Positions 1-64,000 of a stretch of DNA of 64,000 bases are shown here, piece after piece (positions within the stretch are counted from its first letter, which is position 1; the number at the start of each line of letters is the position of its first letter). The notes under the pieces are model-generated. The model made no database searches. It saw nothing but the letters and a program-made list of their open reading frames with translations, and was not told where the DNA came from. Source of the DNA: Tessaracoccus sp. SD287 (GTDB lineage: Bacteria > Actinomycetota > Actinomycetes > Propionibacteriales > Propionibacteriaceae). Made by a program: the position numbers and the translations under genes. Location of the stretch: contig NZ_JADIJQ010000015.1 of the NCBI RefSeq assembly GCF_017355265.1, positions 1 to 64,000 on the forward strand, in the 5' to 3' direction.

Positions 1-608
1 CACAGCAGGGGTCCGGTCCGCAGCGGGGACCCGGGCCACAGCGGGGACCCCAGTTGCCGCCGCCCTTGCTGCCCCCGCCCGGTTATGGGATGCCGCCGGG
101 CTACGGCACGTACGGCTACCGTCCACTGAAGCCCGAGCCGCCCAAGCCCAGCGCCAAGCGCAAGCTGGCCATCATCATCGTGCTGGCACTCACCGCCCTG
201 GCCTTCGTCGGCAGCATCATGACCCCGCTGGTCTACCCCGCCGGTCAGCCGTGGAGCGGTGGCATCTTCCTGTGGCAGTGGACGCCACACCTGTTGACCG
301 ACCAGACCGAGTTCACCGTCGGCGCCTTCGTGTTCTTCTTCATCACCACCATCGGCTCGGCCGTCGGGGCGCTGCTGGCCTCGGCCGGGGTGATGGGCAG
401 GATGCCGACCATCGTCTGGCTCGTCGTGGTCGGTCTGAACCTGCTGGTGGCCCTGTTCATGTTGTTGATCGTGGCCGTGGCGGGCGCCGACGAGAGCCTG
501 TCGGTGGGGCCGGCGCTGTGGCTCAACATGGCTGGCATGGCCGGGGTGGGCGTTGCGCTGGGCACTGCGCGGCACCGCGCCGTGTGGATGCGCGAGTCCA
601 CGGTGTAG
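1..608 (+). CDS. Pro/Gln-rich N-terminus plus four-helix membrane protein (5' partial)
   Basis: The reading frame is open to the left edge of the window, so the true start lies upstream; a TTG at 54 is only the first possible start inside the window. The visible N-terminal part is low-complexity (Gln, Gly, Pro, then a Pro/Tyr/Gly run), which suggests a flexible cytoplasmic tail. After a Lys/Arg-rich junction come about four hydrophobic segments, the first beginning LAIIIVLALTALAF and later ones around VFFFITTIGSAVGALL and LVVVGLNLLVALFMLL. I do not recognise a family. Actinobacteria carry many small Pro-rich-tail membrane proteins of unknown role. No neighbour suggests a function; the next gene is a separate exporter on the same strand. 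Confidence 0.6.
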   Translation, partial: QQGSGPQRGPGPQRGPQLPPPLLPPPGYGMPPGYGTYGYRPLKPEPPKPSAKRKLAIIIVLALTALAFVGSIMTPLVYPAGQPWSGGIFLWQWTPHLLTDQTEFTVGAFVFFFITTIGSAVGALLASAGVMGRMPTIVWLVVVGLNLLVALFMLLIVAVAGADESLSVGPALWLNMAGMAGVGVALGTARHRAVWMRESTV

Positions 609-791
609 GAATCCTTTGACCGCTCCACGGCAAGGGAATCCACGGTGCGGGTGGTATTTCTCACACTGGCGCTGGTGACGTAGAATTACCCCGCGCCCCT
701 GCCCGTTGGCCGCTGTGCGAGACGGGTCGTCCAATGTCAGGTCCCGCGCCCGGGACCTCGGCCGGACGGCGTGAACCCCAGGAGTTCACCC

Positions 792-2033
792 ATGCACCAG
801 ACCGCGACGCCCACCCTGCACCGCGGTGACCAGATGACGTCCAATCGGCGCCTGTTCACCATCATCACCCTCGGACTGCTGACGGCCCTCGGCCCGTTCA
901 CGATCGACCTGTACCTGCCCGCATTCCCCGCCATCAAGGCCAACATGGGCATCAACGACGCCCAGGTGCAGGTGACCCTGTCGGCCACCGTGCTTGGCTT
1001 CGCGCTCGGCCAGTTGCTGGTCGGCCCGCTCAGCGACCGGCTCGGACGCAAGTGGCCGCTGCTGGCGATGACCAGCGTGCACGTGATCAGTTCGGTGCTG
1101 GTGGCGATCGCCCCGAACGTGGAGTTCCTGACGGTGATGCGCGCCCTGCAGGGCATCGGTGCTGCCGGTGGTGCCGTGGTCGCGATGGCCATGGCCCGTG
1201 ACCTGTTCAGCGGCCGACGGCTGATCAAGATGCTGTCGAACCTGGCCCTGATCAACGGGCTGGCGCCGATCATCGCGCCGCTGGTCGGGTCGTGGCTGGT
1301 GACCATCATCGACTGGCGTGGCGTGTTCTGGGTGCTGGCCTGTTACGGCGCCCTGATCGTGCTGTTGGTGGCGACGCTGATCGTCGAGAGCCGTCCGCCC
1401 GCCGAACGCACCGTCGGTGGTGTCTCTGCCGTGTTCGCGGCCTACCGCAGGGTGCTGGGCGATCGGACCTATATCGGGGTGGCGCTGGTCGCGGCCTTCT
1501 CGTTCGGCGGCCTGTTCAGCTACGTCGCCAGTTCCTCGGTGCTGCTGCAGGAGGGCTTCGGCCTGTCCCCGCAGGGCTTCGGTGCCGTCTTCGCGATCTG
1601 CTCGGTGGGGGTCTTCGTCGGCGTCCAGCTGGGGAGTCGACTGGCCGCCAAGGTGGGTCCGCAGTGGATCCTGGTGGCCGGCACCACGCTGATGGTCGCG
1701 GCCGCCACGTCGTTCCTGCTGCTGCACAGCGCCTTCGACGGCTACGTCGCGCTGGTGCCGGCCATGTTCGCGTTCACCACCGGTTTCGGCGCCTGCATGC
1801 CCAGCGCGCAGGTGCTGGCGCTGCAGAACCACCGCGCGGACTCCGGTGTCGCGGCGTCCCTCATGGGTGCGACCAACATGCTGGTGGCAGCCACGGTCGG
1901 CCCGGTGCTGGGCGGTTTCGACATGACCAGCCCGGTGCCGTTGGGCACCGCGATGCTGATCTGCGCCCTGTTGGCGACGGTGATGCTGTGGACGGTCGTG
2001 CGGCCCCGATCGGTGCAGGTCAACCTCGACTGA
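792..2033 (+). CDS. Bcr/CflA-family MFS multidrug exporter
   Basis: This is a 12-helix major facilitator superfamily exporter of the Bcr/CflA drug-resistance type, acting in the cytoplasmic membrane as a proton-drug antiporter. The family signature FTIDLYLPAFPAI lies in helix 1. The MFS motif A, GPLSDRLGRKWPLL, sits in the loop between helices 2 and 3, and the rest is evenly hydrophobic with the usual length of about 400 residues. I chose the ATG at 792 because AGGAG at 780-784 is correctly spaced before it; a GTG at 771 is also in frame. The substrate cannot be read from sequence. It appears to be a single-gene unit. Confidence 0.85.
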   Translation: MHQTATPTLHRGDQMTSNRRLFTIITLGLLTALGPFTIDLYLPAFPAIKANMGINDAQVQVTLSATVLGFALGQLLVGPLSDRLGRKWPLLAMTSVHVISSVLVAIAPNVEFLTVMRALQGIGAAGGAVVAMAMARDLFSGRRLIKMLSNLALINGLAPIIAPLVGSWLVTIIDWRGVFWVLACYGALIVLLVATLIVESRPPAERTVGGVSAVFAAYRRVLGDRTYIGVALVAAFSFGGLFSYVASSSVLLQEGFGLSPQGFGAVFAICSVGVFVGVQLGSRLAAKVGPQWILVAGTTLMVAAATSFLLLHSAFDGYVALVPAMFAFTTGFGACMPSAQVLALQNHRADSGVAASLMGATNMLVAATVGPVLGGFDMTSPVPLGTAMLICALLATVMLWTVVRPRSVQVNLD

Positions 2034-2227
2034 CCGCTCAAAGCTCGTGCTGAACGCTTCAGCGTCGAGCCGTGCCTCCGACCCCTCAAGGTCCAATTTG
2101 GCGAGCCGACCCGCATACGCGGTTGGAAGCCCCGCCCGACTGGACAACCGCTGGCAATCGGACCGTTACGACACGCGCCACCGGCGGGCTTGTAGACGGA
2201 ATGCTTCAGGGTAACTAAGTCCAGGGC

Positions 2228-2962
2228 CTACCAGACGTAGAGGACGACCTTCGTGGGGGTGCCCTTTGGCACATATACGGACGCCCGAGCCTGCACCTTC
2301 TCACCAGAAGCGAGACGCTCCGGCGCAGAGGTGAAGTCCAGCCACGCTCCACCCACGATCTTTCCCGACCCATCGAGCAGCACGACGGCTGAGCTGATCT
2401 CGGCTGTCTTCACGTCTCCCGATGCAGCGATAACCGCCGTCACGTCGTAAGTCTTTGCAGTGGGATGCAGGTCGTACTCCGAGCGCTTGAAATTGGACTT
2501 TTCGACGGTCACCAAGGACTTGAACTCGCCGCTCTGCAACGTACCCTGTCTTGTGATCGCCACCGTCGCCTTGGCGGGAATGCCAGTCAAGTGAGCACCA
2601 CCTGCTCCGCCGACGTAATACCATGTCCCTCCGGGACCGATAGGGGGCAAGGCAGTGTCGTAAGATCCAACGATCACCCCGTCCTTGTCCAACGCCTTCC
2701 AAGAGGCAGTCGCGCCAACACGTGTCTGGTTCGCCGGATTAGTGAACTTAACGACGAAACGCGCGAATGGGTCATCGTTGAAGTAGGTGTGAACGACCTC
2801 CGCTTGGAGGGTAGGGCCGTCTGTCGTACGCGTGGGTGTATTCGGCGCGATCGACGGTGACGTGGGTGCGGGCTCGGACGCGGGTGTGCTGCTGGCACCC
2901 CCACCGCATCCCGCTAGCACCAGAAGTACCGCAAAGATCAGAGAGAGGTACGGGCGTCGCAT
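2228..2962 (-). CDS. Secreted lipoprotein of unknown function
   Basis: The N-terminus is a lipoprotein signal: MRRPY, a hydrophobic run and the lipobox LAGC with the lipidated Cys at residue 19. A Ser/Pro/Thr-rich linker follows, then a domain of about 190 residues rich in beta-type alternation (for example VVHTYFNDDPFARFVVKFTN). The domain reads like two related extracellular beta-sandwich halves, similar in style to FxLYD-type domains, but no family is certain. I prefer the ATG at 2962 because AAGGAAG lies just upstream; an ATG at 2980 gives six more residues without a ribosome site. Base composition is less G+C-rich than in housekeeping genes here, consistent with an accessory gene. Confidence 0.65.
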   Translation of the reverse strand: MRRPYLSLIFAVLLVLAGCGGGASSTPASEPAPTSPSIAPNTPTRTTDGPTLQAEVVHTYFNDDPFARFVVKFTNPANQTRVGATASWKALDKDGVIVGSYDTALPPIGPGGTWYYVGGAGGAHLTGIPAKATVAITRQGTLQSGEFKSLVTVEKSNFKRSEYDLHPTAKTYDVTAVIAASGDVKTAEISSAVVLLDGSGKIVGGAWLDFTSAPERLASGEKVQARASVYVPKGTPTKVVLYVW

Positions 2963-3568
2963 TATCTTCCTTCGGTTCATCCGGCTTGCATCGGCGCGGT
3001 CGCGGTTGGTTCGTTCAGGTCGGTCGTCCTTTGTCCCACGAACGGCTGCGAGAGCCAGCAGGGGGCTCTACAGAGTCCTGGGATCGCTGACCGTTCCTCG
3101 ACTTTCGACTAGGAGCAGCGTAGTGCGTCCACTTGTGCTTCATCAGCCGCTGACTTGTGGAGTGAGATCTAACTCGCAATGACACATCGGTGCACCGTCA
3201 CAGAAATTGCTCACAGCACCCGGGCCGACGTGCCCGAAGCTAGTCCAATTACTGCGGACGCTCGTCGTCTTCGCAGACGCGGGATACTGCCACCACCGAG
3301 AAGAGTCAGCCCCAAGTTCTCGTCACGATGTTCGTGACGAGACGCACCCAGGATTGCACCCCTTCATTGAGCAGGTGTCCCATCCCATGTACCGCCAGCG
3401 CAGGGCGCAAGCTTGAGGCACTTCATCCCCATGTTTAGGACGGCGCGCCTCTGGGCGCCGGATGGACCTCCCGGGGAAATGGCGCGGCCTCGACGCGAGT
3501 TTCTGACCGTAGGCGACGTCGAGTGTCCGACTCAGTCGACCAAGGTCACGGACCGCCCGTGTCCCTGC
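2963..3568. other. Gene-free intergenic segment with a strong hairpin
   Basis: About 600 bases without a convincing gene. Short frames exist on both strands but none has a good start, ribosome site or recognisable family. A hairpin with 10-base arms TCTCGTCACG / CGTGACGAGA and a five-base loop lies at 3318-3342. A plus-strand frame at 3207-3416 contains the string FADAGYCHHREE, which faintly recalls the ADAGY motif of some DDE transposases, so a decayed insertion sequence is possible but unproven. Confidence 0.4.
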
Positions 3569-4744
3569 TCAGTTGCGCGGCGGGTGTCCGCCCTCGGCGC
3601 TGATCCTGGCGTTGAGTTCGGTCAGGAACAGGTCCTCGTCGAAGTCGAACGGCACCTCACGGCCCAGCCAGGACGACAGCAGCATCGCACTGGACAGCCG
3701 CAGCGCGTCCAGACCCCCGGACGCCGTGACCAGCACGGGTTCACCGAACAGGATGGCGCGGGCGAAATTCGTCAGCACCGCGGCGTGGTCCACGCCGAAG
3801 TCCGAGGTGCCCTCGACCACCTCGGTGGTGCTCAGCCCCGACCAGTCCACCGTGCCCTGGACGATCTGCTGCAGGGTGGCCGCGTCCATGGATTCGGAGA
3901 ACTCGGCCATCGGGCGGTCCAGCCGGGTGATGGTCGCGTGCCGGCTGTCCTGCACGACGACCTTGCCCTGGTCGCACTGGATCTCGAGGCGGTCGACGCC
4001 CAGCATGTCGTGGGTGGCCGTGACGAAGGTGCCGCTGCCCCGCTGGCCGTAGTCCAGGACGGCAGTGACGTCGTCCTCGACCGTGATGTCGTGGCCGAAG
4101 CCGTAGCGGATCTTCGCGAACACTGACTCCGGGGCGCCGCACAGCCACTGCCACAGGTCGATCTGGTGGGCGGCCTGGTTGATCAGCACGCCGCCACCCT
4201 CCCCGGCCCAGGTGCCCCGCCACGGGGAGCTGTCGAAGTAGCTCTGCGGCCGAAACCAGTTGGTGATCGTCCAGTTCACCCGGCGGACCTGGCCCAGTTC
4301 GCCGCTGGACAGCACCTGCTTGAGGCGGATGAACAGCGGGTTGGCGCGCTGGTTGTACAGGACGCCGAGCCGGACGTCGGGATGCGTCTGGGCCACCTGG
4401 AGCATCCGGCGCACCTGCTGCGGGTAGACCCCCACGGGCTTCTCGAGCAGCACGTGCACGCCGCGTTCGATGCCGGCGACGGCCAGGTCGGGATGCAGGT
4501 AGTGCGGGACCGTGGTGACGATGGCGTCGACAGTTCCGCTGTCCATCATCTCGATCGGGTCAGTGAAGAACGGGACGTCGCCGAAGCGGTCCTGGACGGC
4601 CGCTCGGGAGGCGGCGCTGCGGCCGCTGAAGGCGCCGACGGTCATGTTCGGCACGTGGCCGTCGGCGACCAGCGTGGCGTAGAAGGCACCCTGACCGCGG
4701 GCGCCGACGATGCCGAGTCGAACGGGTCCGGTGTGGTCGGTCAT
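3569..4744 (-). CDS. Gfo/Idh/MocA-family NAD(P)-dependent oxidoreductase
   Basis: This is a soluble sugar- or polyol-type dehydrogenase. The N-terminal Rossmann fold shows LGIVGARGQGAFY at residues 10-22, and the family's conserved EKPVG, whose Lys is catalytic, is at 101-105. The C-terminal alpha/beta domain includes NQAAHQIDLWQW, carrying the usual Asp/His pair near the active site. The length of 391 residues is normal. GGAAGG precedes the ATG at good spacing. The substrate (inositol, glucose derivative or other) cannot be assigned, because there is no sugar transport or catabolic operon next to it. It stands alone on the minus strand. Confidence 0.85.
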   Translation of the reverse strand: MTDHTGPVRLGIVGARGQGAFYATLVADGHVPNMTVGAFSGRSAASRAAVQDRFGDVPFFTDPIEMMDSGTVDAIVTTVPHYLHPDLAVAGIERGVHVLLEKPVGVYPQQVRRMLQVAQTHPDVRLGVLYNQRANPLFIRLKQVLSSGELGQVRRVNWTITNWFRPQSYFDSSPWRGTWAGEGGGVLINQAAHQIDLWQWLCGAPESVFAKIRYGFGHDITVEDDVTAVLDYGQRGSGTFVTATHDMLGVDRLEIQCDQGKVVVQDSRHATITRLDRPMAEFSESMDAATLQQIVQGTVDWSGLSTTEVVEGTSDFGVDHAAVLTNFARAILFGEPVLVTASGGLDALRLSSAMLLSSWLGREVPFDFDEDLFLTELNARISAEGGHPPRN

Positions 4745-4836
4745 GGTGGTCCTTCCGGGGTGCTGGCGCTGCCGCCGAAGCCGTGGCGGATGCCCTCACG
4801 CTAGCGTCCGGGTCGGGTTGGAGGGATGGTGGGCCG

Positions 4837-5235
4837 TCACTCGGCGAGGAAGACCAGTCCCTCGTGGGTGACGGTGTAGCAGAACAGGTTCCCGGTCGCG
4901 TCGTAGAAGCTCAGGTCGACGTTGCCCAGATCGGTGAAGTCCACGCGGTCACCGCGCGGGTCTCGATGGAGGACGAAGAGCCCACCCAGATCGGCCAGGG
5001 CCGAGATGATCGCCCGGTCATAGCCATAGCGGTGCAGGACAGCCCGTGGCTCTGCCCGGTCGTAACCCGGACGTGCACTCACGCCCTCAAACCGATCAGG
5101 CGCCAGGTACTGGAGCCGCTCTGTGAGCGGATGACCGGCGTCGTCGTGGAAGACCATCTCGACCACGGCCATGCGCAGACGCAGACTGTGTAGCAGGGCC
5201 AACTGCTGGCCGGGGGTTTCGGTGTCGATGGCCAT
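4837..5235 (-). CDS. Uncharacterised 132-residue protein
   Basis: I do not recognise the family. The protein is soluble, without a signal peptide or membrane segment, and acidic. It alternates short strands and helices, for example LRLRMAVVEMVFHDDAG near the N-terminus and YDATGNLFCYTVTHEGLVFLAE at the end, suggesting a small alpha/beta fold. It is transcribed divergently from the GIY-YIG-like multidomain gene that starts 110 bases away, so the two could share a promoter region. No ribosome site is obvious before the ATG at 5235. Small orphans beside nuclease or helicase genes are sometimes immunity or accessory proteins, but nothing here demonstrates that. Confidence 0.55.
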   Translation of the reverse strand: MAIDTETPGQQLALLHSLRLRMAVVEMVFHDDAGHPLTERLQYLAPDRFEGVSARPGYDRAEPRAVLHRYGYDRAIISALADLGGLFVLHRDPRGDRVDFTDLGNVDLSFYDATGNLFCYTVTHEGLVFLAE

Positions 5236-5345
5236 TCGGAGGTCGACGCTTATGGAGTAAGGCTAGGAGAGAAAAACCGCGGGACCCCGGTGCCGCGGGT
5301 CGAAATCATGGCCGAGGACCCAGGACTGGGACTACATTCACGGGC

Positions 5346-7226
5346 ATGGCGAACTGGGAACCTTTGCGCATATTGCTCGCTGATAGTCGGTCGCCAGTGA
5401 CGCTGTCCTGGCAGGAGCTGGACGAATTGGTCGGCGGAATGCCAACCTCGGCGACCCACCACGTTGCGTACTGGTCCGGTGATCGGTCCCAGTGGGCCGG
5501 GTTCAGAGCGAAGGCGACGGTCGGAAGCTCCGTCACCTTCACACGCGCCGTTGATACGCGTTCGTCCTCGAACGGCCACACAACGCAGACCCATGTGGGA
5601 GCCGACATCATTCTGGTCAGTTGCGCGAAGCGCAAGGGCGACGAACCAGCCCCTGCCAAGGATCTGTACACCTCAGCGCTGTTCCGCGAGGCGCGCGCCT
5701 ACGCCGAGCGCTCCGGTGCGCCTTGGTACATCCTGTCGGCCAAGCACGGCTTGATGGAGGTCAACGACGTGATTGCGCCGTACGACATGAGAATGCAGGA
5801 CCAGTCCGCTGCCTACCGCCGGGAGTGGGGAGCTAACGTCATGGAACGACTGCACGAACTCGTCGGGCCAGTAGAGGGGATGACCATCGAGATCCATGCG
5901 GGGGCCGACTACGTCGCCCCCATCAGGAGTTTGTTGGTCATTCGCGGCGCCACTGTCGTGGAGCCGCTTGCCGGCCTGCAGCAGGGCCGGCGCCTCGCGT
6001 GGTATTGCCGCGACCGGTCAGACGCTGCCCCGGCAGCTGCACCTTTGTCACAGAACAGGAACGACGAGGTCGATATTGTCGAGCTGGCTGAGGCACTCAC
6101 CAACAAGCACAATCGCGTGACCTTGTCAGACTTTGTGGCGAGCAAAGACCCACGGATGGACTCCCCCGGCCTGTACAGCTGGTGGATGGATGCGACAGGC
6201 GCGGCCGAGGTGAGCCATGGTCTCGGTCTCGAGGTAAGGCCGGGTTTGGTTTACGTCGGCCAGGCTGGCGCCCACCATTCAGAGGCGCAGAAGGCCTCCA
6301 CCAACACCTTGTGGAAACGGATTGTGAAGATGCACTGCGGCCGACGGCAGGAGTTCTCGACGCTGCGCCGGACGCTTGGTTCGACCTTGGCGGAGGCTCG
6401 CGGCGAGTCGGGCATCGACGAATCGGCGCTCACCAGCTGGATGCTGGTTCATCTCCAGATCATTGCTCTCCCAGTCGCCGACGCGGCCACTCTCCGCGCC
6501 GTTGAAACTGAAATTCTCAGTCGGCTCGATCCACCGTTCAACCTCCACGAAGTTGAACGCACCGAACTGCGGTCACGACTGATGGCACTGCGCAAGAAAT
6601 ACCACCGTGGTCATCCCCGACACCCTCAACAACTCGCGGAAAAGAGTCCCCCAACGGCGGCCGCCCACTACGTGGACGCGCCGGATCCTTCGATTGACGA
6701 ATTGATCACGCTGGTTTCTGACACCACACGTGGGATGACACCCGCGGAGTTCATCGCCGCCAAGACCCAAGACATGGATTCACCGGGAATCAACGCCTGG
6801 TTCGTGGACCAGCCCGGAGCTGACGAACTGAGCCTTGGTCTGGGCCTGCGTCTTGGACCCGGACTGGTCTACGCCGGACAGGCAGGCGCTGCCCGAGCAG
6901 ACGGACAGAAGTCGTCCAACACCCTGTGGCTGCGGGTCACGACGATGCATCTCGGAGCGCGGCGCGACCTGTCCACTCTTCGCGAGAGCCTCGCGGCACT
7001 GCTGACGGAGGCCCACGACCAGCCCATCAGCGAAGGCGACCTCAGCCAATGGATGCATGAGCATCTGCGACTCATCGCCGTCCCGGTGGCCGATTCAGTC
7101 ACCCTGCGTGATGTCCAAGGTGCGGTGGTGCAGAAGTTGGACCCCCCGCTCAACCTCCGCGGTGTGACAACAACCGCGGCACGTCAGCGCCTCGCGGAGC
7201 TACGGAAGAAGCACCGGCCCAGCTGA
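5346..7226 (+). CDS. DUF7662-DUF6884-GIY-YIG-GIY-YIG multidomain protein
   Basis: A 626-residue soluble protein with four parts. Residues 5-68 resemble DUF7662 (SWQELDELVGG, then HHVAYWSGD). Residues 86-220 match DUF6884: ILVSCAKRKGDEPAPAKDLY, then WYILSAKHGLM and APYDMRM. Residues 260-420 and 464-624 are a tandem duplication of a GIY-YIG-like nuclease domain. Copy 1 keeps GLY (275-277), VYVG (302-305), a Glu-containing helix (VETEIL, 386-391) and LDPPFN. Copy 2 has GIN (481-483) and VYAG, but Gln591 and Ala593 stand where copy 1 has Glu387 and Glu389, so it looks catalytically dead. The gene lies in a stretch poorer in G+C, with a PLD-helicase gene nearby, so a role in DNA restriction or defence is a reasonable inference. 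The substrate is unknown. Confidence 0.65.
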   Translation: MANWEPLRILLADSRSPVTLSWQELDELVGGMPTSATHHVAYWSGDRSQWAGFRAKATVGSSVTFTRAVDTRSSSNGHTTQTHVGADIILVSCAKRKGDEPAPAKDLYTSALFREARAYAERSGAPWYILSAKHGLMEVNDVIAPYDMRMQDQSAAYRREWGANVMERLHELVGPVEGMTIEIHAGADYVAPIRSLLVIRGATVVEPLAGLQQGRRLAWYCRDRSDAAPAAAPLSQNRNDEVDIVELAEALTNKHNRVTLSDFVASKDPRMDSPGLYSWWMDATGAAEVSHGLGLEVRPGLVYVGQAGAHHSEAQKASTNTLWKRIVKMHCGRRQEFSTLRRTLGSTLAEARGESGIDESALTSWMLVHLQIIALPVADAATLRAVETEILSRLDPPFNLHEVERTELRSRLMALRKKYHRGHPRHPQQLAEKSPPTAAAHYVDAPDPSIDELITLVSDTTRGMTPAEFIAAKTQDMDSPGINAWFVDQPGADELSLGLGLRLGPGLVYAGQAGAARADGQKSSNTLWLRVTTMHLGARRDLSTLRESLAALLTEAHDQPISEGDLSQWMHEHLRLIAVPVADSVTLRDVQGAVVQKLDPPLNLRGVTTTAARQRLAELRKKHRPS

Positions 7227-7246
7227 CTTGTACCCGTCAGCCGGCC
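7216..7246. terminator. Hairpin between convergent genes
   Basis: GGCC and GCTGAC pair with GTCAGC and GGCC around an eight-base loop. The hairpin spans the stop codon of the GIY-YIG gene and the gap before the convergent epimerase gene, so it could end transcription from both sides. There is no U-run, as is common in high-G+C actinobacteria. Confidence 0.45.
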
Positions 7247-7264
7247 CCGGATGCAACCAGGGTT

Positions 7265-8152
7265 TCAGTTCACCGCCTCCATCGCCTCGTCGACGTCGTC
7301 GTGAAGGAACTGGAAACCGTTGTCCAGCAGCACCTTCGGCAACGCCTGCTGGCTCGCCAGCAGTGCATCGTCGACCATCTGGCCGGTGAACAGCAGCTTG
7401 GCCGCCGGCAGGGGCAACGGTAGGAACGCGGGACGGTGCAGAGCCACCGCGAACGCCTTGGTGAAGTCGACGTTGCGCACCGGGTTCGGGGCGGTCAGGT
7501 TCACCGGCCCAGAGATGTCGTCGTGGGTCAACAGGAACTCACACGCGCGGACGTAGTCGTCGACGCTGATCCAACTGACGTACTGGTTGCCGTCGCCGAT
7601 GCGGCCACCGGCACCCAACTGGTAGAGCAGTCGCTGCTTGCCGAGGATGCCGCCGCTTCGGGTCAGCACGTGGCCGGTGCGGACTTTCACCACGCGGACG
7701 TGGTCGGGTGCCTGGTCTGCGGCCAGCTCCCAGTCGCGCACCAGTTCGGCGAGGTAGCCGGTGCCGTTCGTGGATGCTTCGGTGAGGCGTTCCGACCCCC
7801 TGTTGCCGTAATAGCCGATGGCTGAACCGGACAGGAACACTCTGCAGTTCGGGGCCTCGGCCAGGGCGTTGGTAATCGTCTGGGTGCTGGTGAGTCGCGA
7901 CGCCCGCATGGCTCGCTTGTGGGACTCGGTCCAGCGGGAGTCGGCGATGCCGGCGCCGGCGAAGTTCACCACCGCGTCGACGTCGGTGAGTCCGGGGGCC
8001 GCGATGGTGCGGCTAGCCGGGTCGAAGCGGCGCTCGTCGGCTCCGTGAGGTTCACTGCGGACGAGTCGGATGACCTGATGGCCGTTCTGGCGCAGGTGTT
8101 GGGTAAGGGCAGTTCCGAGGAGTCCGGTGGCACCGGCGATGGCGACGCGCAT
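7265..8152 (-). CDS. TIGR01777-family epimerase (SDR, YfcH-like)
   Basis: An atypical short-chain dehydrogenase/reductase of the TIGR01777 family, related to E. coli YfcH and plant cell-division inhibitor SulA homologues. The NAD(P)-binding motif is GATGLLGTAL at residues 7-16. The family's SGSAIGYYG motif is present, and the C-terminus ends in the DUF1731-type segment LPKVLLDNGFQF. The length of 295 residues is normal. The substrate is unknown for the whole family. It is a housekeeping-type gene standing between two accessory genes. It is transcribed divergently from the helicase gene and convergently with the GIY-YIG gene. Confidence 0.85.
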   Translation of the reverse strand: MRVAIAGATGLLGTALTQHLRQNGHQVIRLVRSEPHGADERRFDPASRTIAAPGLTDVDAVVNFAGAGIADSRWTESHKRAMRASRLTSTQTITNALAEAPNCRVFLSGSAIGYYGNRGSERLTEASTNGTGYLAELVRDWELAADQAPDHVRVVKVRTGHVLTRSGGILGKQRLLYQLGAGGRIGDGNQYVSWISVDDYVRACEFLLTHDDISGPVNLTAPNPVRNVDFTKAFAVALHRPAFLPLPLPAAKLLFTGQMVDDALLASQQALPKVLLDNGFQFLHDDVDEAMEAVN

Positions 8153-8268
8153 GAAGCTAGTTTGTCAGGTACGCCATGGGGCCGGCGTACTCCCTGACAA
8201 AGGCACTCGTCTCGGTCCGACATGTGCCCGCCTCAAGATTCGTCGGGGCGTTATGCCAGTCTGTTCCC

Positions 8269-11200
8269 ATGACCCTCGAGGACCCACATTCTCTACCCGA
8301 AGGCGCTTATGACGCCGTGGTCACCAGCGAAATCGAGGCTCGACTGCGCAAGACGCTCCTGCAGCGGGAAATCACAAAGATCGATGAGGCACACCTACCT
8401 GACTTGCTTTCCCGCCATGTACAGGGCAGTCTGCGTCGTTACCTGACCGGATTGAAGGCTGAGGATCGTGTTGCCGCGGTGAACTCGCTGTTGGAAAACA
8501 TCGACGCGGCCGGGGACATGATTCCAGGTCCACCGAGCAAACTCATCTCTCTGCGTCCTGAGCCTGGACCAAGTGTTCAAGCTCGTCACGGTGTTCACCC
8601 GGTCATGCCCCTCAGCGAGGTGGCGCTCCTGACCAATACCGGTTCGGAACCGAACTTCGGCCACGAGATCCGCGGAGAGTTGGCGACCGCTGACGAGGTG
8701 TATCTCATCTGCGCGTTCATCAAGTGGTACGGAATCCGGACCCTCGAGCGTCAGATGCGGGAACTGGCGGAGCGCAACGCCACCTTCAAGGTGCTGACTT
8801 CCACGTACCTTGGCTCAACCGAGCGTCGCGCCCTCGACCGACTCGTCCGGGAGTTCGGCGCCGAGGTCCGCATCAGCTACGAAATCGAGCGCACCCGACT
8901 GCACGCGAAGGCCTGGCTCTTCCACCGAGACAGCCAGTTCCACACCGCATATGTCGGCTCCTCCAATCTGACGAGTACTGCACTCCTTGACGGCGTCGAG
9001 TGGAACGTTCGGCTCAGCCGCTCAGTGACTCCCAGCCTGCTCCGAAAGTTTGGCGCAACGTTCGAGACCTACTGGAACAGCGAGAATTTCGAGGAGTACC
9101 TCCCTGATCGCGATGGCGACCGGCTCGAAGCGGCCCTCGCCGAAGCCCGCGGCGGTGGCGCCGCTCACCGCGTGACGATCTCCCTATCGGGCCTAGAAGT
9201 ACGCCCCTACCCGCACCAGCGCTCCATCCTTGAGGCTCTCGAGGTCGAGCGGACGGTGCATGGCCACCATCGAAACCTTGTCGTCGCAGCGACGGGCACA
9301 GGCAAGACCGTCGTTGCGGCCTTGGATTACCGTCGGTTGTGCCACGGTGACCGCCGCCCCTCACTGCTCTTTGTAGCGCACCGCAAGGAGATCCTGGACC
9401 AAGCACGACGTACGTACCGTGAGGTGCTTAACGACCCAAACTTCGGCGAGCTGTACGTAGGCGGATCTCGCCCCGAGACATGGCGACACGTCTTCGCTTC
9501 CGTTCAGTCGCTGAGCGCTGCAGTCGTCGGTGGTATGCGTCCGGAGGCCTTCGAGATCGTCGTTATCGATGAGTTCCACCATGCTGCTTCATCGAGTTAC
9601 CAACAGCTGCTGACCCATCTGCAACCGAAGGAACTGCTCGGCCTCACTGCTACCCCTGAACGCACTGACGGCATCGATGTTCGCAAGTACTTTGACGGCA
9701 GGACCGCTGCTGAGATCCGCCTGTGGGACGCCCTTGAAGCCGAGTTGCTGGTGCCCTTCCACTACTTCGGTCTCAGCGATGGCACCGATCTCACGCAGGT
9801 GTCATGGCGAAGCGGACGCTACGACCCTGTCGAGCTCGAAAACCTCTACACAGCAAATACTGCCCGACTGCGTGTCGTCTTGAGTCAGCTGCAGGACAAA
9901 GTGCCTGACCTGACGGCCATGCGTGCGCTCGGGTTCTGCAGCGGTGTCAAGCACGCCCAGTTCATGTCTGATGCGTTCAACCAGGCGGGGATATCCGCAG
10001 CATGGGTGAGCGGAGCCACCGCTCCAATCGAGCGCGCCCAGACACTCCGAGACCTGACCGCTAGGAAGGTCAACATCGTCTTCAGCGCTGATGTCTTCAA
10101 CGAGGGGCTGGACCTACCGGACGTCGACACCGTCTTGTTCCTGCGTCCAACAGAGTCAGCCACGCTCTTCCTTCAGCAACTTGGGCGAGGATTGCGTCGC
10201 ACCAAGGACAAGGCAGTCCTTACAGTTCTGGACTTCGTGGGCAATCACCGCAAGGAGTACCGCTTCGATACGCGTCTGACAGCACTGACGGGAATCGCGC
10301 GCGGAACCCTCCGGGAGCACGTAGAGCGCGAGTTCCCGGAGCTGCCAGCCGGATCACAGCTGCTTCTCGACCGTCACACACAAGCCCAGATCCTCGAATC
10401 GCTGAAGCGCCAGATCACTACGCGTTGGGCAGAGACGGTGAAAACACTCAGGAACCTAGGCGACGTGACCCTTGCCCACTTCCTTGAGGCCAGCGATGTG
10501 CCGCTGAGCCAAGTGCTGAAGACGGACCGCAGCTGGACACAGCTACGCCGCGAAGCAGGGTTGCCAACCCCACCCGGTGGAGAACACGAGACACCGCTAC
10601 TCAAGCGCGTCGCTGCCTTCGCTCACGTGGAGGATGCTGAGCGCCTCTACAGGTACCGCGAGGTGCTCACCGGTTCCACGCCCTATGCGCACTTGTCCCC
10701 CACCGACCAGATCTGGGCTCGGATGGTTCTCTTCTCACTGTGGCCGAACCTGCCGTTCGACAATTACGAAACACCTCTGCAGATCATCCGCAGTGAGCAG
10801 GCCGTGGTCTCCGACATCCTCGACGTGATGCAACTAGGCGTTGACTCCGCCACCCATCTGCCGGAGCCGCTCTCCGCCGGATTGTCATGGCGACCGCTAC
10901 GGTCCCATATGAGGTACTCCCGTGAGGAACTATGTGCCGGTCTCGATTACGCCTCTCTAGACCGTAAACCTGCCAACATGCGCGAAGGAGTGTTCTACGC
11001 CGCAGACCTCGATACGGATGCGCTCCTGGTCACGGTCAATAAGGCTGAGCACGAGTTCAGTTCGACCACCATGTACGAGGATTACGCGATCAGCAGCGAG
11101 CTCTTCCATTGGGAAAGTCAGTCACGCACCACGGTGGCTTCGCCCACCGGGCAGCGATACATCAACCAACGCACCACTCGCAGCAACATCCTTATTTTCA

Positions 11201-11367
11201 TGCGCCCCCAGCGGTCATCCGAGCTGGGTAAGGGCGCCCCATACCTGCTCTTGGGGCACGCCGACTACGTGCAGCATGAAGGAGAGCGGCCGATCGCGAT
11301 TACGTGGCGTCTGCGGCGACAGATGTCACAGGACCAATTCGCGGTTGCTGCAGTCACAAGCATCTAG
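8269..11367 (+). CDS. PLD-nuclease/SF2 helicase/DUF3427 protein
   Basis: A 1032-residue protein joining three parts. Near residues 205-235 is a phospholipase-D-like nuclease site: HAK, then GSSNL about 17 residues later. A superfamily 2 helicase core follows: Walker A ATGTGKT near 345, the DEAH-type box VIDEFHH near 430, LTATPERTDG near 460 and motif VI QQLGRGLRR near 637. The last 350 residues match the DUF3427 region that follows this helicase type. The likely activity is ATP-driven DNA translocation coupled to cleavage; the family is often found near mobile and defence genes. I chose the ATG at 8269 because known members begin close to this point; an ATG at 8176 would add 31 unlikely residues. 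Base composition is poorer in G+C than in neighbouring core genes. Confidence 0.8.
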   Translation: MTLEDPHSLPEGAYDAVVTSEIEARLRKTLLQREITKIDEAHLPDLLSRHVQGSLRRYLTGLKAEDRVAAVNSLLENIDAAGDMIPGPPSKLISLRPEPGPSVQARHGVHPVMPLSEVALLTNTGSEPNFGHEIRGELATADEVYLICAFIKWYGIRTLERQMRELAERNATFKVLTSTYLGSTERRALDRLVREFGAEVRISYEIERTRLHAKAWLFHRDSQFHTAYVGSSNLTSTALLDGVEWNVRLSRSVTPSLLRKFGATFETYWNSENFEEYLPDRDGDRLEAALAEARGGGAAHRVTISLSGLEVRPYPHQRSILEALEVERTVHGHHRNLVVAATGTGKTVVAALDYRRLCHGDRRPSLLFVAHRKEILDQARRTYREVLNDPNFGELYVGGSRPETWRHVFASVQSLSAAVVGGMRPEAFEIVVIDEFHHAASSSYQQLLTHLQPKELLGLTATPERTDGIDVRKYFDGRTAAEIRLWDALEAELLVPFHYFGLSDGTDLTQVSWRSGRYDPVELENLYTANTARLRVVLSQLQDKVPDLTAMRALGFCSGVKHAQFMSDAFNQAGISAAWVSGATAPIERAQTLRDLTARKVNIVFSADVFNEGLDLPDVDTVLFLRPTESATLFLQQLGRGLRRTKDKAVLTVLDFVGNHRKEYRFDTRLTALTGIARGTLREHVEREFPELPAGSQLLLDRHTQAQILESLKRQITTRWAETVKTLRNLGDVTLAHFLEASDVPLSQVLKTDRSWTQLRREAGLPTPPGGEHETPLLKRVAAFAHVEDAERLYRYREVLTGSTPYAHLSPTDQIWARMVLFSLWPNLPFDNYETPLQIIRSEQAVVSDILDVMQLGVDSATHLPEPLSAGLSWRPLRSHMRYSREELCAGLDYASLDRKPANMREGVFYAADLDTDALLVTVNKAEHEFSSTTMYEDYAISSELFHWESQSRTTVASPTGQRYINQRTTRSNILIFMRPQRSSELGKGAPYLLLGHADYVQHEGERPIAITWRLRRQMSQDQFAVAAVTSI

Positions 11368-11485
11368 TAAGACAACTCAGCTAACGACTGTGGAGCCCCT
11401 CAGTGGTGGATCGGCGCGGAGTAGGTCAGCGTGGGGATCTTGCGCTCCCCGTGTCCTACATCCAGTCCCGTGCTACACCCTCCTC

Positions 11486-11947
11486 ATGGCCACCATCACC
11501 TCCATCCTGGACGTCCTCGCCGCATCCGTGACCCCAGCACTCGCCAACGCCGTCCCGGGCGCCGAACTACGCCAGCAGCGGCCGCAGGACGCCGAGTCCC
11601 TCGCCTGTCTCTACCTGCTCGGACTTTCTCCCACTGAGGCCACCCACCACCTGACTGCGCCCCGTCCCGGCCCGAGGAACCAACCCATCCCCGCGGCCAC
11701 CTCCACGGCCGAGGTCCTGTTCAGCTTCCACGGCACCCAGGCGCCGCAACTGCTCGAGTCGGTGCTCACCACGCTTCACCAGCAGCCCGTTGTCCAGGTC
11801 GGCGACCAGCCCGTCCCGGTGCGGCTGCAGCCGACATCCTGGGCTGATCTGTGCGCGATCTGGACCATGCTCGGTGAGCCACACTCGCCCTGCCTCGTCT
11901 ACCAGGTGGGGCCGTTCGACGTGGATACGACCATCGGTCCCGGCTGA
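11486..11947 (+). CDS. DUF4255 / Pvc16-like protein, orphan
   Basis: A 153-residue protein that follows the pattern of DUF4255, the N-terminal domain of Pvc16, a cap/tail-completion protein of extracellular contractile injection systems. Matching features are an N-terminal helix ITSILDVLAASVTPAL, then PGAELRQQRP, LYLLGLSPT, RNQPIP, LLESVLTTLHQQPVV, and the end segment SWADLCAIWTMLGEPHSPCL followed by VYQVGPFDVD. In the family the last part reads like a Leu-x3-Trp helix and a Tyr-Gln-Val strand. No sheath, tube, baseplate or ATPase gene of such a system is in the window, so this copy stands alone. It is shorter than typical members by perhaps 30 residues. The family assignment is by eye. Confidence 0.55.
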   Translation: MATITSILDVLAASVTPALANAVPGAELRQQRPQDAESLACLYLLGLSPTEATHHLTAPRPGPRNQPIPAATSTAEVLFSFHGTQAPQLLESVLTTLHQQPVVQVGDQPVPVRLQPTSWADLCAIWTMLGEPHSPCLVYQVGPFDVDTTIGPG

Positions 11948-12073
11948 GCTGATCCCCCGTCCCGCCGACGGCCGGCACGCCACGGTGGGCGACACTGATC
12001 ACGCGGCTCCATCCGCCGCGTCTGATATCGCCGTCGACACCGCAGCCCGACCCTGAGGCGTATCGTCGATGGC

Positions 12074-12235
12074 ATGTGGACACTCCTGGTCATCCTGCTC
12101 GTCGCCTGGGCGGTGCTGTCAATCATCGGTTTCGTCTTCGAGGGTCTGATGTGGCTGGCCCTCATCGGAATCGTGCTGTTCATCGGAACGTTCGTCATCG
12201 GCATCATCCGGCAGAACGGCAAGCGCCTGCGCTGA
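12074..12235 (+). CDS. Small hydrophobic membrane protein (53 aa)
   Basis: A 53-residue protein, almost wholly hydrophobic, with two probable membrane segments (LLVILLVAWAVLSIIGFVF and MWLALIGIVLFIGTFVIGII) and a basic tail RQNGKRLR. Small proteins of this layout are common in actinobacteria and have no assigned function. The positive C-terminal tail predicts it faces the cytoplasm. It is preceded by a 126-base gap and followed by a 243-base gap, so it is probably its own unit. Confidence 0.6.
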   Translation: MWTLLVILLVAWAVLSIIGFVFEGLMWLALIGIVLFIGTFVIGIIRQNGKRLR

Positions 12236-12419
12236 TCACAGGTTCGGTGAGTCACCCGTGGCAGCCGACGTGCCTCGACGACTGGTCGGGCACCGCTCAC
12301 AGCCGCGTGCGTCGGCCAGACCTGGCCTTGCTCCGGGGAGCATCACGTCACGCGGACATCACATCTGGTGGAACGGCTGAATTTCTCGGGTTGCTCAAAC
12401 TACACTAGGACTAGCTGTC

Positions 12420-12429
12420 GGCAATTGCC
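12420..12429. promoter_or_regulatory. Palindrome upstream of desaturase
   Basis: A perfect ten-base palindrome, GGCAATTGCC, lies 50 bases before the desaturase start in a locally AT-richer stretch (about 12370-12478) that probably holds the promoter. It may be a repressor half-site pair. No clear -10/-35 pair can be named. Confidence 0.25.
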
Positions 12430-12478
12430 TGTGGCGTACAAGATGTAAATGTGCATCCAGATCCATAGGTAAAACTGC

Positions 12479-13588
12479 ATGAGCGAAACCCTCCTGGCTC
12501 CCGCCGCACCGGCGGTGACGATCTCCAAGTACAAGGACGCGAGCTCCTTCCCGCCCCAGCTGCGGGCCTACGTGGAGGTGTCCACCGTGGCCAAGGAACT
12601 GGGCCTGCTGAAGAAGGCACGCTGGTTCTACATCCTGCTGATGGTCGGCCTCGGTCTGGCCCTGGCTGGTTGCGTCGCCGGGTTCATCCTGCTTGGTGAC
12701 AGCTGGTTCCAGCTGCTGATCGCCGGCGCCCTGGGCGTCATCATCACCCAGTTCGCGTTCATCGGCCACGAGGCCGACCACAACCAGGTGCTGGAGTCCA
12801 GCGAGAACAACCACAAGCTGGCCCGCATCCTCGCCGTGGGTGTCGTTGGCCTGAGCCTGTCCTGGTGGAACAACAAGCACTCTCGCCACCATGGCAACCC
12901 CAACCGGGTCGGCAAGGACCCCGACATCGAGCGCGACACCGTCTCCTTCCTCGAAGAGGACGCCGCCAGCTCACGCGGGATCGTCCGCTGGATCAACCGT
13001 CGCCAGGGCTGGCTGTTCCTGCCCCTGCTGACCCTTGAGGGCGTCAACCTGTACAAGCACAGCTTCACCTACGTCCTGGGTCGCGGCCCGGTCACCAAGC
13101 GGTGGAGCGAACTGGCAATGATGCTGACCCACTTCGCGGTGCTGCTGGTGCCGGTGTTCCTGATGCTGCCGCTGGGCATGGCCTTCGCCTTCCTGGGCGT
13201 CCACTTCGCCGTCTTTGGTTTCTACATGGGTGGCGCGTTCGCCCCCAACCACACCGGCATGCCGATCGTGGACAAGAAGGCCAAGCTCGACTTCTTCACC
13301 AAGCAGGTGCGGATGTCGCGCAACATCAAGGGCGGCTGGGCCGCCAGCCTGCTGATGGGTGGCCTGAACTACCAGATCGAGCACCACCTGTTCCCGACGA
13401 TGGCGCGCCCCCACCTGGGCCGCGTGCGCAGCATCGTCAAGGAGTACTGCGAGACCCACAACGTGCCCTACACCGAGACCACCCTGCTGCAGTCCTATGG
13501 CGTGGTCATCCGCTACCTCAACGAGGTCGGACTGGCTGCCCGCGACCCGTTCGCCTGCCCCATGAACACCCAGTTCCGCCGCGTCTGA
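12479..13588 (+). CDS. Membrane fatty-acid (acyl-CoA) desaturase
   Basis: An integral-membrane di-iron desaturase that introduces a double bond into fatty acyl chains using electrons from a ferredoxin or oxidoreductase partner. All three histidine boxes are present: HEADH at 97-101, HSRHH at 134-138 and QIEHH near 301-305. A Gln in the third box is typical of front-end or linoleoyl-CoA-type desaturases; mycobacterial DesA3 is a relative of this superfamily. Four or so membrane segments flank the boxes. The length of 369 residues is normal. No electron-transfer partner gene is adjacent. The AT-richer region and palindrome just upstream suggest its own regulated promoter, perhaps temperature- or fatty-acid-responsive, which is inference. 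Confidence 0.88.
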   Translation: MSETLLAPAAPAVTISKYKDASSFPPQLRAYVEVSTVAKELGLLKKARWFYILLMVGLGLALAGCVAGFILLGDSWFQLLIAGALGVIITQFAFIGHEADHNQVLESSENNHKLARILAVGVVGLSLSWWNNKHSRHHGNPNRVGKDPDIERDTVSFLEEDAASSRGIVRWINRRQGWLFLPLLTLEGVNLYKHSFTYVLGRGPVTKRWSELAMMLTHFAVLLVPVFLMLPLGMAFAFLGVHFAVFGFYMGGAFAPNHTGMPIVDKKAKLDFFTKQVRMSRNIKGGWAASLLMGGLNYQIEHHLFPTMARPHLGRVRSIVKEYCETHNVPYTETTLLQSYGVVIRYLNEVGLAARDPFACPMNTQFRRV

Positions 13589-13610
13589 GCACGCACCCCG
13601 CACCACCACC

Positions 13611-13646
13611 CGAGACCCGGGCCGCCACCGTGCGGTCCGGGTCTCG
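13611..13646 (+). terminator. Hairpin terminator after desaturase
   Basis: Arms CGAGACCCGG and CCGGGTCTCG are perfectly complementary, with the inner bases partly paired as well. It begins 23 bases after the desaturase stop codon. There is no U-tract. The remaining bases up to 13869 hold no gene I can support. Confidence 0.65.
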
Positions 13647-13869
13647 TCGTCTGGGGGTGCCGGGAGCAGGACGGCGCTCTTCCCCGCATGCCCTGGCGTG
13701 GCTTACGCTCGGCGGGTGACAGGACGACCCTGTCCCCCTCGCTGGACACGACCCCTGATGGCGGCCCCCCTTCCACACTGGCGGTGCCTGCGCGACGCCA
13801 GGTTCACTGCCGACCCACGTGTCGTCCCTGGACATCACTGCGTCGGCGCCCTGCCGAATTGAGTCCGCC

Positions 13870-15447
13870 ATGCGCCACCCCACCGTCCTGTCTGTCCCCT
13901 TCCGCCTCGCTGCTGCCCTGGTGACAGCGCTCACGGTGCTCGTGACCGGCATCCTGCCCGCCAGCGCTGAGCCCGCGCGTCCGCTGCCCGCGATCGTCGT
14001 GGTCTCCATCCCCGACGCCCAGTTCCGTGAGTGCCTGCGACTCCGACTTGGCCTGGCCCCCGGCGTGCCCATCTGGGACGTCCACCTGAACGCGATCCCG
14101 ACGCTCGACTGCAGCGCTCGACCCATCTCGAACCTGACCGGGTGGCAGCACCTGATCAACATGACCGATTTCTCCGGCTACGAGATGAACCTCACCGGCT
14201 CGCTGACGGTGCCCGCGCAACTGACCAGACTGGAGCGGATCAACCTCAACCGCAACACCCTGACCACCATCTCCTTCCCCGCCGCACTCACCGGCCTGAA
14301 GGAGATCCGTCTGATCGGCAACCGGCTCCACCGCATCTCGCTGACCAACAGCGCCACCCGGATCCAGGACGTCCACCTGGGGAACAACCGGCTCACCGAC
14401 CTCAGCAGCCTGTCGTGGATGCCGACCTCGGCGCAGGTGCACGCCGGAGCCCAGCAGATTCCGCTGCCGACCGTTCCGCTGGGTGTCGCCACCACCCTCA
14501 CCCTGCGCGACCACCGCGGCCGGGCGCCCGCCCTCACCGTGGCGTTCGGCACCACCTACTCCGGCGGCGTGCTGACCAACACCACTGCGGGGACCAAGAT
14601 CCACTCGTTCACCCAGACCGGCCCCAGCACCCCGTACGGCACGTACTCGGGATTGGTCGTCCAGACCGCGACGATGGCGCCGGCCACCGGCAAGCTGGGT
14701 GACCACACCGGTGACGGCCTGACCGACATCTTCGCCACCGATGCCGGCGGCAACCTGCTGTTCTTCCGTGGCTCGGCGTCCGGCCCGGCCACGTTCCTGG
14801 GCAGTCGCGGCTCCGGGTTGGGGCCGATGACCTCCATGAACCAGATCAACGACATCACCGGCGACAACCGCTCCGACCTGCTGATGCGTCGCGGCGGGGA
14901 CCAGTCGCTGTGGTTGTACCGCAGCTTCTCCCTGGGCTACCTCGAGCCGTGGCAGCGGATGGGTCAGAACTGGGGCGGCATGGACCAGATCGTCCCCGCC
15001 TTCAACCTGGCCGGCGGCTCGACCCAGTACGTCGTGGCCCGTCGCGCCTCGGATGGGCTGCTGTTCCGCTACACCCTCACCGCCGCGGGGCTCACCGACA
15101 TCCGGCTGATCGGACAGCACTGGCAGGGCATGCGCCAGATTCTCTCGGTGGGTGACTTCAACGCCGACGGCCGCTCCGACGTGCTCGCGATCCGCGCCAG
15201 TGACGGCACCTTGTGGGCCTACGACGGCACCCCACAGGGGACGATCGGGGCCGGCCGGCAGGTCGGCCACGGGTGGAACGGGTTCATCCGCGGCTTCAGC
15301 GCCGGCGACATGTCCGGGGACGGCCGCCACGACCTGCTCAGCCAGCGCAACGACGGCGCGGTGTTCGTCTACAACAATCTCATCGGACGCTGGGCACCCG
15401 CCCGCCAGATCATGAGCGGTGCCAGCGGGTATGTGCTGATGGCCTGA
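13870..15447 (+). CDS. Secreted LRR and FG-GAP repeat protein
   Basis: A secreted protein of 525 residues. A Sec signal peptide (MRHPTVLSVPFRLAAALVTA onward, ending ASA) is followed by a leucine-rich-repeat region with units such as LERINLNRNTLTTISF, LKEIRLIGNRLHRISL and IQDVHLGNNRLTDLSS. A linker then leads to FG-GAP/VCBS-like repeats that carry calcium-type loops: DHTGDGLTDIF, DITGDNRSDLL, DFNADGRSDVL and DMSGDGRHDLL. The repeats resemble integrin-alpha or lectin beta-propeller blades. The N-terminal repeats suggest a binding face, so an adhesin or matrix-binding role is plausible but unproven. I chose the ATG at 13870, directly before the signal peptide. There is no cell-wall anchor at the C-terminus. 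Confidence 0.72.
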   Translation: MRHPTVLSVPFRLAAALVTALTVLVTGILPASAEPARPLPAIVVVSIPDAQFRECLRLRLGLAPGVPIWDVHLNAIPTLDCSARPISNLTGWQHLINMTDFSGYEMNLTGSLTVPAQLTRLERINLNRNTLTTISFPAALTGLKEIRLIGNRLHRISLTNSATRIQDVHLGNNRLTDLSSLSWMPTSAQVHAGAQQIPLPTVPLGVATTLTLRDHRGRAPALTVAFGTTYSGGVLTNTTAGTKIHSFTQTGPSTPYGTYSGLVVQTATMAPATGKLGDHTGDGLTDIFATDAGGNLLFFRGSASGPATFLGSRGSGLGPMTSMNQINDITGDNRSDLLMRRGGDQSLWLYRSFSLGYLEPWQRMGQNWGGMDQIVPAFNLAGGSTQYVVARRASDGLLFRYTLTAAGLTDIRLIGQHWQGMRQILSVGDFNADGRSDVLAIRASDGTLWAYDGTPQGTIGAGRQVGHGWNGFIRGFSAGDMSGDGRHDLLSQRNDGAVFVYNNLIGRWAPARQIMSGASGYVLMA

Positions 15448-15453
15448 ACAGCC

Positions 15454-16314
15454 TCAGTCCTGGGCCTGGGGCAGGCGCACCTTCCCGCTGCGGCGCGGGT
15501 TGGACGGCGGCGGCACCACCGGGCCAATGTCACCATCGGGTGCCTGGTCGAGGTCGACGATCACCGGCGCGTGGTCGCTGGGCAGCTTCCCCTTGCGGGC
15601 CGCACGGTCGACCCACGCCGCCTGCACCCGTCCGGCCACCGAGGACGAGGTCAGCACCAGGTCGATGCGCATGCCCAGGTCCTGGTGGAACATGCCGGCC
15701 CGGTAGTCCCAGTAGGAGAACAGCCGCTGGTGTTCGGGCCAGCGTGCCCGGACCACGTCGACCAGCCCGAAGTTGGCCAGCCGTTGCCGTTCGGCTGCGG
15801 TGACATGGGTGTGGCCGACGTAGGCGGCCGGGTCGAACAGGTCCTGGTCGGCGGGGGCGACGTTCATGTCCCCGCACAGCGCGACATCGTCGGGGCCGGC
15901 GGCGACCACCCCCGCCAGGGCGTCGAGCCAGGCCAGCTTGTAGTCATAGTGCGGATGGCCCACCTCGCGTCCGTTGGGGACGTACAGGCTGTGCACGCGG
16001 ACCCCACCGCAGGTGGCGCTGATCGCCCGCGCCTCGATCGTCCCTTCGTAGTCGGGCTGGCCGGCGAAGTCGGTCTCCACGTCGGCCAGACCAACCCGCG
16101 ACAACAGCGCCACACCGTTGAACTGGCCCTGGCCGTGGTGGGCGGCCTCGTACCCGAGGTCGGCCAGCGGACCGGCGAACAAGTCGAAGAAGGCGGCGTC
16201 GCTGAGCTTGGTCTCCTGCAGGCACACCACGTCGGGGCGGCGCTGCTCGAGCCACGGCAGCAACCTGGGCAGGCGTTGTTTGGCGGAGTTGACGTTCCAG
16301 GTGGCGATCCTCAC
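15454..16314 (-). CDS. xth: Exodeoxyribonuclease III
   Basis: A Mg-dependent AP endonuclease and 3'-5' exonuclease of base-excision repair, 286 residues. Family motifs are in order: TWNVNSAKQR at the N-terminus, LQETKL with the metal-binding Glu, CGDMNVAP with the catalytic Asp-x-Asn, and SDHAPVIVDL with the general-base His. A short basic, Pro-rich tail follows. The start codon overlaps the stop of the upstream NAD(P)-binding gene by four bases, so the two are probably translated together. Its stop lies only six bases from the end of the convergent LRR/FG-GAP gene. Confidence 0.92.
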   Translation of the reverse strand: MRIATWNVNSAKQRLPRLLPWLEQRRPDVVCLQETKLSDAAFFDLFAGPLADLGYEAAHHGQGQFNGVALLSRVGLADVETDFAGQPDYEGTIEARAISATCGGVRVHSLYVPNGREVGHPHYDYKLAWLDALAGVVAAGPDDVALCGDMNVAPADQDLFDPAAYVGHTHVTAAERQRLANFGLVDVVRARWPEHQRLFSYWDYRAGMFHQDLGMRIDLVLTSSSVAGRVQAAWVDRAARKGKLPSDHAPVIVDLDQAPDGDIGPVVPPPSNPRRSGKVRLPQAQD

Positions 16315-16982
16315 GACGCGATGCCCTGCGGGTTCACGGCCTGGCTGACCGGGGTCTCGCCGTCGTTGAAGTCGATCGTCCGGCCGATGGCGGCGGGCTC
16401 GGTGACCACGGCGACGATCATCTGGGCCACATTGCCGCGCGATACCTGACCGCTGCCCGGGGCACCGTCGGCGTCGAGGACCTCGACCATGCCGGTGGGG
16501 TTGTCGGTGGTCAACCTGCTGGGACCAAGGATCGTCCAGTCGAGCCTGCTGGCCCGCAGCGCCTGGTCAGCCGCGGCCTTGGCCTCGGCGTAGGCGAAGA
16601 ACGAATTGTCGGGCTCGACACCGTGGTCGGCACCGGCGCCGGCGTAACTGACCATGACGTAGCGGCCCACCCCGGCGATGGTGGCAGCCTCGATGGAGGT
16701 GATGGCGGCGTCCCGGTCGACGGCATAGGTGCGTTCTGGGTTGCCGCCGCCAGCGCCGGCCGACCAGACCAGGACGTCCTGTCCGACGAGCAGGTCGGTG
16801 AAGGCGGCGGTGTCGAGGTGCTGGACGTCGGCGACGTGCGGGGTGGCGCCCGTGGCCGCGACCTCAGCCTCGTGGTCGGGGTTGCGGATCACCGAGGTGA
16901 CCTCGTGGCCGGCCTCGACCAGCAGGGGTGCGGCCAGCAGGGCGACTCGTCCGTGTCCGCCGATGATCATGATGCGTGCCAT
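16311..16982 (-). CDS. NAD(P)-binding SDR-type reductase
   Basis: A 223-residue extended or atypical SDR of the NAD(P)H-binding family (NmrA/YwnB-like). The Rossmann motif is IIGGHGRVALLAAPLL at residues 6-21, followed by HVADV, VWSAGAGG and YVMVSYAGA, the last taking the place of the usual YxxxK region; YAEAKAAADQAL then supplies Tyr and Lys. Such proteins reduce quinones or flavins or act as redox sensors; the substrate is unknown. It is co-transcribed with exonuclease III through a four-base overlap. Palindromic repeats fill the gap upstream. Confidence 0.78.
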   Translation of the reverse strand: MARIMIIGGHGRVALLAAPLLVEAGHEVTSVIRNPDHEAEVAATGATPHVADVQHLDTAAFTDLLVGQDVLVWSAGAGGGNPERTYAVDRDAAITSIEAATIAGVGRYVMVSYAGAGADHGVEPDNSFFAYAEAKAAADQALRASRLDWTILGPSRLTTDNPTGMVEVLDADGAPGSGQVSRGNVAQMIVAVVTEPAAIGRTIDFNDGETPVSQAVNPQGIAS

Positions 16983-17038
16983 GGTTTCCTCCGGGATGGT
17001 GGGGCATCGGTGAGTCCCACCCTAAGCGGCGTGGTCAA

Positions 17039-17059
17039 CTGCTGACGCTGCGTCAGCAG
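17039..17059. repeat. CTGCTGAC palindrome, copy 1
   Basis: Perfect inverted repeat CTGCTGACGC / GCGTCAGCAG with a central T. It is one of seven related elements in the window. It lies 57 bases before the start of the NAD(P)-binding gene, and its outer flanks do not pair. Confidence 0.75.
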
Positions 17060-17100
17060 ACCCACACGCAGCACGCGGAGGCTGGTCGGCGACCGGCCCC

Positions 17101-17133
17101 GGGCATCTGCTGACGCTGCGTCAGCAGATGCCC
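17101..17133. repeat. CTGCTGAC palindrome, copy 2 (longest)
   Basis: Perfect inverted repeat with 16-base arms, GGGCATCTGCTGACGC and its complement, around a central T. It sits 21 bases beyond the stop codon of the GHL10 gene on the minus strand, where it could also act as a transcription terminator. The core is identical to copy 1, 42 bases away. Confidence 0.8.
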
Positions 17134-17153
17134 AGCGGCTCAGCGGCGCCTCC

Positions 17154-18734
17154 TCAGTCGACGTGTGCCGCCCCGCTCGGCGCGCTCTGGTGCCAGAGCC
17201 TGTCGTAGGCCGTCACCACGTACCAGCCGTCGGCATCCGCCTCGGGCAGGTCGACCGACTGACGCACACCATCCCGGGCACGCACCGTCACCAGCAGGTG
17301 GCGGGCGTCCTGCAGTTCGGCGGCGGCGAAGTCAGGCCCCGACACCGTCCACACGGCGAAACTGGTCGCATGCGAGTGCGGCAACTTGTTCCACCGCACC
17401 GTCACGCCCGACCCCGACCGGACGACGCTGACCCCGACCGGCGCCTGCGGGGCCCGACCACCCAGGTGCTCGATGACCGGCACCAGCGCCGGCGACTGGT
17501 AGTGGTCGGCGACCATGATCGACACCGCGTTCTTGACGTCGGCGCGGACGTCCTTGGCGCTGAAGAACACGTCGCCGTCGACCTGCGGGTAGTCCTTGTT
17601 GAACTCCAGGTGCTTCGACAGCTCCTGCGGGTCGGTGAAGACCCCCGAGGTGTTCTTGTACACCGCCTGGCCGATGTAGAGCGCCACGTCGGTGCCCTCG
17701 ACCACGCCGGCCCACCACGGCACCAGCTTGGCGTAGTCGGCCACCGTCAACCCGATCTGCCAGTAGATCTGCGGGTTGATGTAGTCGACCCAGCCCTGCT
17801 TGACCCACTGGTAGCTGTCGGCGCTGATCGCCGAGTACGACTCGGTGCCGCCGGTGTCCGACCCCCGCGGATCGGTGCGCCGGTTGCGCCAGATGCCGAA
17901 CGGGCTGATGCCGAACTTCACCCACGGCTTGACCGCCTGGATGCGTTCGCGCATCTCGCGCACCAGCGCGTTGATGTTGTCCCGGCGCCAGTCGGCCAAC
18001 GGGACGCCACCACCGTAGGTGGCGTAGGTGTGGGCGTCGGGGTAGTCCAGCCCGCCCGACGGGTAGGGATAGAAGTAGTCGTCGAAGTGCACCGCGTCGA
18101 TGTCGTAGTGCTCCACGGCGTGCATCATGGCGTCCTCGACGAACTGGCGCACCGCCGGGATGCCCGGGTCGTAGTAGAGCTTGCCGCCGTAGGCCCACAC
18201 CCAGTCCGGGTGCTGCTTGGCCGGGTGGTCGGCCACCAGGTCGGCCTGGTTGGTCTGCATCGAGACCCGGTAGGGGTTGAACCAGGCGTGGTACTCCAGG
18301 TTGCGGCGATGCGCTGCCTCCACTTGGAAGCCCAGCACGTCGTAGCCCGGGTCGACACCCTGGCTGCCGGTCAGGTAGCGCGACCACGGCTCGTACGGTG
18401 AGGGCCAAAAGGCGTCGGCTGTGGGACGCACCTGCGAGATGACCGCGTTCAGGTTCAGCTCGTCGGCCAGGTCGAGCCAGGCCTCGAACTCGGCCTGCTG
18501 GACGGCCACGTCCAACCCGGTGCGCGAGGGCCAGTCAATGTTGACCACCGAGGCGATCCACAGGGCCCGGAACTGGCGCACCGGCCGTGGCCCGTCGTCA
18601 CCGCCCGAGGTCTCGGCGCGGGCCGGCACCGAGGTGGTGATGCCGGCGACGAATGCCGCACCCATCACGGTGGCGCCGCTGCCCAGCTTCAGCAGGGTCC
18701 TGCGGTCAAAGGGGGAACCGCTTTCGAACTGCAT
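17154..18734 (-). CDS. Tat-exported GHL10 (DUF187) glycosyl hydrolase-like protein
   Basis: A 526-residue exported protein of the GHL10 (DUF187) family, a TIM-barrel group of glycoside-hydrolase-like proteins. The N-terminus has the twin-arginine motif FDRRTLLKLG, a hydrophobic stretch and an ARA cleavage site, so export is by Tat. The barrel begins RALWIASVVNIDWPSRTGL and continues with AVISQVRPTADAFWPS, YHAWFNPYRV, AVHFDDYFYP and VDYINPQIYWQ; Asp and Glu residues on these strands are the likely catalytic ones. The last 100 residues resemble a fibronectin-III-like or Ig-like module. The polysaccharide substrate is unknown; bacterial homologues are usually linked with cell-envelope or plant glycans. 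Confidence 0.85.
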   Translation of the reverse strand: MQFESGSPFDRRTLLKLGSGATVMGAAFVAGITTSVPARAETSGGDDGPRPVRQFRALWIASVVNIDWPSRTGLDVAVQQAEFEAWLDLADELNLNAVISQVRPTADAFWPSPYEPWSRYLTGSQGVDPGYDVLGFQVEAAHRRNLEYHAWFNPYRVSMQTNQADLVADHPAKQHPDWVWAYGGKLYYDPGIPAVRQFVEDAMMHAVEHYDIDAVHFDDYFYPYPSGGLDYPDAHTYATYGGGVPLADWRRDNINALVREMRERIQAVKPWVKFGISPFGIWRNRRTDPRGSDTGGTESYSAISADSYQWVKQGWVDYINPQIYWQIGLTVADYAKLVPWWAGVVEGTDVALYIGQAVYKNTSGVFTDPQELSKHLEFNKDYPQVDGDVFFSAKDVRADVKNAVSIMVADHYQSPALVPVIEHLGGRAPQAPVGVSVVRSGSGVTVRWNKLPHSHATSFAVWTVSGPDFAAAELQDARHLLVTVRARDGVRQSVDLPEADADGWYVVTAYDRLWHQSAPSGAAHVD

Positions 18735-18880
18735 GGATGCCTCCTTGCATCACGGGAAATCTGTTCCGCCCACAGTGCCCACGCCAGCGACCTGCGGGGG
18801 CCGAAACGGTGAGGTGCGTCACTGCAGCTGCGCGCTTCCGCCCCCCGCCGCCGCCGTCCGCGTCCATCAGCACTCCTCCC

Positions 18881-18940
18881 CCGGCAGCACTCGTCCGCGC
18901 CCGGCAGCACTCGTCCGCGCCCGGCAGCATTCGTCCGGAC
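18881..18940. repeat. Three tandem 20-base repeats
   Basis: The unit CCGGCAGCACTCGTCCGCGC occurs exactly at 18881-18900 and 18901-18920, and with three changes at 18921-18940. A weaker fourth copy may precede at about 18867. The array lies between clpC and the GHL10 gene, which are both on the minus strand. There are no spacers, so it is not CRISPR. Confidence 0.8.
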
Positions 18941-18943
18941 ATG

Positions 18944-18979
18944 CACAGACGGCGCCGAGTGAACTCGACGCCGTCTGTG
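18944..18979 (-). terminator. clpC terminator
   Basis: A long hairpin: CACAGACGGCG pairs with CGCCGTCTGTG, and CGAGT / ACTCG extends the stem inward around a two-base loop. It lies 20 bases after the clpC stop codon on the minus strand. A weak U-type run is absent. Confidence 0.75.
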
Positions 18980-18999
18980 GTGTGACCGGGTGGTGCTGC

Positions 19000-21537
19000 T
19001 CAGCCCTCGCGCTCGACCGACCCCTCAATGGGGGCGGCGCCGCCCAAGCTGGCCAGGGCTGCCGGGTCGTCGGGCACCTCCGACTTGGCGTTGCCGGTGA
19101 ACGTGAACGGGTGCTCCGCCCCCGCCTCGGCGACGTCGACCAGGACGACCTCGCCAGCCTTGAGCTCCCCGAACAGGATCTTCTCCGCCAGCACGTCCTC
19201 AATGTCACGCTGCAAGGCACGACGCAGCGGTCGGGCGCCCAGCACCGGATCGTAGCCGCGCTTGGCCACCAACGCCTTGGCGGCGGCGGTCAACTCGATC
19301 CCCATGTCCTTGTCGCGCAGGCGCGCCTCGAGCTGGGCGACCATCAGGTCGACGATCTGCTCGATCTCGGCCTGGGTGAGCTGATGGAAGACCACGATCT
19401 CGTCGACGCGGTTGAGGAACTCGGGACGGAAGTGCTGCTTGAGTTCGTCAGCCACCTTCGCCTTCATATTCTCGTAGCTGGACGCCTCGTCGCCGGTGCG
19501 GCTGAAGCCCAGGCTCGAGCCCTTCGCGATGTCCCGTGAACCCAGGTTCGTGGTCATCACGATCACCGTGTTCTTGAAGTCGACCACGCGACCCTGGGCA
19601 TCGGTGAGTCGACCCTCGTCCAGGATCTGCAGCAGCGAGTTGAAGATGTCCGGGTGGGCCTTCTCGACCTCGTCGAACAGGATCACGCTGAACGGCTTGC
19701 GGCGCACCTTCTCCGTCAACTGGCCACCCTCTTCGTAGCCGACGTAGCCGGGGGGCGAGCCGAACATCCGCGAGGCGGTGTGCTTCTCGGAGTACTCCGA
19801 CATGTCCAGGGTGATCAGGGCGTCCTCGTCACCGAACAGGAACTCGGTCAGCGCCTTGGTCAGCTCGGTCTTGCCGACACCCGAGGGGCCGGCGAAGATG
19901 AACGAGCCGCCGGGACGCTTGGGGTCCTTGAGGCCTGCGCGGGTGCGGCGGATCGACCGCGACAACGCCTTGACGCCGTCACGCTGCCCGATGATGCGCT
20001 TGCCGATCTCGTCCTCCATGCGCAGCAGACGAGCCGACTCCTCCTCGGTGAGCTTGAAGACGGGGATGCCGGTGGAGCTGGACAGCACCTCGGCAATCTC
20101 CTCCTCGCCCACCTGCGCGGCGGTCGTGGTGTCCCCTGCACGCCACTCGGCCTCCTTGCCGGCACGTTCGGCGAGCAGCTTCTGCTCGTCGTCACGCAGT
20201 CCGGCGGCCCGCTCGAAGTCCTGGGCGTCAATCGCGGCTTCCTTCTCCAACCGGACCGCAGAGATCCGCTCGTCGAACTCGCGCAGGTCCGGCGGGGCGG
20301 TCATCCGCTTGATGCGGAGCCGGGCGCCGGCCTCGTCGATCAGGTCGATGGCCTTGTCGGGCAGGAAGCGGTCCTGGATGTAGCGGTCGGCCAGGTTGGC
20401 GGCCGCGGTCAGGGCCTCATCGGTGATGGTGATGCGGTGGTGGGCCTCGTAACGGTCGCGCAGGCCCTTGAGGATGTCGATGGTCAGCGAGATCGACGGC
20501 TCGGCGACCTGGATCGGCTGGAAGCGCCGCTCGAGGGCGGCGTCCTTCTCGATGTTCTTGCGGTACTCGTCCAGGGTGGTCGCCCCGATGGTCTGCAGTT
20601 CGCCACGCGCCAGCATCGGCTTGAGGATCGAGGCCGCGTCGATGGCACCCTCGGCGGCACCGGCACCGACCAAGGTGTGGATCTCGTCGATGAACAGCAT
20701 GATGTCGCCGCGCTGCTTGATCTCCTTGAGGACCTTCTTCAGTCGCTCCTCAAAGTCACCGCGGTAGCGGGAACCGGCGACCAGGGCACCCAGGTCGAGG
20801 GTGTAGATCTGCTTGTCGCGCAGGGTCTCGGGGACGTCGCCGCGGACGATGCCCTGGGCCAGGCCCTCCACGACGGCGGTCTTGCCGACGCCGGGCTCAC
20901 CGATCAGCACCGGGTTGTTCTTGGTGCGACGGCTCAGCACCGTCATCACCCGCTCGATCTCCTTCTCGCGCCCGATCACCGGGTCGAGCTTGTTCTCGCG
21001 GGCGGCCTGGGTCAGGTTGCGTCCGAACTGGTCGAGCACGGTACCCGACTGGGGCGCGGCGCTGCCCTCGGGGGCACCAGCGGTCGAGGGCTCCTTGCCC
21101 TGGTAGCCGCTGAGCAGCTGCAGGACGGTGTTGCGGACCCGGTTGAGGTCGGCGCCGAGCTTGATCAGGACGGAGGCGGCGACGCCCTCGCCCTCACGGA
21201 TGAGTCCGAGCAGGATGTGCTCGGTGCCGATGTAGGAATGATTCATCTGCAGCGCTTCGCGCAGCGAGAGTTCCAGCACCTTCTTGGCGCGCGGGGTGAA
21301 GGGGATGTGGCCGGTCGGCACGGTCTGGCCGTGGCCGATCACCTCTTCCACCTGCTCGCGCACAGCCTCCAGGGAAATCCCCATCTGCTCCAGGGCCTTG
21401 GCAGCGACGCCCTCGCCCTCGTGGATGAGTCCCAACAAGATGTGCTCGGTGCCAATGTAGTTGTGGTTGAGCATCTTGGCTTCGTCCTGCGCGAGCACGA
21501 CGACGCGTCGGGCCCGGTCAGTGAACCGCTCGAACAT
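19000..21537 (-). CDS. clpC: ClpC AAA+ protease ATPase
   Basis: The Hsp100 unfoldase that feeds proteins to ClpP, 845 residues. It has the double Clp-N repeat at the N-terminus ([20 protein letters not shown] and the later [15 protein letters not shown]), a first AAA domain with Walker A GEPGVGKT and Walker [11 protein letters not shown], a UVR-type middle helix ([16 protein letters not shown]), and a second AAA domain with [21 protein letters not shown] marks the second Walker B. Length and order are standard for actinobacterial ClpC, essential in mycobacteria. It is a single-gene unit on the minus strand with its own terminator. The 276-base gap upstream should hold its promoter; I saw no CIRCE element or HAIR-type box there. 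Confidence 0.97.
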
Positions 21538-21732
21538 ATGGTCTCCTCCATCGCACTTCCCACAGGCCGTGAGCCGAACGATCCATGTCGTCTGGAGCCA
21601 CCGGGGTCCTTGATGATCCCGGTAGCAAGTGTCACCAGTCTAGTAACGACGCCAACCGCATTCACCTTCCAGCGGTTCGCTGGCAGCGGATGCCTGCCTC
21701 AGGCCATCCTCGCGCACGGCGGTGACACGAAA

Positions 21733-21765
21733 CGTCCGCCCCGGTCCAGTGGTCCGGGGCGGACG
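21733..21765 (-). terminator. lsr2 terminator
   Basis: Twelve-base arms CGTCCGCCCCGG and CCGGGGCGGACG around a nine-base loop, about 50 bases past the lsr2 stop codon on the minus strand. The rest of the gap to clpC (21538-21732) shows no gene. Confidence 0.7.
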
Positions 21766-21813
21766 TCAGCGACGCAGTGTGCCTGCGCGGGATGGGGCAA
21801 CACCCCACCATGA

Positions 21814-22155
21814 TCAGGCGTGCGCGGCCTCGTAGGCCTCGACGACCTCCTTGGAGACGCGACCACGCTCGGAGACCTTCATCCCCTGGCTCTGTGCCCA
21901 GGCGCGAATGTCGGCCCCCTGGGAACGCCTGCCGCGGCCCCGACGAGCGCCGTTGGTGGCGCTGCCGGTACGACTGCGCCCACCCGTGCGGCGTGCGTGA
22001 CCGATCCACACCGCCAGCGAATCGCGCAGCTTGGCAGCATTGGCCTCATTCAGGTCGATGTCGTAGGAGACGCCATCGAGGGCAAATGACACGGTCTCGA
22101 CCGCGTCGCCGCCATCGAGGTCATCCTCGATCACCAGAATCGTGCGCTGTACCAT
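21814..22155 (-). CDS. lsr2: Lsr2-family nucleoid-associated protein
   Basis: A 113-residue xenogeneic silencer that bridges AT-rich DNA, the actinobacterial counterpart of H-NS. The N-terminal dimerisation part has MVQRTILVIEDDLDGGDA and VSFALDGVSYDIDLNEANA. A basic Ser/Gly/Arg-rich linker follows, and the C-terminal DNA-binding part ends IRAWAQSQGMKVSERGRVS, including the AT-hook-like RGR. I chose the ATG at 22155 because GAGGGG lies six bases upstream; an ATG at 22170 adds five residues without a ribosome site. It is followed by a strong terminator and probably forms a single unit. Lsr2 would be expected to coat the AT-richer accessory stretch described here. Confidence 0.93.
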   Translation of the reverse strand: MVQRTILVIEDDLDGGDAVETVSFALDGVSYDIDLNEANAAKLRDSLAVWIGHARRTGGRSRTGSATNGARRGRGRRSQGADIRAWAQSQGMKVSERGRVSKEVVEAYEAAHA

Positions 22156-22396
22156 GTGAATCCCCCTCATTGAGGACCGGCCGAGGCCGATCCGTGGGCC
22201 ACTCGCCAGTGGCCCTCTTCGTCAACGTACATTCTGTACCCCGGCCGGGGTCCTGACTACAACTCGCGTGAGTTATTTGGTTGCAATAGATAAAAACATA
22301 CTGGCTGTGCCGCCATCTGCAAAAGGTGCCGGTGCCATCAGCGCGGCACCATCGGCCCGGGATGCAGGTGCGGGCGATCTGCGGCAGTCTGGTGGG

Positions 22397-23542
22397 GTGA
22401 CCCCTATCGAACAATGGTGGCTCGGCGCCCTGCCCCCCGGCACCGCCGCGGATGCCGGCGTCGAACGCGTGATTGATCTGGGTCCCCAACATCCCTCACG
22501 GGCCGGCCTGGTGGGGCTGCGGGTTGAGCTCGACGACCAGCGTCGGATCACCCGAGCCGCCATTCAACCCGGATTCCTGCACCGCGGCGCCGAGAAGTTG
22601 TTCGAGGTGCGCGACTACCGGCAGGTGTTGATGTTGGCCGACCGCCACGACTGGCAGGCGCCGTTCAGCGGCGAACTGGTGGCCGCGCTGGCGTGCGAGC
22701 AGTTGTTGGGCCTCAGCGCTCCCCCGCGGGCCGTGTGGTTGCGCACGCTGCTCGCGGAGGTGGCCCGGATCGGTTCGCATCTGGCCTTTTTGAGTTGGGT
22801 TCCGCATGCCCTGGCCGATGCCGATCTGGCGGCCCAGTTGCGCGGCGTCCGCGACGAGGGGCGGGAACTGATGCTCGCCTTGAGCGGGAATCGACTGCAC
22901 CCCATGCTCAACCGGCTCGGTGGCCTGTCCGTCGACGCCAACGCCGCCTGGTGGGACCGGTTGGCCCGGTGGCTCAAGACGGTCGAGGAGCTGCGAATAG
23001 AGGCCTGGACGGCTGGGCTGGGGCTGCCACCGGGGCTGGGGACAATGTCGGACCGACAGGTTCGCGCATTCGGGGTTTCCGGGCCGGCCGCCCGGGCCAG
23101 TGGACTGGACGTGGACCTGCGCCGAAAGCCGGGATATCTCGCTTATCCGAACGTCCAATGGGCCACTCGGACCATTCCCGGACGAACCGGTGACGCGACC
23201 GCGCGATTCCAATGGCTGGCATATGAAATATGGAATTCCGTCGACTGCATTCGCCAGTGCAGCACCGCCGTGGCCCATGTTAATTCACCCATCAACACCA
23301 AGCTGTCGCGCATCATCAAGCTTCCCGACGCGGAAACATGGTTGGCCATAGAGGCACCGCTCGGGGTGGCCGGCATTCACGTGGTCTCGCGCGGGGCCAC
23401 CACGCCGTGGCGCTTCAAACTGCGCACGCCCACCTTCGCCCAGATGAATGCCCTGCAACAGGTGCTCGTGGGTGTGCCCGAGCAATGGGCCCCGGCGGTG
23501 ATCGCCTCGTTGGGCTACACGATCGGCGACCTGGACAAGTAG
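22397..23542 (+). CDS. Stand-alone NuoD (complex I 49-kDa) paralogue
   Basis: Homologous to NuoD/Nqo4, the catalytic quinone-site subunit of complex I and relative of NiFe-hydrogenase large subunits. Matching parts are LGPQHPSRAG, LHRGAEKLFE, ADRHDWQAPF, the LNRLGGLSVDAN region and IAPLGVAGIHVVSRG-like text near the end. Typical NuoD has HPxTHG and DRLDY; here the second His is Ala36 and the Tyr is Trp86, which are the quinone-contacting residues, so ordinary quinone chemistry is unlikely. Cys pairs for a Ni-Fe site are also absent. No other nuo or hydrogenase gene is adjacent. The start is uncertain: GTG at 22397 is preferred because the 43 residues encoded from a GTG at 22268 look non-coding. 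Confidence 0.75.
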   Translation: MTPIEQWWLGALPPGTAADAGVERVIDLGPQHPSRAGLVGLRVELDDQRRITRAAIQPGFLHRGAEKLFEVRDYRQVLMLADRHDWQAPFSGELVAALACEQLLGLSAPPRAVWLRTLLAEVARIGSHLAFLSWVPHALADADLAAQLRGVRDEGRELMLALSGNRLHPMLNRLGGLSVDANAAWWDRLARWLKTVEELRIEAWTAGLGLPPGLGTMSDRQVRAFGVSGPAARASGLDVDLRRKPGYLAYPNVQWATRTIPGRTGDATARFQWLAYEIWNSVDCIRQCSTAVAHVNSPINTKLSRIIKLPDAETWLAIEAPLGVAGIHVVSRGATTPWRFKLRTPTFAQMNALQQVLVGVPEQWAPAVIASLGYTIGDLDK

Positions 23543-23554
23543 TGCCGGCACGCA

Positions 23555-23583
23555 CATCGACCCCGCACGCGGCGGGGTCGATG
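23555..23583. terminator. Bidirectional terminator
   Basis: Perfect arms CATCGACCCCGC and GCGGGGTCGATG around a five-base loop, between the convergent NuoD-like gene and the coiled-coil membrane protein gene. The hairpin starts 12 bases after the first stop codon. Confidence 0.8.
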
Positions 23584-23617
23584 GTGGTCCATGCTCGGGG
23601 AGGATCTCCGGAAAGGT

Positions 23618-24289
23618 TCAGGCCTGCTTGCGCTGGTCCAGGAAAGGCATCTTGAGCTGGGCCAGGTCGACGATGGTGGGGTGGTTGCCGTCACTCCACA
23701 ATTCGGCAGCCGTCGGGATGCCGCCGTTCATGATGGTGCGGGCCGCGGTGCGGCGCGGCAGGGTGACCACCTGCGCGTCGGTGCGGCCAAGCTCTGCCAT
23801 GGCGGCTTCCAGTGCCTCGAACTCGGCCTGGCGGGCCGCCAACTGCTGCTCGAGCTCGCTGATGCGCACACCGCGGCGGTCGCTCTCGGAACGCACCGAG
23901 ACGAGGTTGCCGCGCAGGGTGGACAGTTCCAGCTGGCGAGCGGACAGGTCGCCGCGCAGGGCGGCGAGTTGCTCACCATGGGCCCGGTAGCGGCTGGTGA
24001 AGGTGTCGATCATGTCCATCGACTCGACGTGGTGGGCATGGGCAGCCAGCGAGGCCGCCTCACGGGAGGCCTTCAGTTCGGTGCGGTGCAGCACCTCGAG
24101 CCGGCTGATCTCGCGGAAGGCGAACCAGACGGCGAAGGCGGCCCCCAGGATGCTGGCGAACAGTCCGGCGCGGACCATCCAGATCGGCCCGAAGGCGCAG
24201 ATGAGTCCGATGACGGTGGCCGCGATCATCAGCCACAGGCTGGCGCGGCGCTCACGGAAGGAGGAACGGGGAAGAGCATGGGAGGCCAT
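23618..24289 (-). CDS. Two-helix membrane protein with coiled coil
   Basis: A 223-residue protein: a short basic N-terminus, two membrane helices (SLWLMIAATVIGLICAFGPI and AGLFASILGAAFAVWFAF), then about 110 residues of heptad-rich coiled coil (for example ELEQQLAARQAEFEALEAAM) facing the cytoplasm. The last 50 residues are more ordered, ending PTIVDLAQLKMPFLDQRKQA. I do not recognise the family. It ends the minus-strand series below the folate genes (67 bases from DUF3180), so it may be part of that operon. A scaffold or envelope-division role would fit a coiled-coil membrane protein, but there is no direct evidence. Confidence 0.65.
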   Translation of the reverse strand: MASHALPRSSFRERRASLWLMIAATVIGLICAFGPIWMVRAGLFASILGAAFAVWFAFREISRLEVLHRTELKASREAASLAAHAHHVESMDMIDTFTSRYRAHGEQLAALRGDLSARQLELSTLRGNLVSVRSESDRRGVRISELEQQLAARQAEFEALEAAMAELGRTDAQVVTLPRRTAARTIMNGGIPTAAELWSDGNHPTIVDLAQLKMPFLDQRKQA

Positions 24290-24356
24290 GGCGCCATGCT
24301 ATTGCCTGCGGCGGTGCACGGCCAGCGACAGGCCGCAACGCACCAGGGATTGCCCC

Positions 24357-24881
24357 TCAGGCGCCGTCCGCGGAGTCCTGGGGAGGGTCGGCCCGGCAGG
24401 CACGTTCCAGCAGGTAGCCACCCAGGGCGAACATGGCCCCGGCCACTGCAGCGCCTGACCCGGCGACCGCCCGCTCGGAGTACAGCGGCACCTCGAGTCG
24501 TCCGAGTTGGGCCACGATGTAGGCCAGGTGTCCGCCGACCAGCAGCAGGCCGGTGAACAACATGCTGCGGCCCAGCACCAGGGCGGCCAGCGGCACCTCG
24601 AAGTCGGTGCGTCCGTCCGGGTCGTCCAGTCGGCGGCGCAGCCACACCGAGCCGATCGCGGCAGCCGCGGCCATCAGCACCAGCAGCACCGACATGGTCC
24701 AGGGGGTGACCGGCAGCACGGCGCCGATCAGGTCGAAGAGGCTGACGGTGAGCCAGCCGAGCAGCAGGCCGAGGACCAGACCGAGCAGCACCAGAGCGGG
24801 ACCGGCCGGTGTGAGGCGCGGCTGCGGCGGCGGCGCTGGACGGCGCGGGGGTTCCGGTGCGTCGTCGAAGACGCGGCTCAC
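24357..24881 (-). CDS. DUF3180 membrane protein
   Basis: A 174-residue protein with a Pro-rich N-terminus and four predicted membrane helices (GPALVLLGLVLGLLLGWL, MSVLLVLMAAAAAIGSVWL, LVLGRSMLFTGLLLVGGHLA and VAGAMFALGGYLL). This layout and its place directly after folK identify the actinobacterial DUF3180 family, function unknown. The GTG start at 24881 overlaps the folK stop by four bases (GTGA), so translation is coupled. Conservation of this linkage across actinobacteria suggests a link to envelope or folate metabolism but proves none. Confidence 0.82.
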   Translation of the reverse strand: MSRVFDDAPEPPRRPAPPPQPRLTPAGPALVLLGLVLGLLLGWLTVSLFDLIGAVLPVTPWTMSVLLVLMAAAAAIGSVWLRRRLDDPDGRTDFEVPLAALVLGRSMLFTGLLLVGGHLAYIVAQLGRLEVPLYSERAVAGSGAAVAGAMFALGGYLLERACRADPPQDSADGA

Positions 24882-25417
24882 GGAAGCTCGATGACCTCGT
24901 CGGTCTTGTGCACCCCGGTCACGTCGACGTCGCGGACCAGGTCGGCGATCCTGCCCTTGCCGGGCAGTTCGCCCAGCGGGTCGGCCTCCAGCCACGGCAC
25001 CAGCACGAAGCCCCGCTCGTGGGCGCGCGGGTGGGGCAGCACCAGCTCGTCGGTGTTGCGCTCCCGCTTGCCGACCATGACCAGGTCGATGTCGAGGGTG
25101 CGCGGGCCGTTCTCGACGTCGCGTCGGCGTCCGAAGGCCTCCTCGATGGCGAAGGCGCGTTCCAGCAGGGTGACCGGCTCCAGGGTGGTCTCGCAGACCA
25201 GCACCAGGTTGTAGAAGTCGGGCTGCTCGACCTCGCTGATCGGATCGGTCAGGTACACCGAGGAGACATCCACCGGGATGACGTCGGGGGTGGTGGCCAG
25301 CTGGGTCACGGCGGCCTGCAGGATCTCCAGGCTGTCGCCCACGTTCGAGCCGAGGCTGAAGACGACCTTGCTGATGGGGCGAAGGTTGCCGAGGGTATCG
25401 ACGTCGATGAACGTCAT
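24878..25417 (-). CDS. folK: 2-amino-4-hydroxy-6-hydroxymethyldihydropteridine pyrophosphokinase
   Basis: HPPK transfers pyrophosphate from ATP to 6-hydroxymethyl-7,8-dihydropterin, the step before dihydropteroate synthase. Family motifs are FSLGSNVGDS near residue 20, DFYNLVLVCET, and the signature RTLDIDLVMVG with its metal-binding Asp pair, followed by LPHPRAHERGFVL. About 17 extra residues precede the first strand. The ATG overlaps the folB stop by four bases and the gene stop overlaps DUF3180 by four, so the three are coupled. Confidence 0.93.
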   Translation of the reverse strand: MTFIDVDTLGNLRPISKVVFSLGSNVGDSLEILQAAVTQLATTPDVIPVDVSSVYLTDPISEVEQPDFYNLVLVCETTLEPVTLLERAFAIEEAFGRRRDVENGPRTLDIDLVMVGKRERNTDELVLPHPRAHERGFVLVPWLEADPLGELPGKGRIADLVRDVDVTGVHKTDEVIELP

Positions 25418-25779
25418 GACTTGCTCCTGATCACGGTGATGGTGACGTCGGTGAACGGCACCGGGATGGGGGCATGGGGTTTGTGGACGACAACCTCCAC
25501 AGTAGTGACCGGGTCAATCGCCAGGATGTCGTCGGCGATGCGACCGGCCAGGGTCTCGATGAGCTGCAGCGGTTCGCCGGTGATGTGGCCCACCACGCGT
25601 TCGGCGACCTCGGCGTAGTTGACCGTCCCGGCCAGCTCGTCGCGGGACAGGTCGACCGGGGCCTGCCATCGCACGTCGACCAGGAACTCCTGGCCATCGC
25701 GGGTCTCCTGGGGCAGCACGCCGTGGAAGCCAGTGGCGCGAATGCCGGTCACTGTGATCCACACGGGCTCAACTGCCAT
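25414..25779 (-). CDS. folB: Dihydroneopterin aldolase
   Basis: A 121-residue tunnel-fold enzyme that converts dihydroneopterin to 6-hydroxymethyl-dihydropterin and glycolaldehyde. Motifs are ITVTGIRATGFHGVLPQE, with the conserved His-Gly of the active site, FLVDVRW, DLSRDELAGTVNYAEVA and QLIETLAGRIAD, with the catalytic Glu in IETLA. I chose the ATG at 25779, which gives the usual family N-terminus. It is separated from folP by 155 bases containing a copy of the CTGCTGAC palindrome. Confidence 0.92.
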   Translation of the reverse strand: MAVEPVWITVTGIRATGFHGVLPQETRDGQEFLVDVRWQAPVDLSRDELAGTVNYAEVAERVVGHITGEPLQLIETLAGRIADDILAIDPVTTVEVVVHKPHAPIPVPFTDVTITVIRSKS

Positions 25780-25900
25780 GGCGACGACCTTTCGCTTGTT
25801 CGTTCGTGACACTACCGGAGGCCGGTGGCAGCCCTCCGGGTCACCCCCAGGGGTGGGACTGGCCGGGGCCGGTCAGGGGCGCGGTCGGCGTTGTTGGGCG

Positions 25901-25923
25901 ACTGCTGACGCAGCGTCAGCAGT
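25901..25923. repeat. CTGCTGAC palindrome, copy 3
   Basis: Perfect inverted repeat ACTGCTGACGC / GCGTCAGCAGT with a central A. It lies between folP and folB inside the folate operon, 11 bases past the folP stop codon. Confidence 0.78.
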
Positions 25924-25934
25924 TCCCCACCGAC

Positions 25935-26765
25935 TCATCTGTTCTGCTGCTGGGACCGCAGCCGGGCCACCACCTCGGTGGCGTCACGATGCTGGCGCAC
26001 GGTGTGGGTGCGCACCGCCCACACCCCCTGCAGGGCGCACAGGGTGGTGATCGCGACCGCGGCGTCGTCACGCTGCAGCACCGGACGGGGACCACGCTCG
26101 TCGCTGAGCAGGTCACCCAGGAACCGCTTGCGCGAGACCCCGACCAGCACCCGGAAGCCGAGACCCAGGAAACGCTCCTGGTCGGCCAGCAGCGCCCAGT
26201 TCTGGTCGGCGTCCTTGGCGAAGCCGTAGCCGGGGTCCAGGATCACCCGTTCGCGGGGGATGCCGGCGGCCAGGGCCGCCTCGACGCGGCCGCGCAGTTC
26301 ATGGTCGACCTCGGCGGAGATGTCGTCATAGCGGGCCAACTCGTTCATCACCGAACCATGGCCACGCCAGTGCATGGCGACGTAGCTCGCCTCCGAGTCG
26401 GCGACCACCCCCAGCATGTCGGGGTCGGCCAGGCCGGCGGACACGTCGTTGATGATGGCCGCGCCCTCATCGATCGTGGCCCGGGCGACGCTGGCGCGCA
26501 TGGTGTCGACCGAGACGCTCACCCCGCGCGCGGCCAGCGCCGCGACGACGGGAACCACGCGACGCAGTTCCTCCTGCTCGGACGGACGCGTGGACCCGGG
26601 CCGGGTGGACTCGCCCCCGACGTCAATGATGTCGGCCCCCTCGTCCAGCATCCGCTGGGCGTGGGCAAGGGCGTCCTCGTGGGCGAAGTGGTCACCGCCG
26701 TCGCTGAACGAGTCCGGGGTGACGTTGAGGATGCCCATCACCAGGGTTCGTGGCGGCGCTGCCAT
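25935..26765 (-). CDS. folP: Dihydropteroate synthase
   Basis: A TIM-barrel enzyme joining p-aminobenzoate to the pterin pyrophosphate; target of sulfonamides. Motifs are MGILNVTPDSFSDGG near the N-terminus, DIIDVGGESTRPG, INDVSAG, VAMHWRG (the usual Met-His), DPGYGFAKDADQNWALL and VGVSRKRFLG. The length of 276 residues is normal. The ATG begins two bases after the folE stop codon, so it is tightly coupled to folE. Confidence 0.96.
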   Translation of the reverse strand: MAAPPRTLVMGILNVTPDSFSDGGDHFAHEDALAHAQRMLDEGADIIDVGGESTRPGSTRPSEQEELRRVVPVVAALAARGVSVSVDTMRASVARATIDEGAAIINDVSAGLADPDMLGVVADSEASYVAMHWRGHGSVMNELARYDDISAEVDHELRGRVEAALAAGIPRERVILDPGYGFAKDADQNWALLADQERFLGLGFRVLVGVSRKRFLGDLLSDERGPRPVLQRDDAAVAITTLCALQGVWAVRTHTVRQHRDATEVVARLRSQQQNR

Positions 26766-26767
26766 GC

Positions 26768-27361
26768 TCAGCGCCTGACGGAGTTGATCAGCGCAAACGC
26801 CTCGGCACGCGTCTCGGCGGCCCGCATCGAGCCGCGGACGGCCGAGGTGGTGGTGCGCGAACCCGGCTTGCGGACCCCACGCATGGTCATGCACTGGTGC
26901 TCGGCCTCGACCACGACCAGGCAGCCACGCACGTCGAGGTGCTCGACCAGGGCATCGGCGATCTGGGAGGTGAGGCGTTCCTGCACCTGCGGACGCTTGG
27001 AGTACACGTCGACCAGACGGGCCAACTTGGACAGCCCCGTCACCTTGCCGTCCCCGTCAGGAATGTAGGCGACGTGGGCGACCCCGGTGAATGGCAGCAG
27101 GTGGTGCTCGCACATGCTCCACAGTTCGATGTCGCGCACCAGCACCATCTCGTCGTGGTCAATGGCAAAGGTGGTGGACAACACCTCGGCGGGGTCGTGG
27201 TGCAGGCCCGCGAAGATCTCGGTGTAGGCGCGTGCGACCCGTCCGGGGGTACCGCTGAGGCCCTCGCGGTCGGGATCCTCACCAATGGCGTACAGGATCT
27301 CGCGGACCGCGTTCTCAATGCGCGGCAGGTCGAAGTCGTTGAGCTCGAGGTCTGAGGTCAT
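26768..27361 (-). CDS. folE: GTP cyclohydrolase I
   Basis: The first enzyme of folate synthesis, converting GTP to dihydroneopterin triphosphate. It is 197 residues with the family's zinc and catalytic motifs: [19 protein letters not shown] (Cys-x2-His pair), [20 protein letters not shown] and the later [17 protein letters not shown], with the second Cys ligand. I chose the ATG at 27361, 11 bases after the ftsH stop codon; longer starts read into the ftsH tail. Confidence 0.96.
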
Positions 27362-27372
27362 GGACCCCGCCC

Positions 27373-29490
27373 TCAGCGGTTGCCGGGCGGCGGACCCCAC
27401 GGGTTGCCACCCTGCTGGCCGGGGTACTGCTGCGGCGGTCCCCACTCCTGGGGCGGCTGCCACGGCTCGTGAGGGCCGTCCTGGCCGCCCGGCAGTCCGG
27501 TGTGCCCGAGCTGGCCCGGGGGCAACTGCAGGCCACCCGCGGGGTGCGGCTCAGGCTCCTCGGCGGGCAGTTCGGGCAGCTCCACCGGCGGCAGGTGCGA
27601 GGGCACCCGGTTCTCCGACCCGGTGTAGCCGCCGCGCTCGGGCCAACGCTTCAGGTTGGCGAAGATGCGGGCGACGTCTGCCTTGGTCAGGGTCTCCTTG
27701 GCGACCAGTTCACGGACCAGTTCGTCGAGGATGTCGCGGTTGGCCTCCAGGACGTCGAATGCCTCCTGGTGGGCGGTCTCCAGCAGCTGGGCGACCTCCT
27801 GGTCGACGATGGCCGCGGTCGCGTCGGAGTACTCCTGGCTGCGTCCGGCGCCGCCGGTCATGCCGAGGAAGGGTTCGGAGTCGCCGCCGCCGAGTTGGAC
27901 GGTGCCGATGCGGGCGCTGAAGCCGTACTGGGTGACCATTGCCCGGGCCACCTTGGTGGCCTTCTCGATGTCGTTGCCGGCGCCGGTGGACGGGTCGTGG
28001 AAGATCAGTTCCTCGGCCGCCCGGCCGCCCATCATGTAGGCCATCTGGCCCAGCAGTTCACCGCGGGTCTGGCTGTACTTGTCCTCGTCGGGCATCACCA
28101 TGGTGTAGCCCAGTGCCCGACCGCGGGGCAGGATCGTCAGCTTCTGCACCGGGTCGACCCCGGGCATCGCCGCCGCCACCATGGCGTGGCCGCCCTCGTG
28201 GTAGGCGGTGACCAGACGTTCGTGCTCGTTCATCAGGCGGGTGCGCTTCTGCGGGCCGGCGATGACGCGGTCGATGGCCTCGTCCAGTTCGCCGTTGCCA
28301 ATGAGCGGAAGGTTCAGGCGCGCCGTCAGCAGGGCGGCCTCATTGAGGACGTTGGCCAGGTCGGCGCCGGTGAAGCCGGGGGTGCGGCGGGCCACCGAGT
28401 GCAGGTCGACGTCGTCCGACATGGGCTTGCCCTGGGCGTGCACCCGCAGGATCTGGGCGCGGCCGGACATGTCCGGGGCCTCCACCGAGATCTGCCGGTC
28501 GAAGCGGCCCGGACGCAGCAGGGCCGGGTCCAGCACGTCGGGACGGTTGGTCGCCGCGATCAGGATGACCCCGCCGCGCACGTCGAAGCCGTCCATCTCG
28601 ACCAGCAACTGGTTCAGGGTCTGCTCGCGTTCGTCGTGGCCGCCGCCCATGCCGGCGCCGCGGTGGCGACCCACGGCGTCGATCTCGTCGATGAAGACGA
28701 TGGCTGGGGCATTCTCCTTGGCCTGCTCGAACAGGTCACGCACGCGGCTGGCGCCGACGCCAACGAACATCTCGACGAAGTCCGAGCCGGAGATCGAGTA
28801 GAACGGGACCCCGGCCTCGCCGGCCACGGCACGGGCCAGCAGCGTCTTGCCGGTGCCGGGCGGGCCGTAGAGCAGCACGCCCTTGGGGATCTTGGCGCCC
28901 ACGCGCTGGAACTTGGCCGGCTCGGAAAGGAATTCCTTGATCTCCTGGAGTTCCTCGATCGCCTCCTCGCATCCGGCGACGTCGGCGAAGGTGTTCTGCG
29001 GGGTGTCCTTGGACGCGATCTTGGCGCGGGACTTTCCGAAGCCCATCACGCCCCGTCCACCGCCCTGGCCGCCCTGGATCAGGTTCATGACGACGAAGAA
29101 GCCGACGATGAGCAGCAAGAACGGCAGGAAGTTGTAGAGCAGGCTCGACCAGAAGCTGGGCCCGGGGTTGGAGCCGACCCACTCGTCCAGGGTCTTGGCG
29201 GCGTAGCGCTCGTTCAGCGTGGTGATCAGGTCGTCGGCCTGGTTGTTGACCCAGGTGGCCTGCACCTTGGTCCGGCCCTCGTCCTTGGTGATCCGGATGG
29301 TCTGCTCGCCGTCGATCAATTCGACCTTTTGCAGCTTGTCATCACTGTTGATGATGGCCACGGCCTCGGAGGTGGGGACGTCCTTGAAACCGGTCGCCTG
29401 ACTGGCGAAGTTCATCGCCGCAATGATCAGCACCAGGGCGATCAGGATCCACACCACGGGACCGCGGAAAGCCTTCTTCAGGTTATTCAA
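27373..29490 (-). CDS. ftsH: ATP-dependent zinc metalloprotease FtsH
   Basis: A membrane-anchored AAA protease of 705 residues. Two membrane helices near the N-terminus ([18 protein letters not shown] and [17 protein letters not shown]) flank an exported domain. The AAA module has Walker [12 protein letters not shown], Walker [12 protein letters not shown] and the SRH region. The zinc site is HEGGH followed by the downstream Asp/Glu ligand. The C-terminus is a long Pro/Gln/Gly-rich tail, a common actinobacterial feature. It heads the ftsH-folE-folP-folB-folK series. Confidence 0.97.
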
Positions 29491-29564
29491 TGTTTGTCCT
29501 CGCCAGGGCCCGACAGATCGGAGGCAAGCCTACCAGCGGCTGTCGAACGCTCACCCGGCCACGA

Positions 29565-30908
29565 TCAGCGTCCGGTGTTGGGCAGCGCTGGTGGGCGGAG
29601 TCGGGTCTGGCTCGGGGTCGACGACGGAACGGTCGGGGTCGGACGGCTCGGCGTCGTGGTGACGACGGGGGTGGTGACCGGGGTGGTCTGGTCGCTCACG
29701 AAACCCACCCTGGCCCAGACCAGTCGGTGGTCGGAGGTGGGGAACGGGAACTGGCCGGTCAAGCGCGACAGGTCGTCGGCGGCCAGCGGCCAGAACACTC
29801 CGGCCGCCGACACCGTCATGCTGGTGGCGCTGGGAAGGACGTAGTCCACGCGCAGATTGCCGGGGCGCGGGTCATCGGCGAAGTCGGCCGTGTCGTACTT
29901 GGGGTCGCTGGTGTGGGTGAGGTTGGCGAGCCCCTGCAGGTTGCTGGCCTCGACGGCGCCCTCGGAGGTGGGCATCGGGTCGAGCACCTGCGGGGAGTTG
30001 AGCAGTTGCTGGATCGAGCCGGGCGCCGAGTCCCCGTCGTTGGGGTCGGAGTTGTAGTCGCCCAGGATGACGAAGTTCGCGTCGGTGTCCAGCCCGCCGG
30101 TGGTGCCGGTGTCGTCGTAGAGGTAGTCGGCGGTGTCGGCGATGTAGTCGGCCCAGATACGGATCTCGTCGTGGTTGCGCAGCTTGTTGCGCATCTCGGG
30201 TCCGTCGAAGCTTGGGGGCGTCGGGTGGGCGGCCAGGACGTGCAGCGTGGTGCCGTTCACGTCGATGGGGATGTCGGCGTGGGTCTTGGACGAGAGCCGG
30301 AAGATGTCGAGTTCGGCGGGGCTGTAGAAGTCGGCGGGGGCGCCGGTGGCGGGGTCGTCGGGCAGCTTCGCCCCGGGCATGTCCTTCCACAGGAAGTTCT
30401 GGAAGGTGCGCACCTGGTCGTGCTTGATCGGGTATTTGGAGTAGACCACCATGCCGTACTGGCCGGGGAACAGGCCAAAACCAAAGGCGTCGTCCGGGCC
30501 GCCCACGGTGCCGTCATTGTTCAGGTCTGCACCGCTGGGCACCCCGGTGTTGACGGGCGCGATCCAGTAGTAGGGGTAGTCGGCCACCGGCGCCCCGTTC
30601 TGGGACACCGTGAGGTAGTTGTCACGGAACAGGGAGGCGGCAGTGCCGTCGGCGACGTAGTCGAACTCGTTGATCAGGATGATGTCTGCGCCCGAACGCT
30701 GGATGGTCTCGGCCGCGTTGCGGGCCTGGGCATTGCCGGGGGTGGACAGGTCGCTGACCAGTTGACCCGCAGCGTTGCGGTTCAGACTGGCGTTGAAGGT
30801 GGCGACGGTCAGTTCGGGTGCCGCGTCGGCCGTCGCCGGCCGGGCGGAGACCGCGGCGAGGGCGAGCAGGGCAACGACCGACAGTGCGGTGAGGGATGTG
30901 CGCAGCAT
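29565..30908 (-). CDS. Secreted endonuclease/exonuclease/phosphatase-family protein
   Basis: A 447-residue exported hydrolase. A Sec signal peptide (MLRTSLTALSVVALLALAAV onward) is followed by the EEP fold: VATFNASLNRN, ILINEFDYV with the metal-binding Glu, LAAHPTPPSF, FVILGDYNSDPNDG with the catalytic Asp-Asn, and TSDHRLVWARV with the terminal His. These act on phosphodiesters such as DNA, RNA or phosphoinositides. The C-terminus is a Thr/Pro-rich stretch that ends LPNTGR and stop, a sortase-like motif without the usual membrane helix or basic tail. I chose the ATG at 30908 with an upstream GAGGA. Confidence 0.82.
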   Translation of the reverse strand: MLRTSLTALSVVALLALAAVSARPATADAAPELTVATFNASLNRNAAGQLVSDLSTPGNAQARNAAETIQRSGADIILINEFDYVADGTAASLFRDNYLTVSQNGAPVADYPYYWIAPVNTGVPSGADLNNDGTVGGPDDAFGFGLFPGQYGMVVYSKYPIKHDQVRTFQNFLWKDMPGAKLPDDPATGAPADFYSPAELDIFRLSSKTHADIPIDVNGTTLHVLAAHPTPPSFDGPEMRNKLRNHDEIRIWADYIADTADYLYDDTGTTGGLDTDANFVILGDYNSDPNDGDSAPGSIQQLLNSPQVLDPMPTSEGAVEASNLQGLANLTHTSDPKYDTADFADDPRPGNLRVDYVLPSATSMTVSAAGVFWPLAADDLSRLTGQFPFPTSDHRLVWARVGFVSDQTTPVTTPVVTTTPSRPTPTVPSSTPSQTRLRPPALPNTGR

Positions 30909-31010
30909 CTCGGGATCCTCAGGACGTGGACGACGGGGACAGCAGCAGCGTAGGTCGGTTGAGGTGGCCGTGGGCCAACCGTGGGTGAACTTCAGGCGAC
31001 GACCCACACC

Positions 31011-31826
31011 TCAGGCGACGTCCCAGTCGTAGGACTCGCAGCGGCACCGGCAGTCAGGGAGGCACAGGTCGCTCTGGAAGCACTCGTCGGGGCAGGAACA
31101 CGGTTCGGGCTCGGGACGTGGACCCCGCCTGGCTCGGGCTTCGGCCTGGGCGGCATCGCGCATGGCCCGTTGGGTGGCCCGCCAGTGGATGTAGTCGGTG
31201 GGGGTGGTGATGTCGTGGCACCAGCGGTTCCAGACGAGGCTGTGGAACGGCACGCAACCCGGGGCCCGTGACACGACCCGGCCCGTGAGCGCCGCACGAC
31301 GCTCGTCGCGGCACAGTCGGCGCGGCGCGTGGATCGATCGCACCTCCTTGCGGTCGGATGGCCGGGGTTCCCACAGGTCCTCGTCCCACAGGTGGACGTC
31401 GAGGTGTGCCGGCATCCGTCGCCCGCCCCGATCGCGCAACGTCTCGCTGGGGGCCGTGGCGACCGGGTGGTCGTCGGCGTCGACCAGTCCGAGTCGGCAC
31501 CCCGCGATCTCGGCGATGGCGGCCAGCATGTCGGCCGTGGGCATCCTCGAACCGGACTCCCACCGGGCCACCGTGCTGGGACAGACGCCCAACAACGCCG
31601 CCAGATCACGCTGGCTCAGGTCGGCGATCCGTCGGCAGCGCAGGATGATGCCCTGCACGTCGAACCGAGGTTGGTGGGTGCGACCGCCCTCGAGGCGCTG
31701 CTCGTGGTCCCCGTCCGCCGACCCCACGTTCGGCGCGTCACCCGGCGCGTGGTCACGCAGCGCGTCATCCTGTGCGTCGCCAACCGGTGCCTCACCGGAC
31801 CGAAATCCCCACATTCCACGCAACAT
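31011..31826 (-). CDS. XRE-family regulator with Cys-rich C-terminus
   Basis: A 271-residue DNA-binding protein. After an acidic 55-residue N-terminus comes a helix-turn-helix of the Cro/C1 (XRE) type, GIILRCRRIADLSQRDLAAL then GVCPSTVARWESGSRMP. The middle part has no recognised domain (HLWDEDLWEPRPSDRKEV and HSLVWNRWCHDITTPTDYIH). The last 30 residues hold seven cysteines in the pattern CSCPDEC, DLC, PDC, RC, RC, which looks like a metal or redox site. GGAGGA lies six bases before the ATG at 31826, which decides this start over a much longer frame. It is divergent from DUF4921, with repeats between them, so it may regulate that gene or itself. Confidence 0.78.
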   Translation of the reverse strand: MLRGMWGFRSGEAPVGDAQDDALRDHAPGDAPNVGSADGDHEQRLEGGRTHQPRFDVQGIILRCRRIADLSQRDLAALLGVCPSTVARWESGSRMPTADMLAAIAEIAGCRLGLVDADDHPVATAPSETLRDRGGRRMPAHLDVHLWDEDLWEPRPSDRKEVRSIHAPRRLCRDERRAALTGRVVSRAPGCVPFHSLVWNRWCHDITTPTDYIHWRATQRAMRDAAQAEARARRGPRPEPEPCSCPDECFQSDLCLPDCRCRCESYDWDVA

Positions 31827-31922
31827 GGCTGTTCCTCCACTGGTCTGCACTGACCTTGGTCCCAGTGTGCGGAGGGGGTCGGACAAATCCTGTCCCTGGC
31901 CGTCCCGCGGGCAGTGCGGTGA

Positions 31923-31969
31923 GGTCGTTGGCGAGCTGCTGACACAGCGGAAGCAGCTGCCCAACGACC
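31923..31969. repeat. Large hairpin containing CTGCTGAC-type core (copy 4)
   Basis: GGTCGTTGG and AGCTGCT pair with AGCAGCT and CCAACGACC, giving a 16-pair stem with one mismatched step. It lies in the divergent gap between the XRE regulator and DUF4921. Its core, CTGCTGACACAGCGGAAGCA, is a degenerate copy of the palindrome family. Confidence 0.7.
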
Positions 31970-32028
31970 CATCCCACGCCTTCTCGCCCCCACCTGCTGA
32001 CACAGCGGAAGCAGTTGCCCAACGACCC
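31936..32028. repeat. Pair of 35-base direct repeats (copies 4 and 5 of the element)
   Basis: The 35 bases at 31936-31970 recur at 31994-32028 with one change (34 of 35 identical), offset by 58 bases. Each begins CTGCTGACACAGCGGAAG and ends CCCAACGACCC. They occupy the promoter gap between two divergent genes. Confidence 0.85.
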
Positions 32029-32075
32029 CACCGACCCCCTTCTCGGCCGGGCCCGCTGCGCACTAGCCTTGCCGC

Positions 32076-33425
32076 ATGTCGCCGCAGCCGCAGGAGCAGG
32101 GCTTGGACCCGGAGCTCGCCAGCTACATCGCGGTGATGGCTGATGGAACGGTCAAGCAGCGCAACCCGTTCAGCGGCACCCACGTCTGGACCATCCCTGG
32201 GCGGGGGCATCGTCCCTTGAGCGACACCTCCGTCGTCCCGCTGCCGCTGGACCCCCGGGAGCAGGGACGCCACTGCGCCTTCTGCGACAAGCGCTACCTG
32301 GAGACCCCACCGGAGAAGTCCCGGGTGGTCCGCAGCGACGGCGGGTGGCACATCCTGCACGACCTGCCCGCCGAGGACCTGTTCACCACGACCGCGGAGT
32401 TCCGACGCATCCCCAACCTCTACGAGATCCTCAGCTACGACTACTGGGCCAAGAACTACGGCTACGAGCTGCCCCCGGCAGTGAGGGCCCGACGCGCCCG
32501 CTACCTGTCCAGCCCCGCGGGCCGGGCCCACGTCCTGGCGACCGCGACCACCAAGCTGCGCGCCGCCGGACGCGGCCGCGACGCACTGGACGCCCTGGGC
32601 GAACAGGCCCTCCTCGCATCCGCAGATGGACTGTTCGGCGGCTGCCACGACGTCATCGTCGGACGCCGGCACTTCGTCGACGGCGCCACCGACACCTCGC
32701 AGCTCGCCTCCTCGGGAACCCTGGGTGTTGAGGAGCACCAGCACTACATCGCGTTCACCGTGGACTCCCTGGGACGGCTGTACGAGGCCAACCCCCATGC
32801 CCGCTACGTCGCGGTCTTCCAGAACTGGCTGGCCCCGGCGGGCGCGTCGTTTGACCACCTGCACAAGCAACTGGTGGCCATCGACGAACAGGGCAGCACC
32901 AACGAGGCCGCCATCGCGAGGCTGCGGTCCAACCCCAACCTCTACAACGAGGCGGGCGTCAACTACGCCGCCGACCACGGCCTGCTGCTGGCCGAGAATG
33001 AGCATGCGGTGGCCTTCGCTGGCTTCGGGCACCGGTACCCGTCCATCGACATCTACTCCACCTCGGCGACCTCACGCCCTTTCGCGCAGGACGACGACGA
33101 GATCCGCGGCATGAGTGACGTCATCCACGCGATCCATGCGGCGACTGGTGCTGAGGTGGCCTGCAATGAGGAGTGGCACCATCGCCCACCCGGCGCCGAG
33201 GTGGCGATGCCGTGGCACGTGACAGTGAAGTGGCGGTTGTCGACGGTGGCAGGCTTCGAGGGGGGCACGAAGCTCTACCTCAACACCGTGGACCCGTTCA
33301 AGCTGCGCGACCGGATGCTGCCGCGCCTGCGGGAGTTGCGCGACTCCGGGGCCATCGCTGCGCTGCGGCTCGGCGAGGAGTGCTCGCTGGCACCAAACCG
33401 GCTGCGCTACCAGCAGGGACGCTGA
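32076..33425 (+). CDS. DUF4921 (HIT/GalT-like) protein
   Basis: A 449-residue soluble protein of the DUF4921 family, which belongs to the HIT/galactose-1-phosphate uridylyltransferase superfamily. It has an N-terminal zinc-type Cys pair HCAFCDKRYLE and the HIT-like catalytic motif FDHLHKQLVAID, where His-x-His-x-Gln resembles the nucleotidyl-transfer site of GalT. A likely role is transfer or hydrolysis on a nucleotide-linked or phosphorylated substrate; the substrate is unknown. It is divergent from the XRE regulator and convergent with DUF5107, which is itself close to sugar-processing folds, so a carbohydrate link is possible. Confidence 0.8.
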   Translation: MSPQPQEQGLDPELASYIAVMADGTVKQRNPFSGTHVWTIPGRGHRPLSDTSVVPLPLDPREQGRHCAFCDKRYLETPPEKSRVVRSDGGWHILHDLPAEDLFTTTAEFRRIPNLYEILSYDYWAKNYGYELPPAVRARRARYLSSPAGRAHVLATATTKLRAAGRGRDALDALGEQALLASADGLFGGCHDVIVGRRHFVDGATDTSQLASSGTLGVEEHQHYIAFTVDSLGRLYEANPHARYVAVFQNWLAPAGASFDHLHKQLVAIDEQGSTNEAAIARLRSNPNLYNEAGVNYAADHGLLLAENEHAVAFAGFGHRYPSIDIYSTSATSRPFAQDDDEIRGMSDVIHAIHAATGAEVACNEEWHHRPPGAEVAMPWHVTVKWRLSTVAGFEGGTKLYLNTVDPFKLRDRMLPRLRELRDSGAIAALRLGEECSLAPNRLRYQQGR

Positions 33426-33449
33426 GCCAGCCCCCGTCTCGGCCCGATG

Positions 33450-35387
33450 TCAGGCCCGTCCCGGCTCGATGAACATGCGGAAGTCGTAGTGGGCGGGCAA
33501 CGGCTCCTCGGTGCCCAGCAGCCGCTGGTGGTCGAACCACAACTGGTCCAGGCTCAGGTCCCCCTCGCGCAGGTCGGGCAGCAGCAGCGGCCGCGCCAAC
33601 AGCTCCCCGGCGCCGGCGGCATCACCCACGGCGACGCGGGCGGCGGCCTCGAGGTACTGGACCCGAGGAAGGTTCCGCTGCTCCTGCGAGAGGCCCTCGA
33701 CCAGGGCAACAGCCTCGTCGTCGCGTCCGGCGCTGCGCAGGGCCACCAACAGCTCCACCAGCAGTTCGTCGGCGGCCGGTCCGCTCAGGCCGGTCGCCAG
33801 ACCGTGCGCCTGGTGCAGCAGGTCGACCCGCTCGGCCCCGTCCGGGCCGGTGAGGGCCAGCGCCCGCGCCGCGGCGGCGCTGGGTTGCACCGACAGGCTG
33901 AGCCGCCACAGCTCTCGAGCAGTGGCGGTGTCCCCCGCGGCGTGTTCGGCGAAACCGAGCATCAGCTGCTGGGCCGGGCCGGGATCGGCCTGGCGCAGAC
34001 GCTGCACCCAGCCCTCCCCGGCGATCACGCCGGTGGACAACCCGTCGCCCCACAGCTCATCCCCGACCACGCCGGTCTGCGCCACCTGCAACCAGGCGCG
34101 TTGTTCCTCGTCCATGACGGCAGGGTCGTACGGTGTGGCCAGATTCTGCGGCAGGTCGCCCACGGCGACGGCCAGCGCTCCCCAACCCTGGTTCTCCTCG
34201 GCGCCCACCGACGTCCAGCCCTCACCGACGGGGGCCGCGGCGATCTTCGTGAGCACCCGGTGCGCATGGTCCAGCGCCGGGGCGTCGACCGCCGGTCCAG
34301 CGGCGGCGGCCACGGCGGCGGCGTAGTCGCCCTGGGCGTCCTCCGGGTCCAGCTCGATGGCCGAGTAGGTCTCGGTCCAGGTCCACCTCTGCCCAGCGGG
34401 CAGCCGCAGGTGCTCGAGCTGCGTGCGGGCCAACCCGGCCTGGATCTCCAGGTAGGCACCCTCACCGGACAGCCAGCGCTGCCAGGAGTCGCCCCCAGAC
34501 GCGGTCCCCCAGACGAACAGTTTGCGGCTGATCAGGCGGGAGGTCGACGCGTGCGCCAGTCCTCGTCCGGCCGCATCGACCGCCGCGATCCATGGGTGCT
34601 CGGCGCGGGTCTCGAAGAAGTAGTCACCGCTGTGGCGGGCCAGGTCGGGGCGGGTGATGTCCACGCCCTGGTGCACCGGCACCGGCACCCGGTGCAGCTT
34701 GGCGACGTAGCCGAAGTGGAAGGCCGAGTCGGCCTCGACCAGCACCCGCCCGCCCTCCACCTGCGGGACGGCGATGTTGGACCACCAGTAGACCGGTCGA
34801 TCGGTGGGGTGCGGGTTCGCCAGGGTGACGTGCACCGCCAGCTGGGACGCGCCCGCGGGCAGCCACACGTCGAGCTGCCAGTCCAGTTCCAGCAGTCGCT
34901 CATAGGCCCACATCCGCAGCACCTGGACGCCGTCCTCCTCGACGATTGCCGCCGAGATCGGGTCACAGGTGAGGCCCCAGTGGCCGGTGACGCCCAGGTT
35001 CCATTCCACCCCGCCGGCGAACCAGGCATTGCGCAGGGCGAGGTTGGCCGGCTGCACCCAGTCGGCCTGGTGAAGAAGTTCGCGGCCACTGTCCAGGTCG
35101 GTCAGCGACCACAGTCGTCCGCCCAGGTCCAGCAGGAAAGTGGCGCGCAGGTGCTCGTTCTCGAGCACCGCCACCCGCTGGGTCTGTTCGACCGGCTGCC
35201 GGTCGTAGACCGCCTGGTGGCGGTAGGGCAGCATCGTCGTGGGCCGGTCGGCGTGGTCCTGGTCGACGCCGAGCAGTTCCTGCTCCTCGGCCGTGGCAAG
35301 ACGTCCACCCCCGCCGTGCAGGATGGGCAGCCCGGGGCGTCGATCCAGTCCTGCCGCCCGCACCGGGCGCTGCTCGATGGTGATCAT
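33450..35387 (-). CDS. DUF5107 / glycoside-hydrolase-associated protein
   Basis: A 645-residue soluble protein. The first 330 residues match DUF5107, a beta-supersandwich fold related to galactose-mutarotase-like enzymes: FLLDLGGRLWSLTDLDSG, NAWFAGGVEWNLG, GHWGLTCDPIS and YWWSNIAVPQVEGGRVLV. The C-terminal half is helical, with TPR-like repeats (ARELWRLSLSVQPSAAAARA and RVQYLEAAARVAVGDAAGAG). The family usually occurs in carbohydrate-processing loci, perhaps as an epimerase or hydrolase. It is directly downstream of hpt. I use the ATG at 35387; an ATG at 35414 would overlap hpt by 14 bases, and neither has a good ribosome site. Confidence 0.75.
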   Translation of the reverse strand: MITIEQRPVRAAGLDRRPGLPILHGGGGRLATAEEQELLGVDQDHADRPTTMLPYRHQAVYDRQPVEQTQRVAVLENEHLRATFLLDLGGRLWSLTDLDSGRELLHQADWVQPANLALRNAWFAGGVEWNLGVTGHWGLTCDPISAAIVEEDGVQVLRMWAYERLLELDWQLDVWLPAGASQLAVHVTLANPHPTDRPVYWWSNIAVPQVEGGRVLVEADSAFHFGYVAKLHRVPVPVHQGVDITRPDLARHSGDYFFETRAEHPWIAAVDAAGRGLAHASTSRLISRKLFVWGTASGGDSWQRWLSGEGAYLEIQAGLARTQLEHLRLPAGQRWTWTETYSAIELDPEDAQGDYAAAVAAAAGPAVDAPALDHAHRVLTKIAAAPVGEGWTSVGAEENQGWGALAVAVGDLPQNLATPYDPAVMDEEQRAWLQVAQTGVVGDELWGDGLSTGVIAGEGWVQRLRQADPGPAQQLMLGFAEHAAGDTATARELWRLSLSVQPSAAAARALALTGPDGAERVDLLHQAHGLATGLSGPAADELLVELLVALRSAGRDDEAVALVEGLSQEQRNLPRVQYLEAAARVAVGDAAGAGELLARPLLLPDLREGDLSLDQLWFDHQRLLGTEEPLPAHYDFRMFIEPGRA

Positions 35388-35400
35388 CTGGCTGGCCGCG

Positions 35401-35952
35401 TCAGCGGTAGACATGCTCGGACAGGGTGCCGACGTCGCGCAGGTTTCGGTAGCGTCCGGCGTAGTCAAGCCCGTATCCCACGACGAACTCGTTGGGGATG
35501 TCGAAGCCGACGTACTTCACCGTGACGTCGCTGGTCAGCGCCTCCGGCTTGCGGAACATGGTCATGATCTCCAGGGAGGCAGGTTCGCGCGACTGCAGGT
35601 TCTGCACCAGGTAGCTCAAGGTCAGACCGGTGTCGACGATGTCCTCGACGATCAGCACGTCCCTGCCCGAGATGTCGGTGCTCAGGTCCTTGAGGATGCG
35701 CACCACACCGGACGACTGGGTGCCCGAACCGTAGGAGGAGATGGCCATCCAGTCCATCGTGCAGTGGCTGGACATGGCCCGCGACAGGTCGGCCATCACC
35801 ATGATGGCGCCGTTGAGCACGCCCACCAGCAGCAACTCCTTGCCGGCGTAGTCGCGGTCGATCTGCTGCCCCAGTTCACGCACCCTGGCCTGCACCTGCT
35901 CTGAGGTGTGCAGCACGTGATCGAGGTCGTTGGCAATGTCCTTGGCATCCAC
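35401..35952 (-). CDS. hpt: Hypoxanthine phosphoribosyltransferase
   Basis: Purine-salvage enzyme making IMP (and GMP) from the free base and PRPP, 183 residues. The PRPP-binding motif VLIVEDIVDTGLTL is present, together with VLNGAIMVMADL and the C-terminal DYAGRYRNLRDVGTL base-recognition loop. In actinobacteria it is usually followed directly by ftsH; here four other genes come first. It lies ten bases after the tilS stop codon, in the dacB-protease-tilS-hpt series. Confidence 0.96.
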   Translation of the reverse strand: MDAKDIANDLDHVLHTSEQVQARVRELGQQIDRDYAGKELLLVGVLNGAIMVMADLSRAMSSHCTMDWMAISSYGSGTQSSGVVRILKDLSTDISGRDVLIVEDIVDTGLTLSYLVQNLQSREPASLEIMTMFRKPEALTSDVTVKYVGFDIPNEFVVGYGLDYAGRYRNLRDVGTLSEHVYR

Positions 35953-35962
35953 GGGTTACACC

Positions 35963-36958
35963 CTAACCGGGTCCTGACCCCGGCGAGCACACCAGGAGGC
36001 CGTCATGGCGTGCCACCACCACGCCGGGCACCTGCACCGGGCCCTGGCCGTGCCAGTCGGTGACCAGGGCCAGCACCTGGGCCACGTGCACCGCCGAGAC
36101 CTCGTTCGCCCGCTGGGCCAGGAGCCAGCGGCGGACCACCCGCGACGCGATCGCCGGCGGGAACCCGGCGCAGACGCGGCAGTCGAGGGCTCCGCGGCGC
36201 ACTGCTGACGCTGTGGCAGCAGTGGCCCAGTCCTCCAACGCGTCAGCGTCGGCCCGGGCCAGGTCGGCCGTCCGCGCCAGCGCCTCGGCCACCCCCGGAC
36301 CCAGTTCGGCCTCGAGGGTCGGCAGCACCGTGTGGCGCACCCGCACCCGGGTGAACCGCTCGGCAGCGTTGTGCGGGTCGTCCCAGACGTCCAGGCCCCA
36401 CTGTCTACAGGCGGCCCGGGTGACCGCACGCCGCAGCCCCAGCAGCGGTCTGATCACCGGCGGCCCGGCGGCGTCCTGGGCCACCGGACGCATGCCCGAG
36501 AGCGACCTCAGTCCCGACCCGCGCGCCAACCCGAGCAGCACCGTCTCGGCCTGGTCGTCCAGGGTGTGGCCGAGCATCACGGCACCGGCACCGGCGGCAG
36601 CGCGCAGGGCGTCACGTCGCGCCCGGCGGGCCGCCGCCTCCGGCCCGTCACCGGTCCCCAGCACCTCGACCCGGGTCACCGACGCCGGCAGCCCCAACGC
36701 CCGCACGCGCTCGGCGGCGGTCGCCGCCACCTGCACCGACCCGCGCTGCAGACCATGATCAACAATGACAGCTCGCACCTCAGGACCTTGATCACCGGAG
36801 CGTTCGGCGGCCCTCACCGCCCAGGCGGCTCCGGCTGCCAGCGCCATGGAATCGGCTCCCCCGGACACTCCCAGCACCACCGGTCCGGCACTGGGCAGGG
36901 CTGCCCTCACCGCCTGGGCGACCCTGAGAGCATCGGGGCCGAGTTCACGCCGTGCCAC
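35963..36958 (-). CDS. tilS: tRNA(Ile)-lysidine synthase
   Basis: Modifies C34 of tRNA-Ile(CAU) to lysidine so that it reads AUA; essential. The PP-loop SGGADSMALA near residue 34 binds ATP, and the family's LGHTLDDQAETVLLGLARGS follows. At 331 residues it is of the short actinobacterial type without a long C-terminal domain. A degenerate copy of the CTGCTGAC palindrome (36201-36223) is read through as part of the coding sequence, in the segment WATAATASAVRRG. It is downstream of the zinicin-like protease and upstream of hpt. Confidence 0.95.
   Translation of the reverse strand: MARRELGPDALRVAQAVRAALPSAGPVVLGVSGGADSMALAAGAAWAVRAAERSGDQGPEVRAVIVDHGLQRGSVQVAATAAERVRALGLPASVTRVEVLGTGDGPEAAARRARRDALRAAAGAGAVMLGHTLDDQAETVLLGLARGSGLRSLSGMRPVAQDAAGPPVIRPLLGLRRAVTRAACRQWGLDVWDDPHNAAERFTRVRVRHTVLPTLEAELGPGVAEALARTADLARADADALEDWATAATASAVRRGALDCRVCAGFPPAIASRVVRRWLLAQRANEVSAVHVAQVLALVTDWHGQGPVQVPGVVVARHDGLLVCSPGSGPG
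36201..36223. repeat. CTGCTGAC palindrome, copy 6 inside tilS
   Basis: ACTGCTGACGC, a central T and GTGGCAGCAGT: the family core with two mismatches between the arms, lying inside the tilS coding sequence. Every other copy is intergenic. The coding frame is intact. Confidence 0.6.
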
Positions 36959-36970
36959 CGTGGTCCCAGC

Positions 36971-38002
36971 TCACCGGGGCCGGGCAGCCAACCCGAGCAC
37001 CCGCTTGAGCCACTGCTGCGGATCCAGCAGTTCCGCGCGCGTGGGCAGGGTTGCGGGCGACTCGAAGACCCGGTTCAGGCCGGGGTGCCCGGCCACGTCC
37101 AGCACGGCCCGACAGAACGCCGCCCCGTCGCGGTACTGGGCCAGCTTGGCGTCCAGGCCGACGAGTTTTCCGATGGCGGCGAACCGTCCGGGGTTGTCCC
37201 GACGCGCCTCGAACCGGGCCCGGATGGAGGGCAGCGTGGTGATCACCCCGGGGCCAGCCAGGTCCATCAACACGTCGGCATGCCCCTCGAGCAAGGACAT
37301 CACCGCGTTGACCTGGTCGAGCGGTTCGGCGGCCTGGGGTGCCGAGAGCAGATCCAGCATGGCGCCATGTGACTGCTGCCGGGGGGAGCGTCGCAACCCG
37401 CGCAGCAGCACGTCGGTGACCGTCTCCCCCGCCTCGTCCTCTGCCGCCAACACCCGGTTGACCAGCGACAACAGGTAGTCGGGAAGCCAGGGTGCGGCAG
37501 CGAACTGCACCCGGTGGGTCTGCTCGTGCAGCGCCACCCAGGTGCGGAAGTCGGTGGGCACCAACCGCAGCTGGCGTTCGACGTGGATGACGTTGGGGGC
37601 GACCAGCACCAGCCGCGGGGTCGGACTGAACGGGTCGAACTGGCCCAGGATCCGGGTGCCCAGCACCGCCAGCAGCGCCCCCAGCTGGGTGGCCATTGCC
37701 CGTCCGGTGACCCGCTGGGCCAAGCTCGGTCGGGCGGGGGCGCCGAGCCGGTCCCACATCGACCGGGCGGTGCCCACCATGGCGGTGGCCCACGCCCGAC
37801 GGTCGATGACCATGTTCAGCCCATCCTCGACCAGCGGCAGCCCCGAGGTCTCGGTGATCAGGCCCGGCGCCATCTCGGCGGCACGTCGCAGGTCGTCGAC
37901 CGCGGCCCGACGCTGCTCGGTGGTGGTCGGCGGGCCGGGTCGCATCAGCCGGTGGCTGAACGCCGCGGCGAGGTCGAAGTCGACCCAGGGCAGGGAACTC
38001 AC
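36971..38002 (-). CDS. Zinicin-like zinc metalloprotease (DUF2342)
   Basis: A 343-residue protein of the actinobacterial zinc-dependent metalloprotease family usually found between dacB and tilS. The metal site is HEQTHRVQF (HExxH), and the third ligand is probably in LEGHADVLMD. No signal peptide is visible, so it is probably cytoplasmic. The substrate is unknown. I chose the GTG at 38002, which overlaps the dacB stop by four bases (GTGA); a GTG at 38014 is also possible. It is coupled to dacB and followed closely by tilS. Confidence 0.88.
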   Translation of the reverse strand: MSSLPWVDFDLAAAFSHRLMRPGPPTTTEQRRAAVDDLRRAAEMAPGLITETSGLPLVEDGLNMVIDRRAWATAMVGTARSMWDRLGAPARPSLAQRVTGRAMATQLGALLAVLGTRILGQFDPFSPTPRLVLVAPNVIHVERQLRLVPTDFRTWVALHEQTHRVQFAAAPWLPDYLLSLVNRVLAAEDEAGETVTDVLLRGLRRSPRQQSHGAMLDLLSAPQAAEPLDQVNAVMSLLEGHADVLMDLAGPGVITTLPSIRARFEARRDNPGRFAAIGKLVGLDAKLAQYRDGAAFCRAVLDVAGHPGLNRVFESPATLPTRAELLDPQQWLKRVLGLAARPR

Positions 38003-39441
38003 GGGCAACCACACTCACTGACGACCGCCGCTGCGGTGTCGATCCAGGCTCGGGCCCACCAGTCGTCCTTGGACTGGTTGACGATGAAGACGATGATCAC
38101 GCTCTGGCCCGAGGCGGTCACCGTCCACCCGGACAAGGATGACACCTCACTGAGGGTGCCGGTCTTGGCGTGCACCCGGCCCCGGCCCCCGGCCGACTCG
38201 TCGATCAGGAAACGATCGCGCAGGGTCCCCGAGACCCGTGCCACCGGAGTCGCGGTGAGCAGACCCCGCAGCCGCTCGGTGGTCGCGATGGTCCGCCAGG
38301 CCGCCGCCAGCATCTCGGCGTTGACCAGGTTGCTGCGGCTCAGCCCGGACCCGTCGTGCACCTGGGCCCCCTGACGCCACACCTTGAGCTCGGTGAGCAC
38401 CTGCTGCAGCGCCCGGGTGCCGCCCGCGAAGGATGCCTCGGCGTGGCGTGACAGGGCGAGGTGGCGCAGGATCATCTCGGTGGCGGTGTTGTCGGAGGCG
38501 ACCATGGCGATCGTGACGACCTGTTCCAGCGGCAGCGAGTCGACGCTGGCCAACTCGGCTCCCCCGGACGCACGGGGCGTGATGTTCCCGGTCACGGCGA
38601 TGCCCTCGGCCTTCAACTGGGCCGCGAAGACTGCTGCCGCGGCGGCGGCCGGCGCCTGGGCCCGGGCGCTGTTCGTGATGGTGCCGTCGGCATTGCGGGT
38701 CCTGCCGCCGTCCACCATCAGGGCGCTGATCCGGGTGACCTGGCTGGCGTAGCCGGCGGGCCAGGTCGGAGCCCAGTCGGGCCCGGCAAACAGGCTCTGG
38801 TCGAAGCCGAGCGTCACGCTCGTCCGCCCGGACGCGCGCAGCGCCCGGGCCGTCAGCCGGGCCAGTTCGGCGGTGCTGGCGACCCCGGGCTGCTGCGGGT
38901 CGGGGATGCTGCGCAGGTACGGGTCACCGCCGCCGGTGAGCACGATCACTCCCGCCGCCGGGCTGGTGACCGTGGTGCTCAGCACGTGGTCGCCGGGCAT
39001 TGAGGCGAGCGCCCCCAGCATGGTCAGCGTCTTCATGTTCGACGCCGGGATCATCATGGCGGCCGGGTTGTTGGCGTACAGCACCCCGCCGGAGCCCGAG
39101 TCCAGCACCAGGGACGCCGATGCCCCGTTGAACTTCCTGGGGACCGCGGTGAGTCGTTGGGCCAGTGTGGCCGGGGCCAGCGTCGCGTCCGGTGCGGCCA
39201 GCGGCGGCGGTGAGACCACCGCGGACGCGACCGGGGTGGTGCTCGGTGGCGCCGGGAACAGGGTGCTTGCCGCAGGCGGCAGGGCCAGGGGCTCGCGCAG
39301 TCCAGTAGCCTCCAACAGGGGGGCATGTGCAAAGCTGATCCCACCGACGAGGCCCGTAGTCAGCATGGCAACCAGTGCTGCCGCCAGACCCGTGCGGCGC
39401 GGTCGGGGCTCGCTGGTGTTCGCGGACTCCAGCTGGGTCAC
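37999..39441 (-). CDS. dacB: D-alanyl-D-alanine carboxypeptidase (peptidase S13)
   Basis: A 480-residue penicillin-binding protein of the PBP4 (S13) type that trims peptidoglycan stem peptides outside the membrane. An N-terminal membrane segment (GLAAALVAMLTTGLVGGISF) is followed by a Pro/Ala-rich linker. The three active-site motifs are in order: PASNMK (Ser-x-x-Lys), SDN, and KTG in HAKTGTLSEVSSLSG. It is divergent from ppa with 66 bases between them and coupled to the metalloprotease downstream. Confidence 0.94.
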   Translation of the reverse strand: MTQLESANTSEPRPRRTGLAAALVAMLTTGLVGGISFAHAPLLEATGLREPLALPPAASTLFPAPPSTTPVASAVVSPPPLAAPDATLAPATLAQRLTAVPRKFNGASASLVLDSGSGGVLYANNPAAMMIPASNMKTLTMLGALASMPGDHVLSTTVTSPAAGVIVLTGGGDPYLRSIPDPQQPGVASTAELARLTARALRASGRTSVTLGFDQSLFAGPDWAPTWPAGYASQVTRISALMVDGGRTRNADGTITNSARAQAPAAAAAAVFAAQLKAEGIAVTGNITPRASGGAELASVDSLPLEQVVTIAMVASDNTATEMILRHLALSRHAEASFAGGTRALQQVLTELKVWRQGAQVHDGSGLSRSNLVNAEMLAAAWRTIATTERLRGLLTATPVARVSGTLRDRFLIDESAGGRGRVHAKTGTLSEVSSLSGWTVTASGQSVIIVFIVNQSKDDWWARAWIDTAAAVVSECGCP

Positions 39442-39507
39442 TTCCGTCCTCCGAACACGCTAGGCTGCCCCCTGACGAGGGTGTCCCCATCATAGAGAGA
39501 GCAAGCC

Positions 39508-40068
39508 GTGACCAACGATTCCAAGTCTGTTGAGCTCAGCCCCATCCCCGATGGCATCACTTTCGACGTCACCATCGAGATCCCCAAGGGCACGAAGAAC
39601 AAGTACGAGATGGACCACACCACCGGTCGCATCCGCCTTGACCGCACCCTGTTCACCTCGACGCAGTACCCGTACGACTACGGGTTCGTCGAGGGCACCC
39701 TGGGTGAGGACGGCGACCCGCTGGACGCCCTGGTGCTGGTGCCCGAGCCCACCTTCCCCGGCTGCCTGATCGAGTGCCGCGCCGTGGCGATGTTCCGGAT
39801 GCGCGACGAGATGGGCGGCGACGACAAGGTGCTGTGCATCCCGACCGCTGACACCCGCCAGAACAACATCGTCGACATCGAGTCGGTCTCGGAAATGATG
39901 CTGCTCGAGATCGAGCACTTCTTCACCGTCTACAAGGACCTCGAGCCCGGCAAGTCCGTCGAGGGCGCCACCTGGGTCGGCAAGACCGAGGCCGAGCAAG
40001 AGATCCGCAACTCGATCGAACGCGCCAAGGGCACCCCCTTCGAGCACCACCACGCCAACCTGGCCTGA
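39508..40068 (+). CDS. ppa: Inorganic pyrophosphatase
   Basis: A soluble family I pyrophosphatase, hydrolysing PPi and pulling biosynthetic reactions forward. Motifs are [25 protein letters not shown] and the catalytic [10 protein letters not shown] (Asp-x-Asp-x-x-Asp), followed by DDKVLCIP. The length of 186 residues is slightly longer than the usual 160-175 because of N- and C-terminal extensions. Its stop codon overlaps the start of the methyltransferase gene by one base. Confidence 0.97.
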
Positions 40069-41072
40069 TGGGTTCGTACCTCGTCCTGCTGGCCCCTGCT
40101 GCCAACCGGGTCTACGCCGGTGGCGCGGACGTGCTGGCCGCCGCCGAACTGCAGATCTGCCACCCCGGCGAGCTGAGCACCGAGCCGGTCGTGGTGGCCG
40201 GGGTCGACTACCTGGCGGTGACCGCCGAGTCGCTTGATCCGGTGGTCGTCGCCGGTCAGTCCGCCTCGTTGGCCCTGTTCGAGCGTTCCGCCGACGAGCG
40301 CGGCGACCTGCTGCGTCCCGTCGAGTTGCCGGGCGTCGACTGGTTGGACGAGGACCTGGTCACCATCCCGAAGTACCCGGGCAAGACCAACGAGCAGTTC
40401 ACCCGGCTGCTGACCAATGTCACCCTGGCCGCGGTGCACCGCGAGCCCGGCCCGCGGGAGATCCTTGACCCGATGGCCGGACGCGGCACCACGCTGATGA
40501 CCGCCTGGCTGATGGGCCATGACGGCTTCGGCGTGGAGGCAGACCCAAAGGCGGTGGAGGCGATGAGCGCCTACCTGAAGACGTGGTTGCGCCGCAAACG
40601 CCTCAAGCACACCGCTGACACCACCCCGGTGCGTCGCGAGGGGCGCGCCATCGGCAAGCGCTTCGATGCCACCCTGCGCCTGCCCGAACGCCGGGAGCTG
40701 GTGATGGCCACCTTCACCGGTGACGCCAGGGACTCGGGTCGACTGTGGGGCCGACGCAAGTTCGACGCCATCGTCACCGACGCCCCCTACGGTGTGGTGC
40801 ACGGCGCCACCGTGGAAGCGGGCAGGGGCAAGCGGGATCGCTCACCGGCCGGGTTGCTGACCGACGCGCTGCCCATCTGGGCCGGACAGCTTCGTCCCGG
40901 CGGGGCGCTGGGCCTGTCGTGGAACACCCACGGGCTGGCCCGCGAACAGCTGGCCGGGCTGATGGCCGCCCAGGGTCTCGACGTCATGGACGAGGGTCCC
41001 TGGCTGCAGTTCTCCCATCGGGTCGACTCCTCGATCCAGCGCGACCTGATGGTGGGCGTCAAACCGCTGTGA
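40068..41072 (+). CDS. TRM11-like SAM-dependent methyltransferase
   Basis: A 334-residue methyltransferase. The SAM-binding motif I is ILDPMAGRGTTLMTA, followed by DGFGVEADPKAVEAM; the catalytic motif IV is FDAIVTDAPYG (Asp-x-Pro-Tyr), which is typical of N6-adenine or N2-guanine methyltransferases. The family resembles Trm11/TrmG10, which makes m2G in tRNA, but bacterial members are little studied. There is no target-recognition domain of a restriction enzyme. The ATG overlaps the ppa stop (TGATG), so the two are coupled. Confidence 0.82.
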   Translation: MGSYLVLLAPAANRVYAGGADVLAAAELQICHPGELSTEPVVVAGVDYLAVTAESLDPVVVAGQSASLALFERSADERGDLLRPVELPGVDWLDEDLVTIPKYPGKTNEQFTRLLTNVTLAAVHREPGPREILDPMAGRGTTLMTAWLMGHDGFGVEADPKAVEAMSAYLKTWLRRKRLKHTADTTPVRREGRAIGKRFDATLRLPERRELVMATFTGDARDSGRLWGRRKFDAIVTDAPYGVVHGATVEAGRGKRDRSPAGLLTDALPIWAGQLRPGGALGLSWNTHGLAREQLAGLMAAQGLDVMDEGPWLQFSHRVDSSIQRDLMVGVKPL

Positions 41073-41081
41073 CCGGCGGGC

Positions 41082-42089
41082 TCAGCCGTCGACGAGCCCC
41101 TCAAGCCAGACCAGCTGCTGCCAACGCTGTACCGGACCGCCGCCCTCGTGACCCGAATGGGTGTAGACCTCGATCGTGGTCGCCGACGACTCCTCGCGGG
41201 CAGACCCCCACTGGTTGTAGGCGGCGAACACCGTCGACGGGGGGCAGACCTGGTCCATCAGCGCCACGCTGAAGATGGCCGGGATGTCGGCCCGGGTGGC
41301 GAAGTTCACCCCGTCGAAGTAGCTGAGGATGCGCAGCACGTCCTGCTCCCGGTGGGGAGAGGTGCGGATGTAGTTCGAGATCTCCTTGTACGGCAGCGCG
41401 TCGGTAAGGGTGATGGCCCGAGCGAAGTGGCACAGGAACGGCACGTCGACCATGGCCCCGGCCAGGGACACGTCGGCCAGCGTCGCCAGTCCTGCGGTCG
41501 CGATGGACAGCCCGCCACCCTGCGAGCCGCCCTCGACGAAGACTTGGCTGGGGTCGACCTGCGGCAGCGACTTGGCCACCTGCACCGCCCGCAGGCAGTC
41601 GATGTAGAGCCGACGGTAGTAGTAGGTCTCGGGAGCGGCGATGCCGCGGGTCATCACCCCCGGCCAGGAGTTGGCCCCGGCTTCCGGGTCGCTGTCGGGG
41701 GTGCGGTCGAAGAGGGTGAAGTGGTTCCAGCCCTGGCCGCGGGTGTCGACGACGAGGTGGGCGTGGCCGGCGCCGGTGAACGGGGTGGCGAACGGGAACT
41801 CCCGGCCGCCGGCGTAGCCGATGAAGCTGACCACCGCCGACAGCGGTTCGGTGGCACCGGCCGGCACCAGCAGCCAGGCCCGCACCCGGGTGCCGCCCCA
41901 GCCGGCGAAGCTGACGTCGTGGGCGTCGACCAGCTTCTGGTGGTTCTCGAAGGGTTCGGCCCGGACGTCCAGGTCGATCTGGGCCACCTCGTCGAGGGTG
42001 CTGCGCCAGAACTCGTCGAAGTCGGCCGGTTCGGCCACCTCGGGACGGTAGGTGCGCAGGTCGTCCAGCGGAAGATCAAACAGGGCCAT
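41082..42089 (-). CDS. Acetylxylan esterase (AXE1/cephalosporin-C deacetylase family)
   Basis: A 335-residue alpha/beta hydrolase that removes acetyl groups from xylan fragments and similar substrates. The nucleophile elbow is VEGGSQGGGLS with Ser in Gly-x-Ser-x-Gly. The family's RTYRPEVAEPADFDEFW N-terminus is present. The conserved Asp and His lie in LMDQVCPPSTVFAAYN and YTHSGHEGGG. There is no signal peptide, so it is cytoplasmic and would act on imported oligosaccharides. It is convergent with the methyltransferase gene. Confidence 0.9.
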   Translation of the reverse strand: MALFDLPLDDLRTYRPEVAEPADFDEFWRSTLDEVAQIDLDVRAEPFENHQKLVDAHDVSFAGWGGTRVRAWLLVPAGATEPLSAVVSFIGYAGGREFPFATPFTGAGHAHLVVDTRGQGWNHFTLFDRTPDSDPEAGANSWPGVMTRGIAAPETYYYRRLYIDCLRAVQVAKSLPQVDPSQVFVEGGSQGGGLSIATAGLATLADVSLAGAMVDVPFLCHFARAITLTDALPYKEISNYIRTSPHREQDVLRILSYFDGVNFATRADIPAIFSVALMDQVCPPSTVFAAYNQWGSAREESSATTIEVYTHSGHEGGGPVQRWQQLVWLEGLVDG

Positions 42090-42131
42090 GGCGAGATCCT
42101 AGGGGCACCACCATGGCCGGGGCGAGCCGTT

Positions 42132-42164
42132 GGCGCTCTGCTGACGGTGTGTCAGCAGAGCGCC
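42132..42164. repeat. CTGCTGAC palindrome, copy 7, after glnK
   Basis: Perfect arms GGCGCTCTGCTGAC and GTCAGCAGAGCGCC around a five-base loop. It starts 26 bases past the glnK stop codon on the minus strand, where it may also end transcription of the amt-glnK operon. Confidence 0.8.
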
Positions 42165-42190
42165 AGGGGTGTCAGGAGAGCGCCAGCGAC

Positions 42191-42529
42191 TCAGACGGCC
42201 AGGGCATCCACCTCGCCGGTGCGGATGCGGACGACGTGGTCGACGGGGGTGACCCACACCTTGCCGTCCCCGACGGAGCCGGAGCGGGCGTGATCCACGA
42301 TCACGTCGACGACGGCGTCAGCCTCGTTGTCCTCGAGCAGGATCTCGATCTTGACCTTCTCGATGAAGTCGATCGTGAACTCTGCCCCGCGGTAGACCTC
42401 GGTGTGGCCGCGCTGCCTGGCATAGCCGCTGACCTCGGTGACGGTCATGCCGCGGATGCCGTACTGGGCCAGCGCGATCTGGACCCCCGCCAGGACGGCG
42501 GGCTGGATGATGGCGGTGACGAGCTTCAT
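42191..42529 (-). CDS. glnK: PII nitrogen regulatory protein
   Basis: A 112-residue trimeric PII signal protein that gates Amt by ADP/ATP and 2-oxoglutarate binding. The fold is complete: MKLVTAIIQPAVL, GMTVTEVSGYARQRGHTE, the T-loop VYRGAEFTIDFIEKV and the B-loop GSVGDGKVWV. Position 51, the Tyr that is uridylylated in E. coli and adenylylated in other actinobacteria, is Phe here. The ATG overlaps the amt stop by four bases. No glnD adenylyltransferase follows, unlike the usual actinobacterial amt-glnK-glnD order. Confidence 0.95.
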   Translation of the reverse strand: MKLVTAIIQPAVLAGVQIALAQYGIRGMTVTEVSGYARQRGHTEVYRGAEFTIDFIEKVKIEILLEDNEADAVVDVIVDHARSGSVGDGKVWVTPVDHVVRIRTGEVDALAV

Positions 42530-43902
42530 GCCACGGGCTCCTTCTCGGGGGTGGGGACGTCCGACGGTGCCGACGGCGACACGGGTGCCTGGGGCACCAC
42601 CAGGGTGGAACGGACGCGGTAGCTGGAGTAGCCGACGCTGCTGAGGTCGTAGCCGTTCTCGGCATGCGCGGCCAGGTCGATACCGGTCGCCTCGGCGGCG
42701 GGACTGATCCGGATGCCCATCGTGTACTTGATGGCCAGCGCGATCAGCAGGCTGACCACCCCGGAGTAGACGATCACGGCCAGCGCGCCCAGCGCCTGTC
42801 GGCCGAGCTGGTCGAAGCCGCCCGCGTAGAAGACGCCCGCCACACCGTCGTTCAGGGACCCCTTGGCAAACAGGCCCACCGCGAGGGTGCCGACCAGACC
42901 GCCGAGCAGGTGGACCGCCACCACGTCCAAGGAGTCGTCGATGCGGAACTTCGACTTCCACTTCACCGCCAGCGCACAGGCCACGCCGGCCAGGACACCG
43001 ATGGCGATGGCGCCCAGCGGGGTGACGGCCGCGCAGGCCGGGGTGATCGCCACCAGTCCGGCGACCACACCCGAGGCGGCACCCAGCGAGGTGGCATGCC
43101 CGTCCCGGACCCGCTCGACGACCAGCCAGGCCAGCATCGCCGCACCGGCGCCGACCAGGGTGTTGACCCAGGTCAGACCGGCCAACTCGTTGGCGCCCAG
43201 CGCGGAGCCGGCGTTGAAGCCGAACCAACCGAACCACAGCAGCCCGGCGCCGAGCATGACCAGGGTCAGGTTCTGCGGACGCATCGGCTTGGTGCCGAAG
43301 CCCAACCGGGGTCCCACCACGATGGCCAGCATCAGCGCGGCCATGCCGGCGTTGATGTGGATCGCGGTGCCGCCGGCGAAGTCAATGGCACCAATCGTGT
43401 TGGCGATGAAGCCACCCTTCTCGGAGACCGCGCCATCAAAGGCGAAGACCCAGTGGGCTGCCGGGAAGTAGACCAGGCTGGACCACACCAGGGTGAACAC
43501 CACCCAGGCGCTGAACTTCATCCGGTCGGCCACCGCGCCCGAAGCCAGGGCGGTCGCAATGATGGCGAAGGCGGCCTGGAAGCCAATGAAGACCAGCAGC
43601 GGAATCTGGTTGCCGGGCTCCCCCAGCAGCACGTCTGCGGTGTTCTGCAGACCCGCGAACTGGGTCGGGTCACCGATGATGCCCTTCCAGGAATCACCGA
43701 AGGCCATCGAGAAGCCGAACAGCACCCACAGCACACCCACGGTGGCCATGGCGATGATGGACATCATCATCATGTTGAGGACGCTCTTGGCGCGGACCAT
43801 GCCGCCGTAGAACAGCGCCAGGCCGGGGGTCATCAGCAGGACCAGGCCTGCCGCGGCAAGCACCCAAGCGGTGTCGCCGGTGTTGAGCTCGAGAATTGTC
43901 AT
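42526..43902 (-). CDS. amt: Ammonium transporter
   Basis: An 11-helix Amt/Rh channel of 458 residues. Family markers are LFYGGMVRAKSVLN at the first helix, HWVFAFDG and the later VHLLGGLVGTL, which supply the pore His pair, and GGTAIHINAGMAALM. The start follows a locally AT-richer gap of 205 bases that should carry the nitrogen-controlled promoter; I found no clear GlnR or AmtR box. A longer start exists upstream but gives a basic, unlikely N-terminus. Coupled to glnK. Confidence 0.95.
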   Translation of the reverse strand: MTILELNTGDTAWVLAAAGLVLLMTPGLALFYGGMVRAKSVLNMMMMSIIAMATVGVLWVLFGFSMAFGDSWKGIIGDPTQFAGLQNTADVLLGEPGNQIPLLVFIGFQAAFAIIATALASGAVADRMKFSAWVVFTLVWSSLVYFPAAHWVFAFDGAVSEKGGFIANTIGAIDFAGGTAIHINAGMAALMLAIVVGPRLGFGTKPMRPQNLTLVMLGAGLLWFGWFGFNAGSALGANELAGLTWVNTLVGAGAAMLAWLVVERVRDGHATSLGAASGVVAGLVAITPACAAVTPLGAIAIGVLAGVACALAVKWKSKFRIDDSLDVVAVHLLGGLVGTLAVGLFAKGSLNDGVAGVFYAGGFDQLGRQALGALAVIVYSGVVSLLIALAIKYTMGIRISPAAEATGIDLAAHAENGYDLSSVGYSSYRVRSTLVVPQAPVSPSAPSDVPTPEKEPVA

Positions 43903-44107
43903 GCCCAAAACTGTGCTCGGCTGATATTTCGCCAAGACGTGTCGTCCGCGTCGATCACGTTTCAATGCGCGCCCCAGTGTTAACGGCTCGTGTCATCACC
44001 CGGCCAGGGGCCCCGACCCCGCACCTGCCGGACCGGTGGCGGTGGTTTGTATGCTGGGCTTTCGAGGAGCCAGCAACACTGGTGGCGACGAGGCGGGAGG
44101 TGCCGCG

Positions 44108-44599
44108 ATGTACTGCGCTCGCTGTGGTGATGACGTCGCTGCCCGCGCCGTGGTCTGCCGCACCTGCGGCGCCGACCTGACCCGCGCCGGTGCCCTGCGG
44201 ATGACCGTCGGCGGCCTCTACGAACATGCCGCCGACCTGGGGCTTCCCCCCGGTCTGGTCGACCGGCTCGACCGCGACGAGGCGGCCAGGCGTCAGGCCG
44301 CGGCGCCGGGCCGGGCTGCCACCCGACCAGTGGACGAGGACGCCGCGCTCGAGACCCGACTCGTGCCACGGGTGTCCACCCCCACCGAGCCCGACGAGGT
44401 GGTCGCCCACCCGGCGGTCAACCCGCAGGCAAGCAGCACCCGCAGCACCATCATCGCGACCGCCCTGGTGGTGTTGCTGGTGGTGGCGGCGATGCTGCTG
44501 GTCAATGCCCTGGCCCAGCGCCTGATGGACCCGTTGCCGCCGATCGGTCCGCCGGTCACCAGCAGCGCCCCGCAGACGCCCAGCGCCACACCGACCTGA
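44108..44599 (+). CDS. Zinc-ribbon membrane protein
   Basis: A 163-residue protein. The N-terminus is a zinc ribbon, CARCGDDV and CRTCGADL (two Cys-x-x-Cys pairs), followed by about 90 residues of charged linker, one membrane helix (IIATALVVLLVVAAMLLVNAL) and a short Pro/Ser/Thr-rich outer tail. The zinc ribbon faces the cytoplasm. I do not know the function; such small ribbon-plus-helix proteins are common in actinobacteria and may tether a partner to the membrane. GGGAGG before the ATG at 44108 fixes the start. Confidence 0.68.
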   Translation: MYCARCGDDVAARAVVCRTCGADLTRAGALRMTVGGLYEHAADLGLPPGLVDRLDRDEAARRQAAAPGRAATRPVDEDAALETRLVPRVSTPTEPDEVVAHPAVNPQASSTRSTIIATALVVLLVVAAMLLVNALAQRLMDPLPPIGPPVTSSAPQTPSATPT

Positions 44600-44608
44600 C
44601 CGGCCGGT

Positions 44609-45079
44609 TCAGCGCTGCAGCACCCGCACCTCGTGCTCACCCAGTTCAGACCAGGGACCCTCGAACTCGAAGCCGGTGACGGTGGCGGTCGGGAAGTGGC
44701 ACAACAGTTCGTCGGCCGCTCGAGGTTGGGTCGCCGACAGCAGTTCCGCGGCGAGCGCGGGGATCGTCGGTGAGTGGCCCACGACCAGCACCGTGGTGAC
44801 CTCCTCGTCCATCTCACCGATGCGCTGGCGCATGGTCTCGACGTCACAGTTGTACAGCGCATCCATGTACTCGGCGCGGCAGTCAAGACCCAGTTCGGTG
44901 AACGTCTCGGTGGTGCGCGTCGCCGACGACACCAGCGCCACGTCGACGCCCGCCAGCCGCAACCACTCCCCCGCCTCGCGGGCATCGCGTCGCCCCCGCT
45001 CACTGAGCGGACGCGACTTGTCCCCGGCAGGGCCAGAGACCTCAGCCTTGGCGTGCCTCATCAGGTACAAAGTCCTCAT
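44609..45079 (-). CDS. sixA: SixA-type histidine phosphatase
   Basis: A 156-residue histidine-phosphatase-superfamily protein of the SixA type. The catalytic RHG motif is LMRHAKAEV near the N-terminus, followed by RPLSERGRRDA, then VVGHSPTIPAL with the second His. SixA dephosphorylates phosphohistidine on signalling proteins in E. coli; the actinobacterial target is unknown. It stands between the zinc-ribbon gene (convergent) and the FAD oxidase (same strand, 17 bases apart). Confidence 0.85.
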   Translation of the reverse strand: MRTLYLMRHAKAEVSGPAGDKSRPLSERGRRDAREAGEWLRLAGVDVALVSSATRTTETFTELGLDCRAEYMDALYNCDVETMRQRIGEMDEEVTTVLVVGHSPTIPALAAELLSATQPRAADELLCHFPTATVTGFEFEGPWSELGEHEVRVLQR

Positions 45080-45096
45080 GAACCCACGCTAGTCGC

Positions 45097-46440
45097 TCAG
45101 CCGAGGCGGCGTCCGATCGCGGCGGCAGCCTGCTGGCCCGAGCGCACCGCACCCTCGAGGTAGCCGTTGAAGCGGGCGGCATACTCGGCCCCCGCGAACT
45201 CGACCGGGCCGTGCGGCTCGGCCAGCGGTGGGCCGGATGCCGTCCACACGCCGGGGGCGAAGTGGGCGCCGTGGCAGCCGCCGGTGAAGGGGGCGGTGCT
45301 CCAGTCACGCTCGACGTACTCGGCCATGGCCGGGCCCTCACCGAAGGCGGTGGACACCGACTGGGACAGGGCGGACTGGCGGAATCCGGGGGTGCGTTCG
45401 GACATCCCGTCGCCACCGGCCCCGAAGAAACCGACCAGGATGCCGGCCTTCTCGGGGTCGTCACTGACATCGAAGAGCACCCGCACGGTGCCGGAGTCGG
45501 CGCCCATCTGGCCCGAGAACCCGGCGTCGCGCCACCAGGCTCGCGGGTACCGGGCGACAGCCTTGACGACGCGGCCGAGCGGGACCTTGGCGGCCAGGTC
45601 GGCACGCCAGTCCTCCAGGGGAGGGTTGTAGGCGAACTGGACGGCCAGCTTCGGCGGCACCGCGACGATGGCGGTGCGCGCCGTGACCGATTCACCGTCA
45701 CGCAGGGTGACCACGACGGCGTCCCCGGTGGTGTCGATGCCGACGACCTCGCAGTTCAACCGGACGACGTCGCCAAGTTCAGCGGTGAGGGCGTCGGTCA
45801 CCTGGGCCATCCCACCGACGACCCGCTGCTGGCTGACCCCGCCGTTGACGGCGATCAGCGATTCCATGTCGACGCCGCTGTTGGCACGGCGCAGACCCTC
45901 GGCCAGGGTCACCTCGGCGGCACCGACACCGAAGGCGCTCTCGAAGACCCGGGCGAACCAGGCCTGACCGCCGGGGGTGCGCAGGTTGCTGTGCACCCAG
46001 CGACGCAGGTGCTGGTTCAGCCATGACTTGTTGCCCTCGGCCCAGACGGTGTCCCGGTTCATCCGGCCGGCGAGTCGCCGGAACCGGGCCAGCCCCTGCC
46101 CCAGGTCGGCCACCTCGAAGGGGTTCAGGCTGGCGTCGATCTCGTCCTGGCTGGGCACGGTGGTGACCACGTCCCCCATCCGCAGTGAGACGTCGCCGAC
46201 GCTGGCGCCGACCAGTTCCAGACCGAGACGCCGCACCAGGGCATGCATCCGGGAGTGCGGTTCGGCGATCCATTGACCGCCCAGGTCGGCGGTCGCGCCG
46301 TCGCCGAGGACGGCCGTCTCAACCCGGCCACCGACCCGGTCCCTGGCTTCCAGGACAACAACGCTGTGCCCTCGTGCGACAAGCTCGCTGGCGGCACTCA
46401 GCCCGGCCGGGCCAGCTCCGATGATGGCGCAATCAAGCAC
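45097..46440 (-). CDS. Flavin-dependent amine oxidase
   Basis: A 447-residue FAD enzyme of the monoamine-oxidase family. The N-terminal Rossmann motif is AIIGAGPAGLSAASEL, followed by VVLEARDRVGGRVET, the usual signature of this family, and the C-terminal FAD contact GPVEFAGAEYA. The substrate (amine, polyamine or amino acid) is unknown. There is no signal peptide. I chose the GTG at 46440 because GAGGGG lies six bases upstream; starts further out lack this. Confidence 0.83.
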   Translation of the reverse strand: MLDCAIIGAGPAGLSAASELVARGHSVVVLEARDRVGGRVETAVLGDGATADLGGQWIAEPHSRMHALVRRLGLELVGASVGDVSLRMGDVVTTVPSQDEIDASLNPFEVADLGQGLARFRRLAGRMNRDTVWAEGNKSWLNQHLRRWVHSNLRTPGGQAWFARVFESAFGVGAAEVTLAEGLRRANSGVDMESLIAVNGGVSQQRVVGGMAQVTDALTAELGDVVRLNCEVVGIDTTGDAVVVTLRDGESVTARTAIVAVPPKLAVQFAYNPPLEDWRADLAAKVPLGRVVKAVARYPRAWWRDAGFSGQMGADSGTVRVLFDVSDDPEKAGILVGFFGAGGDGMSERTPGFRQSALSQSVSTAFGEGPAMAEYVERDWSTAPFTGGCHGAHFAPGVWTASGPPLAEPHGPVEFAGAEYAARFNGYLEGAVRSGQQAAAAIGRRLG

Positions 46441-46495
46441 AGGAGTCCCCTCTCTATCTTTCCCACTCACGTCGTCCTCACTGTACAAAGCCGGC

Positions 46496-49400
46496 TCAGC
46501 CGACCGATGGCGGGGTCGCCTCAGTGGGCCGCCGAGCCGACAGCACGGTCAGCGCGATGGTCGCCAGCATCGCCAGCAGGCTGCCGATGATGCCGAACCC
46601 CAGTCCGGGGGTTCGGTACACGCAGGACACCTCCGTGGCGTCCTGGACGGGCACCGCGAGCAGTCCCCCGCGGCTGGCGGTCTCGACGGGACGCCCGTCG
46701 GCCCGGCATTCCCAGGCCGGCTGGGAGGTGGTGGCAATGACCACCTGCCCGGTCTGCGGCCGGGTGAACCGCGCCGTGATCCGGCGCCCCTCGGCGGTGG
46801 TCAGGGGCGGGCTGGTTGCCGCCACTTCGGCGGCCAGCGCCTCATGGTCGATGCACAGGGCCAGACCAAGCGGGGTGTACTTGGTGTCCCGCGACAGGTG
46901 GCTCAGCTCAATGGGCTGCCCGGCCGGCGCCAGGTCGTCGATGAACTGTCCCTGGGAGCCGACCACCCGCTGCCCGGCAGCGCTGTCGACCCAGGTCGCC
47001 CGTCCGGCCAGGTTGGGGGTGCGGAAACTGGGGCTGCCGGCGCGGCAGGTGACCCGGTAGACCAGTGTGTGTCCCGGTCGCGAGGCCACCACGGCGTCGC
47101 TGCTGATGGTGGGCACTTCCCCGTCGTCCCAGGCCAGGTCGAGCGTGGGAGCACTGACCACGGCCGTGTTGAACAGCGAGGCCCAGGTGGCCACGGGGTC
47201 GTCGGCTGCCGCCGCCGGCGAGGTGAGCGTGCGCACCATCGGCATCACGGGGGTGACGGCGACCGAGCCGCTGCCGTGGTCCCAGCGGGCGCGCAGCGAG
47301 AGCAGCACGTCGGTGAGCAGGCCGGGCTGGTCATAGATCTGGCGGCCGCCGGCCCACAACCCGTAGTCACGCAGCGTCGTCTCCAGGTCGGCGGGCAGCG
47401 TCGAGGCGTACATGGAGACACCGGGCAGGCCCAACCGCAATGGGGCGTTGGCCGTGTTCCAGCGCGGCTGGGGGCTGTTCAGCGGGTTGCCGGTGCGGTA
47501 GTTGGGCCAGTCGGCAGCAGCCAGGACGGCCCGGGACTGCTGGCGTTCGCCGCCCCACGCCTTCACGTACGGGTCGCTGACGCCGTACGTGTGGCGCGAG
47601 TGGGGGGTGACGATGATGCCGGACCAGACCAGTTCGACGACCACCCCGAAGATCAGGATGACCTGACCGGTCCAGCGCCACCCGGGACGCCTGCGGGGCA
47701 GCAGTCCGTACAGAAACAGGGCCGCGATGGTGACGTAGGGCCCGAGCCACCATCGCGCATGGGTGACGTGGGTGAGGTCGGCGTCGGTGCCGCCGGCATG
47801 CCAGACCAGCAGCGAGACCACGACCAGGGCCAGCAGCAGCTGGGTCCTGGTGAGCCATCCGCTGGGGTGCTCGGCGGGCCGGTGGAGGCCCGGCTCAGCG
47901 GCCTCGGCGGGCTCGGCGGCGGCTTCGGTGAAGGCATGCCAGCCGACCACCACCAGCAGCCCGACGATGACGAAGCTCCAGCGGTGGGCATTGCCGTTGG
48001 GCGTGTCACCGCCATTGAACACCTGGATCGCGGGCTTCCACTGCAGGGAGGTCACCGCGACCACCGCCAGCGCGCACCAGGCGATGCGGGCGCGCCACCC
48101 CAGGGCCGGGGCCAGCAGCACTGCGGCGGCGGCCACCAGCAGCAGCGAACCCGCGAACAGCATGGGGGGAAAGTCGATGCCGGCGGTGAAGCCGAACAGC
48201 CGCAGCGTGATCTCGTCGGGTGTCACCCGGTTCAGGGTCGAGGGGGCGGCGGCGGCGTGGCGGACCGCCTGCAGCGAAGGCCACAGCAGCCACCAGGCGG
48301 TGCCGACCCCGAGCCCGCCGCGCAGCGCGAAGCCCGCCAGCCCGCGCAGCAGCGGCCCGCGGGTGGCGACCAGCCAGACCACCAGGAAGATGGCGGCGCC
48401 GATGCTGGCCATCATCGCCGAGTAGTAGTTCGACCACCAGCCCAGCGCGACCAGGGCGACGGGGGCCACCACCGCCCGGTGGCGCACCGTCAGCACGCCG
48501 GCGATGCACATCAGCGGGAAGGCCAGCAGGCCGTCCAGCCACTGCGGGGTGGTCATGCCGAGCTGGATCACCCACGACGAGGTGCCGTAGCCGACCGCCA
48601 GGGCGACACCGGCCAGTTTCGGGGCGCGGGGGCGCAGCAACTGCAGCAGGGCCATCATGGCGCCGGCGGCCAGGCCGACCCGCAGCAGGGACACCGCCAG
48701 GATCGCCAGGTCCATCCAGCGCAGCGGCAGCAGCGCCACCAGCAGCGTGAACGGGCCCCCCAGGTAGGTGGCGTACTCCGCCAGGAATCCGGTGCCGGCC
48801 GCCCCCTGCCAGGTGAAGGCAGCATCACCCAGGGCATGGCCGCTCAACACGTCGTGCAGGTAGAGGTGGAAGGGCAGGTACTGGGGGCCGTAGTCGCCGA
48901 TGCCGCGGCCGATCTCTCCGAAGGGGGTCAGTCCCAGCGCCCGGGCAATGAGCACGTTGGCCACGACGGCGCCCAGCGCGGCGCTGGCAGGTGCGGCCAG
49001 GGTGCGTCCCAGCCCGGCCCAGTCACGAACCGGGGCGTCCGGGTCGCGCCCGACCAGCACCATCCGGGTGATCAGAAAGGTGAAGGGGATCGCCAGGATG
49101 CCCATCACCAGGGTGATGTAGCGGGTGTCGGCGCTGAACAGGCTGACCAGCAGCACCGACCCGAGGGTGGTGAAGGCGACGTTGACCAGGGTGGTGGCCG
49201 GGAACGCGACGAAGCTGCGCCAGCTCGGCGCGACCCGGTAGGTGAACCAGCAGTTCGCGAAGTAGCTGAACACCACCGACGCTGCCCAGGCGACCAGGTG
49301 CGCGGCCACGTAGGGCATCGTGGTGGCCAGCAGCAGCCGGTACAGCCCGTAGTAGACGCCGGTGTTGGCGACCCCGACCAGCCCGAAGCGGACAACCTGG

Positions 49401-49504
49401 CCCACGACGGGCCGGCGGGCGATGCCGGCCAGTCGGGGCGGCATCCGGTCGATGACCACCGAGACCTGGCGCGAGAGGGGGTAGGCGCGCCGGCTCTCAC
49501 TCAT
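46496..49504 (-). CDS. GtrA-YfhO fusion, membrane glycosylation protein
   Basis: A 1002-residue polytopic membrane protein. Residues about 35-155 are a complete GtrA flippase domain (FGLVGVANTGVYYGLYRLLL, then FANCWFTYR), four helices that move undecaprenyl-linked sugar. The rest is a YfhO/GT-C-like transferase: IGDYGPQYLPFHLYLHDVLS, GFLAEYATYLGGPFTLL and about ten further helices with an outer domain near the end. In known three-component systems these are separate genes, together with a GtrB-like GT2; here two parts are fused, and the GT2 gene is directly upstream. The acceptor in the envelope is unknown. Confidence 0.8.
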   Translation of the reverse strand: MSESRRAYPLSRQVSVVIDRMPPRLAGIARRPVVGQVVRFGLVGVANTGVYYGLYRLLLATTMPYVAAHLVAWAASVVFSYFANCWFTYRVAPSWRSFVAFPATTLVNVAFTTLGSVLLVSLFSADTRYITLVMGILAIPFTFLITRMVLVGRDPDAPVRDWAGLGRTLAAPASAALGAVVANVLIARALGLTPFGEIGRGIGDYGPQYLPFHLYLHDVLSGHALGDAAFTWQGAAGTGFLAEYATYLGGPFTLLVALLPLRWMDLAILAVSLLRVGLAAGAMMALLQLLRPRAPKLAGVALAVGYGTSSWVIQLGMTTPQWLDGLLAFPLMCIAGVLTVRHRAVVAPVALVALGWWSNYYSAMMASIGAAIFLVVWLVATRGPLLRGLAGFALRGGLGVGTAWWLLWPSLQAVRHAAAAPSTLNRVTPDEITLRLFGFTAGIDFPPMLFAGSLLLVAAAAVLLAPALGWRARIAWCALAVVAVTSLQWKPAIQVFNGGDTPNGNAHRWSFVIVGLLVVVGWHAFTEAAAEPAEAAEPGLHRPAEHPSGWLTRTQLLLALVVVSLLVWHAGGTDADLTHVTHARWWLGPYVTIAALFLYGLLPRRRPGWRWTGQVILIFGVVVELVWSGIIVTPHSRHTYGVSDPYVKAWGGERQQSRAVLAAADWPNYRTGNPLNSPQPRWNTANAPLRLGLPGVSMYASTLPADLETTLRDYGLWAGGRQIYDQPGLLTDVLLSLRARWDHGSGSVAVTPVMPMVRTLTSPAAAADDPVATWASLFNTAVVSAPTLDLAWDDGEVPTISSDAVVASRPGHTLVYRVTCRAGSPSFRTPNLAGRATWVDSAAGQRVVGSQGQFIDDLAPAGQPIELSHLSRDTKYTPLGLALCIDHEALAAEVAATSPPLTTAEGRRITARFTRPQTGQVVIATTSQPAWECRADGRPVETASRGGLLAVPVQDATEVSCVYRTPGLGFGIIGSLLAMLATIALTVLSARRPTEATPPSVG

Positions 49505-49575
49505 CGAATCGTCTCCTGGTCTGTTGGCGTCGGGTGGGGCCCCGGACGATGCCGGTCATCACGCAGCGTCCGGGG

Positions 49576-50622
49576 TCAGGCACGGTGCTGGTCCCGCCGG
49601 ACCCCTTCGACGATGGCGTCACGGCTCAGCGGCACCGAGTCCAGGGCCGCGGAGTCGACCGGGGTGATGCCAGGACGGGCCAGGTTCTGGCCGTGGTCGT
49701 TCACGGACTCGGCGATGATGTAGTGCGGACGGCCCTTGACCTCGAGGTAGATCCGTCCGATGTACTCCGCGATGATGGCCAGGCTGATCAGTTGCACGCC
49801 GCTGAACATGGTGACGGCGGCGATCGTGGTCAGGTAGCCCGGGGTCTGAACCCCTTGGCGGAGGAAGCCGACCAGCAGCCACACCAGGTGCGCCACGGAG
49901 ACCAGGATCGCGAAGACCCCGATCCCGAAAACGAAGCGCAGCGGCTTCTGGTTGAAGCTGAGCACTCCGTCCAGTCCGTAGTTCACCAATGACCGGAAGG
50001 TCCACGACGACTCGCCGGCATCGCGTAGCACGTTCTCGTAGCTGATCACGGTGGTCGGGTAGCCGATCCAGCTGAACAGTCCCTTGGAGAACCGGTTCTG
50101 CTCGCCGAGTTCCAGCAACGACTCGACCGCCCGACGGCTCAGCACCCGGAAGTCCCCGACGCCGTCGGTCAACTCGACGTCGACCAGGCCGTTGACCAGT
50201 CGGTAGTAGGCCTTGGAGAACCAGGTGCGGATCGCGGAATCGCCCGAGCGGGACCGTCGGGCCACGACCTGGTCGGCCTCGCCCTGCAGCAACACGGCGA
50301 CCATGTCACGCAACAACTGCGGCGGGTGCTGCAGGTCGGCGTCCATGATCGCGACCGCGTCGCCGCGACTGGCGCGCAGCCCGGCCAGCATCGCTGCCTC
50401 CTTGCCGAAGTTGCGGCTGAAGGAGATCACCCGCACCCTGACGTCATGGGCGGCCAGACCTCGGGCAATCTCGAGGGTGGCATCACGCGAACCATCGTTG
50501 ACCAGGATCAGTTCGAACTCGCGGCTCAGGCCGGCGGTGGCTGCCAAGGTCTCCTCGTAGAGCCGCTCCAGGGAAGCGGCCTCGTTGTGGCACGGCACGA
50601 CGAGCGAGAGCATGGCGAGCAT
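49576..50622 (-). CDS. GtrB/CsbB-like glycosyltransferase 2
   Basis: A 348-residue GT2 enzyme that would load a sugar from UDP or GDP onto undecaprenyl phosphate. Motifs are SLVVPCHNEAASLERLYEE, ILVNDGSRDAT and IMDADLQHPP (Asp-x-Asp), with QNRFSKGLFSWIGY typical of the CsbB/GtrB branch. Two membrane helices end the protein. It is followed after 71 bases by the GtrA-YfhO fusion, completing a three-component envelope glycosylation set. Confidence 0.88.
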   Translation of the reverse strand: MLAMLSLVVPCHNEAASLERLYEETLAATAGLSREFELILVNDGSRDATLEIARGLAAHDVRVRVISFSRNFGKEAAMLAGLRASRGDAVAIMDADLQHPPQLLRDMVAVLLQGEADQVVARRSRSGDSAIRTWFSKAYYRLVNGLVDVELTDGVGDFRVLSRRAVESLLELGEQNRFSKGLFSWIGYPTTVISYENVLRDAGESSWTFRSLVNYGLDGVLSFNQKPLRFVFGIGVFAILVSVAHLVWLLVGFLRQGVQTPGYLTTIAAVTMFSGVQLISLAIIAEYIGRIYLEVKGRPHYIIAESVNDHGQNLARPGITPVDSAALDSVPLSRDAIVEGVRRDQHRA

Positions 50623-50647
50623 GGTGTGAGCCTAACCGAGGGGGTGG

Positions 50648-50720
50648 AGCCGTCTACGGGAATCGAACCCGTGGCCTGCGCTTTACGAGAGCGCCGCTCT
50701 ACCGACTGAGCTAAGACGGC
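50648..50720 (-). tRNA. tRNA-Thr (CGT)
   Basis: A 73-base cloverleaf on the minus strand: acceptor GCCGTCT / AGACGGC, D arm GCTC...GAGC, anticodon stem GCGCT / AGCGC with loop CTCGTAA (anticodon CGT, reading ACG), and T arm ACGGG-TTCGATT-CCCGT. The CCA end is not encoded. It lies between the GT2 gene and the ars operon. Confidence 0.95.
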
Positions 50721-50783
50721 CTGCCGGGACGAACCCGGCCGGGATGACTATACCGCCTCCTGGCGCGTGCTCCGCACCCTCCC

Positions 50784-50807
50784 GACCCGCAGCTCGCCCT
50801 GCGGGTC
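50784..50807 (-). terminator. ars operon terminator
   Basis: Perfect nine-base arms GACCCGCAG and CTGCGGGTC around a six-base loop, 15 bases past the last ars gene on the minus strand. Confidence 0.7.
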
Positions 50808-50821
50808 GTACTCGCTGGGGA

Positions 50822-51469
50822 TCAGGTCTCGCTCAGCAGCTCGGCCAGGAGCCGTTCAATGCGGGCGTCAATCTCGTCCCTGATCCGCCGCGCCTCCTCG
50901 AGGGAGACGTCGGCGGGATCCTCGATCTCCCAGTCCTCGTAACGCTTGCCGGGGTAGATCGGACAGGCGTCGCCGCAGCCCATCGTGATCACGGCATCCG
51001 CGGCCCGCACGACGTCGTCAGTGAGCGGCTTGGGGAATTCCTGGGACAGGTCGATGCCGAGCTCGGCCAGCGCCGTGACGGCGGAGTCGTGAATGGCAAC
51101 GGCCGGCGCCGATCCGGCAGAGCGGACGTGGACCCTCCCCCTCGCCCGGTGCGCCAGCAGGGCCGCGGCCATCTGAGAACGGCCGGCGTTCTGGACGCAG
51201 ACGAACAGCACCTCGGGGACGTCGTGGGGAAGCGCCCCGCGCGTCTGGGCCAGCGCCGTGAGACGGTCGCGGGCGAAGCGGGCGGTCAGGTTGGGCAGGT
51301 GCACCGTGACCTTGGCCGTTCGGGCCAGTGCGGTGTAGGACTCGGCGACGTAGCGCTCCACCATCTCGGGCCCGAAGATCCCCTGAAAGCGGGTGGACAA
51401 TTCGGCGGTGATCGTGTGCAGCTCCCGATCGGGGTTCACCAGACCCGGCAGTGACCGCCGCTCATCCAT
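50822..51469 (-). CDS. Arsenate reductase-type LMW phosphatase with N-terminal helical domain
   Basis: A 215-residue protein. The first 75 residues form a predicted three-helix segment (PDRELHTITAELSTRFQGIF, VERYVAESYTALA), and the rest is an ArsC-type low-molecular-weight phosphatase: CVQNAGRSQMA (Cys-x5-Arg) and MGCGDACPIYPGKRYEDW. Corynebacterial homologues reduce arsenate with mycothiol and mycoredoxin. I chose the ATG at 51469, which overlaps the upstream arsC stop by eight bases; longer frames read antisense-looking sequence. Confidence 0.85.
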   Translation of the reverse strand: MDERRSLPGLVNPDRELHTITAELSTRFQGIFGPEMVERYVAESYTALARTAKVTVHLPNLTARFARDRLTALAQTRGALPHDVPEVLFVCVQNAGRSQMAAALLAHRARGRVHVRSAGSAPAVAIHDSAVTALAELGIDLSQEFPKPLTDDVVRAADAVITMGCGDACPIYPGKRYEDWEIEDPADVSLEEARRIRDEIDARIERLLAELLSET

Positions 51470-51890
51470 GATCGCGCGTTGAGGTCGGGGTGGCGACGAG
51501 GCTGGCAATGAGGTCCTCGACGCGCGCCTTGATCTCATCCCGGACGGGCCGAACTCCTTCGACGTCCTTGCCCGCTGGATCCTCCAGCTTCCAGTCCTCG
51601 TAGCGCTTGCCCGGGAAGATCGGGCAGGCGTCGCCACAACCCATGGTGATGACCACGTCCGATTCCTTCACCGCGTCGGTCGTCAGGACCTTGGGGGTCT
51701 GGGCGGCGATATCGATGCCGACCTCGGCCATCGCCTGCACCGCGGCTGGGTTGACCCGGTCGGCGGGGGCGGACCCTGCCGAGCGAACCTCGACCTGGTC
51801 ACCGGCGAGGTGGGAGAGCCAGGCCGCGGCCATCTGGGACCGGCCGGCGTTGTGGACGCAGACGAACAAGACACTGGGACGATCGGACAC
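51462..51890 (-). CDS. arsC: Arsenate reductase
   Basis: A 142-residue arsenate reductase of the low-molecular-weight phosphatase type. The active loop is FVCVHNAGRSQMAAAW, and the second Cys group is MGCGDACPIFPGKRYEDWKL. It is nearly parallel to the catalytic half of the next gene, so the pair looks like a duplication with one copy carrying an extra helical domain. Part of the minus-strand ars operon. Confidence 0.92.
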   Translation of the reverse strand: MSDRPSVLFVCVHNAGRSQMAAAWLSHLAGDQVEVRSAGSAPADRVNPAAVQAMAEVGIDIAAQTPKVLTTDAVKESDVVITMGCGDACPIFPGKRYEDWKLEDPAGKDVEGVRPVRDEIKARVEDLIASLVATPTSTRDHG

Positions 51891-51938
51891 GGGTTGCTCC
51901 TTGGATGGGGTGGGGCTGGGTGGGACGGGCTGACTCGG

Positions 51939-52640
51939 TCAGGGGTGGGCCCCGGCACGACGAGCGCCGGCGAGGGTCAATCGTGTGGACAGGGCGCTGA
52001 CACGGCGGCTCAGGGCGTCAAGCGCGTCGTCGAACGCCTCGGGGGTAGCCGAACGCACCGGGTCCGGGATCGACCAGTGGACGTCGACGGGAAAGTCCAG
52101 CTCCTCGTGGGCGCGGTCGCACACGGTGACGACCAGGTCGTCGGGGGCGCGGACCGTGTCGACATTCTGGGGGCGGATGGCGGGCAGGTCGAGACCGTGC
52201 CGCTGCGCGGCGGCGATGGCACCGGGGTGGATGCGATCAGCTGGATGGGTGCCTGCCGAGACAGCCGGTACCTCACTCGAGCGTCGCCACAGCGCAGTGG
52301 CGAGGTGCGAGCGGGCGGAGTTGGCGGTGCACAGGAACAGCAGCCGGGGCACGGCGCGCAGCGGAACCGTGACCGACTCATCCAACGCAGCCGCGGTGAG
52401 CTGCACGTAGGCGCGACGTCCGTCCCCCTCGGAACGGACGCGGGCCACGATTGCTGCACCCTCGAGAACGTTCAGGTGGTGGGCGAGAAGGTTGGACGGA
52501 ATGGCCAGCAACTCGGCGAGTTCCGAGGGAGAGGCATCACCCCAGCGCAGCACGTCCACGATGCGCAGCCGCGCACGGTCGGCCAGCGCCGCATGGACGG
52601 CCACGCGCCGTTCCAGATCCCGCACCTCGTCAATATTCAT
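51939..52640 (-). CDS. ArsR-LMW phosphatase fusion regulator
   Basis: A 233-residue fusion. Residues 1-90 are an ArsR/SmtB winged helix (ALADRARLRIVDVLRWGDAS, ELAELLAIPSNLLAHHLNVL). Residues about 98-210 are a low-molecular-weight phosphatase/arsenate-reductase-like domain with CTANSARS (Cys-x5-Arg). A DNA-binding sensor and its likely arsenate-handling domain are thus in one chain. The start ATG at 52640 lies inside a palindromic operator, so autoregulation is likely. It is followed by arsC and preceded by arsA in the same direction. Confidence 0.85.
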   Translation of the reverse strand: MNIDEVRDLERRVAVHAALADRARLRIVDVLRWGDASPSELAELLAIPSNLLAHHLNVLEGAAIVARVRSEGDGRRAYVQLTAAALDESVTVPLRAVPRLLFLCTANSARSHLATALWRRSSEVPAVSAGTHPADRIHPGAIAAAQRHGLDLPAIRPQNVDTVRAPDDLVVTVCDRAHEELDFPVDVHWSIPDPVRSATPEAFDDALDALSRRVSALSTRLTLAGARRAGAHP

Positions 52641-52657
52641 TGACTCAATGATTGTTG
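52631..52657. promoter_or_regulatory. ArsR-type operator over the fusion-gene start
   Basis: Perfect core TCATTGA-C-TCAATGA at 52637-52651, with the symmetry continuing outward to CAA / TTG (52631-52657, a few mismatches). It covers the start codon at 52638-52640. ArsR family repressors bind this kind of AT-rich inverted repeat. Confidence 0.65.
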
Positions 52658-52715
52658 AGCCAAACTGAGATGTCAACCGTACCTGCGTCAATGGCGAGCC
52701 AGACGGCAGGCAACC

Positions 52716-54464
52716 TCAGGTGGCCAGGGCAGCCAGCCGGTCCGCGCCGACGGGCTCACGAGTCTGGGTGGGGATCACCGCCAACCGCGGTGCCTGGGCG
52801 GTGACGGCCTCGATCTGGTGCTGCTCGGCTCGTGCCCGGGTCGCCAGCAGCGGGCTGGTGGGGCGGGCAGCCGCCAGGGAGTTGTTCACGACCCAGCCCC
52901 ACGGATGGATGTCGGCACGCTCGAGGTCGGCGACCAGGCCCTGGGCCTCGAGGATCGGGGTGGTCTCGGGCAGGGTGACCACCAGGATCTTGGTGTGATC
53001 CGGGTCCTGGAGGCGCATCAGCGGCGTGGTGACGCGGCCCTGCTGGGCCTCATCGAGGTGGCGGGTGATGTCGCGGTGGTAGGAACCGGTGGCGTCCATC
53101 AACAGCAGGGTGTGTCCGGTGGGGGCGGTGTCCATCACGACAAACTGATGCCGGGCGCGGTTGACGGCGCGACTGAACTGCTGGAAGACGGCGATCTCTT
53201 CGGTGCAGGGGCTGAGCAGGTCCTCGGCAAGCGCCGCACGACCGGCGTCGTCGAGACTGGCCCCCTTGGTGGCCATGACGTGGTCGCGATAGGCGCGGGT
53301 GGCCTGTTCGGGGTCGATGGCGCTGACCTCCAGACCGTCGATGTCGCCGTCGAGCGTGGTGGCCAGATGGGCTGCGGGGTCGGTGGTGGTGAGCAGCACC
53401 TTCTTGCCCTTGCGCGCCAGGGCGACGGCGATGGCGGCGGCGACGGTGGTCTTGCCGACCCCGCCCTTGCCCATGGTCATCACCAGTCCATGGTCGGCGG
53501 CCGCCAACTCCTCGATCTGCTCTGACAGCGCGGGCAGAGCGCCGAAAACATCGCTGGTCACGTTCTGGTCGGTGCTGCTCGCGTCGGGGCCGAACAGACT
53601 GGCGAGTGCCTCCAGCCCCACCATGTTGTCCCGCTTCAGGGTGATCTCATCGCGCGGCAACTGGGCAAGACTGGTCGGCATCGACGCCAGCGCAGCCTGC
53701 TCGCGGGCGCGGATCGCACCGTGCAGCCCGTCCTCGCTCCCGGGCGGCAGGACCCCGTTGACGACCAGGTACGAGGCGAAGATGTCGAGTTCGGCGAGTT
53801 CGCCCAAGGTGCGGGCCACCTCGTCCAGACTCGACGACTGGGCCCGGGCGACCAGCACCAGGCGGGTGGAGGTGGGATCGGTGAGCGCGTCGACAGCGCT
53901 GCGGTAGGTGGCGCGGTTCTTCTCCAGGCCGGCCATCGGGCCGAGGCAGGAGGCGTCACCCTTGCCGGCGTCGAGGTAGTCGGTCCAACTGCCCGGCAGT
54001 TGCAGCAGGCGGATGGTGTGACCGGTGGGAGCGGTGTCGAAGATGACGTGGTCATAGTCGGCGGTGGCCTCGGGATTGGCCAGCAGGTCGGTGAACTCGT
54101 TGAACGAGGCGATCTCGGTGGTGCAGGAGCCGGACAGTTGTTCGGTGATCGTCGCGATCTCCTTGGCCGGAAGAATCGCCCTGACCGGGTCGATGATCCT
54201 GTTGCGGTAGTCCTCGGCGGCCTGGTCAGGGTCGATCTCCAGCCCGTCGAGTCCGGGAACGCTGGTGATCGGGGTGATCCGATTGCCGATGGCGGTGCTG
54301 AACACCTGTCCCACGTTGCTGGCCGGGTCGGTGCTCACCAGCAGCACCCGCCTGCCCTGGTGGGCCAGGTGGACGGCGGTGGCGCAGGCGATCGTGGTCT
54401 TGCCGACGCCGCCCTTGCCGGTGAAGAAGAAGTGTCGGGGCGGGTGCTGCAGGAAGGCGGTCAT
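52716..54464 (-). CDS. arsA: Arsenite pump-driving ATPase
   Basis: A 582-residue two-domain ATPase with a deviant Walker A, GKGGVGKTT, near residues 16-24 and again near 332-340, and DTAPTGHT in both halves, the family's signal-transducing motif. It powers arsenite or antimonite extrusion by a permease and receives metal from ArsD. No arsB or acr3 permease gene is present in the window. I chose the ATG at 54464. Follows arsD in the operon, with 50 bases between them. Confidence 0.94.
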   Translation of the reverse strand: MTAFLQHPPRHFFFTGKGGVGKTTIACATAVHLAHQGRRVLLVSTDPASNVGQVFSTAIGNRITPITSVPGLDGLEIDPDQAAEDYRNRIIDPVRAILPAKEIATITEQLSGSCTTEIASFNEFTDLLANPEATADYDHVIFDTAPTGHTIRLLQLPGSWTDYLDAGKGDASCLGPMAGLEKNRATYRSAVDALTDPTSTRLVLVARAQSSSLDEVARTLGELAELDIFASYLVVNGVLPPGSEDGLHGAIRAREQAALASMPTSLAQLPRDEITLKRDNMVGLEALASLFGPDASSTDQNVTSDVFGALPALSEQIEELAAADHGLVMTMGKGGVGKTTVAAAIAVALARKGKKVLLTTTDPAAHLATTLDGDIDGLEVSAIDPEQATRAYRDHVMATKGASLDDAGRAALAEDLLSPCTEEIAVFQQFSRAVNRARHQFVVMDTAPTGHTLLLMDATGSYHRDITRHLDEAQQGRVTTPLMRLQDPDHTKILVVTLPETTPILEAQGLVADLERADIHPWGWVVNNSLAAARPTSPLLATRARAEQHQIEAVTAQAPRLAVIPTQTREPVGADRLAALAT

Positions 54465-54514
54465 CACGGGCTCTTTCGGTGTGCTGGGCAGCGGTGTGGT
54501 GGTGCGATTTGCCG

Positions 54515-54904
54515 TCAGCAGCAACCGGAGGAGCCAGTCGCGGTCCCGCCCCCGCAGCAGCCGCTGGTGACGACCGGGAGTTCGGCGCGCTCCCCCTGCT
54601 CAGGCTGCCCGGCATAGCGCAACAGTTCCTGGCGGCTGGGGTGGCGACCGGTGAGCACGGTGACGTCGTCAACCAGGGTCAGCGGCAGTCCCTCAGAGCC
54701 GGCGGCCTGCAGGAAGGTGACCACGACCGGGTTCTGGGCGAACAGTGCCGGATCGCTGGCGAGGTTCGCGCGCTGCACGTCCACCCCCTGCTCCTGGAGC
54801 GCGTTCACGTCCGCGGTGAACGTCACGAGTTCCTGGTCGAGTTCCGGGCCACAGACCCCGGTGTTGCAGCACAGCGCGGGTTCGAAGATGCGGATGGCGG
54901 GCAT
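54515..54904 (-). CDS. arsD: Arsenical metallochaperone
   Basis: A 129-residue chaperone that passes arsenite to ArsA. The family's vicinal Cys pairs are present: LCCNTGVCG near residue 12, and CC twice at the end in SGCCGGG and SSGCC. The start at 54904 faces the divergent arsR with a 95-base gap containing an operator. First gene of the minus-strand ars operon. Confidence 0.93.
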   Translation of the reverse strand: MPAIRIFEPALCCNTGVCGPELDQELVTFTADVNALQEQGVDVQRANLASDPALFAQNPVVVTFLQAAGSEGLPLTLVDDVTVLTGRHPSRQELLRYAGQPEQGERAELPVVTSGCCGGGTATGSSGCC

Positions 54905-54961
54905 GGAATCCTCCAGCAGTTCATATCGACGGGCATCAATGCTTTGAGCATCCTCTGTGAC

Positions 54962-54977
54962 ATCGACGTTTGTCAAT
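54962..54977. promoter_or_regulatory. Operator between arsD and arsR
   Basis: Inverted repeat ATCGAC-GTTT-GTCAAT, an imperfect match to the ATyGAC-n4-GTCrAT pattern of actinobacterial ArsR sites. It lies centrally in the divergent gap, where it could control both arsD and arsR. Confidence 0.55.
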
Positions 54978-54998
54978 ACGATCGCGTAGGCTGGGCCC

Positions 54999-55349
54999 AT
55001 GATGCCGACAATCGAGCCCGTCCTCGGGGACGGGATTGACTCCTGCGCTCCGGCGACCCAGACGATTCCGGTTGCTGCTGCCGAGGACCTGGCGGCCGTC
55101 GCGAAGGCGCTGTCCGACCCGGTGCGGCTCCGCATCTTCCATCACATCGCGGCCAATTGCTGCTCGAGCGTGTGCGCCTGTCACCTGCCTGAGGTGTTCG
55201 GCGTCAGCCAGCCGACCCTGTCCCACCACCTCACCAAGCTCGTCAACGCCGGTCTCGTGCACCGGCAGATGCGGGGACGCTGGGCCCACTTCACCCCCCG
55301 GCCCGAGGGTTTGGCCGCGCTGCGCACCTTCCTGGCGGACCTTCCCTAG
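54999..55349 (+). CDS. arsR: ArsR-family repressor
   Basis: A 116-residue winged-helix regulator of the arsenic type. The DNA-binding part is GVSQPTLSHHLTKLVNAGLV, and the metal site is probably CCSSVCACHL just before it, with several cysteines placed to bind As(III). It starts divergently from arsD over a shared operator and would release both genes when arsenite binds. It ends three bases before the convergent lipoprotein gene. Confidence 0.92.
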   Translation: MMPTIEPVLGDGIDSCAPATQTIPVAAAEDLAAVAKALSDPVRLRIFHHIAANCCSSVCACHLPEVFGVSQPTLSHHLTKLVNAGLVHRQMRGRWAHFTPRPEGLAALRTFLADLP

Positions 55350-55351
55350 GG

Positions 55352-57049
55352 TCAGCAGGTCAGCCCGTCGGCGGGCACCGTGTTCTTGTTCACGAAGTCC
55401 TGGACAGCCTTCTTGGCGCACTCATTGCCCAGGGAGTAGACCCCGTGGCCGGCACCCTTCCAGGTCACCAGCACGCCCGAGTCGAGTTGCTCTGCCATCC
55501 ACTGGGCCTGTTCGTAGGGGGTCGCCGGGTCGCCGGTGGCCCCCAGCACCAGGATCGGCGGCGCGCCAGTGCCGGTGAGCTTCAACTGGTCCATCGGCTT
55601 GGCGGTCCAGTAGGTGCACTGCATGCCGGGGCCCATGTAGGTGCCGAAGATCGGGGCAAGCTTCTTGGCCTTGTCCCAGTCCGGACGGACCTCGGCGGCC
55701 CCCTCGTCGGTGGAGTCCGCGCAGGCGATGGCCGGGAAGCTGAACGCCAGCGAACCGTAGTTGCCGTTCTCGTCCTTGCCCTTCAGCCAGCCGGCGGCGA
55801 GCAGCAGGAAGCGCGGCTCGTTGCCCTCGCGGGCGAAGCGCAACGAGTTCATCAGCGACTCGTAGGCCTGCTCACCGGAGTACAGGAACGAGGCCACGCC
55901 CAGCACCCCGTCGTTCTGGGTCAGGGTCTGGGTGGCACCCTTGATCGGGTTCTGGTCCAGGTCGGCGAACCAGTCGCTGAGGTTCTTGACCACCGCATCC
56001 TGGCTGTCACCGTAGGGGCATTCGGAGTTCTTGGCGCACCAGGCGCCGAACTCCTTCAGGGCCAGGTCGAAGCCCATGGCCTGGATGACGGTCTCCTTGT
56101 CGGTGATGTTCACCGCCGAGTCGAGCACCAGTCGTCCGGCCCGCTTGGGGTACAACTCGGCATAGACCGAGCCGATGAACGTGCCGTAGGAGACGCCGAG
56201 ATAGGTTAGGTGCTGGTCGCCCGCCAGGTGGCGCAGGTAGTCGAGGTCGCGGACGGTGTCAATGGTGGAGATGTGGTCGAGCAGGCCACCGGACTTCTCG
56301 CGGCACCAGTCGGCGAACTCCTTCTGGGCGTTCCCGAGGGCGTTGAACTCCTGGTCGTCGTCGGGGGAGATGTCGGCCGCGTTGTACTTGTCCATCTGCT
56401 CGTTGCTGGCGCACACGACCGGGGTGGAGGCACCGGCCCCGCGGGTGTCCCAGCCAATGATGTCGTAGCCGGGGAAGCCGGAGGCATCAAAGCCGTCGAC
56501 GTAGTCCTGGCCCGACCCGCCGGGCCCACCGGGGTTGATGAACATGGTGCCCTGCTTGTCGCCGCTGGCCGGACGCTTCTTCATCTTCAAGGTGATGGCC
56601 TGACCATCGACCTGGTCCCAGTCGAGCGGCACCAGGACGGTGCCGCACTGCATGCCGCCCTGGCAGTCGGCCCAGGTGATCCGCTGGTTCAGGTAGCGGT
56701 CCATGCCCTGACCGGCGGGCGGGTTGGCGAAGCCCTCCGGGGTCGCACTGGACGCCACCTGGCGGCGGTCGGGAGCCGTCGGCGCATTGGGCCACACCGC
56801 GTGCTTGGACTTGTCATAGGAGGCCACCGGCACGTCATTGGGGTCGATCGTGGCCGGCGCGTCGGTGGACCGGGGCTGGCTGGAGGACTGCTGCGTGCTC
56901 GGCTGCTCGGTCGGCTGCTGGGTCTGTTGGACCTGGGTCTGCGCGTCGGTCTGGTCGTTGCCCCACGGGCCGACACCCAGCAGGGTGCAGCCGCTGGCCA
57001 CCACGGCCACGGCCATCGCGGTGGCGATCATGCTGAGTGGACGTCGCAT
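55352..57049 (-). CDS. Secreted lipoprotein alpha/beta hydrolase, tripeptidyl aminopeptidase-like
   Basis: A 565-residue exported lipoprotein. The lipobox is VASGC. The enzyme part matches the streptomycete tripeptidyl-aminopeptidase family: GGPGGSGQDYVDG, the nucleophile elbow LGVSYGTF, the Asp in GATGDPATPYE and the His in GAGHGVYSLGN. It would cleave short peptides from substrate N-termini at the cell surface. The ATG at 57049 overlaps the stop of the PSP1 gene by one base. Confidence 0.9.
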   Translation of the reverse strand: MRRPLSMIATAMAVAVVASGCTLLGVGPWGNDQTDAQTQVQQTQQPTEQPSTQQSSSQPRSTDAPATIDPNDVPVASYDKSKHAVWPNAPTAPDRRQVASSATPEGFANPPAGQGMDRYLNQRITWADCQGGMQCGTVLVPLDWDQVDGQAITLKMKKRPASGDKQGTMFINPGGPGGSGQDYVDGFDASGFPGYDIIGWDTRGAGASTPVVCASNEQMDKYNAADISPDDDQEFNALGNAQKEFADWCREKSGGLLDHISTIDTVRDLDYLRHLAGDQHLTYLGVSYGTFIGSVYAELYPKRAGRLVLDSAVNITDKETVIQAMGFDLALKEFGAWCAKNSECPYGDSQDAVVKNLSDWFADLDQNPIKGATQTLTQNDGVLGVASFLYSGEQAYESLMNSLRFAREGNEPRFLLLAAGWLKGKDENGNYGSLAFSFPAIACADSTDEGAAEVRPDWDKAKKLAPIFGTYMGPGMQCTYWTAKPMDQLKLTGTGAPPILVLGATGDPATPYEQAQWMAEQLDSGVLVTWKGAGHGVYSLGNECAKKAVQDFVNKNTVPADGLTC

Positions 57050-57903
57050 CACATCTCCTGAGAGCGGTCTTTGGCCAATTTCTTGGTGCGCTGTTTGCGG
57101 GCCTGGCTGGACGGGCACACCGACTCCAGGGGGCAGCGGCGCACCTCGCCGCTGCTCTGCCGGACCACGACCGAGTCGGTGGGCACCGAGTGCCCGATGA
57201 CGGTGCCGCGGCCCTGGTCGGTCTGCACATCATCGCCGACGCGGGGGGCACGCTGGGCGAAGTCAACGTAGAGCGGATGCTCGTACTTCAGGCAGCACAT
57301 CAGCTTCCCGCAGGCGCCGCTGATCTGCAGCGGGTTGTTGGGCAGATTCTGGTCGCGGGCCAGCCGCAGCGAGACGGGCTCGACCTTCTTCAAGAAGGTG
57401 GAGCAGCACAGCTCGCGTCCGCACGAGCCAATGCCGCCGACGACCGAGGCGGCGTCCCGGGCACCGATCTGGCGCATGTCAATGCGTGAGCCCAGGGTGC
57501 GGGCCAGTTCGGGCACCAGGGCTCGGAAGTCCACCCGGTCGGGGGCCGTGTAGTAGATGGCGGTCAGCGGGTCGGGACCGCGGTCGACCAGGTCGACGGC
57601 GACGACCTTGAGGTCGAGGTCGTGGGCGGCCGCCAGACGCTTGGCAGCGATGCGCGCCTTGGCGCGGGCGGCGCGGTTGGCGGTGTCGCGCTGCAGGTCC
57701 GCGGCGGTGGCATGCCCGAGGCACTCCGGGAAGTCACTGACATCGTCACTGGACGGCTCGGGGGCCCAGATGACCTGGGCAACCTCGGGGCCGGCAATGG
57801 TCGGGTACAGCACCTGGTCGCCGACGGCGTAGTCCCCCGCCTCGGCGCGCAGGTAGTGCAGTTGGCCGTGTCGCTCGAACGTGACAGCCATCACCCGGAT
57901 CAT
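57049..57903 (-). CDS. PSP1-domain protein (RicT/YaaT-like)
   Basis: A 284-residue protein with the PSP1 C-terminal domain. The conserved Cys motifs are GGIGSCGRELCCSTF and GACGKLMCCLKYE. In Bacillus the homologue RicT works in a complex with RicA and RicF to control RNA processing and phosphorelay; actinobacterial members usually lie beside DNA polymerase III delta prime and tmk, as here. The start at 57903 has AGGG upstream. The last 30 residues are basic. Confidence 0.9.
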   Translation of the reverse strand: MIRVMAVTFERHGQLHYLRAEAGDYAVGDQVLYPTIAGPEVAQVIWAPEPSSDDVSDFPECLGHATAADLQRDTANRAARAKARIAAKRLAAAHDLDLKVVAVDLVDRGPDPLTAIYYTAPDRVDFRALVPELARTLGSRIDMRQIGARDAASVVGGIGSCGRELCCSTFLKKVEPVSLRLARDQNLPNNPLQISGACGKLMCCLKYEHPLYVDFAQRAPRVGDDVQTDQGRGTVIGHSVPTDSVVVRQSSGEVRRCPLESVCPSSQARKQRTKKLAKDRSQEM

Positions 57904-58016
57904 GCAGACACCCTACTGAGCCGCGCAATGCCGCGAGGCACACCATGCGGGGGCTGTGCGCGGGCGCTGGCATACTGGCCGAACCGACATCGCCAGCCGG
58001 AAGGGGTCCAGCGACC

Positions 58017-58562
58017 GTGACGAAGACGTCCACCGTGAGGATCCTTGCCCACGTCGCGGTGCTCTGCCTGGGCTGGTTGCTGGTGGTGGCCGGTGTGGCA
58101 GCTCTGTTCCTGCCCGGACCAGGCATGTTGCTGCTGTTCGCCGGCATCTACCTGCTGTCGCGGCACCACCGGTGGGCCCGTTACCTGCTGCGCCCCGTCA
58201 AGTTGCAGGCGATGCAGGGCGCGGCCGAGGGCGTCGAGACCCGGCTGCGGATCGCGGCCTCCACCCTGGGTGCCCTGTGCGTGGGCGGGTTCGGGGTGCT
58301 GTGGCTGGTCCAGCCACCTGCCCCGTCGTGGTGGCCGGCACCGGAACAGTGGTGGCTCATCGGTGGCCGCACCGTCGGTGTCACGCTGGCCCTGTCGTGC
58401 GTGATCGCGTTGGTGCTGCTGTTCTTCAGCGCCCGTCGGTTCCACGGTCACCCCGAGGAAGTCGATGAACTTCGCGCCATGATCCGGGCCCGGAAGCGGG
58501 CCGTCGCCACCATCCGGCAGCGTCGCCGGGATCGTCGCGCAGTCGGGTCGACGACGACGTAG
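58017..58562 (+). CDS. PGPGW-type transmembrane protein
   Basis: A 181-residue membrane protein with the family motif LFLPGPGMLLLFAGIYLLS (TIGR02611-like) between helices. The first two helices (VRILAHVAVLCLGWLLVVAG and GPGMLLLFAGIYLL) are followed by a helical-linker segment, two more hydrophobic stretches and a basic C-terminal tail. No function is known for this family. The start is a GTG at 58017, with AAGGGG somewhat far upstream. It is divergent from the PSP1 gene and convergent with the DoxX gene. Confidence 0.78.
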   Translation: MTKTSTVRILAHVAVLCLGWLLVVAGVAALFLPGPGMLLLFAGIYLLSRHHRWARYLLRPVKLQAMQGAAEGVETRLRIAASTLGALCVGGFGVLWLVQPPAPSWWPAPEQWWLIGGRTVGVTLALSCVIALVLLFFSARRFHGHPEEVDELRAMIRARKRAVATIRQRRRDRRAVGSTTT

Positions 58563-58567
58563 CAGGC

Positions 58568-58590
58568 GCCGCGCGCCGATGACGCGCGGC
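58568..58590. terminator. Bidirectional terminator
   Basis: Arms GCCGCGCG and CGCGCGGC around a seven-base loop, in the 47-base gap between the convergent PGPGW and DoxX genes. Confidence 0.65.
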
Positions 58591-58609
58591 CGCTACCAGC
58601 CGTAGGTGA

Positions 58610-59656
58610 CTATTCGGTGCCGTACTTGTCGCGCCAGCGGTTGTGGCGCCAGCTGGCGTCCATGCCCCAGCCGCCGCTGCCCAGGGTGAGCAGGGCGAAC
58701 CCGACTGCGGCGACCAGTACCTCGAGTTCGCCCACGAAACCTGGCAGGTCGGACTGGAAGATCTCGACGGTGCCCCACTTCACCAGGGCCAGGGCGCACC
58801 CGGCCAGGGCTGCCACGCACACGCCAATGACGCGCACCCCCAGTCCGAAGACCAGACCCAGGGCTGCCAGGCCATGGGCAATGGCCAGCGCCCACGGCAG
58901 GTACTCCAGGTAGGGCATGCCGATCTGGTCGAGCAGGTCGCGGGTGGCGGGAATGTCGGTGATCATCTGGTAGCCCCGAATGGCCAGGATGGCGGCCAGC
59001 ACCAGCCGCAGCACGAACAGCCCCAGCGAACCGAACCACTTGTCCGTGGAACGACGCGGCGGCAGCGGACGCTCCGGGCCGGCCCCCTCGTCGGGGGTGA
59101 TGGTGCCCAGGGATCGTCGGCGGGCAGCCTCGGCGGCCTCGCGGCGTCGCACGTTCTCGTCCTCCACGTCGCGGGCGCGGGCGTCGGCCTCGGCCTGTTC
59201 CCGTGCCAGCCGCTCCTCGCGATCCTCGAGGGATTCCTGCTGTGCGGCGTCCTGGTTCGCGGCGTCCCCGGGCTGTTCGAAGCCCTTGGGGCTGAAGACC
59301 GGCGGACGGGAGTAGGTCTGGGCCACCGGCAGCGCCATCGTCGGCTCCGGGTCGTTCGGCTGGGGCTGGAACTGCTGGGTGGGTTCCGCGTCGGTCACCG
59401 GGTCGAAGACCTGGGTCGGTTCGGAATCGTGCGGGTCAGCGTCGTGCACCCCGTCGAACTGCTGGGTGGGATCATCGTTGCCCTGCTGCGCACCCTGCCG
59501 GGTCTCGTCCTGCCGGATCTCGTCGTGGGTGGTCTCGTCGTGGGGGGTCTGGCCCTGCTGCCCATCGACGTGCTGGTGCTCACGCCGCTGCTCGTCGTCG
59601 CGGCGCTGCTCGTCGTCGCGGCGCTGCTCCGGATTGACCGGATGTTCCTGGCTCAT
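58610..59656 (-). CDS. DoxX-family membrane protein with long charged N-terminus
   Basis: A 348-residue protein. The first 200 residues are a charged, low-complexity region with short tandem units such as QRRDDEQRRDDEQRR, then Gln/Pro/Thr motifs (PTQQF, PTQVF), and a helical charged stretch. The last 130 residues are a four-helix DoxX domain (LGLFVLRLVLAAILAIRG, ALAIAHGLAALGLVFGLG, VCVAALAGCALALVKWG and VLVAAVGFALLTLG). DoxX proteins in mycobacteria act in redox balance at the membrane. GAGGAG before the ATG fixes the start. Confidence 0.8.
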   Translation of the reverse strand: MSQEHPVNPEQRRDDEQRRDDEQRREHQHVDGQQGQTPHDETTHDEIRQDETRQGAQQGNDDPTQQFDGVHDADPHDSEPTQVFDPVTDAEPTQQFQPQPNDPEPTMALPVAQTYSRPPVFSPKGFEQPGDAANQDAAQQESLEDREERLAREQAEADARARDVEDENVRRREAAEAARRRSLGTITPDEGAGPERPLPPRRSTDKWFGSLGLFVLRLVLAAILAIRGYQMITDIPATRDLLDQIGMPYLEYLPWALAIAHGLAALGLVFGLGVRVIGVCVAALAGCALALVKWGTVEIFQSDLPGFVGELEVLVAAVGFALLTLGSGGWGMDASWRHNRWRDKYGTE

Positions 59657-59766
59657 CGGAGCTCCTCTCGTGACCGTCAGCTCGACGCCCATTCAAACAC
59701 TCCCGGGGAGCCGACCCGTGGCGGACACGCACGGTCGGCGGCTGCCGGCACCGCCTCGGCGGGGGT

Positions 59767-60954
59767 TCAGCGGGGGTCGGCCAGGCTCACCATCAACGAT
59801 TCCATGGCGATCAGCGGGGTGACGTTCTGCTCCAGCGCCTCGCGGGTCGCCAGGATCGCGTCGATCCGTCGCAGGGTCTGTTCCGGGCTGGAGCCGCGCG
59901 CCGCCCGGGCCACCTGCTGGCTCTGCTCGGCATTGATCAGGTGCGGTCCGCCACCGGTCTCGCTGGGCAGGTCCAGCCCCAACGCACCGGTCTGGACGCC
60001 CAGCACGTCGCGGTACCAGGTGGTGAGTTCGGTCAGCACCCGATCGAGGGAGTCGCGCTGGAGCCGTTTGGCGCGGGCCTTCTGCTGGTCCTCCAGCGCC
60101 TTGAGCGCCGCGGCCGCGTTCTTGGGGCGGGCCCCCTTGGTCCCCACGCCCAGGGCCTCGGACAGCGCCGCGGTCTCCTTGACGTCGATCTCGGCGGTGG
60201 CGGCAGCGGCCTCGTCCGCGCTGGCCTTGACCAGGTTCTCGGCCGCAGTCAGGCAGGCACCGATCGAGGTGAGCTGGCCGGGAATCTCCAGCACCCGGCG
60301 TCGACGGTCACGTGCGGACTCGTCGCGGGCCAGTGCCCGGGCCCGGCCGATGTGGCCCTGGGCTGCGCGCGCCGCATAGGTCGCCATCACCACGTCGACG
60401 CCGTCGCGGCGCACCAGCAGGTCGGCCACGGCCTGGTCGGTGGGCGTCGCCAGGGCCAGGTGCCGCGTCCGTGACCGGATGGTGACCACCACCTCGTCCG
60501 GGTTCGGTGCGCACAGGATCCACACGGTGCGCGGTGAGGGTTCCTCGATGGCCTTCAGCAGGGCGTCGGCGCCGCGGTCGGTGACCCGGTCGGCGTCCTC
60601 GACGACGATGATCTGGTAGCGCCCGCCCATCGGACTCATCGAGGCGTCGCGGACCAGGTCACGCACCTCGTCGACGCCGATCGACAACTTTTCGGTGCGG
60701 ACCAGCTTCACGTCCGGGTGCGCCCCCGACAGGGCGGTGCGGCAGTCGGTGCACTGGCCGCAGCCGTGGCGGGGGCACTGCAGGGCGGCCGCGAAGGCTC
60801 GGGCCGCATTCGATCGTCCCGACCCCGGTGGGCCGGTGAACAGCCAGGCATGGGTCATGGCGTGGCCGGCACCGGAATGGCTGGCGTCCACGGCCCTCTT
60901 CAGGGTGGCGACCACATCGGCCTGACCCACCAGGTCGTCCCAGACTGTTGCCAT
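59767..60954 (-). CDS. holB: DNA polymerase III subunit delta prime
   Basis: A 395-residue clamp-loader protein. The AAA-type fold has GPPGSGRSNAA where the Lys of Walker A is Arg, as is usual in this non-hydrolysing subunit, a zinc site CPRHGCGQCTDC, and IIVVEDADRVTDRGADALLK followed by EEPSPRTVWILC. It is close to tmk (88 bases), the standard actinobacterial arrangement. The start is the ATG at 60954. The C-terminal part is extended relative to short bacterial forms. Confidence 0.93.
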   Translation of the reverse strand: MATVWDDLVGQADVVATLKRAVDASHSGAGHAMTHAWLFTGPPGSGRSNAARAFAAALQCPRHGCGQCTDCRTALSGAHPDVKLVRTEKLSIGVDEVRDLVRDASMSPMGGRYQIIVVEDADRVTDRGADALLKAIEEPSPRTVWILCAPNPDEVVVTIRSRTRHLALATPTDQAVADLLVRRDGVDVVMATYAARAAQGHIGRARALARDESARDRRRRVLEIPGQLTSIGACLTAAENLVKASADEAAAATAEIDVKETAALSEALGVGTKGARPKNAAAALKALEDQQKARAKRLQRDSLDRVLTELTTWYRDVLGVQTGALGLDLPSETGGGPHLINAEQSQQVARAARGSSPEQTLRRIDAILATREALEQNVTPLIAMESLMVSLADPR

Positions 60955-61042
60955 CACTGCCCGCCCCTGTCGATGTGCCCCGCGTCGCGTTCCATCCTGA
61001 CATCCCCCACTGACATGTGCTGCGGGCTCGGCCCCCGGGGCC

Positions 61043-61660
61043 TCAGCCTGCCCCCAGCAGGGGACGCAGCCGCGTCCGCACCCGGGCGGCCAACTGGTCG
61101 CGCGGCTCACGTCCGGGCAGCACCAGGTAACGGTCGGGGTCACGCTCGGCCAGGTCAAGGAACAGCCGGCGCACGTTGCGGTGGAACTCCTGGCCGGCGC
61201 TCTCGAGGCGGTCGGGGTCGGCCTTGGTGTGCACCGCCACGTCGGGGTCGACGTCCAGCACCACGGTCAGGTCGGGGCGCAGGTCACGGGTGGCCCAGCG
61301 CGCGACGTGCTCCAGTTCGGCCAGGTCCACCCGGCGACCTGCCCCCTGGTAGGCCAACGTGGAGTCGACGTAGCGGTCGCAGATCACCACCTCGCCGGCA
61401 GTCAGCGCCGGAATCACCACCTCGTCGACGTGCTGGGCCTTGTCGGCGGCGTAGACCAGGGCCTCGGCGCGCGGCGAGATCGGCCCCGAAGCGGGGTCGA
61501 GCAGCAGGTGACGCAGGTGCCCACCCAGCCACGTGTCCCCCGGCTCCCGGGTCACCCGGTGGGCGATGGACTGCTCGGCCAACCAGCCGGCCAGCAGCCG
61601 CACCTGGGTCGACTTCCCGGCACCGTCGCCACCCTCGAAGACGACAAACACCCCGCTCAT
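61043..61660 (-). CDS. tmk: Thymidylate kinase
   Basis: Makes dTDP from dTMP, 205 residues. The P-loop is FEGGDGAGKSTQ at the N-terminus, followed by TREPGDTWLG, the DRYVDSTLAYQG motif and the lid region. The ATG overlaps the stop of the upstream CHAD-like gene by four bases (ATGA), so the two are coupled. Confidence 0.96.
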   Translation of the reverse strand: MSGVFVVFEGGDGAGKSTQVRLLAGWLAEQSIAHRVTREPGDTWLGGHLRHLLLDPASGPISPRAEALVYAADKAQHVDEVVIPALTAGEVVICDRYVDSTLAYQGAGRRVDLAELEHVARWATRDLRPDLTVVLDVDPDVAVHTKADPDRLESAGQEFHRNVRRLFLDLAERDPDRYLVLPGREPRDQLAARVRTRLRPLLGAG

Positions 61661-63087
61661 ACCAGCGCCTTCAACGCCACGATCCGCAGCCGCAGACCGG
61701 GCCACTCGTCGACGAACTGCCGGCGCGCCCCGTCGCGGGCGTCACCGGCGCGCTGCAGTTCGCGGCCGGCTTCGAAGGCCGCCGCCGGGGTCCACCCGGA
61801 CATCACGTCGTCGCCAGGCCAGTCATCGACGCGCTGCGTCGGCTCCAGCAGTCGCTGCAGCTTGCGCAACTGTTTGGCCAGTTTGCGGGACAGCTTCCCG
61901 AACAGGATGCCCAGCCCCTGGGTGGTGGCGAGCAGATGGCCGGTCGCGGTCAGCGCCGCCTCCCAGGCCTCGTCGGGACTGTCAGGACGCAACTTCTGGC
62001 ACCGGTCCATCAGGATCCGCATGCCGGCCTCGAGCTGTTGGCGCAGCACCGGTGCCGCCTGCCGATTGCTCAGGTCGCCCAGCTGCGGTGCCCGGGCGGC
62101 GCCGATCAACCTGTCCAGCACGCTGTAGTAGCGCTCGTCCAGGGACCTGACCGGACGATCGGCGCCCTGGTCGATGAGGGCGGCCAGGTCGTTCTCCAGA
62201 CTGGCCCGCCAACTGGGTTCCAGCACCGAGGACAGGCTCGCCACCACCTGGCGCAGCGTGCTGAGTTCGCTGATCAACGGCGTGATGCTGCGGTCCGCCG
62301 GGGCGGGACGGGGCGCCGCCTCGTCCGGGTCGGTGGCGGCGCGGGCCTGCGCCAGTTCGCTGGCACGCAGGGCCAGGTCGGCGCGAACCAGGTCCTGCAG
62401 TCGGGCGGCGAAGACCTGCGAGACGAACGTCTCCAGGCTCACCCTGGCATCCCACGCGCGCGGGGCGGGGAAGTCGGTCAAACCGGTGGCCGGGGGGCCG
62501 AGGCTGGTCACCATGTCGGCGAAGGCGTCGACCTGGATGCCGCCGACCGCCGTCAGCGAGTCCGCCACGAACCGACGTTGCGCCCCGGTCATCGCCGGGC
62601 TCGGCACCAGGGTCACCTCCCGGAACCGGGCAGTGGTCAGCCCATTGCGGCGAATGGTGACCAGCTCGTCGCGGACGGTGCCCAGTGAGACGTCGTCGGC
62701 GTCCTTGAACGAGTAGGAGTTGCGGACGATGGTGACCGCCGCCACCGGTCCGAGGGTGGCGCGGCGACGGAAGGGACGCACCAGTTCGGCCAGGTCGTCG
62801 GGCAGGTCACCGGCAGCGCCCAGCGGCTCGGAGTGGTCGGCCGGCAGCCACGGCTGCCAGTTGGGGGCATCCAGGTACCAGTCGCCGAGCCCGTCGACGA
62901 CCCGGTGCGCCAGCATGACGCCGCTGCGCAGCAGCCGCTGGTCGGGGGCGTCGAGCAGGGTGATCACCATCTCGAAGCTCGCGTCACTGCGCACGGTGAC
63001 CCTGTCGATGCCGACAGCCGGGTTGATCAGCCGCGGCGACTCCAACGAGTACGGCAACTCGAAGTACAGCTTGCGTCGGCGCGCCAT
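61657..63087 (-). CDS. Uncharacterised protein, possibly CYTH-CHAD-like
   Basis: A 476-residue soluble protein. Its C-terminal half is helical with charged repeats that resemble a CHAD domain (YYSVLDRLIGAARAPQLGDL, RQQLEAGMRILMDRCQKL, GKLSRKLAKQLRKLQRLL). Its N-terminal 100 residues hold beta-type alternation (KLYFELPYSL, VRSDASFEMVITLLD) that may be a divergent CYTH-like barrel, but the ExExK motif is missing. CYTH-CHAD proteins bind inorganic polyphosphate. Placed between topA and tmk, coupled to tmk. The start is the ATG at 63087; the frame upstream runs into the topA tail and is rejected. Confidence 0.55.
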   Translation of the reverse strand: MARRRKLYFELPYSLESPRLINPAVGIDRVTVRSDASFEMVITLLDAPDQRLLRSGVMLAHRVVDGLGDWYLDAPNWQPWLPADHSEPLGAAGDLPDDLAELVRPFRRRATLGPVAAVTIVRNSYSFKDADDVSLGTVRDELVTIRRNGLTTARFREVTLVPSPAMTGAQRRFVADSLTAVGGIQVDAFADMVTSLGPPATGLTDFPAPRAWDARVSLETFVSQVFAARLQDLVRADLALRASELAQARAATDPDEAAPRPAPADRSITPLISELSTLRQVVASLSSVLEPSWRASLENDLAALIDQGADRPVRSLDERYYSVLDRLIGAARAPQLGDLSNRQAAPVLRQQLEAGMRILMDRCQKLRPDSPDEAWEAALTATGHLLATTQGLGILFGKLSRKLAKQLRKLQRLLEPTQRVDDWPGDDVMSGWTPAAAFEAGRELQRAGDARDGARRQFVDEWPGLRLRIVALKALV

Positions 63088-63091
63088 CGCT

Positions 63092-64000
63092 CTACTGCTC
63101 GTCCGTGCCCGAGGCCCCAGCGGTCGCAGCCGCTGTCGTCCTCGCGGTCGTGCTCTTGGCCGTCGTGGTCTTGGCGGCTGTGGTCTTCTTGGCCGTCGTC
63201 TTCTTGGTCGTCTTCGTCGCGGCGGTGCTCGTCTTCTTCGCCGTGGTCTTCTTGGCGGCGGTCGTCTTCTTGGCCGTCGTCTTCTTGACCGCCGTCTTGC
63301 GGGTGGACTTCTTGGCCGGGCCCTTGGCGCGCTTCTCGGCCAATAGCTCGGCGGCACGCTCGGCGGTCAACTCCTCGATGGAGTCGTCCTTGCGCAGGGT
63401 GGCGTTGTACTCACCGTCGGTCACGTAGGGCCCGAAGCGGCCGGACTTGACCACCATCGGTGCCCCGCTGACGGGATCATTGCCCAACTCCTTCAGCGGG
63501 GGTGCGGCAGCGGCGCGTCCACGGGTCTTCGGTTGGGCCAGGATGGCCTTGGCCTCATCGAGGGTGAGCTCGAAGATCTGGTCCTCGCTGGCCAGCGAAC
63601 GGGAGTCGGTCCCCTTCTTCAGGTACGGGCCGTAACGACCGTTCTGGGTGGTGATCTCGACCCCGTCGTCGTCGGCGCCGACCACTCGTGGAAGGCTCAT
63701 CAGCTTCAGCGCGTCCTCGAGGGTGACCGTCTCGGGGGTCATCGACGCGAACAGGCTGCCGGTGCGGGGCTTGGTCTTGTCACCCTCGTCGAGGACCTCG
63801 GTGACGTAGGGACCGAACCGGCCGTTGCGCACCACGATCGGGGCATGGGTCTGCGGGTCGAGGCCCAGTTCACGCTCCTCACCCATCGGCCGCTCCAGGA
63901 ACTCCTGGGCCTTCTCACGGGTCAGTTCGTCGGGCGGCAGGTCGTCGGGAACGTTGGCGCGGCGACCCTCGCCGTCCTCGACGTAGGTGCCGTAGCGTCC
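63092..64000 (-). CDS. topA: DNA topoisomerase I (C-terminal part, 5' end off window)
   Basis: The reading frame is open to the right edge, giving the last 302 residues of topoisomerase I. It contains four repeats of the topoisomerase C-terminal (Toprim-rpt) type, GRYGTYV, NGRFGPYV, NGRYGPYL and SGRFGPYV, then a tail of about 75 residues made almost only of Lys, Thr and Ala (KKTTAKKTTAAKK-like), ending AGASGTDEQ. The catalytic Tyr lies outside the window. In mycobacteria and streptomycetes such basic tails help DNA binding and processivity. Confidence 0.96.
   Translation of the reverse strand, partial: GRYGTYVEDGEGRRANVPDDLPPDELTREKAQEFLERPMGEERELGLDPQTHAPIVVRNGRFGPYVTEVLDEGDKTKPRTGSLFASMTPETVTLEDALKLMSLPRVVGADDDGVEITTQNGRYGPYLKKGTDSRSLASEDQIFELTLDEAKAILAQPKTRGRAAAAPPLKELGNDPVSGAPMVVKSGRFGPYVTDGEYNATLRKDDSIEELTAERAAELLAEKRAKGPAKKSTRKTAVKKTTAKKTTAAKKTTAKKTSTAATKTTKKTTAKKTTAAKTTTAKSTTARTTAAATAGASGTDEQ

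What the first reader, a model, noticed from the sequence alone, without database searches (positions are those of the whole stretch)
5346..7226. Tandem GIY-YIG domains with one predicted dead copy
Residues 260-420 and 464-624 are clearly duplicated. Copy 1 keeps GLY, VYVG and the Glu-bearing helix before LDPPFN. Copy 2 has GIN, and Gln591 and Ala593 replace Glu387 and Glu389. The chain also carries DUF7662 and DUF6884 parts. An active-inactive pair suggests one copy cuts and the other binds, inhibits or positions the substrate. I know of no described defence or repair system with this order.
Basis: partly seen in the sequence, partly recalled or inferred. Interest (0 to 1): 0.68.

Follow-up and report, generated by a model that had tools for sequence, protein, structure and literature searches.

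The report
Single-chain cutting-plus-dead nuclease domain pair
This bacterial gene joins a probable DNA-damage or modified-base reader to two copies of the same DNA-cutting domain, one with an intact cutting site and one that has lost its two essential cutting residues but kept the rest, which suggests an enzyme that holds DNA with both copies and cuts with only one.

Summary
Window 5346-7226 (+) encodes 626 aa: DUF7662, DUF6884 (YaaA-like) and two GIY_YIG_2 domains (244-419, 450-624; about 45% identical). Copy 1 has the family's full catalytic set (Y277, Y303, R325, E387, N399). Copy 2 has lost exactly the general-base Tyr (N483) and the metal Glu (Q591), yet keeps 46 of 50 family-conserved positions. 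Corrections: only Glu387 matters; Glu389 is variable, so Ala593 is uninformative. The three-domain order DUF7662-DUF6884-GIY is widespread in Actinomycetota; only the tandem is new, and it was found in no other genome, plasmid or phage searched. Copy 2's model resembles R.Eco29kI and UvrC GIY-YIG structures; the Eco29kI crystals include the inactive mutant E142Q, the very change copy 2 carries naturally. A related DUF6884-GIY clade carries a single degenerate GIY. Best explanation: DUF6884 reads a lesion or modified base; copy 1 cuts; copy 2 is a DNA-holding dead partner, making a built-in pseudo-dimer that should nick. The gene is accessory (absent at this locus in the one congener held), and some relatives abut type IV restriction or helicase genes. 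Function is inferred; nothing was assayed.

The parts
5346..7226 (+). Whole gene, 626 aa: DUF7662 - DUF6884 - GIY-YIG copy 1 - GIY-YIG copy 2
   Evidence: start MAxW conserved in relatives
5355..5549 (+). DUF7662 domain (aa 4-68), role unknown
   Evidence: Pfam PF24698 E 4.2e-20
5607..6005 (+). DUF6884 domain (aa 88-220), YaaA-like, motifs C93-AKR-K97 and L130-SAKH-G135 intact; probable lesion / modified-base reader
   Evidence: Pfam PF21818 E 4.6e-46; structural match to E. coli YaaA 5CAJ, Z 9.5, 4.9 A over 141 residues; motifs as described in PMC11701544
6075..6602 (+). GIY-YIG copy 1 (aa 244-419), complete catalytic set Y277, Y303, R325, H330, E387, N399
6174..6176 (+). Y277 codon (GIY tyrosine, copy 1)
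   Evidence: Y in 57/59 relatives, F in 2
6504..6506 (+). E387 codon (metal-binding Glu, copy 1)
   Evidence: E in 49/59 relatives; 12 residues before N399, as E142-N154 in R.Eco29kI (PMC1952068)
6693..7217 (+). GIY-YIG copy 2 (aa 450-624), predicted catalytically dead; fold and likely DNA-contact residues kept
6792..6794 (+). N483 codon: replaces the GIY tyrosine
7116..7118 (+). Q591 codon: replaces the metal-binding Glu (equivalent of the R.Eco29kI E142Q inactive variant)
8176..11367 (+). PLD - ResIII helicase - DUF3427 protein (PADLOC mREase_IV); neighbour, possible functional company but not a demonstrated partner
   Evidence: abuts a DUF6884-GIY gene in two mycobacteria but is kept without it in the congener G001

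Best explanation
The protein is a base-lesion- or modified-base-directed DNA endonuclease of the actinobacterial DUF7662-DUF6884-GIY_YIG_2 family in which the nuclease domain was duplicated and one copy was inactivated. The DUF6884 (YaaA-like) domain finds an odd or damaged base, probably by flipping it; copy 1 makes the cut with its GIY tyrosine and E387-bound metal; copy 2, which has lost only the general-base Tyr and the metal Glu, still grips DNA and stands in for the second subunit of a GIY-YIG dimer. The predicted product is a nick in one strand near the marked base rather than a double-strand break. The likely biological use is restriction of foreign DNA with unusual bases (type IV-like), less likely housekeeping repair. 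Shown here by computation: the duplication, the intact and broken sites, conservation of the copy 2 scaffold, the predicted fold. Inferred: base reading, intramolecular pseudo-dimer, nicking, defence.
For: Copy 1 carries the signature YYRHEN found in 47 of 59 relatives; copy 2 is NYRHQN, unique among them. Copy 2 matches the family at 46/50 conserved columns but 42/124 others (p 5e-13), and two of its four departures are the two catalytic residues (the others are L->V and T->S). dN/dS between the copies is 0.49/1.87 (dS near saturation). In R.Eco29kI, Y49A and E142A give 0% cleavage but bind DNA (Kd 49 and 45 nM vs 16), whereas H108 and N154 matter mostly for binding (PMC1952068); copy 2 keeps H535 and N603. 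Copy 2 model pLDDT 96.4; all 10 listed structural matches are GIY-YIG enzymes: Eco29kI (Z 7.2, 4.3 A, 130 residues), UvrC (Z 7.2, 3.0 A, 92 residues), Hpy188I. The DUF6884 region matches YaaA, a DNA-binding protein (Z 9.5); Pfam curators report that DUF6884 member YfjM was found among interactors of abasic and RNA-base lesions and modelled base flipping (PMC11701544). DUF6884 and GIY also occur as two overlapping genes in both orders (L092 Kribbella, L100 Chloroflexi), so they work together. DUF6884 is also fused to an endonuclease III-like part in the same genome (L002, PDB 1p59 E 1.3e-4). Accessory character: the gene is missing at the matching place in congener G001, has GC3 0.74 where four of the seven neighbours have 0.86-0.93, and single-copy relatives abut GmrSD, a mREase_IV helicase or a PDC-S53 helicase.
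Against: The tandem exists in one draft genome only (90.7% complete, 66 contigs), so co-evolution of the two copies cannot be tested. No assay; substrate unknown. The domain arrangement in the full model is not determined (pTM 0.46), so a pseudo-dimer is not shown. Structural Z of about 7 is moderate and Foldseek alone gave no significant hit. Defence context has no matched control. The helicase neighbour is conserved without this gene in G001.
Confidence: 0.45

Rival explanations
1. Copy 2 is a duplicated domain on its way to decay: one copy suffices, and the loss of its active site is neutral drift in one strain, without a new function.
For: Tandem seen in one genome only; several single-copy relatives are frameshifted or split (L028, L072, L075, L080, L083), so the gene family decays often; long end branches for both copies (0.58, 0.83).
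Against: Copy 2 has diverged to about 45% identity from copy 1 yet keeps 92% of conserved positions, keeps an open frame, and dN/dS is about 0.26; copy 1 itself departs from the family at 5 of the same 50 columns, so copy 2 is no more eroded than copy 1. Random decay would not spare the scaffold and hit both catalytic residues (p 0.005).
Confidence: 0.2
2. Autoinhibition: the dead copy acts as a brake on copy 1 until DUF6884 finds its target.
For: Inactive domain retained next to an active one in one chain; a toxic nuclease would profit from a brake (inference).
Against: 47 relatives with a live single GIY domain manage without any dead copy; no structural evidence for copy 1-copy 2 contact (pTM 0.46).
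Confidence: 0.1
3. DNA-repair incision enzyme (UvrC-like) acting on the host's own lesions rather than a defence enzyme; the copy 1 / copy 2 division of labour may be as in the best explanation.
For: DUF6884 member YfjM binds abasic and RNA-base lesions (PMC11701544); a second DUF6884 protein in this genome is fused to an endonuclease III-like part; UvrC GIY-YIG is among the nearest structures.
Against: Patchy distribution (12 of 57 relatives and 52 of 391 genomes of the order match any part), absence from the congener, plasmid homologues in Rhodococcus, neighbours such as GmrSD, HmaA/DrmD-like helicases, type I RM: an accessory pattern unlike core repair.
Confidence: 0.2
4. Two complete, independent functions: copy 2 is still catalytic with a non-canonical site.
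For: R.Hpy188I shows that GIY-YIG sites vary: it lacks the YIG tyrosine (PMC2630997); copy 2 keeps Y509, R530, N603 and D589 near Q591.
Against: Hpy188I departs at the YIG tyrosine, not at the GIY tyrosine or the Glu; loss of either of these two kills Eco29kI (PMC1952068), and Eco29kI E142Q is titled an inactive variant in the PDB. D589 is also present beside the live Glu in relatives such as L020.
Confidence: 0.05

Closest known systems
DUF7662-DUF6884-GIY_YIG_2 single-copy proteins of Actinomycetota (e.g. Rhodococcus plasmid WP_245207851.1, Mumia, Nocardioides)
   Same: Same three domains in the same order, about 40-53% identity over the shared part, copy 1 equivalent with YYRHEN signature
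   Different: One nuclease domain, not two; no dead copy beside a live one
R.Eco29kI (GIY-YIG type II restriction enzyme, PDB 3MX1, 3MX4, 3NIC)
   Same: Same fold; same catalytic set and Glu-Asn spacing of 12; its dead mutants E142Q and Y49A/F mirror copy 2
   Different: Single GIY domain with sequence-specific recognition; no DUF6884; sequence identity 14-15%
UvrC GIY-YIG domain (PDB 1YCZ, 1YD6)
   Same: Same fold, incision near a lesion
   Different: UvrC pairs it with a different second nuclease (general knowledge); here the second domain is a dead copy of the first
XPF-ERCC1 and MUS81-EME1 (general knowledge, not searched)
   Same: Active nuclease paired with a dead paralogous domain that binds DNA and fixes which strand is cut
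   Different: Different nuclease fold, two separate chains, eukaryotic; analogy of mechanism only
wH-GIY-YIG modification-dependent (type IV) nucleases Ahi29725I and Apa233I (PMC11037411)
   Same: A base-modification reader fused to a GIY-YIG nuclease
   Different: Reader is a winged helix sensing N6-methyladenine, not DUF6884; one nuclease domain
YaaA / DpdC (DUF328)
   Same: DUF6884 shares the YaaA fold (Z 9.5) and matches DpdC models weakly (E 2e-8)
   Different: DpdC converts dPreQ0 to dADG in the dpd system (PMC12839542); only one TGT-family gene is found in this genome

Membership tests
GIY-YIG nuclease superfamily, copy 1 | Match to a GIY-YIG family model | tested here: met
   PF20815 E 1.5e-22 for the whole protein, best stretch 275-418
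GIY-YIG nuclease superfamily, copy 1 | Catalytic set GIY-Tyr, YIG-Tyr, Arg, Glu, Asn | tested here: met
   Y277, Y303, R325, E387, N399; same in 47 of 59 relatives
GIY-YIG nuclease superfamily, copy 2 | Fold | tested here: met
   Model pLDDT 96.4; all listed matches are GIY-YIG enzymes, Z up to 7.2; Z is moderate and Foldseek alone was not significant; PF20815 match over cut-off
GIY-YIG nuclease superfamily, copy 2 | Catalytic GIY tyrosine and metal-binding Glu | tested here: not met
   N483 and Q591; copy 2 is a member by fold and descent, not an expected enzyme
DUF6884 (YaaA-like) | Profile match and CxxxK / LSAxxG motifs | tested here: met
   PF21818 E 4.6e-46; CAKRK at 93-97 and LSAKHG at 130-135
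DUF6884 (YaaA-like) | Binds lesions / flips bases | not testable with these tools
   Only literature on the relative YfjM (PMC11701544)
Type IV (modification-dependent) restriction | Cuts modified, not unmodified, DNA | not testable with these tools
   Needs an assay
Type IV (modification-dependent) restriction | Lies among defence genes | tested here: inconclusive
   Window neighbour matches mREase_IV, some relatives abut GmrSD or helicases, but no matched control and the neighbour is independent of this gene in G001
Dpd (7-deazaguanine) system | DpdA (TGT-like) partner beside the housekeeping TGT | tested here: not met
   Only one TGT-family gene in the genome (about 91% complete), and TGT matches occur in all 14 control genomes
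Active/dead pseudo-dimer nuclease (XPF-ERCC1-like) | Live and dead homologous domains packed together on DNA | tested here: inconclusive
   Live and dead domains present; packing not determined, pTM 0.46

The most novel reading that the evidence does not exclude
A single-chain active/dead GIY-YIG pair steered by a YaaA-like base reader: a modified-base-directed nickase in which the dead copy of the nuclease replaces the second subunit, the GIY-YIG counterpart of XPF-ERCC1, used in genome defence.
Probability: 0.25. Interest if true: 0.65.

Novelty: new variant of a known kind. Interest (0 to 1): 0.45.

Why it matters
DUF6884 nucleases are widespread in Actinomycetota and uncharacterised. A natural copy carrying the same Glu-to-Gln change that crystallographers use to kill R.Eco29kI, beside a live copy in one chain, gives a direct handle on how the nuclease domains pair on DNA and whether they nick or break it. 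It also points to DUF6884 as a general base-reading module that bacteria couple to different DNA-incising enzymes (GIY-YIG and endonuclease III-like), which would open a group of modification- or lesion-directed defence or repair enzymes to testing.

Tried and rejected
A four-domain system recurring elsewhere: rejected, no second tandem in samples of the order, two families, class and phylum, in 80 genome loci, plasmids, phages or viral contigs. Importance of Glu389/Ala593: rejected, the column is variable. Copy 2 brought in from a distant GIY lineage: not favoured; both copies lie in the same 27-row clade and are sisters in the best tree, but support is only 79/90. A second GIY remnant beside the Rhodococcus plasmid gene, suggested by a long match: checked and absent. 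The DUF3427 helicase as obligate partner: rejected, kept without this gene in G001. Phage homologues: only the DUF6884 part matches; the tandem GIY part matches none. Foldseek on the whole model and on copy 2 gave no significant hit; the second-look aligner did find GIY-YIG entries. PDB sequence search found nothing for the protein or the GIY profile. First genome-contig scan with the single protein found nothing; the alignment did. A full annotation of the rest of the window was not done.

Full report
OBSERVATION. The ORF at 5346-7226 (+) is real, starts at a conserved MAxW and runs 626 codons. Pfam reads DUF7662 (4-68), DUF6884 (88-220) and GIY_YIG_2 in two stretches. The two halves of the C-terminal part align over 244-419 and 450-623 with BLOSUM62 score 405; 500 shuffles gave 31.6 +/- 5.3, maximum 55. 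Copy 2 alone passes the GIY_YIG_2 cut-off.

CATALYTIC SITES. I aligned 59 GIY domains from relatives with the two window copies. The family's catalytic columns are Y277, Y303, R325, H330, E387 and N399 in copy 1 numbering. 47 relatives and copy 1 read YYRHEN; copy 2 reads NYRHQN. The Glu-Asn spacing of 12 equals E142-N154 of R.Eco29kI, whose active site is Y49, Y76, R104, H108, E142, N154 (PMC1952068). Y49A and E142A there give no cleavage but still bind DNA; H108F and N154L are the ones that mainly hurt binding. So copy 2 has lost the two cutting residues and kept the gripping ones. (The His is 5 residues after the Arg here and 4 in Eco29kI, so its equivalence is tentative.)

IS COPY 2 MAINTAINED? 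At columns conserved in at least 80% of relatives copy 2 agrees in 46 of 50, copy 1 in 45 of 50; elsewhere copy 2 agrees in 42 of 124 (Fisher p 5e-13). Two of its four departures are Y277N and E387Q; the others are L251V and T363S. The chance that both essential residues fall among four random departures is 0.005. NG86 gives dN 0.49, dS 1.87 between copies (dS is near saturation). This looks like a kept, inactivated domain rather than a decaying one, within the limit of one sequence.

FOLD. AlphaFold2 on the whole protein with 37 rows: mean pLDDT 84.4, pTM 0.46; both copies show the same order of elements, but the domain arrangement is not fixed. Copy 2 alone with 42 rows: pLDDT 96.4, pTM 0.91. 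Foldseek found nothing significant. The second-look aligner listed ten entries for copy 2, all GIY-YIG enzymes: Eco29kI 3MX4 (inactive E142Q variant, Z 7.2, 4.3 A, 130 residues), UvrC 1YD6 (Z 7.2, 3.0 A, 92 residues), Hpy188I (Z 2.8). In the full model DUF6884 matched E. coli YaaA 5CAJ (Z 9.5, 4.9 A, 141 residues).

RELATIVES. The order DUF7662-DUF6884-GIY with one GIY domain is a common actinobacterial protein of about 440 aa, including three Rhodococcus plasmids. No other protein with two full GIY_YIG_2 domains was found in any search: order (391 genomes), phylum (396), family (198), class by Pfam model (394), a second family of the order (341; these sets overlap), 80 genome-contig loci, plasmids, phages and viral contigs. 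In the best tree the two copies are sisters with weak support (79/90) inside a well supported clade of 27, so the duplication probably happened in this lineage, a good while ago or with fast change. A separate well supported clade (11 rows) has a single GIY domain that has lost Y303 and R325 in all and E387 in nine: a degenerate GIY tied to DUF6884 is retained there on its own, an independent precedent for a non-cutting role.

WHAT DUF6884 BRINGS. Pfam curators describe DUF6884 as a YaaA relative with CxxxK and LSAxxG motifs, a charged cleft, a member (YfjM) found among interactors of abasic and RNA-base lesions, and a model that flips a base (PMC11701544). Both motifs are intact here. DUF6884 and GIY also occur as two overlapping genes, DUF6884 first in Kribbella (L092) and GIY first in a Chloroflexi genome (L100). 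A second DUF6884 protein in this genome (L002) ends in an endonuclease III-like part with the Cys pattern C-x6-C-x2-C-x5-C. The shared theme is a base reader joined to a DNA-incising enzyme.

CONTEXT. In the congener G001 the gene next to the SDR gene (window 7265-8152) resembles window 54-608, judged by reading only, and none of the window genes from 771 to 7226 has a match in that region; the PLD-helicase-DUF3427 gene (8176-11367) is kept nearby. The GIY gene has GC3 0.74 and the helicase 0.71, while four of the six other neighbours have 0.86-0.93. So this is an accessory gene in a variable segment. In two mycobacteria the same helicase type abuts the DUF6884-GIY gene; GmrSD abuts it in L099; a PDC-S53 helicase lies 25 bp upstream in L069. 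PADLOC lists DUF6884 itself as candidate PDC-M57A. I had no matched control for neighbour content, so defence is favoured, not shown.

MECHANISM. Shown: duplication, one complete and one broken site, constraint on copy 2, predicted fold. Inferred: DUF6884 locates an abnormal base; copy 1 cuts; copy 2 holds DNA as a built-in second half of a GIY-YIG dimer; the result is a nick. The nearest mechanistic analogy (general knowledge) is XPF-ERCC1. Autoinhibition, drift, housekeeping repair and residual activity of copy 2 are treated as rivals.

VERDICT. New variant of a known kind; interest 0.45.

Noticed in passing
L002 580-2292 (own genome contig C9, around 21.6-22.0 kb): A second DUF6884 protein in the same genome: DUF7669 - DUF6884 - C-terminal endonuclease III-like part with an iron-sulfur-type Cys pattern; L093 has a similar fusion.
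   Followed up: partly
L003, L033, L034, L011, L012, L037-L039, L088-L090: A clade of DUF6884 proteins whose only GIY domain is degenerate (YIG Tyr and Arg lost in all, Glu lost in nine of eleven).
   Followed up: partly
window 8176-11367: PLD - ResIII - DUF3427 helicase (mREase_IV model); abuts DUF6884-GIY genes in two mycobacteria and lies near a DUF7662-DUF6884 gene in L091.
   Followed up: partly
L092 7716-9064; L100 7989-9472: Split versions: DUF6884 and GIY as two overlapping genes, in opposite orders.
   Followed up: partly
L028, L072, L075, L080, L083: DUF6884-GIY genes broken by frameshift or stop; the family is lost often.
   Followed up: no
window 11543-11947: Small ORF with a Pvc16_N Pfam match, E 1.5e-8, right after the helicase gene.
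   Followed up: no
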